Origin: a virus
Reading direction: 5' to 3' (one strand)
DNA: 43,400 nt
Virus record (IMG/VR): IMGVR_UViG_3300049491_000362
Coordinates: 1 to 43,400 of that record
Part shown: piece after piece, positions 1 through 43,400 of the stretch
How the letters are laid out: each line of letters starts with the position of its first letter
Position numbering within the stretch: position 1 is the stretch's first letter
Notes under the pieces: generated by a model
What the model saw: the letters and a program-made list of their open reading frames with translations, nothing else
Databases searched by the model: none
Told to the model about the DNA's origin: nothing
Made by a program: the position numbers and the translations under genes

Positions 1-41
1 GTTTGTGCCTTTGTGTCCCACATTCCGTTTCTGCTCCAACT

Positions 42-515
42 ATGGACCCGACCACAACCATCACCGCCGAGGAATTGAGCAACCTCACCGGCTTGACCAA
101 CCGACGGCACCAACAGCTAGCGGCTGACGGCTATTTTCCGCATCCAATCGGCAAGGGCTACCTGCTCGCGCCAACGATCACCGGCCTCTTCAAATACTAC
201 CGTGAGCACAACCAGCGCACCAAAGAGAAGTTGGTGAACACGAAGGATGACAAGACGCAGAAGGAGATCCGTCTGCTCGACATGAAGATTGCGCGGGAGG
301 AACGGCGCACGGTGGAGCGGGCGGAGGTGAACACGCTCTTGTTGCACGTCGCATCGCAACAGAAGGCGGTGTTGTTTGCAGCTCTTGAGCGTGAGTTCCC
401 CGGCAAGGTGGTAGGCCGGACGGCATCGGAGATCAGCGCGCAGGGGCGAGCGTTGGCCGACCGGCTCTGCGAAATCTTCCAGCGGGAGGTTGAGCAGTGG
501 CAGACTCACGACTGA
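42..515 (+). CDS. Terminase small subunit (Nu1-like)
   Basis: Predicted DNA-recognition subunit of the packaging motor. The N-terminal part (EELSNLTGLTNRRHQQLAAD) looks like the winged-helix segment of Nu1-type small terminases, followed by a charged helical region (about residues 60-100) of the kind used for oligomerisation. It ends 19 bases inside the large-terminase gene, the usual small-large order. An in-frame TTG lies further upstream at position 3, but the ATG begins the protein-like sequence, so I chose it. The 5' flank is cut by the window edge, so an upstream start cannot be excluded. Assignment rests on the HTH-like start and gene order, not on a unique motif. Confidence 0.7.
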   Translation: MDPTTTITAEELSNLTGLTNRRHQQLAADGYFPHPIGKGYLLAPTITGLFKYYREHNQRTKEKLVNTKDDKTQKEIRLLDMKIAREERRTVERAEVNTLLLHVASQQKAVLFAALEREFPGKVVGRTASEISAQGRALADRLCEIFQREVEQWQTHD

Positions 516-2320
516 GCGACTACCGCGGCTGGCACGCGGGATGGACGACGCCCGACCGCCGGCCGATCTACAAATGGGCGGCGTCACAGCTCACGCTTCC
601 TGGTAGCTATCGCATTCCCGGCAAGTTCGACGTGAACGTGCGCCGTCCGCTCATTGAAGTGTTCGACGCGATACAAGACACAATGGTGAGGCGCGTGCAC
701 TTCAGGAAGCCGCCGCGCTTCGGTGGGTCACTGATTAACGACATAGCTATTCCGTGGATCATCTGCAACGACCCGGGACCGATCATGTGGAACTGGCAGA
801 AGGACGACGCGGCCGCGGAGCACATGCGGGAGAAGGCTTGGCCGTTGTGGAAATCGTCGGCGTCGTTTCGGGCAATGATGCCGCAGGGCCGTCACGACGT
901 GACCAATACGGAGATTTACTTTGGACCCTTCTTCCTGAAGGTGCAGGGCGCCAACCCAAACAACTTTCAGGGCAAAGGTATTCGCTGGCAGTTCAACGAG
1001 GAGATTTGGCTTCCGGTGTGGCAGACGCTCTACAATCAGGCGGTGAGTCGCACCCGTGACTTTGCCGAGATCCAGTCGGAGAAGATCGTGAACGTGTCGC
1101 AGGCCGGCAACGCCAACGACGTTGAGGACCGGAGCTTCAGGGCCGGACAGCAAAGCGTCTGGAGCTACCGCAGCCCGAAGGACGGTAAGCACTACCCGCT
1201 CTTAATGGGAGGCAAGCGGGCGGACGGGACGCGGTGGGGGCTGACGTGGGCGGACGATGCCAAGCGGGCGGACGGGAGCTACAGCTTGCAGCGGGCAATC
1301 GAAACGTGCCGATACGAGTGTAAAGAAACGGGTGCGATTTGGCTAGACTCACCGGCGACACTCGCGGAGTGGAACCGTGATGGATGTTACATCGCGCAGC
1401 GGACAGATGCGTCGAAGGAGGTGCGTAGTTTTTCCACGAATGCGCTCTTGAACAATAGCTTCGCGGACCTCGTGACGCGGAAGATAGCGGCGCTGGAGCA
1501 AGCGGCGTTCGGAGACATGAGCGGAATGAAGGATGTGAAGATGCAAGACGAGTGTTTGCCGTGGGAGGAACATCATTTTTCCGTGACGATCAATGGCACA
1601 GCGAGCGGTTACAAGGTGGCGGACTACGCGAACGGCGAACTGCTTGAGGGCGAGAAGTTCCGCACGCTCATGGCCGACAGGCAACAGGGCATCGGCGGTG
1701 ACTCGCCGCATCGTTGGTGCGAGGTGAGGGCGTGGCGCAGCGACGGAAGCTCGCGTCAGCTCTACTATGGACGCGAGGCGACCAAGGAGGCAATGCGCGA
1801 CCTACAGCAACGCTACGCCGTTCCCGACCGTTGCACTTGGCAGGATGCTGCATTCGAGAAGCACGAGGTGTTCAAGGAGTGTGCGGAGTTCGGGTGGATT
1901 GCCGTCTTTGGTAGCGATCAAGCAAGCTGGCTGCACATCCTGCCGCCGCTCCCCGGCTCGCAGGAACCGCGCAAGATTCGACTCCCCTACTCGCCGTGGC
2001 AGCGGACGACGGTGGGCCAAAAGGCCGTCAACTATTTGCACCTTGGCGAAGATTACATGGCCGACATCTTGGCCAACTTGGTCGCAGGTCGGTCGATCAA
2101 GTATGAACATCCTGATGACGCGCAGCCGAGCTACCTTGAGCAGATGAAGGGCGAGCACAAGGTGCAGAAGGGCGGGCGCTGGGTTTGGGAAAAGATACAC
2201 AGCAGCAAGCCGAACCACGCTTGGGACTGCGCAAAATACGGCATCGGCTTCGCGTTGCTGATGAAGCTACTCGCGCTCCCGAAGAAGCAGGCCGAGGAAA
2301 AGATTGAAGACCCGCAATAG
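497..2320 (+). CDS. terL: Terminase large subunit, GpA-like
   Basis: Packaging ATPase/nuclease of about 607 residues. The C-terminal half has the GpA-type nuclease pattern (LMADRQQG near residue 393, then HRWCEVRAW), and WQFNEEIWLP (about 164-173) sits where the Walker B acidic motif belongs. Where a Walker A loop is expected the protein has KPPRFGGS (about 71-78), with no GK[ST] triad; this is odd but compatible with the relaxed Walker motifs of the GpA group. Starts inside the small-terminase gene, implying translational coupling. Family placement is by motif pattern; the exact nuclease residues need an alignment. Confidence 0.85.
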   Translation: MADSRLSDYRGWHAGWTTPDRRPIYKWAASQLTLPGSYRIPGKFDVNVRRPLIEVFDAIQDTMVRRVHFRKPPRFGGSLINDIAIPWIICNDPGPIMWNWQKDDAAAEHMREKAWPLWKSSASFRAMMPQGRHDVTNTEIYFGPFFLKVQGANPNNFQGKGIRWQFNEEIWLPVWQTLYNQAVSRTRDFAEIQSEKIVNVSQAGNANDVEDRSFRAGQQSVWSYRSPKDGKHYPLLMGGKRADGTRWGLTWADDAKRADGSYSLQRAIETCRYECKETGAIWLDSPATLAEWNRDGCYIAQRTDASKEVRSFSTNALLNNSFADLVTRKIAALEQAAFGDMSGMKDVKMQDECLPWEEHHFSVTINGTASGYKVADYANGELLEGEKFRTLMADRQQGIGGDSPHRWCEVRAWRSDGSSRQLYYGREATKEAMRDLQQRYAVPDRCTWQDAAFEKHEVFKECAEFGWIAVFGSDQASWLHILPPLPGSQEPRKIRLPYSPWQRTTVGQKAVNYLHLGEDYMADILANLVAGRSIKYEHPDDAQPSYLEQMKGEHKVQKGGRWVWEKIHSSKPNHAWDCAKYGIGFALLMKLLALPKKQAEEKIEDPQ

Positions 2321-2330
2321 GCCGAAAGCG

Positions 2331-2347
2331 TTGACGCATTTGGTCAA
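2331..2347 (+). promoter_or_regulatory. TTGACGC start-proximal hairpin, copy 1
   Basis: TTGACGC lies 19 nt before the ATG of the gpW-like gene. TTGAC and GTCAA pair perfectly around a 7-nt loop. One of five copies found directly upstream of late-type genes. No plausible -10 hexamer follows at the right distance, so a transcript- or translation-level role is as likely as a promoter. Confidence 0.45.
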
Positions 2348-2349
2348 GC

Positions 2350-2589
2350 ATGGCTTTCACGGGACGCTTTTACGGACTCACGGCAGCGCAGTTGACAACG
2401 ATGCAGACTGAGTGGCTCGCGTGCCTCTCTGCCATCGCAACGGCGGGGCAATCCTACACCATTGCAGGACGGCAGTTTAACCGCGCCAATCTAGCGGAGG
2501 TGTCGCAGACTCTTGGAGACATCAATGATGCGTTGGCGCGTGCGCAGGGGACGAGAACGACGCAAACCTTCGCCAATTTCAGCCGATAA
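2350..2589 (+). CDS. Small head-tail connector, gpW/DUF6148-like
   Basis: A 79-residue protein between terminase and portal, the place where lambda encodes gpW. The segment QSYTIAGRQFNRANLAEVSQTLGDI has the form of gpW/DUF6148 proteins: a short beta hairpin (YTIAGR) followed by a helix starting with N/D-L-x-E. Likely binds the portal ring during head completion. Preceded by copy 1 of the TTGACGC element and has no clear Shine-Dalgarno. Assigned from size, position and motif; moderately sure. Confidence 0.65.
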   Translation: MAFTGRFYGLTAAQLTTMQTEWLACLSAIATAGQSYTIAGRQFNRANLAEVSQTLGDINDALARAQGTRTTQTFANFSR

Positions 2590-2600
2590 ATCGCCCGAAA

Positions 2601-4340
2601 ATGACAACCGCAACCGACATTTCACCCACGAAGCTCGACGCGTTCATTGGCGGACTCTTTCCCGCGTGGGGCGCGAAGCGATTGCAGGCGCGGCGGGCGT
2701 ATAGCTACGAAGCGGCGAAGTTCACGCGGCTCCGTGGATCAGCAAAGCAGATACAGGGACCGGAAGACTACACGGCGTTCACCGACCGCATCCAGCTGAT
2801 CGAGCAGATGCGTGATTTGGAGCAAAACTTTGGACTGTTTCAGGCTATAATCGACAAGGTGAGCCTATATGCTTTCGGCACGTTGAAGTATCAGGCGCAT
2901 ACTGGCGATGAGAAGATCGACGCGTTGTATGAAGCCTATCTCGACAAGTGCTTTGCCAGCTGCGACCTCACCGGACGGCACAACTTCCGGCAAATGGTGA
3001 CGATTGCCGACAAGAGCGAGACGCGGGACGGCGACTACGCGCTGAAGTGGCACCGCATCGGCGGCGAACTGAAGCTCGTGGGCATCGAAGGCGACCGCAT
3101 CGGCGGCAACGTCGGCGGACCGTATGCGGTGAACTATTTCCAAGGCATCACGACCGACCTAGACACCGGACGGCCGCTCACCTACCGCATTTTCACGCGC
3201 ACAAAGGGCAACAGCTACACGAACCCCGTGGATGTGCCGGCGAGTGAGATCCTTTTCCTGTTCGACCCGCGGCGCATTGACCAGTATCGCGGCATCACTC
3301 CGTTTGCTCCGGTGATTAACGAGGCGCGCGACCTGAAGGAAGTGCTTGTTGCGTGTTTGATCGGAACGAAGTTTGAGAACATGCACGGCGCTGTCGGCTA
3401 CACCGAGAGCGGGCAACCGCTCAACGATCCGAGCGACCTTATCACCTCCACGGATACGGTGAACAACGGAGCGGCGATGAAAGAGCAGAGCCTCAAGGCC
3501 GGCATGATCCAATGGGCTCCGACGGGCAGCAAGTTGGACTTCGTGAAGAGCGACCGACCAAGCGGCACGTTCCAAACGTATATCGACATGCTTGTGCGCC
3601 TCATCTGCACGGCGCTGAACCTACCCTACGGCTTCGTTTATCAGATGCTCGGCACCGGACCCGCCGTGCGCGCAGAGCTTCAGCAGGCGCAGCGGACGAT
3701 CCAAGGGCGGCAACAGCGGATGCGTGAGCGCATCATGGACCCGGTGAAGAATATCTATTTGATGGACGGCATCGCTCGCGGTAAAATCCCGTTCACCGAG
3801 AAATGGTCAAATGGCGGCTGGCAGTTCCCGCCGTGGGTCACAATCGACGCGGGCCGAGACAGCAATGCGATGGTCAAGGAGCTTGCCGCGGGCGTGCGCT
3901 CCAAATCTTCCGTGTTCGCGGAGAACGGCGAGGACTATGAGGATCAGGACAAGGTAATCGTCGAGGAAACGCGCAAGCGGCTTGAAACGGCGAAGGCGTT
4001 GGCCGAAGAGTTCGACGTCGATTTCAACGTCGTTCTTACGATGCTCGGCAGCTCGACGCCGAACGGCTTCCTGTTCACTTCGGCTTCGACCACGGGCGTC
4101 TCGGCAGACGGTGGCGCAGTGGCACCGGACGGCACCGCACCAGACGCGACGGACGGAGCGGACAACACTGACAGTTCCGCAGCATCATCGGAAATGAGCG
4201 CCCGTAGTCAGGAACTTGACTCCATACGCCGCCGTTTCTCGCGGGAGCTTGCGACGGTGAAGACGAACCGTAGCCGCGAGCTGGATGCGCTGATGATTGA
4301 GCGCAACGTGAACAAGCCGACTTACGAAATCTTCAATTGA
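2601..4340 (+). CDS. Portal protein, lambda (gpB) type
   Basis: Dodecameric portal subunit, 579 residues, the usual size for lambda-type portals. Diagnostic features: an N-terminal helical arm, the central YRGITPFAPVI segment (the R/G-I-S/T-P-F pattern of this family), the long helix NEARDLKEVLVACLIGTKFE, and LNLPYGF about 115 residues later. The C-terminal part is rich in S/T/A/D and probably disordered, then ends in a basic coiled-coil stretch. Its TGA overlaps the next ATG by one base (TGATG). No prohead protease follows directly: that gene lies some 22 kb downstream, which is unusual. Confidence 0.88.
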   Translation: MTTATDISPTKLDAFIGGLFPAWGAKRLQARRAYSYEAAKFTRLRGSAKQIQGPEDYTAFTDRIQLIEQMRDLEQNFGLFQAIIDKVSLYAFGTLKYQAHTGDEKIDALYEAYLDKCFASCDLTGRHNFRQMVTIADKSETRDGDYALKWHRIGGELKLVGIEGDRIGGNVGGPYAVNYFQGITTDLDTGRPLTYRIFTRTKGNSYTNPVDVPASEILFLFDPRRIDQYRGITPFAPVINEARDLKEVLVACLIGTKFENMHGAVGYTESGQPLNDPSDLITSTDTVNNGAAMKEQSLKAGMIQWAPTGSKLDFVKSDRPSGTFQTYIDMLVRLICTALNLPYGFVYQMLGTGPAVRAELQQAQRTIQGRQQRMRERIMDPVKNIYLMDGIARGKIPFTEKWSNGGWQFPPWVTIDAGRDSNAMVKELAAGVRSKSSVFAENGEDYEDQDKVIVEETRKRLETAKALAEEFDVDFNVVLTMLGSSTPNGFLFTSASTTGVSADGGAVAPDGTAPDATDGADNTDSSAASSEMSARSQELDSIRRRFSRELATVKTNRSRELDALMIERNVNKPTYEIFN

Positions 4341-6364
4341 TGAGCACGGAACAAACCATCTCCCGGCTTGAGCGGCTCTTGCTCACGTTCAACGAAGATT
4401 TGCGCCGATTCGAGCAAGAGCTACCGGCGGCGAAGTCGGAGCTTGCGGAGCGCATCGAGTCGCAGTTCGCAGCACTCAAGACCGAGCACAAAGAGAGCGG
4501 GCACCAAGCTTTGATTCAGCAGTGTATCACACTGCGCCTTGAGTTTGCGGCGTTGATGAAGAACTACGAAGCCGAGAACGCACGGCTGGCGAAGTTTGCT
4601 GACCAGTTCCCAGAGGAAAAGGTGACGTTGCAACGGGAGCTTGCGGAGCGTGCTGAGAAAGTGGCGACGACGCTGGCCGAGGCGAACCAATTGGCCGAAC
4701 GCATGGCAATTGACGAGCGCATGGCGGCAATTCGCTCTGAAGTGGCGGAGCTTTCAGCGAAGCAGTTTGCCGAACTCTCGACCGAGCGGGACGCGCAGCT
4801 AGTGAAGCTCCGCGAAGAACAGGCCGCGATTGCGGCGCAGCATCTCGCGGCAGTCATGGCCGAACGGCAGAAGATCGTCAGCCTGGACGAGCTACGCTTC
4901 ACGCTGGCCAACTTTGCAGCGAAGGCGGCGGAGAAAGCGGTGAAGGAGTTCAGCGACAAGAGCGCAGAAGGCACGGCAGAGCTGGTGAAGAGGGAGCTTT
5001 CAGCGATGCCGGCACCGGCCGCGCCGTCGTTGGCCGACCGATACGTCGGTTTGTGGGACAAGGGCACGCTCTACAAGCGGGGCGAGGTGTTCACGCTGCG
5101 CGGCTCGACGTATTTGGTGCTACGTGACGCGCTCGGTATCCTCCCGTCGGCTACGGTGCAGAAGGGACCGGAAGCCTATTATGCGGTGATTGCGGCAGCT
5201 GGTGCACCTGGGAGCAATGCAGGCGGGACGAGCGGCGGAGGCGCGGCGCTCCCCGATCAGGCAGGCAACGCCGGAAAGTTCCTTTCGACGGATGGCGCTA
5301 ATCCGCTTTGGTCAACGCCGGCCGGATCTGGCGACGTCGTGGGTCCGGCGAGTGCGGTGACGGCTCGCATTGCGACGTTCAACGGTGCCACCGGGAAGCT
5401 GATACAAGACGGCGGGAAAACGATTGCCGTGGTCCTGAGCGACGCAGCGACCGACGCGCAGACGCGAGCCGACACCGCGCAGGCGGCAGCGATTGCAGCG
5501 GCAGCGAGCGATGCAACGACGAAGGCGAACGCGGCGCAGGCGGCAAGTCAGCCGTTGGCGACGGTGCTGACGAACACCACGGCGGCGTTTACGACCGCGC
5601 AGGAAACGAAGCTCGCCGGCATCGAGGCGGGCGCTGACGTGACCGACACGGCCAACGTCGCCGCCGCCGGTGCCGTGATGAGCGGCGGACTGGGTGCGGG
5701 AGTCGCCGCCGCGCTTGCGGCCGCCCTCGACGGCGCGAGTGGCCTTGCCTCGAAAGCCTATGCCGATGCGCTCGTTACGGGCCTGCTCGACTTCAAGGGC
5801 AACACCGACGCCAGCGCCAACCCCAATTATCCCGCCGCCTCAAAAGGCGATGTTTACTATATCAGCGTCGCGGGCAAGGTCGGCGGAGCTTCGGGCAAGA
5901 GCGTGGATGTGGGCGACGCCGTAGTGGCGAGCGCAGACAATGCCGGCGGCACCGAAGCAAGCGTCGGCACGAGTTGGTTTGTGCTGGAGCACAATCTCAC
6001 CGGCGCGCTCCTCTCAGCCAACAATCTTTCCGATCTCGCCAGCGCCAGCACCGCCCGGACCAATCTCGAACTCGGAGCACTCGCGACCCTCACGCCCGGG
6101 ACCGGAGTCGCCGCCGCCCTTGTCGTGAACGTCGGCACCGCCGGCGCACCCGTGGTCAACGGCGGGGCAGGCGGCACGCCCTCCTCGCTCACGCTCACCA
6201 ACGCCACCGCGCTTCCGCTCTCGGGTCTCGCCCAGAGTTCAGCGACCAGCGGCCAAGTGCCGACGTGGAACGGTTCGGCGTGGGCTGCCGCCACCCCAGC
6301 ATCCAGCTCGGGCGCATCCAAGGGCCTTCTTGTCGCAACGAATTTCACCTGTCTTCCCGTTTGA
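4340..6364 (+). CDS. Tail fibre protein 1 with coiled-coil N-terminus
   Basis: Predicted fibre of 674 residues. Residues 1 to about 210 are coiled coil rich in E/A/L. Next comes a domain with GLWDKGTLYKRGEVFTLRG (a carbohydrate-binding-like W...Y..G..v...g pattern), then fibre modules common in phage tails (GKFLSTDG, then GDVVGPASAVTARIATFNG), an Ala-rich helical linker, a KGDVYYISVAGKVGG module and a LSANNLSDLASASTARTNL stretch. The coiled-coil and carbohydrate-like domains are shared with the second fibre gene 3.8 kb downstream, so the two are paralogues. A TTG three bases earlier also reads in frame; the ATG overlapping the portal stop was preferred. Host receptor binding is inferred. Confidence 0.78.
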   Translation: MSTEQTISRLERLLLTFNEDLRRFEQELPAAKSELAERIESQFAALKTEHKESGHQALIQQCITLRLEFAALMKNYEAENARLAKFADQFPEEKVTLQRELAERAEKVATTLAEANQLAERMAIDERMAAIRSEVAELSAKQFAELSTERDAQLVKLREEQAAIAAQHLAAVMAERQKIVSLDELRFTLANFAAKAAEKAVKEFSDKSAEGTAELVKRELSAMPAPAAPSLADRYVGLWDKGTLYKRGEVFTLRGSTYLVLRDALGILPSATVQKGPEAYYAVIAAAGAPGSNAGGTSGGGAALPDQAGNAGKFLSTDGANPLWSTPAGSGDVVGPASAVTARIATFNGATGKLIQDGGKTIAVVLSDAATDAQTRADTAQAAAIAAAASDATTKANAAQAASQPLATVLTNTTAAFTTAQETKLAGIEAGADVTDTANVAAAGAVMSGGLGAGVAAALAAALDGASGLASKAYADALVTGLLDFKGNTDASANPNYPAASKGDVYYISVAGKVGGASGKSVDVGDAVVASADNAGGTEASVGTSWFVLEHNLTGALLSANNLSDLASASTARTNLELGALATLTPGTGVAAALVVNVGTAGAPVVNGGAGGTPSSLTLTNATALPLSGLAQSSATSGQVPTWNGSAWAAATPASSSGASKGLLVATNFTCLPV

Positions 6365-6384
6365 TCGAATAATCCGCTACTCCT

Positions 6385-6795
6385 ATGGCCGCAAATACAT
6401 CACCGATTTTCACACTTTTGCCCGAAATCCAATGGGCCAACGCCGCTGCGGCCAACACCGCCAAAGACGGCACCGGCACCGTCGCAACGGCGTTCACAGC
6501 TGACGCAACGAACGGCGGCTACGTTGAGAGGATCGTATTCCGTCCGCTCGGCTCAGTGGTCGCGACGTCGGTGCGCGTATTCGTGAACAACGGCAGCACT
6601 AACGGAACGGCGGCAAACAACTCTCTCATCGCGGATGTGACCCTTGCGGCGACAACAAACTCCGAGGTTGCGGCCATCGCGGGCATAGAAATCCCGCTGC
6701 GCTTCGGCCTTCCTCCCGGCTACAAGATTCTCTTCACGCTCGGCACATGGAGCACGGGCAGCGTTCAAGGGACGGTATTCGGGGGAGACTACTAA
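6385..6795 (+). CDS. Unknown small beta-rich virion candidate
   Basis: 136 residues with no signal peptide or membrane segment. Composition is T/A/N/G/V rich with alternating hydrophobic residues and a C-terminal ILFTLGTWSTGSVQGTVFGGDY, suggesting a beta-sandwich. It sits between two tail-fibre-type genes in the same direction with short spacers, so a fibre accessory or trimer-tip role is plausible. I do not recognise the family. Confidence 0.6.
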   Translation: MAANTSPIFTLLPEIQWANAAAANTAKDGTGTVATAFTADATNGGYVERIVFRPLGSVVATSVRVFVNNGSTNGTAANNSLIADVTLAATTNSEVAAIAGIEIPLRFGLPPGYKILFTLGTWSTGSVQGTVFGGDY

Positions 6796-6798
6796 GCC

Positions 6799-7698
6799 AT
6801 GATTCCGTTTCCAAGACCCTCTTCGCTGGGGCAGTGCGATTTCCAAGAGTTCCGCTGGTCGGGTGGCACGAACGATTGGCTGACGTGGCTGCGTCCGGCG
6901 AATTGCTCGATTGCGCAGATTCTGTGCATCGGCGGTGGGTCTGGCGGCGGCGGAGGATTTACGCGAGCAGCCTCGGCAGCTGGCGGAGGCGGAGGCGGAG
7001 GTGGCGGCGCTGCGGTTTCTCGGCTAACAATCGCTCTCAACCTATTGCCCGAGCGCCTCTACATCAAGGTCGGCGCAGGCGGCGCGGGCAGCACGGGCAG
7101 CGGCGTCGCGGGTTCAGCAGGAACGCTTTCCTACATCACGGTGCAGCCATCGACCACGCTGCAAAATCTCGTGTTGGTCAATGGCGGTGCGACCACGGGC
7201 GGCGGCGCAGGCACGGGCGCGGCGGTCGGAGCGGCGGGTGGTGCTGGTGCAGCTGCGACGGGTGCGAGCTTCCTTTTCGGCAATCTTGGCCTGTTCAATT
7301 CCTACCTCGGACTTGCAGGCGGCGCAGGCGGCGCGGTGGCAGGCGGAGCCGGAACAGCCGTCGTGTGGGGCGGATCGGGCGTAATCACCTGCGGCGGCGC
7401 AGGTGGAGGCGGCACGACCTCGGCGGACTTCGCGGGCGGAGCCATCACCGGTATCGCTGGTGTTATGCCAACGATTGCAGGCGGCACGGCAGGCAGCAAT
7501 GCGGGCAACGCTGGGTTTTTCTCCATGTATCCGTTTGTGATTTCAGGCGGATCGGGCGGCGGATCATCCAATGCGGGCGTTGGCGGCGCAGGCGCGGCGG
7601 GTGCGCTCGGCTGCGGTGGTGGCGGCGGTGGTGCGGGGACCACGGGCGGCGCTGGCGGGCGCGGCGGAGACGGCTACGTTCAGATTGTCGCTTGGTAA
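6799..7698 (+). CDS. Glycine-rich tail adhesin-like protein
   Basis: 299 residues, mostly tracts of G and A punctuated by short hydrophobic strands, preceded by a unique start with QEFRWSGGTNDWLTW and CSIAQILCIGGGSGGGGGF. This resembles glycine-rich fibre-tip proteins in which polyglycine helices form a sandwich and the loops contact the receptor. Location among fibre genes supports that reading. The high GGC/GCG content creates long spurious ORFs on both strands. The adhesin role is inferred from composition and position. Confidence 0.68.
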   Translation: MIPFPRPSSLGQCDFQEFRWSGGTNDWLTWLRPANCSIAQILCIGGGSGGGGGFTRAASAAGGGGGGGGGAAVSRLTIALNLLPERLYIKVGAGGAGSTGSGVAGSAGTLSYITVQPSTTLQNLVLVNGGATTGGGAGTGAAVGAAGGAGAAATGASFLFGNLGLFNSYLGLAGGAGGAVAGGAGTAVVWGGSGVITCGGAGGGGTTSADFAGGAITGIAGVMPTIAGGTAGSNAGNAGFFSMYPFVISGGSGGGSSNAGVGGAGAAGALGCGGGGGGAGTTGGAGGRGGDGYVQIVAW

Positions 7699-7705
7699 CA
7701 TCACC

Positions 7706-8146
7706 ATGAATACCCTCGCAAAATCCACTTCACCGGCCTCCGAAATCTGGCTCTGGAATCAGGGAGCAGAACAGGCCTCCTTCTCGCTCAACGGGCTCAC
7801 CGACACGCTCGCCGCCGACGAGACTCGGGCCGTGTCGCTCGCCGGCATCACGCCTTGGCAAATCGACTCCGACGAAACCGTGACGTGCGCGATGACCCGC
7901 GAGGGACTACCGAACTACGTCGCTCCCGAGCGTTGGCCGGTCAAGAAGGATACCCTCGTTGGCCGCATCTCGGATGCCGACCTGCCCAACGTCATGGCGG
8001 CGCTGGCGTCCCAGCCTCCAGAGGCCCAATTCCGCTTCAACCAGTCCGATTGGTTCTGGAGCGACAACGCCACCATTCGCGGACTTTGCGCTGCGCTCGG
8101 ACTCGACGCCGATGTGCTGCTTGCGCGCGATCCGCTCATCACTTAA
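7706..8146 (+). CDS. Unknown tail-region protein
   Basis: 146 residues. An N-terminal part (SEIWLWNQGAEQASFSLNGLTDTLAADETRAV) looks like a small beta domain, followed by a mixed region ending in FRFNQSDWFWSDNATIRGLCAALGL. An open frame extends upstream into the glycine-rich gene, but the first sensible start is this ATG, 8 nt after that gene's stop. Lies directly before tail fibre 2, so it could be a fibre-associated or chaperone protein. Family not recognised. Confidence 0.6.
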   Translation: MNTLAKSTSPASEIWLWNQGAEQASFSLNGLTDTLAADETRAVSLAGITPWQIDSDETVTCAMTREGLPNYVAPERWPVKKDTLVGRISDADLPNVMAALASQPPEAQFRFNQSDWFWSDNATIRGLCAALGLDADVLLARDPLIT

Positions 8147-8151
8147 TTACC

Positions 8152-9582
8152 ATGAAACTATACAACGCAATCGAACGGCTTGAGGAAATCGCCTTGGCCT
8201 ACGGCAACGAACTGAAGTCGATCCAAGCCGCATTCCCAAAGTTGCAAATCGACATGCAGCAGGCGCTCGCGGTGCGCACGGCCGAGCTGAATGCCGAGGG
8301 CCGTATGCTCAGTTCACAGGAAATCGTCCGGCAATGCGCGGCAATGCGCGGCGAGCTTGAGTCCATCGTTGGCCGGCACTTCTCTGCCGTGATTGCCGAG
8401 CGGCAGCGCATGATTGAGCTGACGGAAATCAAAGGTGCGCTGACCGAGATTGCGGCGGGCGCGGCGACAGATGCCGTCAAAGCCTACGCTGCCGACGAGG
8501 TCACGGGCGTATCGACCATTGTCCGACGCGAGCTTGCGGCGATGCCGGCGATGCCCACGAGTGCGTCGCCCGCGGCGCCCAATTGGGCCGACGTGTTCAA
8601 AGGTAATTGGAATGAGGAGACGACCTACCAGCGCGGCGACATCATCACGTTTCGCGGAGGTTGCTACCTTGTGCTTCAGACCGCTCTCGGCCTAATGCCG
8701 AGCAAGCAAAACCAAACGGGACCGGACGCGCACTACGGCATTCTCGCGGCTCCAGGCGCTCCCGGCGTGAATCAGCCGTTCACCTCGCCGGTGATGGTCG
8801 GCTCTACTTCGGGCGCAGCGGGCGCAGCCGGTTTGGTGCCTGAGCCAGCGGCCGGCACGCAGACGAAGTTCCTGCGTGGCGACGGCACCTTCGTCGCAAT
8901 CAGCGGCGGCGGCGACATGCTCGCGGCGAATAATCTCGGCGATGTCGCGCTGGCTTCGGCGGCGCGCACCAACCTCGGGCTTGGTGCCACAAATTCACCC
9001 GCATTTACTTCGATCACCCTTTCGGCGGGCATCATTGTTGATGCCGCCACCGCGGTGCCATCTATTCAAGTGCGCAACATCGGCACGGATGAACCCATCG
9101 TGGGATTCTATCGCGGCGGCACTTTGCGCAGCACCCTCCAACTGAAAACTGACGATGATTTCCGGCTCTATTCTTCCGACCTTGCGACCTACGCAAATTT
9201 GAAGCTGGCCACGCTCACGGCCTCGGCCGGCATCACGAGCAACTCCGCCACGAGCGGCCTTGGTTACAGCACGGGCGCGGGCGGAGCGGTCACGCAAATA
9301 ACCTCGCGCAGCACCGGAGTCACCCTCAACAAAGTGTGCGGCGCAATAACCCTTGTCTCCGCTGCGGGCTCGACTTCGTTTCAAACCTTCACCGTGACCA
9401 ACTCTGCGGTGGCGGCCACGGATTGCGTCGTCGTGCATCAAAAAAGCGGGACCGATCTCTACGAGATTCACGTCACGGCCATGGCCGCCGGCACCTTCAA
9501 TATCAGTTTCAAAACTACGGGCGGCACCACCACCGAGCAACCCGTGTTTAACTTCTCGGTGATCAAAGCCGTCGCAACCTAA
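8152..9582 (+). CDS. Tail fibre protein 2 (paralogue of fibre 1)
   Basis: 476 residues. The N-terminal ~120 residues align by eye with fibre 1: AVIAERQRMIELTEIKGAL against AVMAERQKIVSLDELRFTL, and VRRELAAMP against VKRELSAMP. The next domain (YQRGDIITFRGGCYLVLQTALGLMPS) matches YKRGEVFTLRGSTYLVLRDALGILPS of fibre 1. The C-terminus (GLGYSTGAGGAVTQITSRS ... VFNFSVIKA) is a widespread terminal module of phage fibres. A shared base with different tips suggests two receptor-binding proteins on one virion, or alternative tips. The open frame continues upstream, but this ATG follows the previous stop by a few bases. Confidence 0.78.
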   Translation: MKLYNAIERLEEIALAYGNELKSIQAAFPKLQIDMQQALAVRTAELNAEGRMLSSQEIVRQCAAMRGELESIVGRHFSAVIAERQRMIELTEIKGALTEIAAGAATDAVKAYAADEVTGVSTIVRRELAAMPAMPTSASPAAPNWADVFKGNWNEETTYQRGDIITFRGGCYLVLQTALGLMPSKQNQTGPDAHYGILAAPGAPGVNQPFTSPVMVGSTSGAAGAAGLVPEPAAGTQTKFLRGDGTFVAISGGGDMLAANNLGDVALASAARTNLGLGATNSPAFTSITLSAGIIVDAATAVPSIQVRNIGTDEPIVGFYRGGTLRSTLQLKTDDDFRLYSSDLATYANLKLATLTASAGITSNSATSGLGYSTGAGGAVTQITSRSTGVTLNKVCGAITLVSAAGSTSFQTFTVTNSAVAATDCVVVHQKSGTDLYEIHVTAMAAGTFNISFKTTGGTTTEQPVFNFSVIKAVAT

Positions 9583-9588
9583 TCCCCC

Positions 9589-9840
9589 ATGAAAACGAAC
9601 ATCCAAAGCTATGTGCTCGGCACGGCTTCAAATCCGAAAACGGCCACTCAGTTCAAAGTCAATTCCGTGACCTATTGCGACGCCGCCGCGCGGGCCGATT
9701 GTTGCCTGCTCGATGCCTCTGATCGGGTCATCGTGCAGCTTGGACTGATCGCCGCGACCGCCGCGCAGGCGGCGGCGTGGTCGGACGATACCGAATTTGC
9801 CAAGGTGCTCGCGGCGAATGCTGGCTTCACCGCCCTCTGA
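9589..9840 (+). CDS. Unknown small protein after tail fibre 2
   Basis: 83 residues, Ala-rich, with two cysteine-bearing stretches (YCDAAARADCCLLDASDRVIVQLGL). No signal peptide or membrane segment. Separated by only a few bases from the fibre gene before it and the membrane protein after it, so co-transcribed with both. Function unknown. Confidence 0.6.
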   Translation: MKTNIQSYVLGTASNPKTATQFKVNSVTYCDAAARADCCLLDASDRVIVQLGLIAATAAQAAAWSDDTEFAKVLAANAGFTAL

Positions 9841-9843
9841 GCC

Positions 9844-10314
9844 ATGAACGCCCGCACAATTCTTATTGGCCTGCTCGTGGTCGGCCTCGTGGTGATTCTC
9901 CTCGTGGCCAACCGCAACCAGAGCGTATTGGAGCGGGGACTACCGACGCGCATCGTCTGCACCAACGAGCAGGACGCGCGCATCCGCGCCGGCTTGGGCT
10001 CCGTGCTGGTGCTCGGCACCGGCAGCCTTGCGCCCTACATCCCGGCGGCTGGACCGGGCAAAGATCCTGACACTACGCCCGTAGCTTTTGCGGCCTTGCG
10101 AGCGGGAGCGACGTTTGCCGAAATCAAACCCGGCGACCTCTGCCTTTATATGCCGACGTGGACTCCCGGTTACGTGATGCACCAAGCCGCGCAGAAGGAC
10201 GGCGACGGCTGGATCATGTCCGGCCTGCACAACGAGCGTAGCGAATCATGGGCGCGTGTGACGGCGGAGAATTTCAAGGGCATCGTGGATCGGGTTTACG
10301 TCTGGCCCCAGTGA
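9844..10314 (+). CDS. Signal-peptidase-fold (S24/S26-like) membrane protein
   Basis: 156 residues with one N-terminal membrane anchor (about 5-22, IL..LLVVGLVVILLV). The rest carries the order of features seen in S26 peptidases: GTGSLAPYIP with Ser61 at the catalytic position, PGDLCLYMP (about 97-104), VMHQ with His113, then DGDGWIMSGLHN and GIVDRVYV near the end. A Ser-His arrangement would resemble Sec11/SipW rather than the Ser-Lys bacterial enzyme. Next to the spanin candidate, so a lysis or virion-processing role is possible, but the substrate is unknown and the protein could be a catalytically dead fold. Confidence 0.55.
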   Translation: MNARTILIGLLVVGLVVILLVANRNQSVLERGLPTRIVCTNEQDARIRAGLGSVLVLGTGSLAPYIPAAGPGKDPDTTPVAFAALRAGATFAEIKPGDLCLYMPTWTPGYVMHQAAQKDGDGWIMSGLHNERSESWARVTAENFKGIVDRVYVWPQ

Positions 10315-10315
10315 T

Positions 10316-11047
10316 ATGCGCCCACTTGTCGCACTCCCTCTGATACTGCTCACCGGGTGCGCGACAGGCACCGGGGCGAAGTGGTATGCTCCAGCAACAT
10401 GGTTTTCCCATGCGCCGGCTGACAGTGTGGACAAGGCGCTCACGAAGCAGGATGCCGCGCGAGATGCAGCCGTCAAAGCTGCGCAACGGGCGACACACGA
10501 GACGGCGGAGGCGCTGGCAGCGGCTCCCGACTCGCGGCCCGTAGCGGTGGCGACCGACTCTAACGCATCCGCGATGGCACTACTCGACCAAGCGGCGGGC
10601 GCGTTGCCCGCTGGCGATCTGGCGAAGGTGCGGGCGCAGGTGGCCGGACTATTGAGCGACAACGCCAAGCTCCGCGCGGCGGCGGAAAAGACGCGGGACG
10701 CAGAGCGGGCGAACGAATCAAAGCTCGCGGAAAAGTTGGCGACGGCAGACGCGGCGGTGGCCAAGAGCGAAGGCAAGCTCCGCGAAGCATTCGACCGTGA
10801 GAACGCGCTGGCGAACCAACTACGGGCGCAGGTCGCGCTGGCGTGGATTCTCGGAGGCGTGGCGCTCCTTGGGTGCGCGGCCTACGCCTACGCGCGGTTT
10901 GCCCTCGGTGGCCTGCCGTCGGCACTTGGGCAGGCGAAGCGGATGCTCGAATCGAAGCACCCTGAGATTGCCGCGCAGGTCGCGCCCATCTACGCCCGAT
11001 TTCTCGACAAGCGCCACCAGTCGGCTATCTCTGCCGCATCAAAATGA
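10316..11047 (+). CDS. Candidate unimolecular spanin (lipoprotein plus C-terminal TM)
   Basis: 243 residues. The N-terminus is a lipoprotein signal with lipobox LLTGC (Cys15). Residues about 36-170 form an A/K/E/R-rich coiled coil. A single membrane helix follows at about 172-194 (VALAWILGGVALLGCAAYAYA) with a short basic C-terminal tail. An outer-membrane lipid anchor, periplasmic coil and inner-membrane helix is the topology of u-spanins such as T1 gp11, which fuse the two membranes at the end of lysis; this one is longer. It directly follows a membrane protein gene. It supports a Gram-negative host. No endolysin gene was recognised nearby. Confidence 0.6.
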   Translation: MRPLVALPLILLTGCATGTGAKWYAPATWFSHAPADSVDKALTKQDAARDAAVKAAQRATHETAEALAAAPDSRPVAVATDSNASAMALLDQAAGALPAGDLAKVRAQVAGLLSDNAKLRAAAEKTRDAERANESKLAEKLATADAAVAKSEGKLREAFDRENALANQLRAQVALAWILGGVALLGCAAYAYARFALGGLPSALGQAKRMLESKHPEIAAQVAPIYARFLDKRHQSAISAASK

Positions 11048-11703
11048 AGTCACTAGAAATCCAAGCCATGCCACTCTTCAGTGACTCGACCCTCGACACC
11101 GTCGCCAAGGCAGCCGGTGCGGTTACAGCCGTGACAGCCTCGCTCGTGGCTGTCGGAAAATGGATAGCACCGTGGGCGGCCAAGCGGCTCATGGTGCAGG
11201 ACGTTCACCGTGGAATCCGGTTGCTCAATACGCTGCACGAAACGATGGAGAGCGCCATTGAAGCAGGGGCGGCGCATCGGATCATAATCTTCTCCGCGCA
11301 CAACAGCGGAGGTATTCCCCGGCCTGGTGCGCCGTTCTACGCCTCGGCAATCCATTGGGCGATTGACCGGCAGTGGGCGCGCAATCAGGGGTTCGCCGAT
11401 GAGAAGTTGTCGGATTACAACCACTTGGAACTCGACCACAGCTATGTGGCGATGTTGGCGCAAATGCTGACCGCACAAGAGCGCCGGTTTACGACGGCGA
11501 ACGAACCGCATGGCCTGCTCAAGTCGATCTACGAAAAGACAGGAGTCAGCGATGCGCTGTTGGTCTATCTCGGCGTGCATGACAAGCGGATGGTTTACGC
11601 GAGCTTCGCCCGCTACGGTGGGGAGTTCAGCGAACCAGACCTGACCGTGATTCGCCTGAAGGCCGGACTACTCCGAGGATGCCTAAGCAACGCGAACGCC
11701 TGA
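11044..11703 (+). CDS. Unknown membrane-associated protein
   Basis: 219 residues (211 if the ATG at 11068 is used). A hydrophobic N-terminal stretch (AVTAVTASLVAVGKWIAPWA) is followed by a globular domain with RIIIFSAHNSGGIPRPGAPF and YVAMLAQMLTAQE. The HNSGGIPRPG segment looks like a conserved core, vaguely GAF-like, but I cannot name the family. It overlaps the spanin stop (ATGA) and belongs to the lysis-side cluster. Function not assigned. Confidence 0.6.
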   Translation: MKSLEIQAMPLFSDSTLDTVAKAAGAVTAVTASLVAVGKWIAPWAAKRLMVQDVHRGIRLLNTLHETMESAIEAGAAHRIIIFSAHNSGGIPRPGAPFYASAIHWAIDRQWARNQGFADEKLSDYNHLELDHSYVAMLAQMLTAQERRFTTANEPHGLLKSIYEKTGVSDALLVYLGVHDKRMVYASFARYGGEFSEPDLTVIRLKAGLLRGCLSNANA

Positions 11704-11906
11704 AGGAAGCGGCAACGGCGGCAGCGTGGCACGTCCGTTTCGAGTGGCTACGGGCGCGCGAGAATCTCGGGGCGGAAGCGGAGTTGCAGCGGGCTGGCTA
11801 CGGGCGCGGGTGGCGCGTAGTCAAGAATCAGGGACGCCGCTGCGTGGGGCGCGGTCCGACGATTGCCGATGCCCTCGATGCAGCGATGCGTAACCCGACC
11901 GCATAA
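11679..11906 (+). CDS. Small basic unknown protein
   Basis: 75 residues, rich in Arg and Ala (FEWLRARENLGAEAELQRAGYGRGWRVVKNQGRR), with no membrane segment. Its ATG, preceded by CTCCGAGG (a weak Shine-Dalgarno), lies inside the end of the previous gene. It is the last + strand gene before convergence with the early operon. Nucleic-acid binding is suggested only by charge. Confidence 0.5.
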   Translation: MPKQRERLKEAATAAAWHVRFEWLRARENLGAEAELQRAGYGRGWRVVKNQGRRCVGRGPTIADALDAAMRNPTA

Positions 11907-11980
11907 AACGTGCTTGCGCTTTGGTTACGCGTGGTTTCAGTCGTGACACCATGACGCGCATAGTCCTTGAGAGGGTGCGC

Positions 11981-12014
11981 AGCCCGCTTTCTCGGATTAA
12001 CCGGGAAGCGGGCT
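11981..12014. terminator. Hairpin between convergent operons
   Basis: AGCCCGCTT and AAGCGGGCT form a 9-bp perfect stem, extended with mismatches by CTCGG/CCGGG around an ATTAA loop. It sits where the rightward late operon meets the leftward early operon and overlaps the end of the HNH gene. No strong T-run follows on either strand, so termination efficiency is uncertain. Confidence 0.55.
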
Positions 12015-12500
12015 AATTTGTTTGGTGCGCTCCGCAAGCGTCTTCGCGCCGTGGCATTGTTTGCAGAGCACTTGGTAGGACTCCGGTCCCTCGGCGGTGA
12101 GGCGGGCGACGAACTCGGGGAGGTGCGCGTAGGACGTCAGCGCACCGCACGCAATGCGATGGTCTATGTTCACGTTGGTTCGCTTGTGAAGTTTGCCGCA
12201 TCCGGCGCAGAGATACGCGAACCGTTGCCCGCGTGGTCCGTGGAATGGTTGCTTGCTCGCGGCGAGGACGGCGGCGGCGGGCCTCCAATAGCGGAACGTC
12301 CGGCGCAGTCCGCTTCGTAGCATTCCCCAGAACGCCGCTTCCGTCATGGTTCCGCCGTTACGGGTGCGCGGCACACGGCCCGACGCACGCCGTTCCTTGG
12401 CCTTGGCGGGCTTTGGATCGGGCGGGACGGGCGCAGCGACAGGCGCGGGCTTTGGTGCCGGCAGATTGCCACGGAAGCGGGCGAGGAAGTCGGCGCTCAT
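11997..12500 (-). CDS. HNH endonuclease
   Basis: 167 residues. A basic, proline-rich N-terminus precedes an HNH domain: CAGCG (Cys98, Cys101), NVNIDHRI with the catalytic D113-H114, then QVLCKQCHGAKT (Cys146, Cys149, His150). The two Cys pairs form the usual zinc knuckle. HNH proteins near the terminase end often act with the packaging motor at cos, but freestanding homing or replication roles are equally possible. Start chosen at the ATG that overlaps the upstream gene's stop; the longer open frame continues through that gene in another frame. Confidence 0.8.
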   Translation of the reverse strand: MSADFLARFRGNLPAPKPAPVAAPVPPDPKPAKAKERRASGRVPRTRNGGTMTEAAFWGMLRSGLRRTFRYWRPAAAVLAASKQPFHGPRGQRFAYLCAGCGKLHKRTNVNIDHRIACGALTSYAHLPEFVARLTAEGPESYQVLCKQCHGAKTLAERTKQISPLPG

Positions 12501-12748
12501 TTGGTTGCTCGAAGCGCAGCGAGCGCAAGCCGTAGTTCCGCGGCACTCACGAACCCTACGGCCTTGCCCGGCAGCGGAAGCGTGAGCCAGCGGTTGCTTG
12601 TGAGACTCTTGATATCGACGGTGAATGACGGACCTTCGCGCAGCGCGTAGCCGTCGCGGACGATCACCTCGCGCCGTTCCTCGACCCACTCGGGCGGAAG
12701 CTCGGCGTAGGCGATGGGCGGCAGGGCGATGGTGCGGAAGGTGGTCAT
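12497..12748 (-). CDS. Unknown early protein
   Basis: 83 residues, mixed alpha/beta composition with a Pro-rich start (ALPPIAYAELPPEWVEERREVIV) and an Ala/Leu-rich C-terminal helix. ATGA overlaps on both sides tie it to the HNH gene and the SWIM-type gene. No recognised domain. Confidence 0.55.
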   Translation of the reverse strand: MTTFRTIALPPIAYAELPPEWVEERREVIVRDGYALREGPSFTVDIKSLTSNRWLTLPLPGKAVGFVSAAELRLALAALRATK

Positions 12749-13035
12749 TGTTCGGCTTCAGACTGAGCAAGCGCCCGCATCATTTGGCGAGCGAAGTGGT
12801 CAAACGCTTTGCGGGTGTGTTTGCAAGTGGTCGCTCGCGTCAGTATCTCCGCGCCTTGATCTAACTCAGGCTGGCGTCGTGCCGCGAAGTCGGCGCAGCT
12901 ACACCGCCCGCCTCCGCCGTTGGCTACGAGGTCTACGCGGTAGGACTGCCGGGGGTTGTTATCGCTCGGCACTTCGTAAACGTAGCGTTCCACAGTCTCA
13001 CGCGGTGCCGGGCCACTGAACGTATCGTTAAACAT
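12745..13035 (-). CDS. SWIM-type zinc-binding protein
   Basis: 96 residues. The pattern CSCADF followed about 27 residues later by CKHTRKAF gives CxC...CxH, the signature of SWIM zinc fingers, found in DNA- or protein-binding factors. A beta-strand segment (ERYVYEVPSD...SYRVDLVANGGGGRC) precedes it. The ATG at the right end of the gene was chosen because the longer frame overlaps the neighbour. Role in early phage metabolism unknown. Confidence 0.6.
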   Translation of the reverse strand: MFNDTFSGPAPRETVERYVYEVPSDNNPRQSYRVDLVANGGGGRCSCADFAARRQPELDQGAEILTRATTCKHTRKAFDHFARQMMRALAQSEAEQ

Positions 13036-13240
13036 CGGACGACGGCGGGAACAGCTGCGACGATGACGACAGTTGCGGGCGTTGCTTCGTTTGCGGCACG
13101 AGGCTCTTGAAGCGGCCGCGCCGGTCCCGAATGATGCCGGCAGAATACGCGCCGGCAATGAACCCGTCGTTAAACGCGGAGTCCACTGCGCGCGTAGTCC
13201 GGCACGGGATGAACGAGAGGATGCGGGCGAGGAGCTTCAC
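13028..13240 (-). CDS. Unknown small basic early protein
   Basis: 70 residues. The GTG start forms a GTGA overlap with the stop of the upstream HTH gene, the same coupling style used across this operon; a longer frame runs antisense to nothing useful. The middle (RAVDSAFNDGFIAGAYSAGIIRDRRGRF) is the best conserved-looking segment; the C-terminus is S/P/Q rich. Function unknown. Confidence 0.5.
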   Translation of the reverse strand: MKLLARILSFIPCRTTRAVDSAFNDGFIAGAYSAGIIRDRRGRFKSLVPQTKQRPQLSSSSQLFPPSSDV

Positions 13241-13437
13241 GCGGTCTTCCTCCGGTAGCCGCGAATCACTTGATTCACGAATGAACGCGACAGGCCGAGG
13301 TCGATGGCAATGCACTTCTGAGCGCCCCATGCCGTCTCGATTGCACCGCGGCGGCGGATCTCGGCAACGACGCTATCGGGAACGGAAGCCGGTTTGCCGG
13401 CGGTGACTTTCTGGATGGACTGGGTTGGTGTATTCAT
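13237..13437 (-). CDS. Small HTH-like DNA-binding protein
   Basis: 66 residues. SVVAEIRRRGAIETAWGAQ followed by LGLSRSFVNQVIRGYRRK reads as a helix-turn-helix with recognition helix SRSFVNQVIRG. Likely an early regulator. Its start overlaps the end of the upstream gene by 4 bases. No effector domain is present. Confidence 0.6.
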   Translation of the reverse strand: MNTPTQSIQKVTAGKPASVPDSVVAEIRRRGAIETAWGAQKCIAIDLGLSRSFVNQVIRGYRRKTA

Positions 13438-13637
13438 CGGAACGTGACTAGGTTGAACTTTCCTTGGTTGGTTACTTCGTAGGTCTTGCCGTCGGGATAG
13501 AGGGCGAGACGGTGAATGATGGCGTCGCCTTCGCGCTCCCGTAGCACCAGGCGCACAACGCCGTCCGCTTCCGTAGTGGCGTAGCGGTAGCCGTGGGCGC
13601 GAAGCGAATCGTAAACGGTGGATTGAATGGGTGTCAT
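13434..13637 (-). CDS. Unknown small early protein
   Basis: 67 residues from the ATG (a GTG 30 bases further upstream would add ten residues). The sequence YDSLRAHGYRYATTEADGVVRLVLRE and IHRLALYPDGKTYEVTN suggests a small alpha/beta fold. It is the first gene after an 87-base gap holding two inverted repeats, so it may start a sub-operon. Confidence 0.5.
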   Translation of the reverse strand: MTPIQSTVYDSLRAHGYRYATTEADGVVRLVLREREGDAIIHRLALYPDGKTYEVTNQGKFNLVTFR

Positions 13638-13724
13638 GGAAAGGGTGCCGGTGTTGCTCTCACTCACCGGCTAAGTGTAGCGGTTACAGTCTGAGCTACT
13701 GTCTCCAATGTCATTGGAAAGGTG
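13638..13724 (-). promoter_or_regulatory. Intergenic region with two inverted repeats
   Basis: CCAATGTCATTGG (13705-13717) is a perfect 6-bp dyad around one T, and ACAGT...ACTGT (13686-13702) is a second dyad. They lie upstream of the leftward gene that follows. This is the longest gap inside the lower half of the early operon. An operator or internal promoter is plausible; no convincing -10/-35 pair was found. Confidence 0.35.
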
Positions 13725-14084
13725 TTACCACGGGCAATCGTCGTCCGCCTGCTTCGCAGCGGGCGCGGTGGCGCGGATGTGGTTGAGTAGCGCCGGCTGT
13801 ATCACCGGCAACGGTGCGGGCCACAGGCGGGAGCGGAAGGCGATGCGGGCCGACTCGGGCCACCGGGCGGTGTAGGCGGTGAACAACTCCTCCGCCGCGG
13901 CATCCCAGCGCGCTTCATACGCGGGGCGGTCGGCATCGGCCACCGGGATGAAACGATGATCTCCGACAAAATTAGCGACGTGCGTGCACCCGCAGAATGC
14001 GAAGTGCAAATCCTTCTTCGCAAAAGTCACGTTGCGGCAGTAGTGCCAGCTCGGTTCGTAGTTGCAAAGCGGGCACGCTTTCAT
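13725..14084 (-). CDS. Unknown zinc-knuckle-like protein
   Basis: 119 residues beginning MKACPLCNYEPSWHYC, a CxxC...HxxC cluster suited to zinc binding, with further Cys-x-Cys-x-H (FCGCTH) at about 31-35. The remainder is alpha-helical (EARWDAAAEELFTAYTARW). The ATG overlapping the next gene's end was preferred over the longer frame. Possibly nucleic-acid binding. Confidence 0.55.
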   Translation of the reverse strand: MKACPLCNYEPSWHYCRNVTFAKKDLHFAFCGCTHVANFVGDHRFIPVADADRPAYEARWDAAAEELFTAYTARWPESARIAFRSRLWPAPLPVIQPALLNHIRATAPAAKQADDDCPW

Positions 14085-14515
14085 GGTCGCGCCCGCTCCC
14101 TGGTGAGTTCGGCCTGAACAGCGTCCAGCGCAAGCGAGCGACTCGCAGCGTGCTCGCACCAGTGGACGACCATCTCTTGCGAGCAGCCATGAAGCTCTTG
14201 GACTTTGCCGAGGATCGCCTCGGATTTTTCCGCACGCTGCGCCTGCCGTTCCATCTCCTCGCGGAGCCGATTGTTGCTATCGCGCCAGCGTTCGATCTCG
14301 GCGCGCAGACGGTCGCGTTCGGTCGTGACCGTTGCGGCGCGATTCAGCCACTCCGAAATAACGGCGTTTTGCCCAGCTACCGCCAGCGCCTCGCTGTCGG
14401 CGATGAGTTGGGCGGCTTTCCCAAGCGAATACGTCGTCCAGCGATCATCGGCCAATAGTATTTCACGTATTAGCTCGCGATGCGCCTCGGTCACTTGTGC
14501 GGGGGGGGTGTTCAT
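14081..14515 (-). CDS. Coiled-coil unknown protein
   Basis: 144 residues, almost wholly helical. Residues about 60-115 form a coiled coil (TERDRLRAEIERWRDSNNRL...). A short Cys/His-bearing stretch (HGCSQEMVVHWCEHAASR) follows. Linked to both neighbours by 4-base overlaps. Probably a structural or adaptor protein; function unknown. Confidence 0.5.
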   Translation of the reverse strand: MNTPPAQVTEAHRELIREILLADDRWTTYSLGKAAQLIADSEALAVAGQNAVISEWLNRAATVTTERDRLRAEIERWRDSNNRLREEMERQAQRAEKSEAILGKVQELHGCSQEMVVHWCEHAASRSLALDAVQAELTRERARP

Positions 14516-15141
14516 AGCTTCGTTCCGTAAGTTACATCTCCGACGATTGCCCGCTGGACGCCCTTGTCGAGTTGGCTCCATGCGTAGTCCGTTTCGTCGG
14601 TGATCTCGAAATGTCCTCCCGCTTGGCAATAGGTGCTGTCTGGATACAACCGCCGCAACACCGACAGCCAGCCCGCAGGCGCGTTGCTCTTGGGCTTCTG
14701 CGCATCTCCGCTGCTCTTGCCGCGTGCATCGTAGCCAATCGTGGCGTCGGCCTTGTTGAGCCAATTGATGAAGCGGCGGCGGCTCATCTCGCGCTTGTTG
14801 CCGCTCGCCCAAACCTGCGCCTTACCCAGCTCGCGGCGCACGTCGACATAGCGATAGCACTCCATGACCTCAAGCGAGCGCAACCATTCGTCGTCCGTCG
14901 TCGTTGCTGTAGTCTGCGCCCGCTTTGCTTTCGGTGCGGGTGCAGCCGTCAAGGAATCCTTGACAGCTGCATCGGCAAGCGGCGCGGGCGGGAACTCAAT
15001 CGCCAACTGCGCACGAATGGCGGCGGCGGCGTGCGCAAGCATAAACTGCGCACCGGGGTTCGCCGCCGCGTGCGCGTTCTTCGCGGCGACTACGGCGCGG
15101 GCAATGCGCAGCGCGGCGTCGTCAGTTGGTGTAGTGCTCAT
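14512..15141 (-). CDS. Unknown early protein
   Basis: 209 residues: an Ala-rich helical N-terminus (about 1-70), a K/T/P-rich linker, then a globular domain (ECYRYVDVRRELGKAQVW ... GGHFEITDETDYAWSQLDKG). Its ATG overlaps the stop of the helicase-methylase gene, so its expression is coupled to that enzyme. Family not recognised. Confidence 0.55.
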   Translation of the reverse strand: MSTTPTDDAALRIARAVVAAKNAHAAANPGAQFMLAHAAAAIRAQLAIEFPPAPLADAAVKDSLTAAPAPKAKRAQTTATTTDDEWLRSLEVMECYRYVDVRRELGKAQVWASGNKREMSRRRFINWLNKADATIGYDARGKSSGDAQKPKSNAPAGWLSVLRRLYPDSTYCQAGGHFEITDETDYAWSQLDKGVQRAIVGDVTYGTKL

Positions 15142-17375
15142 GATAGAGTCAGCTCAGATTGAGCCGTTGCCTCTTTGAGGTTAGCGACTGCCGTATCGCA
15201 ATAGCTCCTCTTCAATTCAGAGCCAACAAACTTGCGGCCAAGCTTGAGCGACATGAATCCTTCGCTTCCGATGCCGGTAAACGGCGAGTAAACGAGGTCA
15301 CCGCGATTACTCCAAAGAGTCACGGCTCTTTCAATCACGTCCAGTTGTAACGGGCAGATGTGCTTTTCGTCATCGCCTTCGCGCGCTCCGGATCGGTTGA
15401 GGACGTTGGTTTGCCGAACGTCCATCCATACCGGCGACGCCCACTCCTGCCATTGGTCCAACGGAAAAGACTCCTTTGTATGCTTCACAGGATTGTCCTT
15501 CATGGCGTCAGGCTCGGACCACTTGCGAAAGACCATGAGGTATTCAGCCATGCCTGTGCGCGTGTATTTAGAATTCTGGCGAAGCTGCTTATAAAGCAAG
15601 CCCTGAGCCTTGGTGCGCTGCATCTCAATGACAGGGTCTTTCCATATCGTGACTTCGGAGTGATATGCCCATCCTGCCTCAACGTGGGCGCGGATAATCT
15701 CGCCTCGGAAGTCGCGCATCCCGGCGGCACCGTCCCTGTTCGCGTAGTTCACGAGGTTCTTGCAATGAACAGCGGATAGACACCCAGGCTTAGTGATGCG
15801 CAGTTTATCCGCGATGAGGAATTTGTAGTGCGTGAAAAACTCTGCATCGCTCGAGCAATTGCCCATGTCTTGAGCGTCGGGCGAATAGATGTAGAGCGAC
15901 GCAAACGGCGGCGAGTAAACAGAGAAGTCAATTGAGTTGTCGGGAATCGTTCTGGCGACACGGACGCAATCGCCGTGGTGCAGAGTCCAGCCTTCGCCTG
16001 TCATGGTTTCAATTTTAGTAATCATAGAGAGAGATTTTTCGCCGTTGTTGCGGAACGCTTTTGCGGCGACCTTCATTCGTTCCTGCATCTTTTGATGCGC
16101 TTCAATTTTGCGTTTAACTACGGCGAGAATCGCGCCCTCGTTCCGACCTTGCACAATCCAAGCGTTCACTGGCTTCTTTTGGCCGAATCGATATGATCGG
16201 CGAAGTGCCTGATAAAATTCCTCGAAAGAATAGGATAGTCCGACAAAAGCGACGTTCCTGCAATGTTGCCAATTCAGCCCAAATCCCGCGACTCCCGGTT
16301 TAGTAATAATCACGCGCTCTTTTCCATACGTGAACAGGTCGAGCTTCTTTTCTTTGTCCGATGCGGAATCAGATCCGCGCACCTCAATCGCCGATGGAAT
16401 GACCTTCTTCAATTCGTCAGCTTCATAGTTTGTATTGCACCACACTACCCACGGTTCACGCGATGCGTTCACCTTCTCAGCGACAGCGGCGCAACGTGCC
16501 GCGCACGATATACGCATCTCACGATGAATCGTCGTGGCATTCAGTTCAGGATTACGAAAAAACTCTCCGTCCTCAGCGTCGACCTGTTCATCCACTTCTA
16601 CAACGATGGACTGCATCTTGAGCGCGGGTAGCACGTAAGCTGCACCGTCAAATCCTATGTCGGCCGGCGAAGAAATGCACGCGGACCACGATCCCATCCA
16701 ATTCCAAAAGTCTGCCTCAGCGTGCGCCTTTAGCCGATACGTTCCAAAGTTCATCGTGTCGTTAATGAACCACCGTGCAAGCATCTCGTTTGACGGCATG
16801 ACGCCGAGAAACTCGACGTGCTGTCCAATCTCCATGAAGTCATTTGGTGCAGGCGTTGCCGTGCAGCATAGGCGATAGGGCGTGCGCTTGAACGCCGCCG
16901 TGAGCGCAATGCGCGTCTTGCCCATGAAGTTTTTCAGGATGCTCGATTCGTCGAGAACGACGCCGACGAATTGCGAAGTGTCGAAATGTGCGAGCTTCTC
17001 GTAATTCGTAATGAAGATTCCCGCACCGGTCACATCGGATTGCGTTTCAACGACAGTTGCGGCGACGCCAAACTTCTTCGCCTCCGTAGCGGTTTGATGC
17101 GCGACGGCGAGCGGCGTTAGAATGATGACTGCGCCTCCGGTATGTTGGACTACTTGCCGCGCCCACTCTAATTGCTGGAGTGTTTTCCCGAGTCCGCAGT
17201 CTTCAAACAAAGCGGCGCAACCTTGGCGAACAGCCCACTTCACAACGTGCGCTTGCCAGTCGAATAGCGGAGCGACTATCGGCATGGGTTCAAATCCTGA
17301 TGCGCGAGGAAGCTTAGTCTTAGAAGCGATGAATTGATCGTAGTCTGTGGACATTGGTAGTGGTGAAGCTGACAT
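15138..17375 (-). CDS. SNF2-type helicase fused to DNA methyltransferase
   Basis: 745-residue fusion. Helicase part: Walker A EDCGLGKTLQ (58-67), DEAH-like LDESS (141-145), TATP (172-175), and motif VI QALRRSYRFGQ (about 387), the SNF2 form. Methylase part: catalytic SPPF at about 487 and the SAM loop FTGIGSEG at about 697. Motif IV before motif I is the beta-class order; SPPF favours N4-cytosine or N6-adenine methylation. It may remodel and methylate phage DNA, for example against host restriction. Longer starts exist (a TTG at 17468); the first ATG was chosen, and an ATG at 17354 is possible. The gene looks less GC-rich than its neighbours. Confidence 0.82.
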   Translation of the reverse strand: MSASPLPMSTDYDQFIASKTKLPRASGFEPMPIVAPLFDWQAHVVKWAVRQGCAALFEDCGLGKTLQQLEWARQVVQHTGGAVIILTPLAVAHQTATEAKKFGVAATVVETQSDVTGAGIFITNYEKLAHFDTSQFVGVVLDESSILKNFMGKTRIALTAAFKRTPYRLCCTATPAPNDFMEIGQHVEFLGVMPSNEMLARWFINDTMNFGTYRLKAHAEADFWNWMGSWSACISSPADIGFDGAAYVLPALKMQSIVVEVDEQVDAEDGEFFRNPELNATTIHREMRISCAARCAAVAEKVNASREPWVVWCNTNYEADELKKVIPSAIEVRGSDSASDKEKKLDLFTYGKERVIITKPGVAGFGLNWQHCRNVAFVGLSYSFEEFYQALRRSYRFGQKKPVNAWIVQGRNEGAILAVVKRKIEAHQKMQERMKVAAKAFRNNGEKSLSMITKIETMTGEGWTLHHGDCVRVARTIPDNSIDFSVYSPPFASLYIYSPDAQDMGNCSSDAEFFTHYKFLIADKLRITKPGCLSAVHCKNLVNYANRDGAAGMRDFRGEIIRAHVEAGWAYHSEVTIWKDPVIEMQRTKAQGLLYKQLRQNSKYTRTGMAEYLMVFRKWSEPDAMKDNPVKHTKESFPLDQWQEWASPVWMDVRQTNVLNRSGAREGDDEKHICPLQLDVIERAVTLWSNRGDLVYSPFTGIGSEGFMSLKLGRKFVGSELKRSYCDTAVANLKEATAQSELTLS

Positions 17376-17470
17376 GTGGAAAGATTGTTGCTCGCGTATT
17401 TTCGCACCCGCACGAGCGCGGTCGTTGGCCTTGGTGTGCGGGGTGGCTCCGCAGATTCCTCCCGCCAAAG

Positions 17471-18037
17471 TTACAGCGGCAATTTATCGCCGTCGTCTTT
17501 GTCGTCCTCGCTGTCTTCGTCGTCGCCGTCCTCGGGCAACTCGATCTGGCCTTGGGCGCGCTCGCCGATGATATACATGCGTGCCTGCTCGACTGCCTCG
17601 GCTACGAGCGCCGCGTCCGCTTCGGTCAACGGCGGCGTGTATTTCCCCGGCATCGTCGGGTGAGCGAGCAGGCGTTCAGGCGTATCAAACGCGAACTCCT
17701 TTGCGGCGTCATCGATGTTCTTGCGAACCTTGAACGACACCGTTCCCGCTCCCGACTGCTCGCCAAGCTTCAGCCCGACCACGCGCAGGCCGGTAGCGGC
17801 GTAGTCTGGCAGGAAGTGGCAGACCGTTGCCACGATGGGCGCAAGCGCGTCGAGCGCCGCGCCGAACGACGGGAGCGGGTTGTCGCGCTCGCACAAGTCG
17901 AACGATGCGTCGCCTTGCTCCCATCCAATCTCAATACTCTTGCGCCCGCGCTTGACCGATTTGATCTGAATGGAGCGCGGTTTATCGGGAGCTGCGGCGG
18001 GCGCTTCCGCTGGTGCCTGTTTCTTTTTTCTGGCCAT
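17471..18037 (-). CDS. Unknown protein with long acidic tail
   Basis: 188 residues. Basic, Pro/Ala-rich start (MARKKKQAPAEAPAAAPDK), a central alpha/beta domain (SIQIKSVKRGRKSIEIGWEQ ... LRVVGLKLGEQ), and a strongly acidic C-terminus (DGDDEDSEDDKDDGDKLPL). The acidic end with terminal hydrophobics recalls SSB-type docking tails, but the core is not an obvious OB fold. Lies between the helicase fusion and exonuclease, so a replication accessory is plausible. Confidence 0.5.
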   Translation of the reverse strand: MARKKKQAPAEAPAAAPDKPRSIQIKSVKRGRKSIEIGWEQGDASFDLCERDNPLPSFGAALDALAPIVATVCHFLPDYAATGLRVVGLKLGEQSGAGTVSFKVRKNIDDAAKEFAFDTPERLLAHPTMPGKYTPPLTEADAALVAEAVEQARMYIIGERAQGQIELPEDGDDEDSEDDKDDGDKLPL

Positions 18038-18074
18038 GATTATTCCTCTGTTGGGTTGTTGTAGCGCTGACAAA

Positions 18075-18404
18075 TTACTCTGAATCTTCCATTACCGGAT
18101 AATGATTATTATCTATCTTGTCGGCGAGGTTTCGCAGTTCATGTGCCCACGGATGCACGTCATCTTTTTTCATTTCGCTTCGGTTAAATTGAGTGGTCAT
18201 GGCCTCGCGAAGCAGCATCTTAGATAGATCGAATATAAAAAAATCTTCCTCGCATGAATCCCGGCCGCGTATTCCGATTTGCAATTTACCAAATCCAACC
18301 GTGTGAGCGGTGAGATTTTCGTGCGAGAGGAGTTCCTTTGGGCTTAGTTCGCGCAATAGATCGTTTACTGCTATCAAGATAGCCTGATTCTTATTACTAT
18401 TCAT
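18075..18404 (-). CDS. Unknown AT-rich early protein
   Basis: 109 residues (MNSNKNQAILIAVNDLLREL...). Its DNA uses AT-ending codons and has long A/T runs, unlike the GC-rich genes on both sides, which suggests recent acquisition. The product is hydrophilic with a helical start and a FFIFDLSKMLL stretch. Unlike most genes here it is separated from its neighbours by gaps instead of overlaps. No family recognised. Confidence 0.5.
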   Translation of the reverse strand: MNSNKNQAILIAVNDLLRELSPKELLSHENLTAHTVGFGKLQIGIRGRDSCEEDFFIFDLSKMLLREAMTTQFNRSEMKKDDVHPWAHELRNLADKIDNNHYPVMEDSE

Positions 18405-18420
18405 GATAATGGTTTTTATA

Positions 18421-19194
18421 TTACGGTAGCAGCAGCGGCGCGAGGTGACGCAGGTGGAGCAAGTCGTTGTTGAGATACTTTACCGCCTCCGCCCGCTGCG
18501 CCTCGGCCGGTAGCTCGACGGGAGCGACGCCGTCCCACCAACGCCAAAAGTGTTCGCCGGTCACGGTGTCCTCGGGAGTCTTGCGGAAAATGTCTGTGTG
18601 CTCCTCGTAGAGGCCAAACATCTCCGCTGCTTTGGTGAGCGACAGATAACGCTCGCGCTGATACAGCAGGAACTCTGACGCTAAATCGACAAAGCGCGAG
18701 TGGTAGAAACGTCCCTCACGCACGCGCATCGGGAGCGGCACGCGATTAAGCCGGCTGCGCGTTACCAAGAAGTCCAGGTCAAACTTCTTGGACGCATCAC
18801 CGCATCCGCTCCAAAAGACGAACTTCGTGAGCGCGTGGTCCGACAGTGAAACGATTTGCCAGAACTGGCGTAGCGTCGCGGCTTCCGTCGCCTCGGCGAT
18901 TATTGACGGCTCTCCGGTCTCCGTGACGACACCGATGCACACGACGGCGCCCGTGAGCGGGTCGAGAGCAGCGCGGTCCCTGGCGCTCTGCCAGTAGGCC
19001 GCGCACTCGGCGGCGTGCTTGGCGCGCTCGCTCTCGATCTTCTCGGCGCGGAGGGCAGCGTCCTTGATGTTCCCGAGCTTCACCGCGAGCGGGTCGAAGT
19101 CGGGAAACAGTTTCGTGAAGCGCGCTACGTTGTCCAGTAGCGGGCGGGTCTCTATGTCGAATGCCACATAGGATGGCGGTGGAAAGGAAGTCAT
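18421..19194 (-). CDS. 3'-5' exonuclease (RNase H-like, DnaQ/polB type)
   Basis: 257 residues. Exo I is VAFDIETRP with the DxE pair (Asp13, Glu15). Exo II is probably GCGDASKKFDLDFL, and Exo III YLNNDLLHLRHL gives the YxxxD-like motif near the C-terminus. This set matches the predicted 3'-5' exonucleases related to the B-family polymerase proofreading domain. No polymerase domain is attached and none was seen elsewhere, so it probably proofreads for or works with the host replisome, or acts in recombination. Confidence 0.72.
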   Translation of the reverse strand: MTSFPPPSYVAFDIETRPLLDNVARFTKLFPDFDPLAVKLGNIKDAALRAEKIESERAKHAAECAAYWQSARDRAALDPLTGAVVCIGVVTETGEPSIIAEATEAATLRQFWQIVSLSDHALTKFVFWSGCGDASKKFDLDFLVTRSRLNRVPLPMRVREGRFYHSRFVDLASEFLLYQRERYLSLTKAAEMFGLYEEHTDIFRKTPEDTVTGEHFWRWWDGVAPVELPAEAQRAEAVKYLNNDLLHLRHLAPLLLP

Positions 19195-19227
19195 GGGAAT
19201 TGGTCTATGTTGGGTGTAGTGATACGC

Positions 19228-19896
19228 TCAAAAAGGCACATCGCCGTCGTCCGGTGCATCGCCGTCCGTCGGGAACGCCTGCCCGGTCGGATTGCTCGCG
19301 TCCGTCTTGGCGGCAGCGCGGGCCGGGTTGAGTCGGTCGGTATATTCATCCGACGCCTTGATGCGATTGGCAATCCACTCGGGGAGCGTTGTCGGAATCG
19401 TGATTGGTCCCTCGGCGGGAATATCGTAGATGATCGCGGGGTTCTCGGGCTTGATGCGCTCAGTCCCGGCCATAGGTTTCATAATCGCGGCAATGTTCGC
19501 GTAGACTTTCGATCCGTCGCGGCTGGGCTTGTGCACAATGGACAGGAGCGCCATCGCTCCGCAGACCTTGGCGACGTCGAAGCACTTCGCTTCGTCCTCC
19601 GTAAAATCCTTGCCGCGCCATGCGGCGAGCTGCTTGCGCAGGTTGCTCTTCTTGTCGGTCGAGAGCGTGTAGCTTTCGGAAATTACCCGTGGGCAATCTT
19701 TGGTTACGCCGTCGACGGTGAACTCGCCGCGAACATGCGGAAGCTCGAATTGTAGAAGCACCTTGCGGCGCGAGGGGAACCCGCCCGCAACCTGCGGGGG
19801 CGTTCCGACGTCGATTACTCCGTAGCAAACAGCGAGGGCCGTGCCTGCTGGGATGGGGGCGTGCTCTTTGCCGCCGGATGATGATGCAATAGGCAT
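19228..19896 (-). CDS. Phage single-stranded DNA-binding protein
   Basis: 222 residues. Segments VIDVGTPPQ, RRKVLLQFELP, LRKQLAAWRGKDFT and VYANIAAIM match the pattern of a widespread phage ssDNA-binding/replication protein family with an OB-like core. The C-terminus is DAPDDGDVPF, very close to the DDDIPF tip through which SSB recruits replication enzymes. It sits beside the exonuclease in the early operon. The family name is from memory; the tail motif is directly visible. Confidence 0.68.
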   Translation of the reverse strand: MPIASSSGGKEHAPIPAGTALAVCYGVIDVGTPPQVAGGFPSRRKVLLQFELPHVRGEFTVDGVTKDCPRVISESYTLSTDKKSNLRKQLAAWRGKDFTEDEAKCFDVAKVCGAMALLSIVHKPSRDGSKVYANIAAIMKPMAGTERIKPENPAIIYDIPAEGPITIPTTLPEWIANRIKASDEYTDRLNPARAAAKTDASNPTGQAFPTDGDAPDDGDVPF

Positions 19897-19900
19897 GATG

Positions 19901-20206
19901 TTATTTTGTAGACTTACTGACGATGTATTTGGATTTGACGGACGAGAGCGGAGTGGGCACACGTTGCACCCGTAAGCTCTGGGAATTGGTCGCCGCCTTC
20001 GCCGCCGTGGAAAGCGGGGGGGCGGCAATTGTTTTTGCAACAAGGTAGTCGATGACCTCGCCGCGGCTGAAGTCGGTGGTCCGCATGATGCGGTCGATCT
20101 CGCGGGCGGTCTCGGGCTTCACGGTCGATCCTGAGAGCATAACGCGAGCTTCGTCGCCTTTGAGCGGGCGGTGGCCTCGGGTGGCGATTGAGGGGAACGT
20201 GGTCAT
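19901..20206 (-). CDS. Ribbon-helix-helix-like small protein
   Basis: 101 residues. The middle (VKPETAREIDRIMRTTDFSRGEVIDYLVAKTI) resembles a ribbon-helix-helix: a short strand, then two helices with a GEVIDYLV second helix. The C-terminus is basic and S/T/K rich. Its ATG overlaps the stop of the His-rich microprotein. Likely an early DNA-binding factor. Confidence 0.5.
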   Translation of the reverse strand: MTTFPSIATRGHRPLKGDEARVMLSGSTVKPETAREIDRIMRTTDFSRGEVIDYLVAKTIAAPPLSTAAKAATNSQSLRVQRVPTPLSSVKSKYIVSKSTK

Positions 20207-20349
20207 GGTAGTGGGTTCAGGACTACGATAGTCCCGATGATGAGCAGGCCGAGAACGATGCCGGCCGCAAGTGCGGCGACCGCAACGCGCACGCTCAAGC
20301 CGTTGCTCGGGTGCCGGTGAAGGCAGTGGTGGTGATGGTGATTAGTCAT
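20203..20349 (-). CDS. His-rich single-pass membrane microprotein
   Basis: 48 residues starting MTNHHHHHCLHRHP, followed by one membrane helix (VAVAALAAGIVLGLLIIGTIVVL). Start and stop overlap both neighbours (ATGA at the 3' side), the same coupling as the rest of the operon, which supports it as a real gene. The His/Cys-rich N-terminus could bind metal. Function unknown. Confidence 0.55.
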   Translation of the reverse strand: MTNHHHHHCLHRHPSNGLSVRVAVAALAAGIVLGLLIIGTIVVLNPLP

Positions 20350-20689
20350 GGAAGTTCACGGAGGGGCTACGGTCGACGGTGCGGGACTCTGCGAACCGCT
20401 CGGCGAGATGGTCGGCTTCGGAGAGGAGCTTTGCCGCCTGCTCGCGCTTTGCGGCGACGACCGCGGGGCCGCAGAGCGCGTCAACTTGTGCTGTGATGGC
20501 ATCGGTGAGGTTCAACGCCGACAAATGTTTTCCTGAGCCGTCGGTGTAGGTTTGCCACAGCACCTCACCGGCGCTGCCGATCTCGGCCTTTATGGTAACG
20601 TAGCTTTCGCCGGTGGCGGCGCGGAGAGCGCGTTGCGCCGCAACGAGGCAAAGCTCGGCGGCGGTGGTGTCGGGAATCATAGCGTTCAT
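20342..20689 (-). CDS. Unknown early protein
   Basis: 115 residues, largely helical with an Ala-rich N-terminus (AAELCLVAAQRALRAATGE) and a central strand region (SYVTIKAEIGSAGEVLWQTY). Overlaps the microprotein gene at its 3' end and possibly a short ORF at its 5' end. No domain recognised. Confidence 0.5.
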   Translation of the reverse strand: MNAMIPDTTAAELCLVAAQRALRAATGESYVTIKAEIGSAGEVLWQTYTDGSGKHLSALNLTDAITAQVDALCGPAVVAAKREQAAKLLSEADHLAERFAESRTVDRSPSVNFHD

Positions 20690-20793
20690 GGGACTATTGG
20701 TTGGTTACTGAGCTTCTGGAAAGTGCCGAGGTTGCGGCGAGCGCGCGTCACAGCACCTCGCCTTGGTCTCGGGGAGCGGCATAGTTGCCGCAC
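20686..20793 (-). CDS. Possible 35-residue basic ORF
   Basis: GTG-started frame encoding a peptide with RSPRPRRGAVTRARRNLGTF, strongly basic. Its stop overlaps the next ATG (ATGA) as elsewhere in the operon. Supported only by that overlap and by filling a gap of about 150 bases; it may be chance. Confidence 0.25.
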   Translation of the reverse strand: MRQLCRSPRPRRGAVTRARRNLGTFQKLSNQPIVP

Positions 20794-20836
20794 CGTGCGC
20801 CCACCCTCGACGTAGCGAGAGGAGGCGGGAGGTGCG

Positions 20837-20995
20837 TCAGATCATCACGAGACATTGTTTTCCGACGTAGTAGCCGATGGTGGTTTCAGTATTCGAGCGA
20901 GCACAGCCGACAACGGCGGCGGCAAATGGGCAGTCGTAAAAGCCAAAGAACATTTCTTGGCCGGATGCACCGATCAGATAGAGGGGATACTTCAT
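20837..20995 (-). CDS. Unknown 52-residue early protein
   Basis: MKYPLYLIGASGQEMFFGFY is followed by a Cys/Ala/Gly-rich end (DCPFAAAVVGCARSNTETTI...). Reads cleanly from ATG to TGA on the leftward strand and lies at the upstream end of the early operon. No membrane helix is certain. Protein-like composition supports it; function unknown. Confidence 0.5.
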   Translation of the reverse strand: MKYPLYLIGASGQEMFFGFYDCPFAAAVVGCARSNTETTIGYYVGKQCLVMI

Positions 20996-21081
20996 GGGAG
21001 CTTTATTGGTTTCTGCCGGAGGAGCGTTCCCGGCGTTGGTGCCAGGGTGGAAATTCCTTCGATGCGCAAAATAGATTTCAT
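20992..21081 (-). CDS. Possible 29-residue leader peptide of early operon
   Basis: MKSILRIEGISTLAPTPGTL and nine more residues; its TGA overlaps the next ATG (ATGA). Its start abuts the 38-bp palindrome. If real it would be the first coding unit of the leftward operon. Very short, so low confidence. Confidence 0.28.
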   Translation of the reverse strand: MKSILRIEGISTLAPTPGTLLRQKPIKLP

Positions 21082-21117
21082 TCCTCGCAAAAGTTCAAGA
21101 ACTATTTTGCGAGGAAT
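21080..21117. promoter_or_regulatory. 38-bp near-perfect palindrome, candidate operator or origin
   Basis: ATTCCTCGCAAAA and TTTTGCGAGGAAT are perfect 13-base inverted arms; the 12-base centre itself contains GTTC..GAAC. It lies at the upstream end of the leftward early operon. Arm length and symmetry suit a dimeric repressor, a replication-initiator site or a cruciform. No T-run follows, so it is not a terminator. Confidence 0.6.
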
Positions 21118-21329
21118 GGGAGTTGGATACGCTCCCGTAGCTATGGGAAACAGGCGGAAAAGAAAGTTTGATGGATACGCTTTTGGCGCTTTGCGGCCCA
21201 CCGTCCGCCGCGATCCACGGCGGCACCGTTCGCAACTTTGTTGTTTACAGGCAGCGGCGAGAGCTTTTGAGATGCGCACGTCAAGCGGAGGACTAACCGC
21301 GCGAGCCAACAATTTCAGGAGTCAGTTTG
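21118..21329. other. Gap between early operon and cassette region
   Basis: About 210 bases with no convincing gene. A rightward open frame (ATG at 21062, ending 21343) gives a basic, low-quality peptide that would cross the palindrome. The segment probably holds divergent promoters, but I could not place hexamers with confidence. GGGAG...CTCCC (around 21118-21137) is a minor hairpin. Confidence 0.3.
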
Positions 21330-21365
21330 AAAGCCCGTCGTGATTAGTCCCACGCCGGGCTTTTT
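21330..21365 (+). terminator. Rho-independent terminator
   Basis: AAAGCCCG and CGGGCTTT form an 8-bp stem with an 18-base loop, followed by a run of five T on the + strand. It would stop rightward transcription entering the cassette region from the early-operon side, insulating the array. Confidence 0.65.
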
Positions 21366-21604
21366 CATGCCCACCGACCGCACCGGCCCGCAGCGACAAG
21401 GCCGAGCAGGACCGACAAGCCTCCGGGTGGAGTCGGGCATCGGTGGCGAGCCTTACCCGCTCGCGCAAATGTGTCGGCGCAAGCCGAGTGAGCAAGCGGA
21501 CAAGAGGTGTGCAGCGCACTCCCGAGCCTCCCCGCATCGTCCCGTCCTCCCAGTCCGAAGCGCCATCGCTTCAACGTAGCTCTCCCCCTCACACGGGGTG
21601 AGCT
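21366..21604. other. Leader segment before cassette array, with start-proximal hairpin
   Basis: About 240 bases without a supported gene; a 71-codon + frame (ATG at 21367) has poor composition. Its last 27 bases (21578-21604) form a hairpin, AGCTC/GAGCT and CCCC/GGGG with one T-T mismatch, ending exactly at the ATG of the first cassette ORF. By position this is where an attI-like or promoter element would be, but I see no recognisable one. Confidence 0.35.
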
Positions 21605-21754
21605 ATGCCCACCAACCCCGAACCGAAACGCCAGTTGCTCCACCGTGACGACCGTAGCACCGCCGCAACTACAGAATCTAATTGTCGCACGTGTCGTGAC
21701 AAAAATCTCGACAACGGGCGCGGAGTGTGTTGCGGTCGCTGGCATGAAGCCTAA
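21605..21754 (+). CDS. Cassette 1: 49-residue Cys-rich unknown
   Basis: Encodes a small hydrophilic protein with CRTCRDKNLDNGRGVCCGRW, a CxxC...CC cluster that could bind zinc. The TAA lies within the left attC box (GCC-TAA-C), the classic cassette arrangement, which strongly supports this frame over the overlapping longer ones. GGGGTG upstream may serve as a Shine-Dalgarno. Function unknown. Confidence 0.55.
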   Translation: MPTNPEPKRQLLHRDDRSTAATTESNCRTCRDKNLDNGRGVCCGRWHEA

Positions 21755-21965
21755 CGACCCAATCTCAGCGAAACACAACAAGAGCGATGCCCCGGCGTTG
21801 CGCTGTGATGCGCTGGTTCGGCGGTGGCAGCCGAAACGCGGACAGACATGGGAGGTGCGCGAAATCCGCTACGGGCATGTTTTCGCATGGAGGACCGACA
21901 AGAACCGGCCCGACGCTCAGGAACCTCACTGCCTCCTTTGCGGTAAGCCGAACGTTTCACGATGA
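21744..21965 (+). CDS. Cassette 2: small unknown, start uncertain
   Basis: The protein-like part is downstream of attC A: RRWQPKRGQTWEVREI followed by YGHVFAWRTDKN and a C-terminal CLLCGKP with a CxxC. The only ATG lies before attC A, so either translation reads through the site or a GTG at 21855 is used. The stop is 13 bases beyond the left box of attC B. Possibly a Cys-knuckle protein. Boundaries are the weakest in the array. Confidence 0.38.
   Translation: MKPNDPISAKHNKSDAPALRCDALVRRWQPKRGQTWEVREIRYGHVFAWRTDKNRPDAQEPHCLLCGKPNVSR
21749..21822 (+). other. attC-like site A
   Basis: Left box GCCTAAC (canonical RYYYAAC), right box GTTCGGC. CTCAGCG pairs with GCGCTG inside, and the outer arms pair imperfectly (GCC.AAC.A.C). 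CGTTG starts 20 nt before the right box. Loop about 25 nt. Confidence 0.7.
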
Positions 21966-22061
21966 GCCAGGAGCCCGCAGCCCACTCAGCGCCACCGCCC
22001 TCCCCTGATCCGTCGAAAAAGGACGAGTCGGGCTCGTTGTGCTCTGGCGTGTTGGTTCGGC
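21947..22061 (+). other. attC-like site B
   Basis: Left box GCCGAAC and right box GTTCGGC are perfect complements. GGAGCCCG pairs with CGGGCTC, and GAGCC with the CGTTG-side arm (GTGCTC). Loop about 65 nt, with the ATG of a longer reading of the next ORF just before the stem. Confidence 0.7.
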
Positions 22062-22492
22062 CTCCGGGTGCTGGTCGTCCGCCCAAGCCTGATCGACGGC
22101 GGAAAATACAGGCGCACTGCGAGATCTGTGGGCAGGGCATGGACTCCCGGCGCTACTACTGCGGTGCGACGTGCCGCAAGCGGGCGCAGCGCGAAACGCA
22201 AAGGGCTCAAATGGGTATCTCGACGGTAAATCGTGACATTTCTTCGACCGGGAATGACCTGATCGCGACGGGCCTGTCTGTGATGCGGATGGCTGTCGAA
22301 TCGTCCGAAAAACCGAGTGCTGCCGCTGCCATGCGTGCCGTCAGGAATGCGGTGCGAGGTCGCCATAATTGGTGGAAGCGGTGGGTGACACAGGAGCACA
22401 GGGAAACAGTCGCCGTGCAGATTCTTCGAGAATCCCTATGGCTTCGCTGCCTTCAAGCCACCGTGAATTTTATGCCGAACACTAAGCCATGA
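21962..22492 (+). CDS. Cassette 3: zinc-ribbon protein
   Basis: Up to 176 residues. The core is CEICGQGMDSRRYYCGATCRKR, a CxxC...CxxxC zinc site followed by basic residues, as in small DNA-binding zinc proteins of phages and mobile elements; the rest is helical (TGLSVMRMAVESSEKPSAAA...). The ATG lies inside attC B, so the first ~30 residues would be encoded by the site; GTG/TTG codons at 22049-22052, at the right box, are alternative starts that fit the cassette model better. The C-terminus overlaps the next ORF by 4 bases. Confidence 0.5.
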   Translation: MSQEPAAHSAPPPSPDPSKKDESGSLCSGVLVRPPGAGRPPKPDRRRKIQAHCEICGQGMDSRRYYCGATCRKRAQRETQRAQMGISTVNRDISSTGNDLIATGLSVMRMAVESSEKPSAAAAMRAVRNAVRGRHNWWKRWVTQEHRETVAVQILRESLWLRCLQATVNFMPNTKP

Positions 22493-22749
22493 AAAAACCA
22501 ACAGACACGCAAATCGCGGCGGAAATCGCCGCTCTAAAAAAGCTCAAGCCGGTCGGCCCGTTCGCGCGCAAGACGGCGGAAACAATCGCGGTCGTAATCG
22601 ACGCGCTTGACGGTCAAATAGATGAAACCGCGCCCGAATTTTCGGAGCTGACCGACGACCAGCAGATGGCCGCAGTCGATGCGATGAGATGGAAGAATGG
22701 TTACATCGCCGCAAAACCGACCGCCGACTGGGACGGCCTCTGTGCATAA
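22489..22749 (+). CDS. Cassette 3, second ORF: unknown
   Basis: 86 residues, Lys-rich helical N-terminus (TQIAAEIAALKKLKPVGPFARK) and an acidic centre (DGQIDETAPEFSELTDDQQM). No attC separates it from the zinc-ribbon ORF, so this cassette carries two genes. TAA lies in the left box of attC C (GCA-TAA-C). Function unknown. Confidence 0.6.
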   Translation: MKKPTDTQIAAEIAALKKLKPVGPFARKTAETIAVVIDALDGQIDETAPEFSELTDDQQMAAVDAMRWKNGYIAAKPTADWDGLCA

Positions 22750-22830
22750 CATCGCGGTGAGACACGCGGAGGACGGGGCCAAGCACGCTCCCTGACCATC
22801 GCCCGCGTTGTCTCTACCAACTGGTCCACC
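22744..22830 (+). other. attC-like site C (degenerate right box)
   Basis: Left box GCATAAC contains the preceding stop. GGTGAGACACGCGG pairs with CCGCGTTGTCTCTACC apart from one unpaired T. The right box reads GTCCACC, a poor match to GTTRRRY, so this site may be inactive. Confidence 0.6.
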
Positions 22831-22839
22831 TCTTTTCCT

Positions 22840-23202
22840 ATGACTAACGAAGAAATATACGATGCGGAGATCGCCCCGGCACTCCTGAAAATCTCGCAAC
22901 GCTGCCAAGAACTCGGCTTCGCAATGGTGGCCTCCGTCGAGTGGGAAGTCGGCGAGAACGGACGCACCGAGTTCTGTCCGAAGACGGACGGAAGCACGCC
23001 GCGCCCGAGCGCGAAACAACTGCTCGTCCACTACGCCGCGCGATGTCACGGGAACATCGACGCTATGCTCATGGCGGTCATGCGCGACGCCGAGAAATAC
23101 GGCCACACGTCGGCCTATCTGCACAACCTCGGCGTGAAAGAAACGCCTTCTTTGGTGAACGTCCGAAATCTGCCACGCGATGAACCCGGCCCCGCATCCT
23201 GA
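22840..23202 (+). CDS. Cassette 4: unknown
   Basis: 120 residues starting 9 bases after the right box of attC C. Helical start (NEEIYDAEIAPALLKISQRC), a GFAMVASVEWEVGENGRTEF strand region, then helices rich in Ala/Met. Clean composition with no signal peptide. Function unknown. Confidence 0.65.
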   Translation: MTNEEIYDAEIAPALLKISQRCQELGFAMVASVEWEVGENGRTEFCPKTDGSTPRPSAKQLLVHYAARCHGNIDAMLMAVMRDAEKYGHTSAYLHNLGVKETPSLVNVRNLPRDEPGPAS

Positions 23203-23245
23203 AACGAGCCACGCAATCGCGTTGGCAGTAGAGAGTTGGTTAGCC
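23189..23245 (+). other. attC-like site D (degenerate left box)
   Basis: GCCACGC and GCGTTGGC form the inner stem around a 3-nt loop. The right box is GTTAGCC, 19 nt after CGTTG. No good RYYYAAC box is visible on the left (GCCCCGC sits in its place), so the left edge is approximate. Confidence 0.5.
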
Positions 23246-23257
23246 CTCTTTTGAACC

Positions 23258-23590
23258 ATGAAACTCATATCAATCAACGAAGCAGCCGCCGCAGGAATTG
23301 AACGCCTGCGCTATCCAAAATGGGTGACGCCAGAAGACCACCTAAAAATCGACATCATCGACGGCAAGCCGGGGCTATGGACGCACCTCTTCGCGCCGTT
23401 CAATCGCGAGTGCAACGGGCGCGACCCTGTAAGCATAATCTGCACGCAGATGGACTACGGCGCAGCGGAGTGGGAGCCCTACACGGGTCCAATCTCCGGC
23501 AGCGACGAATACAAGGCCGCACAAGCGTGCTACGACGGATGCCTTGGGGCTAACGATTGCGGTCAGACAGGCGCTGCGGACGGACAATAA
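23258..23590 (+). CDS. Cassette 5: unknown
   Basis: 110 residues with start 12 bases past the right box of attC D. Contains KLISINEAAAAGIERLRYPKW and WTHLFAPFNREC and TQMDYGAAEWEPYTGP. The last dozen residues (NDCGQTGAADGQ) are encoded by attC E, so the ORF reads into the site. No family recognised. Confidence 0.6.
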   Translation: MKLISINEAAAAGIERLRYPKWVTPEDHLKIDIIDGKPGLWTHLFAPFNRECNGRDPVSIICTQMDYGAAEWEPYTGPISGSDEYKAAQACYDGCLGANDCGQTGAADGQ

Positions 23591-23640
23591 CTCAACTCAA
23601 CGGCCCCGTCAGCGCCTTGTCTGTAGTGCGCTGGTTAGGC
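23548..23640 (+). other. attC-like site E
   Basis: CAGACAGGCGCTG pairs with CAGCGCCTTGTCTG, perfect except for one unpaired T. The right box GTTAGGC fits GTTRRRY exactly; the left box is GGCTAAC. Loop about 30 nt. This and site I are the most canonical of the set. Confidence 0.78.
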
Positions 23641-23651
23641 CCTCTTAAAAT

Positions 23652-23843
23652 ATGAAACTGAAAACCGAATATCCACTCCACAAATTCAAGGCCGGAAGCT
23701 ATGCGTATCGCGGCTTCAACTTCCGAACGCGGGGCTGGCACTGGGAAGTGATCGACGGTGACAGCGAGCCGACTCGCGTGAAATCGCTTATCGCGGGAAT
23801 CCGTCTGGTCGATTCTTGGTATGCACACGGCATCGTGGCCTAA
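23652..23843 (+). CDS. Cassette 6: unknown 63-residue protein
   Basis: Lys/Tyr/Arg-rich: LKTEYPLHKFKAGSYAYRGF, then a beta-like part with RTRGWHWEVIDGDSE. ATG 11 bases after the right box; TAA inside the left box of attC F (GCC-TAA-C). One ORF, one site: a textbook cassette layout. Function unknown. Confidence 0.6.
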   Translation: MKLKTEYPLHKFKAGSYAYRGFNFRTRGWHWEVIDGDSEPTRVKSLIAGIRLVDSWYAHGIVA

Positions 23844-23896
23844 CGCGGACGTGAGCCGCGCCCCGTAGGGGCGTTGGCTCTGCGGACTGGTTCGAC
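23838..23896 (+). other. attC-like site F
   Basis: Left box GCCTAAC includes the ORF stop; right box GTTCGAC. GAGCC and GGCTC, then CGCCCC and GGGGCG, close on a GTA loop, with the TT of CGTTGG partly unpaired. The shortest loop in the array. Confidence 0.72.
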
Positions 23897-23934
23897 CTCA
23901 CTCTCTCTATCTCCCGAACAACAGCGAAAAACCA

Positions 23935-24321
23935 ATGACACCCGAAATCGAAAAACAAATCGTGTCGCTCATCGAAGCGGCAAAGCAGACCGGCAATGAT
24001 GCCGCGTCTTTCATCGCGCAGCAGGCTCCCGACGTGATCGCTCAACTCATCCGCTGGAAGATCGGCGAGGGAATAATTGGCGCGGTAATCGGCGTGGCGC
24101 TGATGTGGGCGGCGCTGAAACTCTTCCGGCTGGCGTGGAAGAAACAGCAGGACGGCGACATCGACGAAATCGTGTGGGTACCTGCGGGAATCGCCGTCGC
24201 CGTGATGTGCATCGGCGGATTTGCGCTCGCCTACAACGGCGTAACGCAGACCGCAAAGGCCACTCTCGCACCCAAGGTCTTGATCTTGGAAACCGTCGCA
24301 GACCTGGCACGCAACAAGTGA
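23935..24321 (+). CDS. Cassette 7: two-helix membrane protein
   Basis: 128 residues with a cytosol-like amphipathic N-terminus (EIEKQIVSLIEAAKQTGND), a membrane helix at about 44-64 (IGEGIIGAVIGVALMWAALKL), a charged loop, and a second helix at about 82-100 (PAGIAVAVMCIGGFALAY). Holin-like size and topology, but isolated from other lysis genes. Could also act in exclusion or membrane stress. Function unknown. Confidence 0.6.
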   Translation: MTPEIEKQIVSLIEAAKQTGNDAASFIAQQAPDVIAQLIRWKIGEGIIGAVIGVALMWAALKLFRLAWKKQQDGDIDEIVWVPAGIAVAVMCIGGFALAYNGVTQTAKATLAPKVLILETVADLARNK

Positions 24322-24322
24322 G

Positions 24323-24414
24323 GTCGAACATCGGCGGTCAGACACGCGCGGAGTTGGCCCACCCGAAATCGAAACCCCAGTAACGCGCGTTGTTCTGTAG
24401 CGCCTTGGTTCGAA
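24323..24414 (+). other. attC-like site G
   Basis: Left box GTCGAAC and right box GTTCGAA. GGCGGTCAGACACGCGCG pairs with the right arm CGCGCGTTGTTCTGTAGCGCC through most of its length, leaving two unpaired bases around CGTTG. Loop about 40 nt. Confidence 0.75.
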
Positions 24415-24450
24415 AGGCGCGCCCCTGACTCCCGAAAACTATTCTCCCGA

Positions 24451-24741
24451 ATGAAAACCAAAACGACCGCCCTCAAAGACCTCGCCGAGCACCTAGAGCG
24501 TATCAGCCGCAACAGCCGTGGCCACGGCGGACACGGGTGGACCTATGACGAGGAAATCGAAATGCTGCACACTGCTGCTGCCGAAATTCAGCAAATGAAC
24601 GCGGCGATAAAAGAGTATGTCTCCGCCTCAATCGTGAACGTGCCGGCAAGCAGAGTGCAGGACGCTTGGGAGAACCTGAAGGCCATCGCCGCGCCGTCGA
24701 ACGATTGTGGTCAGCCACGCGCGAAGCGCGTTGGGCTGTAG
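24451..24741 (+). CDS. Cassette 8: unknown helical protein
   Basis: 96 residues: KTKTTALKDLAEHLERISRN, a G/H-rich turn (RGHGGHGWTYDEEIEML), and helices with AAAEIQQMNAAIKEYV. The C-terminal residues (SNDCGQPRAKRVGL) come from attC H, which the ORF enters. Function unknown. Confidence 0.55.
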   Translation: MKTKTTALKDLAEHLERISRNSRGHGGHGWTYDEEIEMLHTAAAEIQQMNAAIKEYVSASIVNVPASRVQDAWENLKAIAAPSNDCGQPRAKRVGL

Positions 24742-24755
24742 CACACTGGTTCGCC
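24696..24755 (+). other. attC-like site H
   Basis: CAGCCACGCGCG, a short loop, then CGCGTTGGGCTG; outer arms GAACGATTGTG and CACACTGGTTC pair with few mismatches. Right box GTTCGCC, 20 nt after CGTTG. At 60 nt it is a compact, very regular site. Confidence 0.78.
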
Positions 24756-24763
24756 TCTTTTTT

Positions 24764-25000
24764 ATGGATACACCAACACCACGAACAGACGCACAGAACT
24801 TCGGCGCATCCTGCGCAACCGATTTCTGTCGGACGCTCGAACGCGAAAACATCGCGCTCCGCGCTGCTTTGGAGCTAGAGCGCGCAGAAAATCTGAAACT
24901 GAAACAAGGGGCCACGCTGTTCGATCTTGAAATGTTTGTAACGCGGCAAGCCTACCGACTGACGGACGCGCTCAAGGCGAACGCCTCGCATGAGCCATGA
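24764..25000 (+). CDS. Cassette 9: coiled-coil unknown
   Basis: 78 residues. The middle (FCRTLERENIALRAALELER) and the following residues form a coiled coil, then FDLEMFVTRQAYRLTDALK. The ATG follows a T-rich leader 8 bases past the right box of attC H; the frame is open further upstream through the site. Function unknown. Confidence 0.55.
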   Translation: MDTPTPRTDAQNFGASCATDFCRTLERENIALRAALELERAENLKLKQGATLFDLEMFVTRQAYRLTDALKANASHEP

Positions 25001-25074
25001 CCTGCGCGCCTCTACAATCTAGCACCACATCACCGCGTGACGCGCAGGGCATTGGCTCTGGGCGATTGTTGGGC
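24976..25074 (+). other. attC-like site I
   Basis: Right box GTTGGGC matches GTTRRRY exactly; left box GGCGAAC. GAGCCATGACCTGCGCG pairs with CGCGCAGGGCATTGGCTC apart from one mismatch and one unpaired base. Loop about 25-30 nt; the ORF stop is inside the left arm. Confidence 0.78.
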
Positions 25075-25077
25075 CGG

Positions 25078-25707
25078 GTGCTGGTGGCCTGCGAATACTC
25101 CGGCGCGGTGCGCGATGCCTTCGCGGCTCGCGGCTGGGATGCCTGGAGCTGCGACCTCCTGCCGAGCGAAAAGCCTGGCAACCACTTCGTCGGCGACGTG
25201 CGCGAAATTCTGGCCGATGGCTGGGATATGATGCTCGCCTTTCCGCCATGCACCCATCTCGCGTGCTCGGGTGCTCGCCACTTCGCTAAGAAGCGAGCAG
25301 ACGGACGCCAGCGCGCAGGCGTCGAACTATTCATGGCCTTCGCTCGCGCTCCAATCCCACGAATCTGCATCGAAAACCCCGTGGGCATCATGTCGAGCGT
25401 CTGGCGTGAACCTGACCAGATAATCCAACCCTACTATTTCGGGGACGAGGCGCAAAAGACGACGTGCCTATGGCTCAAGAATCTACCACCGCTTCAGCAC
25501 GCCTCAGAAGATGACTGGTTTGCGGCGAAAACGCACGTCGGGCGCGGAGCGATGCACTACTTTTCGAGCGGGAAACGCATGGCCGCGCATCACATGCTTT
25601 CGCGCATTGGCGCAGGCGGTGCGGGAAAAGGACGAAGCCGAACCTTTCCGGGGATAGCTCTTGCGTTCGCAGACCAATGGACGCGCGCCACACGGCCCAA
25701 CTCCTGA
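25078..25707 (+). CDS. Cassette 10: C5-cytosine methyltransferase-like protein
   Basis: 209 residues from a GTG directly after the right box of attC I. Motif I is replaced by VACEYSGAVRDAF; the catalytic PPC loop is AFPPCTHLACSG (about 54-65) and the ENP motif is RICIENPVG (about 95-103). These are the hallmarks of the short C5-cytosine-methylase-like proteins common in phages, which lack a full target-recognition domain. It could methylate phage DNA or be a nucleotide-modifying relative. The longer ATG-started frame (24997) would be encoded partly by the attC. The stop lies 4 bases beyond the left box of attC J. Confidence 0.72.
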   Translation: MLVACEYSGAVRDAFAARGWDAWSCDLLPSEKPGNHFVGDVREILADGWDMMLAFPPCTHLACSGARHFAKKRADGRQRAGVELFMAFARAPIPRICIENPVGIMSSVWREPDQIIQPYYFGDEAQKTTCLWLKNLPPLQHASEDDWFAAKTHVGRGAMHYFSSGKRMAAHHMLSRIGAGGAGKGRSRTFPGIALAFADQWTRATRPNS

Positions 25708-25825
25708 GATCAGCCACGCCGGGGACGGCGTGCTAAACTTTCAAATACCATGAATGAAACTCCTGCCAGTAAACCGTCAGAAAACCTCGGAGCCCCGGCG
25801 TTGCGCTGTGGCGAATTTGTTCGGC
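25695..25825 (+). other. attC-like site J (long loop)
   Basis: CAGCCACGCCGGGG pairs with CCCCGGCGTTGCGCTG (nine perfect pairs plus a bulged T). Left box GCCCAAC, canonical; right box GTTCGGC. The apical part is about 65 nt and includes an ATG of a longer reading of the next ORF. Confidence 0.72.
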
Positions 25826-25848
25826 CTCTTAAACGCTTTTCTTCTTCG

Positions 25849-26127
25849 ATGGGAAACACGGGAATGGGAGAATACGACGGCGATCCATACCCAACGCTGG
25901 AACCGAACGACGAAGGCGAATGGGTGAAGGCAGAAGAGCATGAGGCCGCCGTCGCGCAACTCGTCGCCGCTGGAGAAGAAATGGCGCTGGCGATCAGACA
26001 GGTCGAGCGGTCAGGTTCGGTTTGCCTGCGATACAAAATGCTTTTCGCCATATGGGATGAAGCGAAGATGGGTTGGCCGAACGTTCCGGTCAGACACGAG
26101 CCGAAGAACGGAGAATCTAAACCATGA
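25849..26127 (+). CDS. Cassette 11: unknown acidic protein
   Basis: 92 residues from MGNTGMGEYDGDPYPTLEPN; a helix with KAEEHEAAVAQLVAAGEEMA follows, then RSGSVCLRYKMLFAIWDEAK. An in-frame ATG at 25750 would extend it through the loop and right arm of attC J; I chose the ATG past the right box. The end is encoded by attC K. Function unknown. Confidence 0.52.
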   Translation: MGNTGMGEYDGDPYPTLEPNDEGEWVKAEEHEAAVAQLVAAGEEMALAIRQVERSGSVCLRYKMLFAIWDEAKMGWPNVPVRHEPKNGESKP

Positions 26128-26263
26128 ACGAACAAAAAGCCCGCGAACTATTCGAGAATGTGCGCAAGCTGCACACTCCCGACCGCCCGACGGTCACGAG
26201 CGAACTGGCCCCGACCGAACAACAGGCCCAGTCGGCTCGTTGTTCTGTAGCGGTTGGTTCGGG
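26076..26263 (+). other. attC-like site K (very long loop)
   Basis: GGCCGAAC...CCGGTCAGACACGAGCCGA pairs with TCGGCTCGTTGTTCTGTAGCGGTTGGTTCGG over both boxes. The loop is about 125 nt, long but within the range of large attC sites, and contains the ATG of the following ORF. Right box GTTCGGG. Confidence 0.65.
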
Positions 26264-26501
26264 GTGGGTCTCCGCCGGCCTGCTGCTTCAGATGGTGCGA
26301 GCGTGGGAAAAAACCGCGAACAAGGAAAAGCATGAAGCGGAACTATGCCTCGATCACACGAACATGGTCGGCCACTTCGCAATTCACGGCGCATACAAAA
26401 CCGCAGCGAATGAGCTGCGCCTGCTGGTGGAGGACGCGAGCGTGCGCCAGCCCACTCCGAACACCTCAATCGCACGATCTGCCGAAAATGAGAAACCTTA
26501 A
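26124..26501 (+). CDS. Cassette 12: unknown
   Basis: Up to 125 residues. The N-terminal half is encoded by the loop and right arm of attC K; the ATG at 26292 gives a 69-residue version (MVRAWEKTANKEKHEAELCL, then HFAIHGAYKTAANELRLLVE) that begins after the right box. No attC follows this ORF, so it is the trailing, site-less end of the array. Function unknown. Confidence 0.5.
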   Translation: MNEQKARELFENVRKLHTPDRPTVTSELAPTEQQAQSARCSVAVGSGWVSAGLLLQMVRAWEKTANKEKHEAELCLDHTNMVGHFAIHGAYKTAANELRLLVEDASVRQPTPNTSIARSAENEKP

Positions 26502-26775
26502 TAGTCGCCGTAAGATTGGCCGAAAACGCGGCATCGCATCGGCTCGGGCGTGGACGCCGCGAACCGCCGATGCGGACACGCTGCGCCGCCGTGCGCTCCA
26601 CGATGCGCGCGGGATGATCGTGCGCGAAGGCGTGACCTACCACGGCGATGGGCGCATGACTCCGTGGAGCGTGCGCCGCTCCATTTACGGGCGAGTCGAT
26701 CAACTCGACGTGTTCGCAGGCGGTGCGCTCTGGCGCACGGGCGGGCCGCGCAGGGTGGCGCGGTGGCTAGGCTGA
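26488..26775 (+). CDS. Small basic unknown protein
   Basis: 95 residues, Arg-rich: MRNLNSRRKIGRKRGIASAR, then DTLRRRALHDARGMIVREG and a VTYHGDGRMTPWSVRRSIYG segment. It overlaps the previous ORF's stop and is the last gene before the capsid genes, with the TTGACGC element following it. Possible DNA- or capsid-associated protein. Confidence 0.5.
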   Translation: MRNLNSRRKIGRKRGIASARAWTPRTADADTLRRRALHDARGMIVREGVTYHGDGRMTPWSVRRSIYGRVDQLDVFAGGALWRTGGPRRVARWLG

Positions 26776-26779
26776 AATC

Positions 26780-26796
26780 TTGACGCTTGCGGCGTG
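26780..26796 (+). promoter_or_regulatory. TTGACGC start-proximal hairpin, copy 2
   Basis: TTGACGC lies 19 nt upstream of the protease ATG; ACGC and GCGT pair around TTGCG. Same element as in front of the gpW-like gene. Confidence 0.45.
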
Positions 26797-26798
26797 GC

Positions 26799-27803
26799 AT
26801 GACCACGACAACGCAGCGCACCTTCGCAACACAGTTCACCGGCTCAGTCGATAGAGCCACCGGAATCATTCGCGGCGTTGCTGTAATTACCGAGGGCATC
26901 GCCAAGGGCCACGGTGAGGAGATCGACGCAATCACGCTCTCCCAGGTTGCGGCCTGCGCCCGTAGCTTCGCGGGCGGGCTGAAGGTAGTGGACCGACACA
27001 CGAAGTCGTCTGATTCGATCTTCTCGACCACCGGCACGCTCCGCAACTTTCGCGTAGAAGGCGGCAAGGTGAAGGCCGATCTTTACATTTTGGATACGGA
27101 GCCGAACCGGGACAAGCTCTTGGAGATGGCCGAGAAGATGCCGGACACGTTCGGGCTATCCATCGCATTCAGCGGGCCGACCGAGGTGCGCGACGGGCGC
27201 AACTTCGCACGGTGCACGGAGATTTATAATGCGGCGCTTGTCGACGTTCCCGCCGCAAATCCTACGGGACTTTTTTCGGCAATCGTTCCACCGGTGGCCG
27301 GTGCGGGCGTTGACGCAAGCGGGGCAAGTAACATTTCCCCCATGACGCCTGACGAAATTCTCAAACAATGCGGTGCGCTGATTGCCTCCGCTACGACCGA
27401 ACTCGCCTCCCGTCTCGCCGCGGCTGAGACGAAGCTCGCCGCCTACGGTGCCGACACCAAGTCGAACACAGACGCCGTGACCGAGTGCTCCGCGAAACTC
27501 ACCGCCGCCGTGACCGAGTTCACCGCGAAGCTGGGCGACGATAATAAGCGCATCGAACTCGCCGCGCAGACCGTGGCCAAACAGTTCACCGCTCACATCG
27601 GCACCTCCGCCGGAGTTCGCACCGATGGCGGCGGCGCTCCTGCCGCTCCGGTGCCTTCGCCCGCTGACGCTTTTGAGGCCGTCGCCAAGAAACACTTCGC
27701 CTCGACCAAGAGCCAAGTGAAGGCGTTCGAGCTGGCGATGGGCGAAGACCCGAAGGGTTACGCCGCTTTTCGCGCTGCGAACCGCGACATCAAGTTTGCC
27801 TAA
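26799..27803 (+). CDS. Prohead protease with C-terminal scaffold-like region
   Basis: 334 residues. The N-terminal ~165 residues have the prohead protease plan: a His in VVDRHTKSSDSIF, then a beta region, and the Ser-bearing MPDTFGLSIAFSG segment (U35/S78-like). After a linker, residues about 183-262 are a coiled coil rich in A/T/E/K (ATTELASRLAAAETKLA) and the last part is basic, resembling a scaffold. A fused protease-scaffold is common. It cleaves head proteins during maturation. Directly precedes decoration and capsid genes. Catalytic residue assignment is from pattern only. Confidence 0.75.
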   Translation: MTTTTQRTFATQFTGSVDRATGIIRGVAVITEGIAKGHGEEIDAITLSQVAACARSFAGGLKVVDRHTKSSDSIFSTTGTLRNFRVEGGKVKADLYILDTEPNRDKLLEMAEKMPDTFGLSIAFSGPTEVRDGRNFARCTEIYNAALVDVPAANPTGLFSAIVPPVAGAGVDASGASNISPMTPDEILKQCGALIASATTELASRLAAAETKLAAYGADTKSNTDAVTECSAKLTAAVTEFTAKLGDDNKRIELAAQTVAKQFTAHIGTSAGVRTDGGGAPAAPVPSPADAFEAVAKKHFASTKSQVKAFELAMGEDPKGYAAFRAANRDIKFA

Positions 27804-27853
27804 GCCGGCAACCACTCCACGCACCCAACCGCATCACCTAACCAATTACGATC

Positions 27854-28249
27854 ATGGCCACCGCCAACAATCTCACCCGCACCTTTCCTGTCACGGTCGC
27901 TATGTCTAAGGGCACCGTGGTTCAGCTCCACACCGACGGCAACATCCGCCCGAACCCGATCAATCAGTTCGGCATCGGCGTCCTCCTGGACGATTGCACC
28001 GCGAACGCCTACGAGAACCCCGCCGTCCGACTGTGGGGTGCCGGCACCGTTCCGATTTCCGTCACTGGCACGCCGTTGACCGCTGGTAACATCCTCTACG
28101 CCGTCACGGGCGGGCAGGTCGCCGGCACCAATGGGTTCATCGGCGGCGCGAACGGTGGTCGCATCCTCGGCTCGCTGGTCGAGACCACTGGCTCCGCTCA
28201 AAATGGAAACTCTTTCGAGGTGCAGATGTTCACGAGCATCGGCGCGTAA
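27854..28249 (+). CDS. Capsid decoration / cement protein (DUF2190-like)
   Basis: 131 residues, beta-rich: MSKGTVVQLHTDGNIRP, QFGIGVLLDDCTANAYENPA, LTAGNILYAVTGGQVAG. This matches the capsid-cement pattern in which a small beta-barrel binds the shell. Position between protease and major capsid fits lambda gpD. Likely stabilises the expanded head. Confidence 0.68.
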   Translation: MATANNLTRTFPVTVAMSKGTVVQLHTDGNIRPNPINQFGIGVLLDDCTANAYENPAVRLWGAGTVPISVTGTPLTAGNILYAVTGGQVAGTNGFIGGANGGRILGSLVETTGSAQNGNSFEVQMFTSIGA

Positions 28250-28291
28250 GACCTGAGAAACTACAACCAATAACTCTAAACTTTACCCACC

Positions 28292-29263
28292 ATGCAATCA
28301 CTCGGCGGAACTCAACTTCGGGCAGACCTTCGCGGCGTAGCGGAAGAAGCCTATCTCCAAAGCGAACTTTACATCGGGCCGAAGGTGCTTCCCCCGTTGT
28401 CCGTATCGGCCAAGGCCGGACAGTATCCTTACATCTCGGTCACGTCCGGTTCGCTCCTCCGCAACGAGGTCAAGCGCCGCGGGCCGAGTGCGAACTACGC
28501 CCGCATTGCGCGGTCGTTCTTCAGCGACAACTACACGTGTCTCGAATACGGAATTGAGGCCCCTGTTGACGATAGCAACGCGGCCGACGTCGCACGCTTC
28601 TTCCCGCTGGAGGCGACGGAGACCCGCCGCGCTCTCGGCCAGGTGCAGCTCGCTCACGAGATCCGTTGCGCCGCAAAGGTGTTTGATCCTTCGGTGTTCT
28701 CGTTGACGACCAGCGCGACGGCCTACACGACGGCCAACCTCTCCACGTTCGACCTCGGTCTGGATGTGGACACGGCCAAGCAGGCGATCCAAGCTCGCGG
28801 TGAATCGACCGAAGGGCTCACAGTTGTCATGTCGCTCCCGATGTTCAATCGGGTGCGTGCTTCCACCCGTATCCAAAATCGCATTCGCGGCACCATCTCG
28901 ACCGACTCTCAGCTGGTCCTCACGAAAGATGCGCTCGCTGCGTGTCTCGACGTCAAAGAGGTGCTCGTCGGTTGTGCGGCCTACGACACGAGCAAGCAGG
29001 GCGCGGCCTCGCCGGTTATGTCGAACATCTGGTCCGACTCATATGTCTGGCTCGGTCGCTGCGTGCCGGGTGGTTCGCAAGAGCAATACTTCAACGGCTC
29101 GACGGGCTTTACGCTCTTCTGGAACGAGGATGCTTCGATCTTCCAGGTCGAGAGCTACCGCGAGGAAGACATTCGCTCCGTCATCGTCCGTGCTCGGCAC
29201 AACGTCGCGGAGAAAATCGTCATGGCGACGGGCGCGCAGCTCTTGGTCAGTCAGTATAGCTAA
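28292..29263 (+). CDS. Major capsid protein
   Basis: 323 residues, beginning MQSLGGTQLRADLRGVAEEAYLQ with segments YIGPKVLPPLSVSAKAGQYP, FFSDNYTCLEYGIEAPVDDS and LGLDVDTAKQAIQAR. The order N-arm, spine helix, beta-rich A-domain (SYVWLGRCVPGGSQ, GFTLFWNEDASIFQVESYRE) fits the HK97-fold capsid proteins of the lambda gpE-like group. Followed by a strong terminator, consistent with high expression. Confident because of gene context. Confidence 0.82.
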   Translation: MQSLGGTQLRADLRGVAEEAYLQSELYIGPKVLPPLSVSAKAGQYPYISVTSGSLLRNEVKRRGPSANYARIARSFFSDNYTCLEYGIEAPVDDSNAADVARFFPLEATETRRALGQVQLAHEIRCAAKVFDPSVFSLTTSATAYTTANLSTFDLGLDVDTAKQAIQARGESTEGLTVVMSLPMFNRVRASTRIQNRIRGTISTDSQLVLTKDALAACLDVKEVLVGCAAYDTSKQGAASPVMSNIWSDSYVWLGRCVPGGSQEQYFNGSTGFTLFWNEDASIFQVESYREEDIRSVIVRARHNVAEKIVMATGAQLLVSQYS

Positions 29264-29293
29264 TCTCTGGGACTGGGTTTGATTCATCACACT

Positions 29294-29323
29294 AAGCCGC
29301 CTCCGAAACGGGGCGGCTTTTTT
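29294..29323 (+). terminator. Rho-independent terminator after major capsid gene
   Basis: AAGCCGCC and GGCGGCTT form an 8-bp GC-rich stem with a 10-nt loop, followed by a run of six T. It separates the capsid transcript from the glycosyl/TPP island. Confidence 0.85.
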
Positions 29324-29343
29324 GTGCGAACATTTCAAGGAAT

Positions 29344-29352
29344 GTCGTGACA
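29344..29352 (+). promoter_or_regulatory. GTCGTGACA motif upstream of the glycan island
   Basis: The nonamer recurs at 11940 and 42027, in non-coding DNA, and once inside a cassette ORF (21693). Here it follows a terminator and precedes a new transcription unit, so it may be part of a phage promoter. Four copies are few; the role is a guess. Confidence 0.35.
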
Positions 29353-29382
29353 AGCGGCGCACGCTCTGATTGTCGTCAGGGC

Positions 29383-29553
29383 ATGGCAAAAGCAAAGACG
29401 ACGACAGCGACCAAGCCGGTGCGCGTGAACCGCGTGCAACTCCCGACGCAGCGGGTGAAGCAGACGACGATTGATAAGCTGGAGCGGATGCGTCCGGTGC
29501 ACAAAGGGCTCGGCAAGGCAATCGACTACGCGGTGGAGGCGGCGAAGGAATGA
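29383..29553 (+). CDS. Ribbon-helix-helix-like regulator candidate
   Basis: 56 residues from MAKAKTTT: VNRVQLPTQRVKQTTIDKLE, then HKGLGKAIDYAVEAAKE. A short strand followed by two helices, with the second like RHH proteins (xGKAIDYAVE). An in-frame start further upstream would add 12 poorly coded residues. Its stop overlaps the next ATG (ATGA). Likely controls the island's expression. Confidence 0.45.
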   Translation: MAKAKTTTATKPVRVNRVQLPTQRVKQTTIDKLERMRPVHKGLGKAIDYAVEAAKE

Positions 29554-31304
29554 GCTCAGGCGCGACCATTTCCCTCTGCGTCATCACGGGCAACGAAGCG
29601 CCCGCGGTCGTCGGCTTTCTCGACTCGTTCAAGGACGCGTTCGACGAGCTGTGCATGGTGCGGGCCGTCGGCTCATTGGAGCACGACAGGACTCTGGCAA
29701 TGGCCCGGCTCTGGTGCGCGCAGAACGGCAAGAAGTGTCAGCTAGGCGAATACAAGAACGGCGCGGCGGCAGCGGAATGGCCGCACGTGGACGACTTCGC
29801 AGCGGCACGGAATCAAGCGTGGGCGCTGGCTACGTGCGACTGGCAACTATGGGCGGACCTCGACGACATGCTTGTGGCCAAGCCGGCCGACGGCGAGGGC
29901 GGGGCGGAACTGATTCGCCTTTGCGCGGGTGCGGGCAGTCACGATTTCTTTTTCTTCACCTACGATCTTCGCGGGCAACACGAGAAGAACGTGCGCGAGC
30001 GGTTGTTTCGGCGCGGCATCGCCCGCTGGACGAATCCGATTCACGAGACGCTACGCGAGATCCCCGTGGATACGGGAGCGACGCAGCGCAAGGCGCTCAT
30101 TGAGGAGCGCGTGGTGTTTGAGCACGCTCCGCAAGCGGAGAAGGCACGCGACCCGCTGCGCAATCGGCGCATCATGGAGCATCACATGCGCTACGTTCAC
30201 GCCTACGCGTTTGAGCTGCATCGGGAATACTACTACGAGTGGCAGGCGACGAAGACCAAAGAGGCGGCGGAGGCGGCGACGAAGTGGGCGGAGATTGCTC
30301 ACGAGACCGATTGCCTACCGGAGCAACGCTACGACATGCTGCTCCATCAAGCAAACATCGTCAGCGGGCGCGACTTGGAGCACGCGCTTGACCTCGTGTG
30401 GCAAGCGGTGCGCATCAATCCGAAGTGCCGGGACGCGTGGGGCGACCTAGCTGAATACGAGATGCGACTCGACCGCGGACCACGGGCGGCGGTGGCCACG
30501 GGCTTCATGCAATCCATCCCGAAAGCGGCGGTGTGCGGATATCCGCAATCGCAGAAATACTTTGGGTGGACCGGCGCACACCTGCGGGCGCGTAGCCTGC
30601 GGGCAGCGGGCAAGGACGACGCGGCGCGGCAGACGGAGGCGGTGCTGTTCGAGAAGCACGGGAAACTGATCTCGTTGCTTCACGCGACTCGCGGCCGGCC
30701 GGCGCAGGCGCTCGCGTGTCGCGAGGCGTTCTTCCGCGCAGCCAACGTGCCGCTCGGCATTGAGCATATCTTCGCAATCGACGCCGACGATGCAGCCTCG
30801 CTTGCGGCGCTGAAGGATTACCGTCACGTAGTGGTAAAGGAACCACGCGGGTGTGTGAAGGCGTGGAACGCAGCGGCAGCGGAGAGCACGGGCGCGGTGC
30901 TGGTGCAGCTCTCGGACGACTGGCTCCCGTGCTACAATTGGGATGATCTCGTGGTGGAAGCTCTCGGGGACCTCACCGCTCCGAAGGTGCTCGCAATCCA
31001 CGACGGTCACCGCAACGACGCGCTCCTCTGCATGGCTATCCTGACACGGGCGCGCTACGAGCAACAGGGGCGCGAGATGTTCGCGGCGGAATACTTCGGT
31101 GTTTTCTCGGACAACGAGTTCACGGTTCGAGCCTACCGCGACGGCGTAGTGGTGCAGGCACAACACATCGTGTTCGACCACCGGCACCCGATATTTGAAG
31201 GCAAGCCCGTAGAACAATGGGACGAGACGCACCGCCGCCAGAACGCCGCCGAACGCTACGCCGAGGGCGAGGCAATCTTCAAACGCAGGAACCCAACACC
31301 ATGA
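29550..31304 (+). CDS. Double GT-A glycosyltransferase (two GT2-like domains)
   Basis: 584 residues. Domain 1 begins TISLCVITGNEAPAVVGFLD and has DDFAAARNQAWALA and a DxD-like LWADLDDML (about residue 102), the plan of SunS-like GT2 enzymes. A TPR-like helical middle (residues about 200-350) follows. Domain 2 begins ISLLHATRGRPAQALACRE (about 372) with KAWNAAAAESTGAVLVQLSDDW (SDD near 455) and FGVFSDNEFTVRAY. The two sites could add two sugars in sequence. First enzyme of an ATGA-coupled series ending with the TPP enzyme; glycosylation of virion or host surface is inferred. Confidence 0.78.
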   Translation: MSSGATISLCVITGNEAPAVVGFLDSFKDAFDELCMVRAVGSLEHDRTLAMARLWCAQNGKKCQLGEYKNGAAAAEWPHVDDFAAARNQAWALATCDWQLWADLDDMLVAKPADGEGGAELIRLCAGAGSHDFFFFTYDLRGQHEKNVRERLFRRGIARWTNPIHETLREIPVDTGATQRKALIEERVVFEHAPQAEKARDPLRNRRIMEHHMRYVHAYAFELHREYYYEWQATKTKEAAEAATKWAEIAHETDCLPEQRYDMLLHQANIVSGRDLEHALDLVWQAVRINPKCRDAWGDLAEYEMRLDRGPRAAVATGFMQSIPKAAVCGYPQSQKYFGWTGAHLRARSLRAAGKDDAARQTEAVLFEKHGKLISLLHATRGRPAQALACREAFFRAANVPLGIEHIFAIDADDAASLAALKDYRHVVVKEPRGCVKAWNAAAAESTGAVLVQLSDDWLPCYNWDDLVVEALGDLTAPKVLAIHDGHRNDALLCMAILTRARYEQQGREMFAAEYFGVFSDNEFTVRAYRDGVVVQAQHIVFDHRHPIFEGKPVEQWDETHRRQNAAERYAEGEAIFKRRNPTP

Positions 31305-31528
31305 ACGACACCAAAGAAGATTTGATTGCGCAGGGATGGAAGATCACGAGCGACGGCCCCTCGGGGACGCAGCTTGAGGAGCCGAAGCGGATGAACAAGC
31401 GCGAGGGATTCGCCGTAGTCGCCGGCATTGCTCTGCTCCCGGCCTACGGGTTCGGGCTTATTATCATTCTCGCCGCGTTCGTTGACCATGTAACGCGCAA
31501 GCCAAACGTCCGCTTCTTCTCCCGATGA
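31301..31528 (+). CDS. Small membrane protein A of the glycan island
   Basis: 75 residues: a soluble start (KEDLIAQGWKITSDGPSGTQ) and one membrane helix (about 40-63, VVAGIALLPAYGFGLIIILAAF) with a basic tail. ATGA overlaps with genes on both sides. Possibly a membrane anchor or partner for the glycosyltransferase. Confidence 0.6.
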   Translation: MNDTKEDLIAQGWKITSDGPSGTQLEEPKRMNKREGFAVVAGIALLPAYGFGLIIILAAFVDHVTRKPNVRFFSR

Positions 31529-31707
31529 GCAACAACCCCGAGACCAACCTTGCCGCGGCCTCCGTGGTCATCGGTGTTCTCGGGTGCGCGCTTGTCGTGA
31601 GTGGTCTCGGAGGGCCGACTAAGCCGCTCGCTCAACTCGCGCTGGGAATAATCTTCGTTGTATCTGCTTTCTCACTATTCGCCCTAGCTTGGAAAAACAA
31701 ACCATGA
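31525..31707 (+). CDS. Small membrane protein B of the glycan island
   Basis: 60 residues with two hydrophobic helices (AAASVVIGVLGCALVVSGL, then ALGIIFVVSAFSLFALAW) and a short basic tail. Overlaps both neighbours by 4 bases. May form a membrane complex with small protein A; no known family. Confidence 0.55.
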   Translation: MSNNPETNLAAASVVIGVLGCALVVSGLGGPTKPLAQLALGIIFVVSAFSLFALAWKNKP

Positions 31708-32522
31708 TCAAAGTTCACCGCACGCATTGCGCTCTCCGCCTCGGGGACAACCTCGCCCACCTGCATTTTTTGCGGGCGCTCGCCAAAGAAAATCCGACGC
31801 ATCACTTCATTCACTTCGCTCACCTCTGCTACATCGCGCAGCTGTCCGAGGTCGTGTGCGACCTGCCGAACGTGCAGGTGTTGAGCCTGGAGCGCGTGAG
31901 CGCACCGCCGAAGACGCCGCTGGAATTTTGGACGATGAAGCCGATGCACATGGAGAGCATCGACGCATGGAAGAATGCGGGTCACTACTGGGAGCGGCAC
32001 CCGCTGCGGCTTAACTACGCGCAGTTTGCGCTTGGTCTCGCGGTGAAGTTATCGGAAGCGATGGGACTACAAAGCCCGCTGCGCTGCGTGCAAGATTTGC
32101 AGTTTTCATACCCGGCACTTGAGGCATGGAACTATGAACCGTTCGACGTGCTCGTGGTCAACTCGACGCCGCGCAGCGGACAGCTTCCGGCCTACAATGT
32201 GAAGGAGATGAACCACGTCATAGGCCAACTCTCCAACCGCTACAAGGTTATCACGACTGCGCCGACGCCGCATAGCTGCGGGTGCACGCAGGAACACGGG
32301 ATGACTGTTTCACAGATTGGGGCGCTGTCACGCTTCTGCAAATACATCATCGCGGTGAGCACGGGACCGAGCTGGCCGACGTTCAATGTGTTCAATGCGC
32401 AATCAGTCCTGCTTCGCTACGTGCTGATTGATCGTGAGGAAGTGAAGATTTCCCCGCGCACCGTGAACTTGAACAACGTCAGCAGCCTCGGTCACGAGCT
32501 TTCCATCGCGGGCATCCTATGA
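31704..32522 (+). CDS. Heptosyltransferase-like GT-B glycosyltransferase
   Basis: 272 residues. The start LRLGDNLAHLHFLRALAKE resembles the GDxL..xPxLRAL opening of GT9 enzymes, and the C-terminal SRFCKYIIAVSTGPSWPTFN corresponds to the donor-site segment (usually DTGPxH) with S/T-G-P retained. Shorter than typical GT9 proteins (about 320-350). Probably transfers a sugar to the same acceptor as the double enzyme. Relationship is by pattern, not alignment. ATG chosen within the ATGA overlap. Confidence 0.65.
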   Translation: MIKVHRTHCALRLGDNLAHLHFLRALAKENPTHHFIHFAHLCYIAQLSEVVCDLPNVQVLSLERVSAPPKTPLEFWTMKPMHMESIDAWKNAGHYWERHPLRLNYAQFALGLAVKLSEAMGLQSPLRCVQDLQFSYPALEAWNYEPFDVLVVNSTPRSGQLPAYNVKEMNHVIGQLSNRYKVITTAPTPHSCGCTQEHGMTVSQIGALSRFCKYIIAVSTGPSWPTFNVFNAQSVLLRYVLIDREEVKISPRTVNLNNVSSLGHELSIAGIL

Positions 32523-33043
32523 GCTACAAAAGCGAAATCACGGATGCGATGACAGCAATGGGGCGCGACCCGCTGACGTGCTTCCTCGGATACGGTGTGC
32601 GCAACGGCAAGGCCGGCGGCACGCTCGCGCGCGTGGATGAGGCGCAGCTGATCGAGACGCCGGTAGCGGAGAACTTGATGACCGGGCTGGCCATCGGACT
32701 CGCGCTCGCGGGCCGGCGTCCCGTGGTCTATTTTGAGCGCATGGACTTCATGCTGTGTGCGGCTGATGCAATCGTGAACCACCTCGACAAGATGGCCGTG
32801 ATGAGCGCGGGCGAGTTCAGCCCCGGCGTCATTCTGCGGTGCGTAGTGGGCAACACGCGCAAGCCGCTGTTCACGGGCGAGACACACACGCAGGACTTCA
32901 CGGACGCTTTCTCGAAGCTCCTCAAGATGCCGGTGATGACGTTGAACTACGAAGCGCACATCGGAAGCATTTACGCGCAAGCGCAAGAGGCGCAGCGTTG
33001 CGGCGGCTCAACCATGATCGTCGAATACAAGGACAAGCTCTGA
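32519..33043 (+). CDS. TPP enzyme, pyrimidine-binding half (E1-beta/transketolase-like)
   Basis: 174 residues. RVDEAQLIETPVAENLMTGL carries the TPP-activating Glu (E51) of the Pyr domain; ALAGRRPVVYFERMDFMLCA and ADAIVNHLDKM with VMSAGEFSPGVILRCVVGN match E1-beta/transketolase Pyr domains. The usual C-terminal domain is absent (classic E1-beta is about 325 residues). The partner PP half is 1 kb downstream, separated by the dehydrogenase gene. Probably both halves form one active site and transfer or decarboxylate a 2-keto acid or ketose unit; substrate unknown. Confidence 0.75.
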   Translation: MSYKSEITDAMTAMGRDPLTCFLGYGVRNGKAGGTLARVDEAQLIETPVAENLMTGLAIGLALAGRRPVVYFERMDFMLCAADAIVNHLDKMAVMSAGEFSPGVILRCVVGNTRKPLFTGETHTQDFTDAFSKLLKMPVMTLNYEAHIGSIYAQAQEAQRCGGSTMIVEYKDKL

Positions 33044-34038
33044 TGCGCGCCGCGATCCTCACCGAACTGAACGCACCGCTGACGCTCGACGACGTAGAGC
33101 CGGCGGCACTACGCTACGGGCAGGTGCTCGTCCGCGTTCTAGCTGCTGGCATCTGCGGAGCACAACTCCAAGAGATTCGCGGCGAGAAGGGAGGGCCGCT
33201 CCCCCACCTACTCGGACACGAAGGATGCGGCATCGTCGAGGCCATTGGCCCGGGCGTGACGCGCATGAAGGAAGGCGACAGGGTAGTGATGCATTGGCGC
33301 AAGGCGGCGGGCATTGAGTCGGCGTTTCCTGAATACGTTTGGAACGGGCGGACGATGACTAGCGGACTCGTGACGACGTTCGCGGAGAAGTCGATTTGCT
33401 CTGAGAACCGACTGACCGCAGTGCCGGACGACACGTCGATTGACCTCGCCGTCCTGCTCGGGTGCAGCCTATCGACGGCACTTGCCGCCGTAGAACAGGA
33501 GTCGCGGAAGTTTGGGGAGAACGTGCTAGTCATCGGCCTTGGCGGTCTCGGCTTGTCGCTACTCGCGGCGCTCGATCTGACGACGCCCGCTCGCGTGTGC
33601 ACCTGCGACATTCACGAGAACAAGCGTCGGCGGGCAGAGATTGCCGGGGCAGAGTTCGTGAACCTCACGCGCGAGAAGGTGTCGGGAAAATTCGATTTGA
33701 TCTTGGACACCGCCGGAAGCGCGGAAGCAATGGAGACCGCGCTTGAAACGAACCTCGCGCCGTCTGGTCGCTACGTGATGGTCGGACAGCCCGCACCGGG
33801 AAAGCCCGTGTGCATCCGTAACGCTCGCCACCTCTTCGACGGCGAGGGCAAATCCATTCGCGCGACGCAGGGCGGCGGCTTCCGGCCTGACGTGGACATT
33901 CCCCGCTACCTCCGCGCTGCCGACAATCTCCTTGTGCACAACTTACTCACTCACCGCTTCCAGCTCGCGGAGATCAACGCAGCCCTAGACCTAGTGCGAG
34001 CGGGCGAAGCGGGGCGAATCATCATTGAAATGACATGA
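33043..34038 (+). CDS. MDR-family alcohol dehydrogenase of polysaccharide-cluster type
   Basis: 331 residues. Catalytic zinc ligands in GICGAQLQEIRG and LLGHEGCGIVE; NAD(P) loop VIGLGGLGLSLLAAL. The section GDRVVMHWRKAAGIESAF and SGLVTTFAEKSICSENRL resembles dehydrogenases found beside glycosyltransferases in bacterial polysaccharide clusters. The four-Cys structural-zinc loop is missing. Overlaps the Pyr-half stop (TGATG) and the PP-half start (ATGA), so the three are co-produced. Likely oxidises or reduces a sugar or keto product. The open frame extends upstream, but the ATG at the overlap is best. Confidence 0.78.
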   Translation: MRAAILTELNAPLTLDDVEPAALRYGQVLVRVLAAGICGAQLQEIRGEKGGPLPHLLGHEGCGIVEAIGPGVTRMKEGDRVVMHWRKAAGIESAFPEYVWNGRTMTSGLVTTFAEKSICSENRLTAVPDDTSIDLAVLLGCSLSTALAAVEQESRKFGENVLVIGLGGLGLSLLAALDLTTPARVCTCDIHENKRRRAEIAGAEFVNLTREKVSGKFDLILDTAGSAEAMETALETNLAPSGRYVMVGQPAPGKPVCIRNARHLFDGEGKSIRATQGGGFRPDVDIPRYLRAADNLLVHNLLTHRFQLAEINAALDLVRAGEAGRIIIEMT

Positions 34039-34694
34039 ACCACGGACACACAGCGGAAACGCTCATTGCATTTGAACAGCGCATCGTCGGCCTGTTCGCC
34101 GCGGGCGAGCTGCCGTTCCTCGTCCATCTCAGCGGCGGCAACGAGGCGAAGCTATTGGAAATATTCCGCGACGTGCAGCCCGGTGACTGGATCTTCTCGG
34201 GGCACCGCAGCCATTATCACTACTTGCTCGCGGGCGGAAGCGAAGACCACCTTGAAAAGTTGATACGCGACGGGCGCTCCATGTTTGTGTTCGACCGCTC
34301 GCTCAACTTCGTCACGTCGTCCATCCTCGCGGGCGTGTGCTGTCCGGCGGCGGGCGTTGCGTTGGCACTGAAGCAAGCGGGGAGCGCGGCGCGCGTGTGG
34401 TGCTTTCTCGGCGACGGCGCCGAGGACAACGGGCATTTCTGCGAAGCGGTGCGCTACGCCGAGGGCCACGGGCTACCCGTGCGCTACGTCATAGAAGACA
34501 ACGGACGCCAGGTTGACACGTCCTATCGGGAGCGGTGGGGAACTGAGCGGCGCTGGCAGTGGGACAACAGCCCGTGCGTGCTCCGTTACCATTACACGCC
34601 GACGTTCCCCCACGGGGGCGCCGGCTTGCCAGCGGGCTCCGTGAAGTTCCGACCGGAGATAGTGGAGAGGTTTGCCAATCGCGGGCGCTCTTGA
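34035..34694 (+). CDS. TPP enzyme, pyrophosphate-binding half (E1-alpha-like)
   Basis: 219 residues, shorter than E1-alpha (about 320-360). The TPP-Mg motif is CFLGDGAEDNGHFCEAVRYA ending with VRYVIEDNG (GDG at 126-128, N at 132 and 156). An E1-alpha-like HRSHYHYLLAGGSED precedes it. It lacks about 100 residues of the family core, chiefly near the ends, but all cofactor residues are present. Pairs with the Pyr half encoded upstream. Its TGA is within the next TTGACGC element. Confidence 0.75.
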   Translation: MNHGHTAETLIAFEQRIVGLFAAGELPFLVHLSGGNEAKLLEIFRDVQPGDWIFSGHRSHYHYLLAGGSEDHLEKLIRDGRSMFVFDRSLNFVTSSILAGVCCPAAGVALALKQAGSAARVWCFLGDGAEDNGHFCEAVRYAEGHGLPVRYVIEDNGRQVDTSYRERWGTERRWQWDNSPCVLRYHYTPTFPHGGAGLPAGSVKFRPEIVERFANRGRS

Positions 34695-34708
34695 CGCTTC
34701 CGGCGAGG
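34691..34708 (+). promoter_or_regulatory. TTGACGC start-proximal hairpin, copy 3
   Basis: TTGACGC 19 nt before the ATG of the first head-tail gene; CGC and GCG pair around TTCCG. The TGA inside it is also the stop of the TPP gene. Confidence 0.45.
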
Positions 34709-34709
34709 C

Positions 34710-35051
34710 ATGGCGATTGACACCAGCTACTTCGCGTCCGACCTCGCGGCAATGATTGCCGACCTCCCGTGCGTGGCGCAGTTCGGCGCAACTGAGTTCA
34801 ATTGCGCGGCGAGCAACCTAGAAGAAAGCGAGGCGCTATTGCTCACCGGCAACGACAGCGGGGCGGCGATCCGTATCGTGTTCCCCGTGACGGCGTTCAC
34901 GGTCACGAGTGCGTTCAAACCACAGGCGCGGTTGTCGCTGAAGTTCCCGTCGCTGACGGCGTTCACGGCCTACGAGATCGTCACCATTGCGAAGTCGCCG
35001 GACGCGATTGGCTACGAAGTAGTGCTGAAGGCTGACAACCGGAGGACGTAG
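34710..35051 (+). CDS. Head-tail completion protein candidate
   Basis: 113 residues, beta-rich (RIVFPVTAFTVTSAFKPQAR, LKFPSLTAFTAYEIVTIA), the size of small joining proteins (gpFII-like). First gene after the glycan island and upstream of tail-terminator candidates. The neck role is inferred from order. Confidence 0.5.
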   Translation: MAIDTSYFASDLAAMIADLPCVAQFGATEFNCAASNLEESEALLLTGNDSGAAIRIVFPVTAFTVTSAFKPQARLSLKFPSLTAFTAYEIVTIAKSPDAIGYEVVLKADNRRT

Positions 35052-35055
35052 CGCC

Positions 35056-35727
35056 GTGGCTTCGGGCAAAGATACCGGCCTCAGTGTGAAGACGACGGAG
35101 TTCAGCGGCTTTTTGCGTGAGCTGAAGAACAAGCTCGGCGACAAGACCGACATGAAGACCATCGTGAACTACGAAATGGGTCGTGTTTTGAATAAGGCGC
35201 TCGCGCTCACGGGAAAGGCTGACGAAGCGAAGATCGAAGCACGATGGGCAAACGCGAAGGCTCTGCGCGTCGGCGGTATAAATGGGCGGTTGGTCTGGCT
35301 CACGAACAAGAAGACAGGACGGCTACAACATTTTCCCGATGCAAAATGGAACGAGCTGAAGTCGGTGCGGGCAACGTCACTGGCGCGGGCGCTCGCAAAG
35401 GTCGGCGCAGCGAAAGCAAGCTGGGCGGCAGCGGCACGGAAGCTCGGGCAGAAAATCACGGTGCCGCAATACGTTGAAAACGTCGTCATCAAGAACGGCG
35501 TGGACCGATTCGCAACGGTGGACAAGGACGAGGGCGCGATGAACTACGGCGTGACGGTGCTGAACAATATGCGCATCCTCAACCGCGCACCCGAAGGACG
35601 CCAGGCGCTGTTCGCGGCGTTCGCGGGCCGCGTTGGATTCTATCGGCAAAACATGGCTCGCGGCGTATTCGACTCAATCGACAAGCTCACAGCGAAATAC
35701 AAAGGCGTCATCGTTCGGAAGTCTTGA
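35056..35727 (+). CDS. Minor structural protein (neck or gp10-like)
   Basis: 223 residues from GTG, preceded by GGAGGA 13 bases upstream, one of the few good Shine-Dalgarno sites here. Basic, Lys/Ala-rich: MGRVLNKALALTGKADEAKI, then VGAAKASWAAAARKLGQKIT and GRVGFYRQNMARGVFDSIDK. Location suggests an HK97 gp10-like head-tail protein. Its stop TGA is within the next TTGACGC element. Confidence 0.5.
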   Translation: MASGKDTGLSVKTTEFSGFLRELKNKLGDKTDMKTIVNYEMGRVLNKALALTGKADEAKIEARWANAKALRVGGINGRLVWLTNKKTGRLQHFPDAKWNELKSVRATSLARALAKVGAAKASWAAAARKLGQKITVPQYVENVVIKNGVDRFATVDKDEGAMNYGVTVLNNMRILNRAPEGRQALFAAFAGRVGFYRQNMARGVFDSIDKLTAKYKGVIVRKS

Positions 35728-35742
35728 CGCATCCCGCGCAAG
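35724..35742 (+). promoter_or_regulatory. TTGACGC start-proximal hairpin, copy 4
   Basis: TTGACGC 20 nt before the next ATG; CGC and GCG pair around ATCCC, flanked by TTG/CAA with one bulged A. Confidence 0.45.
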
Positions 35743-35743
35743 C

Positions 35744-36238
35744 ATGGCCACCCTTGCAACGCTCCTTGACGTAGAGACCGAAGTCGAAACCTGCTTTCAG
35801 TCGATCCTTGCCGCGGCGCCGTTCAACCTACCGGCCATCGCCAGCGACTCAGCCACTGACCTGCTCACGCCACGCGTCGACGTCATAGCCGAAGTCATCC
35901 GATGGGGGCCGCACCAAATCACGCCAGCGTCCGGCACCTACGCGGGCGTCGCGGTCTACGATCAATTCGCCGTCCGCCTGACGCTCGCGCTCATCTACCA
36001 ACCGGAGCAGGCGCAGTCGCCCGGCACGCTGCGCGGGCAGCTCCGACAAGTGCTCACCGGCTGGACGGCAATGAAGGCCGCGTTCGCGGTGCGCAATTAC
36101 CTGATACCCACGGGCGACTCACTACGGCAGACCGGCGGCGGTCGCACGATCAACAACGACGAGCGCACCGAGACGCTTACGACCTCCTTGGAGTTCGTGT
36201 GTTTCCTGAATCCGAACGCCGTCACCGTTGCGACGTAA
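35744..36238 (+). CDS. Tail terminator-like protein
   Basis: 164 residues: MATLATLLDVETEVETCFQS, VAVYDQFAVRLTLALIYQPE, TGDSLRQTGGGRTINNDERT and ETLTTSLEFVCFLNPN. A mix of helices and beta strands, in the slot between neck and tail tube genes, as for gpU-like terminators. The longer upstream frame was rejected because it lacks a good start and overlaps the previous gene. Confidence 0.52.
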   Translation: MATLATLLDVETEVETCFQSILAAAPFNLPAIASDSATDLLTPRVDVIAEVIRWGPHQITPASGTYAGVAVYDQFAVRLTLALIYQPEQAQSPGTLRGQLRQVLTGWTAMKAAFAVRNYLIPTGDSLRQTGGGRTINNDERTETLTTSLEFVCFLNPNAVTVAT

Positions 36239-36241
36239 CCG

Positions 36242-36262
36242 TTGACGCTTTCGCAAAAGCAC
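36242..36262 (+). promoter_or_regulatory. TTGACGC start-proximal hairpin, copy 5
   Basis: TTGACGC 22 nt before the tail tube ATG; GCTTT and AAAGC pair around a short CGCA loop. Confidence 0.42.
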
Positions 36263-36263
36263 T

Positions 36264-36623
36264 ATGGCCGCTTACAACGACGGAAACCTCCCTTTTGGTT
36301 CGCAGATCATCACCATCGGCGCAACTGCCTACGTTGCCGAGAAAATCAGTTACTCCGAGCCCTCAACCGTGGTTGAGCGGCGCGACGAGGACGGCGACCC
36401 GTCCGGTCAGGTAGTCGTCACCGGCTTCGGCAACGGCAGCGCGGAGCTTCAGTTTGCAACCACGCTGACCGTCATCCCGGCCGTCGGCGCGACGTTCACC
36501 CTCACGCGCCAAGGCGGCGCGGTCGCCGGCACCATCGGCGCGGTCATCACCGAAGTCGGCGAGGCCTACGGCCAGCTGGAAATCAAGAAAGCGTCGGTCA
36601 ACTTCCGCCGCCGCTACAACTGA
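36264..36623 (+). CDS. Major tail tube protein candidate
   Basis: 119 residues, beta-rich: FGSQIITIGATAYVAEKISY, TVIPAVGATFTLTRQGGAVA and YGQLEIKKASVNFRRRYN. Small tail tube proteins have this length and a terminal basic segment. Immediately upstream of the tail chaperone and tape measure genes, the standard order. Confidence 0.6.
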   Translation: MAAYNDGNLPFGSQIITIGATAYVAEKISYSEPSTVVERRDEDGDPSGQVVVTGFGNGSAELQFATTLTVIPAVGATFTLTRQGGAVAGTIGAVITEVGEAYGQLEIKKASVNFRRRYN

Positions 36624-36672
36624 GCCTCTCGGCGGGCTAGTCACCGACAGCGGCGAAGGCTCGCCAACACCC

Positions 36673-37281
36673 ATGAGCCTTCTGAATTTCAGCGACATTC
36701 CCGGCTACGCGGAAGCCGTGAAAGAGGAGCAACTCAACCGCGACGTTGCGTTTCTCGCAACCCCTGCGCCGATTTGCGGCGTTCCGATTGCCCACATGAG
36801 CCTCCGACATTGGTCCATGCTCATCGGGTGTCGAAACCGCTTCATTCACGGCGAGCGTCCCGAGGCGGGCGACGTGGCGATGTTCTTGTGGTTCCTGTCG
36901 CCTGACTACGCAGCCGGGGACAACGCAGCCCGTGAGAGGTTCGTTGCGGAGCGCGTGCGCCCGATAGACTTCGGCGCCGCGGTGAAGGAAATCTTCGCCT
37001 ACCTCGGCCGCGTGTTTCAGGACATCCCGAACAGCAACAGCAAGAGCAGCGACACCAAGAGCTACACCGCGCCCGTGGCTTCAATGGTCGATTTGATTGC
37101 CCATGAATACGGCTGGACTGACGAGACGATCCTGACGCTTCCGCTGTCCCGGTTGTTCCAATACATGCGGCGAATCGAAAAGCGGAACGATCCGAAGGCG
37201 ATGCAGTTCAATCGAAGCGAGCAATTCGTTTCCCGCTGGCTCCAGGAGCGCACCGCACCTACCACCGTCACCCGTAACTAA
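36673..37281 (+). CDS. Tail assembly chaperone candidate
   Basis: 202 residues, helical with IAHMSLRHWSMLIGCRNRFI and ETILTLPLSRLFQYMRRIEK; the latter is typical of proteins encoded just before the tape measure. Unlike lambda G/GT there is no second, frameshift-extended ORF visible before the tape measure, so either no frameshift occurs or the extension is not used. Confidence 0.55.
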   Translation: MSLLNFSDIPGYAEAVKEEQLNRDVAFLATPAPICGVPIAHMSLRHWSMLIGCRNRFIHGERPEAGDVAMFLWFLSPDYAAGDNAARERFVAERVRPIDFGAAVKEIFAYLGRVFQDIPNSNSKSSDTKSYTAPVASMVDLIAHEYGWTDETILTLPLSRLFQYMRRIEKRNDPKAMQFNRSEQFVSRWLQERTAPTTVTRN

Positions 37282-37282
37282 C

Positions 37283-39403
37283 ATGGCCGAATACGACTCC
37301 AGCATCACAGCGCACATCGGCGGGGACTACTCCGGCTTATCCGCTGCCATCACGGGCGCGGAGGGCGAGGTGAAGGCGCTCGACGGTAAGTTTGCGGAAC
37401 TAGGGAAGAACATAAACCAAATCCCTCAGGAGTTCGCGGAGCAGAACAAGAAGGCAATGGCGCAGCTTCAGACGGGCGAGGAGCGGCTTGCGGAGTATCG
37501 TGAGAAGACGGCATTCAGCCGGATGACCGACGAACAGAAGCTTGCGGTGCTTCGGTCGCAGGGCATGAGCCTGCTTGGGAAAATAAACAGCATCGAAGGT
37601 GAGACGGTGGAAAAGGTGGCGCTTCGGCTTCAGCTGGAAAAGAAGAAGACGGAAATTTATGACCTCAATGAGAGCGTGCAGCAAAAGGGGCTGGCGACGC
37701 AGAGGGAAAGCACGGCGGAAACGGCAGACCACACGAAGAAGGCGACGGGACTTCACGGCGTAGTTGAGAGCCTCAAGAAGGGATTCAAGGACATGGGAAT
37801 ATCGCTTCAGGGCGCAGGCATCGGCGTTGCGCTCGCGGGCTTCGTTTCGCTCGGCAAGCAGGCAATCGACCAAGCGCAGCAGCAGCGGGCGGAGTGGGAG
37901 AAGATTGGAAAACCAATTGATGCGGCGACGCGCTCAATTGCGATGTTTGGCGACTCAATCGACACCATCAAAAAAGGTGCGATTACTTCAGTCGGATTTA
38001 TTCTGAGCGGGTGGACGCAAATCGGTGAAGTGATTGGTTCGTCGATCAATCGCCTTCTCGGAGTCACCGAGGCGCAAGAGAATATCGCCGCAGCAACGGA
38101 AAAAGGAGTTGAGGCAGCCGTAAAACGCCGCGACGCGATCCTCGCCGAAAAGATGGACGTCGAGAAGATACACGCCGCGCAGCAGGCGATGAACGCAGCC
38201 CAAAAGGATTACGCCGACTCCAAGAAGAACGCGCAGGACAAGCACAACGCTCTACTCGCCGACGAAATCGCACTCATCGGGAAAATCAATGTGCACAAGG
38301 CGGCAGGTTTGAATCCCATCGCGCTTGAAAAGGAACTGCTCGAAAAGAAGCGGGCCGTCTACGAATCCACCATTGCGCTGATCGAGTTGGAAGCGGGCAA
38401 GCGTATTGCAGCGATTCAGGCAGCGGGCCAACTCGACATTACGATGGGGGAGAAGTCGAAAACGATCCTGAAAGAGCGGGCCGAGTTGGAGGACGAATAC
38501 CGCAAGATGGTTGAGCAGACCACGGCCACGAGCGAACATTCTCAAAAAGTGCTTGTGGCAATCGAGGCGAACAAGACCGCCGAGCTGAAGCTTCAAAGAG
38601 AATATCAATCGTCCATCAAGCTGGAGGGCGCGGAATACGAGACTCTGCTGAAGCTCCAACTAAAGGGACTCAACCGACTGACCGACGAGGAAAAGTTTCA
38701 GCTGCAAATTCTCCAACTCAAGACGCGTGAGAAGGGAATCGAGAAGCAGATTGAAGACGCCATCGCCGCGATCCGCGTGAAGGCGCCAGCCGACGTAACA
38801 CAGAAAGAAAAGGACGTGCTGCGCGAATTGGAGCGGCAGAAGGAAGTCGTCGAGAAGCTGATTGCAGCCAAGATGACCGAAGCCGACGCAGCGAAGAACG
38901 TGCAGTTGCCGGCCGAGGAAGCACTCACCACGGAAGCAGAAAAGCGGCTCGCCGTGGAAAAGAAGATTGTCGAAACGAAGAACGGCGGGCTTGCCGGCTA
39001 CTCGTCCGCCTTCTCCGGTGGCCAGACGCAGCCGCAGAATATGTCCACGACGATGCTGCAAGGGCTAGTCGCCAAGCAGGACGCTATCCTCAACGCTGTG
39101 GACTCTACTGGTCGGCAGGTGAAGGACGCGACGCTGGCGCACGGTGACTATTACGCGAAGTATGCGGCCGAGTCGCTCCGCACGTCCTACCAATCGGAAC
39201 TGAACCTTCGCAAAGAGATCCAAGACTACGGAAAGCGCATGGGCGACGTTGCCGCGGTGATGAAATACGGTGACGCGCAAACCTCCCGCGCGTTTAACGG
39301 CTTCGTGTCAGTTGCCGAGCAGACCAACACGATGCTCCAAAAGATTTCACAACAGCTCACGTCCTCGGGCATCTTCAAGCCTTCTGGAATCAACGGAACG
39401 TAA
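37283..39403 (+). CDS. Tape measure protein
   Basis: 706 residues, mostly coiled coil (Q/E/K/A rich), with one hydrophobic stretch GAGIGVALAGFVSLGKQAID (about 173-192). Begins MAEYDSSITAHIGGDYSGLS, similar to phage tape-measure starts. Length would suit a tail of modest size (about 0.15 nm per residue gives roughly 100 nm, as a rule of thumb). Follows the chaperone with one base between stop and start. Confident. Confidence 0.82.
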   Translation: MAEYDSSITAHIGGDYSGLSAAITGAEGEVKALDGKFAELGKNINQIPQEFAEQNKKAMAQLQTGEERLAEYREKTAFSRMTDEQKLAVLRSQGMSLLGKINSIEGETVEKVALRLQLEKKKTEIYDLNESVQQKGLATQRESTAETADHTKKATGLHGVVESLKKGFKDMGISLQGAGIGVALAGFVSLGKQAIDQAQQQRAEWEKIGKPIDAATRSIAMFGDSIDTIKKGAITSVGFILSGWTQIGEVIGSSINRLLGVTEAQENIAAATEKGVEAAVKRRDAILAEKMDVEKIHAAQQAMNAAQKDYADSKKNAQDKHNALLADEIALIGKINVHKAAGLNPIALEKELLEKKRAVYESTIALIELEAGKRIAAIQAAGQLDITMGEKSKTILKERAELEDEYRKMVEQTTATSEHSQKVLVAIEANKTAELKLQREYQSSIKLEGAEYETLLKLQLKGLNRLTDEEKFQLQILQLKTREKGIEKQIEDAIAAIRVKAPADVTQKEKDVLRELERQKEVVEKLIAAKMTEADAAKNVQLPAEEALTTEAEKRLAVEKKIVETKNGGLAGYSSAFSGGQTQPQNMSTTMLQGLVAKQDAILNAVDSTGRQVKDATLAHGDYYAKYAAESLRTSYQSELNLRKEIQDYGKRMGDVAAVMKYGDAQTSRAFNGFVSVAEQTNTMLQKISQQLTSSGIFKPSGINGT

Positions 39404-39415
39404 CCACGCACGCAC

Positions 39416-41767
39416 ATGGGCCAATCATTCGACGGCAGTTTCACGGCAGCGGTGCAACACGGCACTAAGCAAATCAGCCTGCCGCTTCAGCACGACGGCA
39501 ATTTTTACGCGACGTGCGTGAAGCGCAATTACATCGCGGCGCCGGCGTCGGGCTACGAGCCGATCATCGGGCAGCGCACGGCCTACACCGCGCTCTTGAA
39601 GTATTCCGACGACCTCTCAAACGCCGTGTGGACAAAGGCCGCGAGCACGGGCACCGCGAGCGCCGGCACCGACCCCGAGGGCGGCACGACGGCAACGAAG
39701 CTCGCAGAGGACAACACCAACGCCGCGCACAATGCGTCACAGGTGATGACCGTAGCAGCCGGCGCGCTGTCCTTCGGCGTGCTGGCAAAGGCCGCAGAGC
39801 GCACGCAATTCCGCCTCCGCATCTACAACGCCACGGACGGCTCGCTTGGCTCGACGGTGTTCAATCTCTCGACGGGAGCTATCACGAGCGGCACGGGCGC
39901 AATCAAGAAACTCCTGAACGGCTGGTATTGGTGCAGCGTGCAGACGACACCCACCGTGACCAACTCCACCGCGTTCATTGACCTCACCAACGACGGCAGC
40001 ACGTTCAGCTACACGGGCACGACGGGCAGCGGCGTCTTGCTCTGGCGAGCGACGGCCTACCTTGCCGCCGCCATCGGTCCCGCCGTAGCCACTACGTCGG
40101 TCACGCGGGCCGTAACGTCGCCCGCTGTCGATCCTGACGACCCGCTGGCGTTCCTCGTGGACGAAATGGAGCCTGACGCTTCCACGCTGGAGCTTGGTGT
40201 GGCACGATGGGGGCGGGAATACGCCAACGTGCCGGCGGAAATCACGGTTCCGACCTCCGTGCAACTCACGAAACCTTCGCTCACTGGAACTTTCCCGCAA
40301 GTTTTCGGGAGCTATCGGTTGTTTCAGCCCGACACGACGTTGATCCAGTATGATGCCTATACGGCGCAGACAGTAATAAGCGATAGCGGTGCACCGTCGC
40401 TCACTCCCACGGGCGGAACCTACACCCTGACATTTGGTGGTTATACTACCGGAGCCATCGCCTACAACGCCGTAGCCGCGACGGTGCAAACTGCCCTGAA
40501 TGCGCTGACCTCGTTCACTGACCGGGGTAGCTGCGTTGTTACGGGTTCTTACACGGCCGGTTTTACTATAACATTCAATAGCTACGCCCAAATCACGATC
40601 AATACCGGCTCGCTCACCGGCGGAACCATCACGGCACCCGTCTCGCTCACGAATGGCGGCTATACCCAGATAGTGCCGGCATACCTCGGGCCGTTTCCCT
40701 ACGTGCTGACGGGGGGCGTGGATACCTCGGCGATTACAAATGGTGATGGAGGCTACGGGCTCGGCTCTAGTTTCGGGTATTACAACGGTAAATACATTGA
40801 TGTTTATCTCGGCGGAAATGGTGGAGCCACGGGAGGATCATTCACCATTTCGACCTACGCAACAACCTCCGGTCCTATCGCCTACAATGATAGCTTCGCA
40901 ACGATTGGGGCCACGCTCAATGCAATGGGTATCGGCAATTGCACCGTCGGCGCTCACCCGAGCTGGCCGGGCGATACCCAGCCGCTCAATTCCGGTGCGA
41001 TCCGATTCCGCATAACCTGCACGTCAGGCGCGGTCACGGGCGGCACATTCACCATGACCGCTTTTGGCAGCACAACAGCCGCCATTGCCCACAACGCCAC
41101 ATCCGCGACAGTTCAGGCGGAGCTCAATGCGCTCTCGGCCGTCGCGAATCGCGGAAACTGCATCGTGTCCGGCCACCTAACGGCCGGATTTACAATCGAA
41201 TTTGCGAATGCGGTAATGACCGGCGCGGCCGGTTCGCTCACGCCGACGAGTAGCATTTCGCTTTCCCTCTCCGATGGGACGATTGGCCGCATCCAATCAT
41301 ATACGCTCGCGAGCACCACGGCAACGCGCGATCTCTACGTTCCCGATCACGGATTAGTCATCGGGAATGTGTTATACGTGCGCAGCGGCTCAACCTATTA
41401 CTCAGCTATCGAGACATTCACCGTGCCGAGTGAAAACATAATCCGGCTCAATGTGTTTGCCTCGTCCTCCTACGTCGCCGCCGGCACTATCACCGAGGTC
41501 GGCAAGCGCACGAAGCAATCATACGCGCCCGGCCTCGCATCACTGCGCGCGAGCCGCGTCACCGACTACTACTTGCCCGGTCTTACGCTCGGCATCGCTA
41601 CGGCCTCGGACATTGTAGTCCCGGCCAATCAAAGCGACGGCGCGGCGTTCCTCGAAGCGGTGTTTGCCGGCTCTGGCACGATCAATTACGCCGTTGGGGA
41701 CCTTGCCTTTTGGCGCGGTCCGATTCTCTCCGTCGCAAAAACCACGCTTAACGCCGCCGACGTGTAA
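39416..41767 (+). CDS. Large beta-repeat minor tail protein
   Basis: 783 residues. An N-terminal tail-tip-like part, a jelly-roll-like domain (YSDDLSNAVWTKAA ... NGWYWCSVQ), then three related modules starting near residues 332, 472 and 541 with GG(T/S)(Y/F)T(L/I/M)..., ...IAYNAVAATVQTALNAL and TAGFTI(T/E)F. These Ig-like repeats resemble those of phage tails and of surface proteins in Planctomycetes and Verrucomicrobia. Probably tail tip or fibre base; it stands in for the usual lambda L/K/I/J set, which was not found. Confidence 0.68.
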   Translation: MGQSFDGSFTAAVQHGTKQISLPLQHDGNFYATCVKRNYIAAPASGYEPIIGQRTAYTALLKYSDDLSNAVWTKAASTGTASAGTDPEGGTTATKLAEDNTNAAHNASQVMTVAAGALSFGVLAKAAERTQFRLRIYNATDGSLGSTVFNLSTGAITSGTGAIKKLLNGWYWCSVQTTPTVTNSTAFIDLTNDGSTFSYTGTTGSGVLLWRATAYLAAAIGPAVATTSVTRAVTSPAVDPDDPLAFLVDEMEPDASTLELGVARWGREYANVPAEITVPTSVQLTKPSLTGTFPQVFGSYRLFQPDTTLIQYDAYTAQTVISDSGAPSLTPTGGTYTLTFGGYTTGAIAYNAVAATVQTALNALTSFTDRGSCVVTGSYTAGFTITFNSYAQITINTGSLTGGTITAPVSLTNGGYTQIVPAYLGPFPYVLTGGVDTSAITNGDGGYGLGSSFGYYNGKYIDVYLGGNGGATGGSFTISTYATTSGPIAYNDSFATIGATLNAMGIGNCTVGAHPSWPGDTQPLNSGAIRFRITCTSGAVTGGTFTMTAFGSTTAAIAHNATSATVQAELNALSAVANRGNCIVSGHLTAGFTIEFANAVMTGAAGSLTPTSSISLSLSDGTIGRIQSYTLASTTATRDLYVPDHGLVIGNVLYVRSGSTYYSAIETFTVPSENIIRLNVFASSSYVAAGTITEVGKRTKQSYAPGLASLRASRVTDYYLPGLTLGIATASDIVVPANQSDGAAFLEAVFAGSGTINYAVGDLAFWRGPILSVAKTTLNAADV

Positions 41768-41779
41768 CCGCCTACGCCC

Positions 41780-41986
41780 ATGTCACAACTCGTCACGCCT
41801 CCGTCTGGTGAATACCTACGATGGGTCATCGAACATCCCGAGCAGGTAGCGGCCTACCTCGAAACCGTGCGCGCTCTCCAGAACCTCACGATAACCGTGA
41901 ACTACGTTGCCACCAAGCCCACAGGAACGCGCCAATATGCCGTGCGAGTGGGACCGCAAAACGCAGTCGTTGCCATCACCGTGTAG
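41780..41986 (+). CDS. Unknown small protein after the tail genes
   Basis: 68 residues: helical start (PSGEYLRWVIEHPEQVAAYLE) and a beta end (LTITVNYVATKPTGTRQYAV). Last gene of the tail series. Function unknown. Confidence 0.5.
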   Translation: MSQLVTPPSGEYLRWVIEHPEQVAAYLETVRALQNLTITVNYVATKPTGTRQYAVRVGPQNAVVAITV

Positions 41987-42042
41987 CAAAGTTTGCAACC
42001 GCGTAGTTGACTATTGAGCACAGATCGTCGTGACATTGGGCC
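41987..42042 (+). promoter_or_regulatory. Candidate promoter before the DNA-binding gene
   Basis: TTGACT at 42007, and GTCGTGACA at 42027, precede the ATG. TTGACT is a good -35 element but no convincing -10 follows. The GTCGTGACA copy is shared with the glycan island leader, so the two units may be co-regulated. Confidence 0.35.
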
Positions 42043-42555
42043 ATGCCCAAACCGTCAGACTCAGGAGCCGCCAACGTCACGGCCCTTGACTATGCCACGC
42101 GCACCGTGCACGCGCCCGAACAGGCCGCGCAAACTTCCGACGATAGCGAAGTAGTCAACACCCTGCGCGAGTTGACGGACTATTTCGGAGCGCCGGCCAT
42201 CATCGCCGCCTGCGATCACCTGAACATCACGGCAACATCCGCCTCAGCCCACAGCGAAACCGTCCTGCAAACGCTCCGCGCCTTCGCCTCGCTGATAATC
42301 GACAGCGACCGCCCGAAGCTCACGGGCCAACTCGTCGGCAAGCTCGCTCAACTGGAGCTAGCCACGGGCAAGCGCCTACGCCTCGCCGACCTCGCCCGCG
42401 CCGAGGGCATCACCAAGCAGGCCGTCAGCAAGCGCCTCGCACTCTACGCCGCCCGCCTCAATCTCCCACGCCCCGACTCCACCGAAGCCGCACGCGCCTC
42501 CCACCGTGCAATGAACCGCCGCAACTATGGCCCCTCACACGCACCACCAGCTTGA
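42043..42555 (+). CDS. HTH DNA-binding protein
   Basis: 170 residues; the C-terminal region LRLADLARAEGITKQAVSKR is a clear helix-turn-helix (ADLARAEGITKQAVSKR), followed by a basic tail. The N-terminal half is helical. The gene is adjacent to the terminase end of the genome and might be a late regulator or packaging-site binder. Its 3' end overlaps the next gene by 29 bases. Confidence 0.62.
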   Translation: MPKPSDSGAANVTALDYATRTVHAPEQAAQTSDDSEVVNTLRELTDYFGAPAIIAACDHLNITATSASAHSETVLQTLRAFASLIIDSDRPKLTGQLVGKLAQLELATGKRLRLADLARAEGITKQAVSKRLALYAARLNLPRPDSTEAARASHRAMNRRNYGPSHAPPA

Positions 42556-43294
42556 GCTACTCACCGAGAGCATTCGCCTACCCGCGCCCGCCCTCGCCCG
42601 CGTAACGGTCAATGGTTTGGACATTGACCCCACTACCTCCGAAGCCGACCTCATGGCAATAGGGGGGCGGCTGTTCGCCATCCGCTCTTGGACCAAGTGG
42701 GCTCTCGGTAGCGTATTCGCAGCCATGATGAGGGCTCGACCCCACCCCGACCAACGCAACCACTCGGGGGAGTTTGACACTGGGTGGGTGTCCGATTTTG
42801 CCACGGCCCATCATCTCGACCCAAAAGAGCGTCGTGAAATGCTGGGGGTAGTGCTTTTCTACCGGGGTGCATCGCCAACACCGGGGCTATCATTCGAGCA
42901 CCACCGGGAAGCGATGTGGGGGGCGGCAGAGGCAACAACCGGGGGCGGTGACGAAGCAGGGGCGGCAACAACCGGGGCGCGGGGGCGTAGCGCGAGGGCG
43001 GGAGCGTCACCACTGGCCACCGCCTGCGCCTACCTCACCCGCGCCGAGACCGACCAGCTCACCGTAACCAAGCTTCGTGCCGAGATCCGCAGCACGCAAC
43101 GCACGACACCAGTCGAGCAACGCGACCTTGCCTTCGCCCCTTACGCCGTAGTCTTCGACTTCCGCCGATTCGCCGCCCGCGAGATGCAGACAATCGACAA
43201 GCTCACGCCCGAACGCGCTCGCCTCGTCCTCGCCGACCTCGGAAGCGAAACGCTCGCCTATCTCGACGCGCTCCGCTCCGTCGCCGCGCGGTAA
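42527..43294 (+). CDS. Unknown protein with LSFEHH motif
   Basis: 255 residues. GGRLFAIRSWTKWALGSVFA and LSFEHHREAM resemble a phage/plasmid group with an LS..HH..VA pattern. A middle segment (about 130-165) is low complexity, encoded by G-rich repeats, and separates it from a helical C-terminus (LTVTKLRAEIRSTQ ... ERARLVLADLGSETLAYLD). DNA-binding or regulatory role suggested by position before the terminase; family uncertain. Confidence 0.5.
   Translation: MAPHTHHQLELLTESIRLPAPALARVTVNGLDIDPTTSEADLMAIGGRLFAIRSWTKWALGSVFAAMMRARPHPDQRNHSGEFDTGWVSDFATAHHLDPKERREMLGVVLFYRGASPTPGLSFEHHREAMWGAAEATTGGGDEAGAATTGARGRSARAGASPLATACAYLTRAETDQLTVTKLRAEIRSTQRTTPVEQRDLAFAPYAVVFDFRRFAAREMQTIDKLTPERARLVLADLGSETLAYLDALRSVAAR
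42661..42985 (+). repeat. Cluster of G-tracts with direct repeat
   Basis: At least ten runs of four or more G occur in about 320 bases, including two copies of GGCAACAACCGGGG (42931 and 42964). All lie on the coding strand of the LSFEHH gene. The run spacing would allow G-quadruplexes in the DNA or mRNA. Confidence 0.55.
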
Positions 43295-43400
43295 TTCTCC
43301 GATGCCTCGCCAAACGCCAACCGTTGCGATTCTAGCCACTCTGCCATGCGGTGAGGGTGGACCTCCCCTGGTCAAAGGAATCTTTTAGAAACGCAAAGGA
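43295..43400. other. Unassigned end of window
   Basis: About 105 bases with no gene. GAGG...CCTC gives a weak hairpin. If the window is a circular or permuted genome, this segment would be the leader of the terminase genes at the start. Confidence 0.35.

Follow-up and report, generated by a model that had tools for sequence, protein, structure and literature searches.

A phage gene island joining glycosyltransferases to a minimal E1-type ThDP enzyme and an exchangeable redox partner, with a possible role in sugar branching

The island described here lies in the window, that is, the whole 43,400-nt stretch of IMG/VR record IMGVR_UViG_3300049491_000362 that was analysed, which comes from an uncultured phage. 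Seven genes, from 29550-31304 through 34035-34694, form one overlapping run (Table 1), with an ATGA or TGATG overlap at every junction, including that between a small upstream ORF and GT2. An earlier sequence-only reading had described such a coupled series between capsid and tail genes, after a strong terminator. The ORFs and their order are all present, and so is the setting, with a phrog_1005 head protein upstream and, past the two ORFs that follow the island, a tail chaperone-like ORF (weak, 6.5e-4) and then large tail-region ORFs. As for the terminator, a hairpin and T-run are indeed found there, but similar sites are about as common in shuffled sequence (9 in this region against 7.1 +/- 2.9) and are therefore not enriched. 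The small upstream ORF, scanned as a longer 68-aa frame, has no significant family match in Pfam or PHROG. Recent foreign acquisition was considered on grounds of composition and rejected, the GC content of the island (0.621, compared with 0.607 overall) not being distinctive.

Table 1. Features of the island and its immediate surroundings in the window.
Feature	Position	Strand	Remarks
Major head protein	28292..29263	+	phrog_1005, 3.8e-36; upstream context
Terminator-like hairpin	29294..29319	+	AAGCCGCCTCCGAAACGGGGCGGCTT + T-run, 10-bp stem; separates head gene from island
Small basic ORF, 56 aa	29383..29553	+	4-bp ATGA overlap with GT2 start
GT2, 584 aa	29550..31304	+	two GT-A domains, TPR-like helical part between
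Small membrane protein, 75 aa	31301..31528	+	1 hydrophobic span
Small membrane protein, 60 aa	31525..31707	+	2 hydrophobic spans
GTB, 272 aa	31704..32522	+	GT-B protein, heptosyltransferase (GT9/WaaC/TibC) fold
PYR, 174 aa	32519..33043	+	pyrimidine-binding half, split E1-type ThDP enzyme
MDR, 331 aa	33043..34038	+	zinc-type medium-chain dehydrogenase
PP, 219 aa	34035..34694	+	diphosphate-binding half, split E1-type ThDP enzyme
Two downstream ORFs	34710..35727	+	homologues come after island in L068, L080, L181

Family, profile and fold matches bear out each of the parts first proposed, namely the double GT-A enzyme, the membrane ORFs, the GT-B enzyme, the two ThDP halves and the dehydrogenase. 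GT2 belongs to Glycos_transf_2 (Pfam) and phrog_13126/phrog_14945 (PHROG), and its DxDD and SDD motifs are conserved. Its N-terminal half is closest to the protein glycosyltransferases GmaR, SunS and ThuS, with profile matches of 4e-19, 7e-12 and 4e-8, respectively, alongside matches to TPR proteins, and a Foldseek match to ThuS/SunS of 1.5e-12. GmaR, SunS and ThuS glycosylate proteins or peptides, SunS and ThuS being S-glycosyltransferases. With a GT-A profile and a fold likeness that includes TPR-like helices, GT2 conforms to the SunS/GmaR type and is predicted to be a protein glycosyltransferase, where the fold matches of both GT2 and GTB are to be read at superfamily level (TM about 0.4-0.55). 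What it shares with the three enzymes is the N-terminal GT-A domain and the TPR-like helices; unlike them it has a second GT-A domain, and no precursor peptide is seen at the island.

The structure model of GTB (pLDDT 96) finds GT9/WaaC/heptosyltransferase II/TibC entries as all of its best 23 Foldseek matches, including 3tov (1.3e-7), WaaC (6.5e-7) and TibC (1.5e-6), at a TM of about 0.5. At the level of sequence it has no Pfam family at E<=1 and no PHROG family, and the kinship with GT9 is one of fold. With WaaC and TibC it has in common this fold and a conserved Gly-Asp near the N-terminus (G14-D15, invariant in 28 relatives), whereas it is shorter, only about 12-15% identical and lacks their Pfam match. 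A role in DNA modification was also considered and discarded, as the profile match of GTB to DNA alpha-glucosyltransferase is insignificant (E 0.6).

The two ThDP halves resemble the E1 component of pyruvate dehydrogenase. PYR matches Transket_pyr (1.8e-8) in Pfam, PDH E1-beta (6e-17) and the C-terminal half of phrog_34187 (4.9e-48), while PP, which contains a GDG motif, matches E1_dh (1.4e-13), PDH E1-alpha (1.8e-19) and the N-terminal half of the same PHROG (5.9e-68). The curated PDH E1 cut-offs are missed by a wide margin (69.8 vs 393.85 and 61.5 vs 321 bits), and PYR covers just the N-terminal part of the E1-beta profiles, the C-terminal domain of E1-beta being missing. The pair thus has E1-type PP and PYR on two chains, as in the alphaKADH2 type, without a full-length E1-beta. 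There is good support for PYR and PP being the two parts of a single minimal ThDP enzyme of the E1 type, since they are fused into a single protein in cyanophages (phrog_34187) and are absent together in phages with a transketolase instead.

MDR matches ADH_N (1.7e-17, 64 bits compared with a cut-off of 23.5) and phrog_2640 (4.9e-72), with ADH_zinc_N just short of its cut-off (31.1 vs 31.8). Among 84 distinct family sequences the GHEG motif is found in all, the first Cys motif in 83 and the second in 78. By its ADH_N domain, zinc motif and nucleotide fold, MDR is assigned to the zinc-type medium-chain dehydrogenases. Catalytic inactivity, which had been named as fatal to the original proposal, is not what such motifs suggest, kept as they are in most family members.

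Comparison of gene content indicates that MDR and an unrelated radical-SAM (rSAM) enzyme are interchangeable redox partners. Among the IMG/VR loci with a PP match rSAM is present in 120 and MDR in 103, and no locus has both; on a 66-row tree of PP+PYR the MDR/rSAM switch takes 6 changes, at least 5 of them forced by starred branches. The rSAM partner has CX3CX2C in 77 of 78 distinct sequences and a four-Cys auxiliary cluster in the same proportion (77/78), and four Cys residues likewise ligate the auxiliary cluster of BtrN (PMC9012708). Matches of the rSAM profile in the PDB include MoaA, BlsE and DesII, and BtrN is absent from them at E<=0.01. Membership of the BtrN family was accordingly dropped and BtrN stays as a mechanistic analogy, by which the rSAM partner is a putative dehydrogenase.

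The ThDP enzyme is exchanged too, and three alternatives occupy the same neighbourhood: the minimal E1 halves, a split transketolase (TK) and a full-length E1 alpha/beta. For instance, four phages (L199, L203, L205 and L206) have a split-TK pair and have lost both E1-type halves, yet are about 92-98% identical to their nearest E1-type relatives (rSAM 95-98%, GT2 97-98%, GTB 93-96%). In the MDR-type phages a split TK is found in L118 and L132 and a full-length E1 alpha/beta in L079 and L126. The exchanged enzymes need not catalyse one and the same reaction, and because the TK pair of the swapped phages is accompanied by a methyltransferase-like gene, the exchange may not be confined to a single step.

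Relatives of PP are found in at least 522 IMG/VR contigs, compared with 16 loci among 84,980 bacterial and archaeal genomes. Searches for the same gene order elsewhere found that dozens of viral contigs have the island genes clustered together, so that their association is not due to chance. Wider cellular spread was sought in 289 genomes of one phylum and 287 of another, which gave the seed genomes only, and a viral scan with one fused PP-PYR protein as query returned only itself. A search for cultured relatives in 50,697 phage records gave no tblastn match to the head protein of the window and just one partial match to GT2.

What adjoins the family elsewhere is largely sugar metabolism. Non-redundant MDR loci carry an HldE-type kinase in 41 of 61 cases, HldD in 30 and an SDR in 22, and the Pfam families of 102 neighbours include PfkB (15), SDR (12), FkbM (5), DegT (3) and GHMP (3). 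In cyanophages, in a 735-kb phage and in bacteria, the family lies within sugar-nucleotide clusters, where HldE-, HldD-, HddA- and HddC-type genes adjoin. The cyanophages P-TIM68 and S-SM2 have homologous MDR (49% and 47%, respectively) and PP/PYR; unlike in the island, their PP and PYR are fused, the genes lie inside large sugar-nucleotide clusters, and no GT2 of the island kind was detected beside the MDR and 'transketolase central region' genes. A link of the island family to glycan biosynthesis is thus strongly supported by gene neighbourhood, and the unrelatedness to glycan loci that would have told against the sequence-only reading did not emerge on wider sampling. Ordinary auxiliary metabolism outside glycans, in which pyruvate or acetoin oxidation is combined with an alcohol dehydrogenase, would suit the E1_dh/Transket_pyr and ADH_N families, but the E1-beta C-terminal domain is missing, Pfam finds no E2/E3-like gene in the island, glycosyltransferase and sugar-nucleotide genes adjoin the relatives and a radical-SAM enzyme can take the place of MDR. 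The truncated halves, glycan linkage and exchange pattern leave this explanation with next to no credibility.

How might these enzymes work together? The preferred scheme, to which a probability of roughly 0.45 is given, is that a keto-sugar is made, branched with a two-carbon unit by the ThDP enzyme and attached by the glycosyltransferases to a protein, probably of the virion. The island has no nucleotidyltransferase, kinase or SDR, so that the substrate must be supplied by the host. MDR, or elsewhere rSAM, would form a ketone by oxidising a hydroxyl of this host-derived sugar, which is probably nucleotide-activated; to the ketone the ThDP enzyme would add a two-carbon unit, giving a C2-branched sugar. 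The donor would depend upon the type of enzyme, with an acetyl group coming from pyruvate for the E1 type and a glycolyl group from a ketose for the transketolase. GTB and the double GT2 would then attach the sugar and its primer.

The branching step is inferred because two-carbon branching of keto-sugars has been reported or proposed for both enzyme classes. In bacterial secondary metabolites, from which C2-branched sugars formed by E1-type enzymes or split TKs are described, alphaKADH2 (E1-type) enzymes put pyruvate-derived C2 branches on keto-sugars and split-gene TKs are proposed to transfer hydroxyacetyl to a keto-sugar made by an oxidoreductase, a step without in vitro verification as of 2025 (PMC12247030). 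The alphaKADH2 carboligases (KbDH-alpha/beta of kibdelomycin, and the aldgamycin and avilamycin enzymes) resemble the island in being two-subunit E1-type enzymes that act in sugar pathways alongside a redox partner, and a full-length E1 alpha/beta occupies the same slot in related phages; the island halves differ in being minimal, viral and coupled to glycosyltransferases. The antibiotic split TKs (PMC12247030) find their parallel in the TK pair that replaces the E1 pair in near-identical phages, although the window itself carries the E1 type.

The sugar may be heptose-like, given that HldE/HldD/HddA-type genes accompany the wider family and the fold of GTB is that of a heptosyltransferase. 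The same fold is compatible with a rather unlikely alternative, where the product of the ThDP enzyme is a higher ketose with a straight chain, formed by a transketolase- or DXS-like extension; this ketose would enter a heptose-type pathway, MDR or rSAM would act on it or a derivative, and GTB would transfer the heptose-like sugar that results. Transketolases ordinarily carry out ketol transfer, and the MDR-type family is strongly linked to HldE kinase, HldD, SIS isomerase and nucleotidyltransferase genes and, in Verrucomicrobia, stands beside HddA/HddC-type genes. However, the occurrence of full-length E1 alpha/beta at this place points to a 2-keto acid as donor, radical-SAM enzymes fit oddly with chemistry on ketose phosphates, and heptose kinase and isomerase genes are absent from the island and from nearly all rSAM-type loci.

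With regard to the acceptor, the sequence-only reading had allowed for either virion or host surface glycans. A protein is favoured over the latter, because the N-terminal glycosyltransferase of GT2 resembles those acting on proteins rather than on lipids or polysaccharides, and a virion protein is the most likely one in view of the position of the island, flanked by head and tail genes. Against this, the target of the same chemistry could be a glycan of the host envelope (LPS core or O-antigen), so as to block superinfection or alter receptors, with the two small membrane proteins assisting at the inner membrane. Small hydrophobic ORFs do lie between GT2 and GTB, likewise in L080 and L181 (the 75-aa ORF itself has no homologue in the fetched related loci), and the cyanophage and bacterial relatives sit in clusters of envelope-sugar type. 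A host glycan is nevertheless judged unlikely, in view of the likeness of GT2 to TPR-containing protein/peptide glycosyltransferases and of a position next to the head genes in phages of two head-protein families, phrog_1005 and phrog_283. Attachment to the virion has a precedent in the glycosylated virions of mycobacteriophages (Freeman 2023, via PMC12691614), where, in the part of that account consulted, no ThDP/redox sugar module is reported.

What is new beyond the earlier reading is the modularity that the sequences indicate, with two redox and three ThDP alternatives. It is tentatively proposed, at odds somewhat against, that the island represents an exchangeable sugar-branching cassette, in which one slot is taken by a redox enzyme (MDR or radical SAM) and another by a ThDP enzyme (a split transketolase or an E1, either minimal or full-length alpha/beta), variously combined to place different C2-branched sugars on virion proteins. 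No earlier viral pathway of this kind is known to us, and no description of the module was found in the literature searched, a search mostly outside subscription journals. If true, the cassette would provide natural evidence that split transketolases branch ketones as the E1 type does, and the near-isogenic phages with a swapped ThDP class, together with the repeated MDR/rSAM swaps, represent a set of enzymes on which keto-sugar branching can be put to the test directly. It also offers a hypothesis for the 'transketolase' and 'alcohol dehydrogenase' auxiliary genes of cyanophages. Finally, the pattern suggests that phages diversify a surface sugar through the swapping of enzymes.

The sequence-only reading had placed an island of glycosyltransferases, ThDP-enzyme halves and a dehydrogenase between capsid and tail genes, perhaps making an unusual sugar, and its observations hold: the ORFs, overlaps, enzyme families, hydrophobic small ORFs, head gene and hairpin are all present. 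In the window, an entire 43.4-kb IMG/VR virus record, the phrog_1005 major head protein gene is followed by a terminator-like hairpin and then by the island, where all junctions, from the small leading ORF through the seven genes, are overlaps of 1-4 bases; two small ORFs have predicted hydrophobic spans, one in the first and two in the second. An E1-type ThDP enzyme is split between PYR, its pyrimidine-binding half, and PP, its diphosphate-binding half; MDR belongs to the zinc-type dehydrogenases. Cyanophages P-TIM68 and S-SM2 have both halves fused in a single protein (phrog_34187), immediately 3' of the MDR gene. The conserved motifs argue for active enzymes, these being GDG in 146/155 distinct PP sequences (the listed ones without it came from cellular contigs), the PYR glutamate motif in 138/153, where some misses may be mere failures of the search pattern, and the catalytic-zinc motif GHEG in all 84 MDR sequences.

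Features of the window and of related loci (L-numbers)
Feature	Position	Strand	Remarks
776-aa protein	15138-17468	-	SNF2/helicase domains, C-terminal N6_N4 DNA methylase domain
Second DNA methyltransferase	24997-25707	+	phrog_757, 9.5e-61
Terminator-like hairpin	29294-29319		
Small basic ORF	29383-29553	+	Coupled to GT2, hairpin upstream; without significant family match; possible regulator
GT2	29550-31304	+	
GTB	31704-32522	+	
PYR	32519-33043	+	
MDR	33043-34038	+	
PP	34035-34694	+	
783-aa tail-region protein	39416-41767	+	PHROG matches with major tail and sheath families, chiefly within a short segment (about 283-406) that may be an Ig-like domain
Methyltransferase-like gene	L199:5309-6001		With transketolase cassette; Methyltransf_25, 2.7e-4, below cut-off
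FkbM-type methyltransferase-like gene (by eye)	L080:9086-9655; L181:7426-7995		Between MDR and PP

What, then, is fixed in this module and what can be swapped? Most of the first 47 relatives share the window's gene order, GT2-GTB-PYR-X-PP, where X is a radical-SAM protein (rSAM) with a SPASM/twitch-like C-terminus. Among sampled loci with a PP match, which are the top matches per scan rather than a random sample, so that counts describe the sample and not abundance, 120 have rSAM, 103 MDR, none both and 11 neither. The PP+PYR tree (66 non-redundant pairs) requires at least six partner changes, at least five of them forced by well-supported branches; thus MDR and rSAM repeatedly substitute for one another. 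MDR enzymes such as NeoA oxidise 2-deoxy-scyllo-inosamine. The rSAM enzyme BtrN does likewise (PMC9012708), which provides a precedent for such a replacement. The phage rSAM resembles BtrN in having CX3CX2C and four more conserved cysteines (77/78), as required for BtrN's auxiliary cluster, but a sequence-profile search detected no closeness to BtrN, so that equivalence of the phage rSAM and MDR is inferred.

The ThDP slot is exchangeable like the redox slot. Some phages have rSAM and GT2 95-98% identical to those of E1-type phages, yet they have a split transketolase pair and neither PYR nor PP. For instance, L199 and L191 are 91% identical in DNA over GT2-GTB and 92% over rSAM, but in L199 a 1.8-kb segment encoding TK-N, TK-pyr and a methyltransferase-like protein takes the place of PYR, and there is no PP downstream of rSAM. 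The same exchange occurs in MDR-type viruses L118, L119 and L132, and in L079, L087, L111, L120 and L126, also MDR-type, full-length E1 alpha/beta subunits lie between MDR and an HldE-type kinase. E1-type and transketolase pairs occurred together in no locus examined. That the two halves are exchanged together strongly indicates that PYR and PP are a single functional unit, one enzyme.

E1-type alphaKADH2 enzymes are C2-branching enzymes of keto-sugars with pyruvate as donor, and split-gene transketolases are proposed to add hydroxyacetyl branches after an oxidoreductase has made the ketone (review, 2025, PMC12247030). The phage module matches this parts list, a redox enzyme plus either ThDP class, which suggests keto-sugar C2 branching as the best-supported mechanism; an SDR, found in 22/61 MDR-type clusters, could reduce the ketone of the branch. 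The main rival, a straight-chain ketose made for a heptose-type pathway, arises because MDR-type clusters carry HldE kinase (41/61), HldD (30/61) and SIS (24/61) and bacterial relatives adjoin HddA/HddC-type genes. A branched heptose would reconcile the two readings.

GT2 has two GT-A domains linked by a TPR-like helical stretch. Its N-terminal half is nearest in profile searches to GmaR (4e-19), SunS (7e-12) and ThuS, and ThuS and SunS rank top in Foldseek; all three act on proteins or peptides. GTB has no Pfam or PHROG match, and its model (pLDDT 96) matches the GT9 entries 3tov, WaaC and TibC in Foldseek at TM about 0.5, TibC being a protein heptosyltransferase (PMC4358343). The island lies 3' of the head gene region in phages of two head-protein families, phrog_1005 and phrog_283. 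This position and the likeness to protein and peptide glycosyltransferases would make a virion protein the likeliest acceptor of the sugar, ahead of the host envelope. Virion glycosylation has a precedent in mycobacteriophages (Freeman 2023, as cited in PMC12691614).

The module is mainly viral. The PP profile finds at least 522 relatives in IMG/VR and at least 16 confirmed loci, a lower bound, in 84,980 species (one genome each), several on short, possibly viral contigs; a further 289 genomes from one phylum and 287 from a second gave no match beyond the seed genome of each. On deltaproteobacterial and archaeal MAG contigs (L053, L054, L059) PP/PYR adjoin different, divergent radical-SAM genes (one or two), and in L061-L065 (Verrucomicrobial, Methylacidiphilales, Acidimicrobiales) genes for a GHMP kinase (HddA-type), an HddC-type nucleotidyltransferase and a DegT aminotransferase. 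A literature search, most subscription journals being outside its reach, found no description of such an arrangement. The island is real, conserved and glycan-linked, with an unusual modularity; the analysis establishes its gene families, their linkage and the swaps, while donor, acceptor, product and biological role are putative. Its parts and general chemistry were already known, and what would be new is their viral, compact and exchangeable arrangement.
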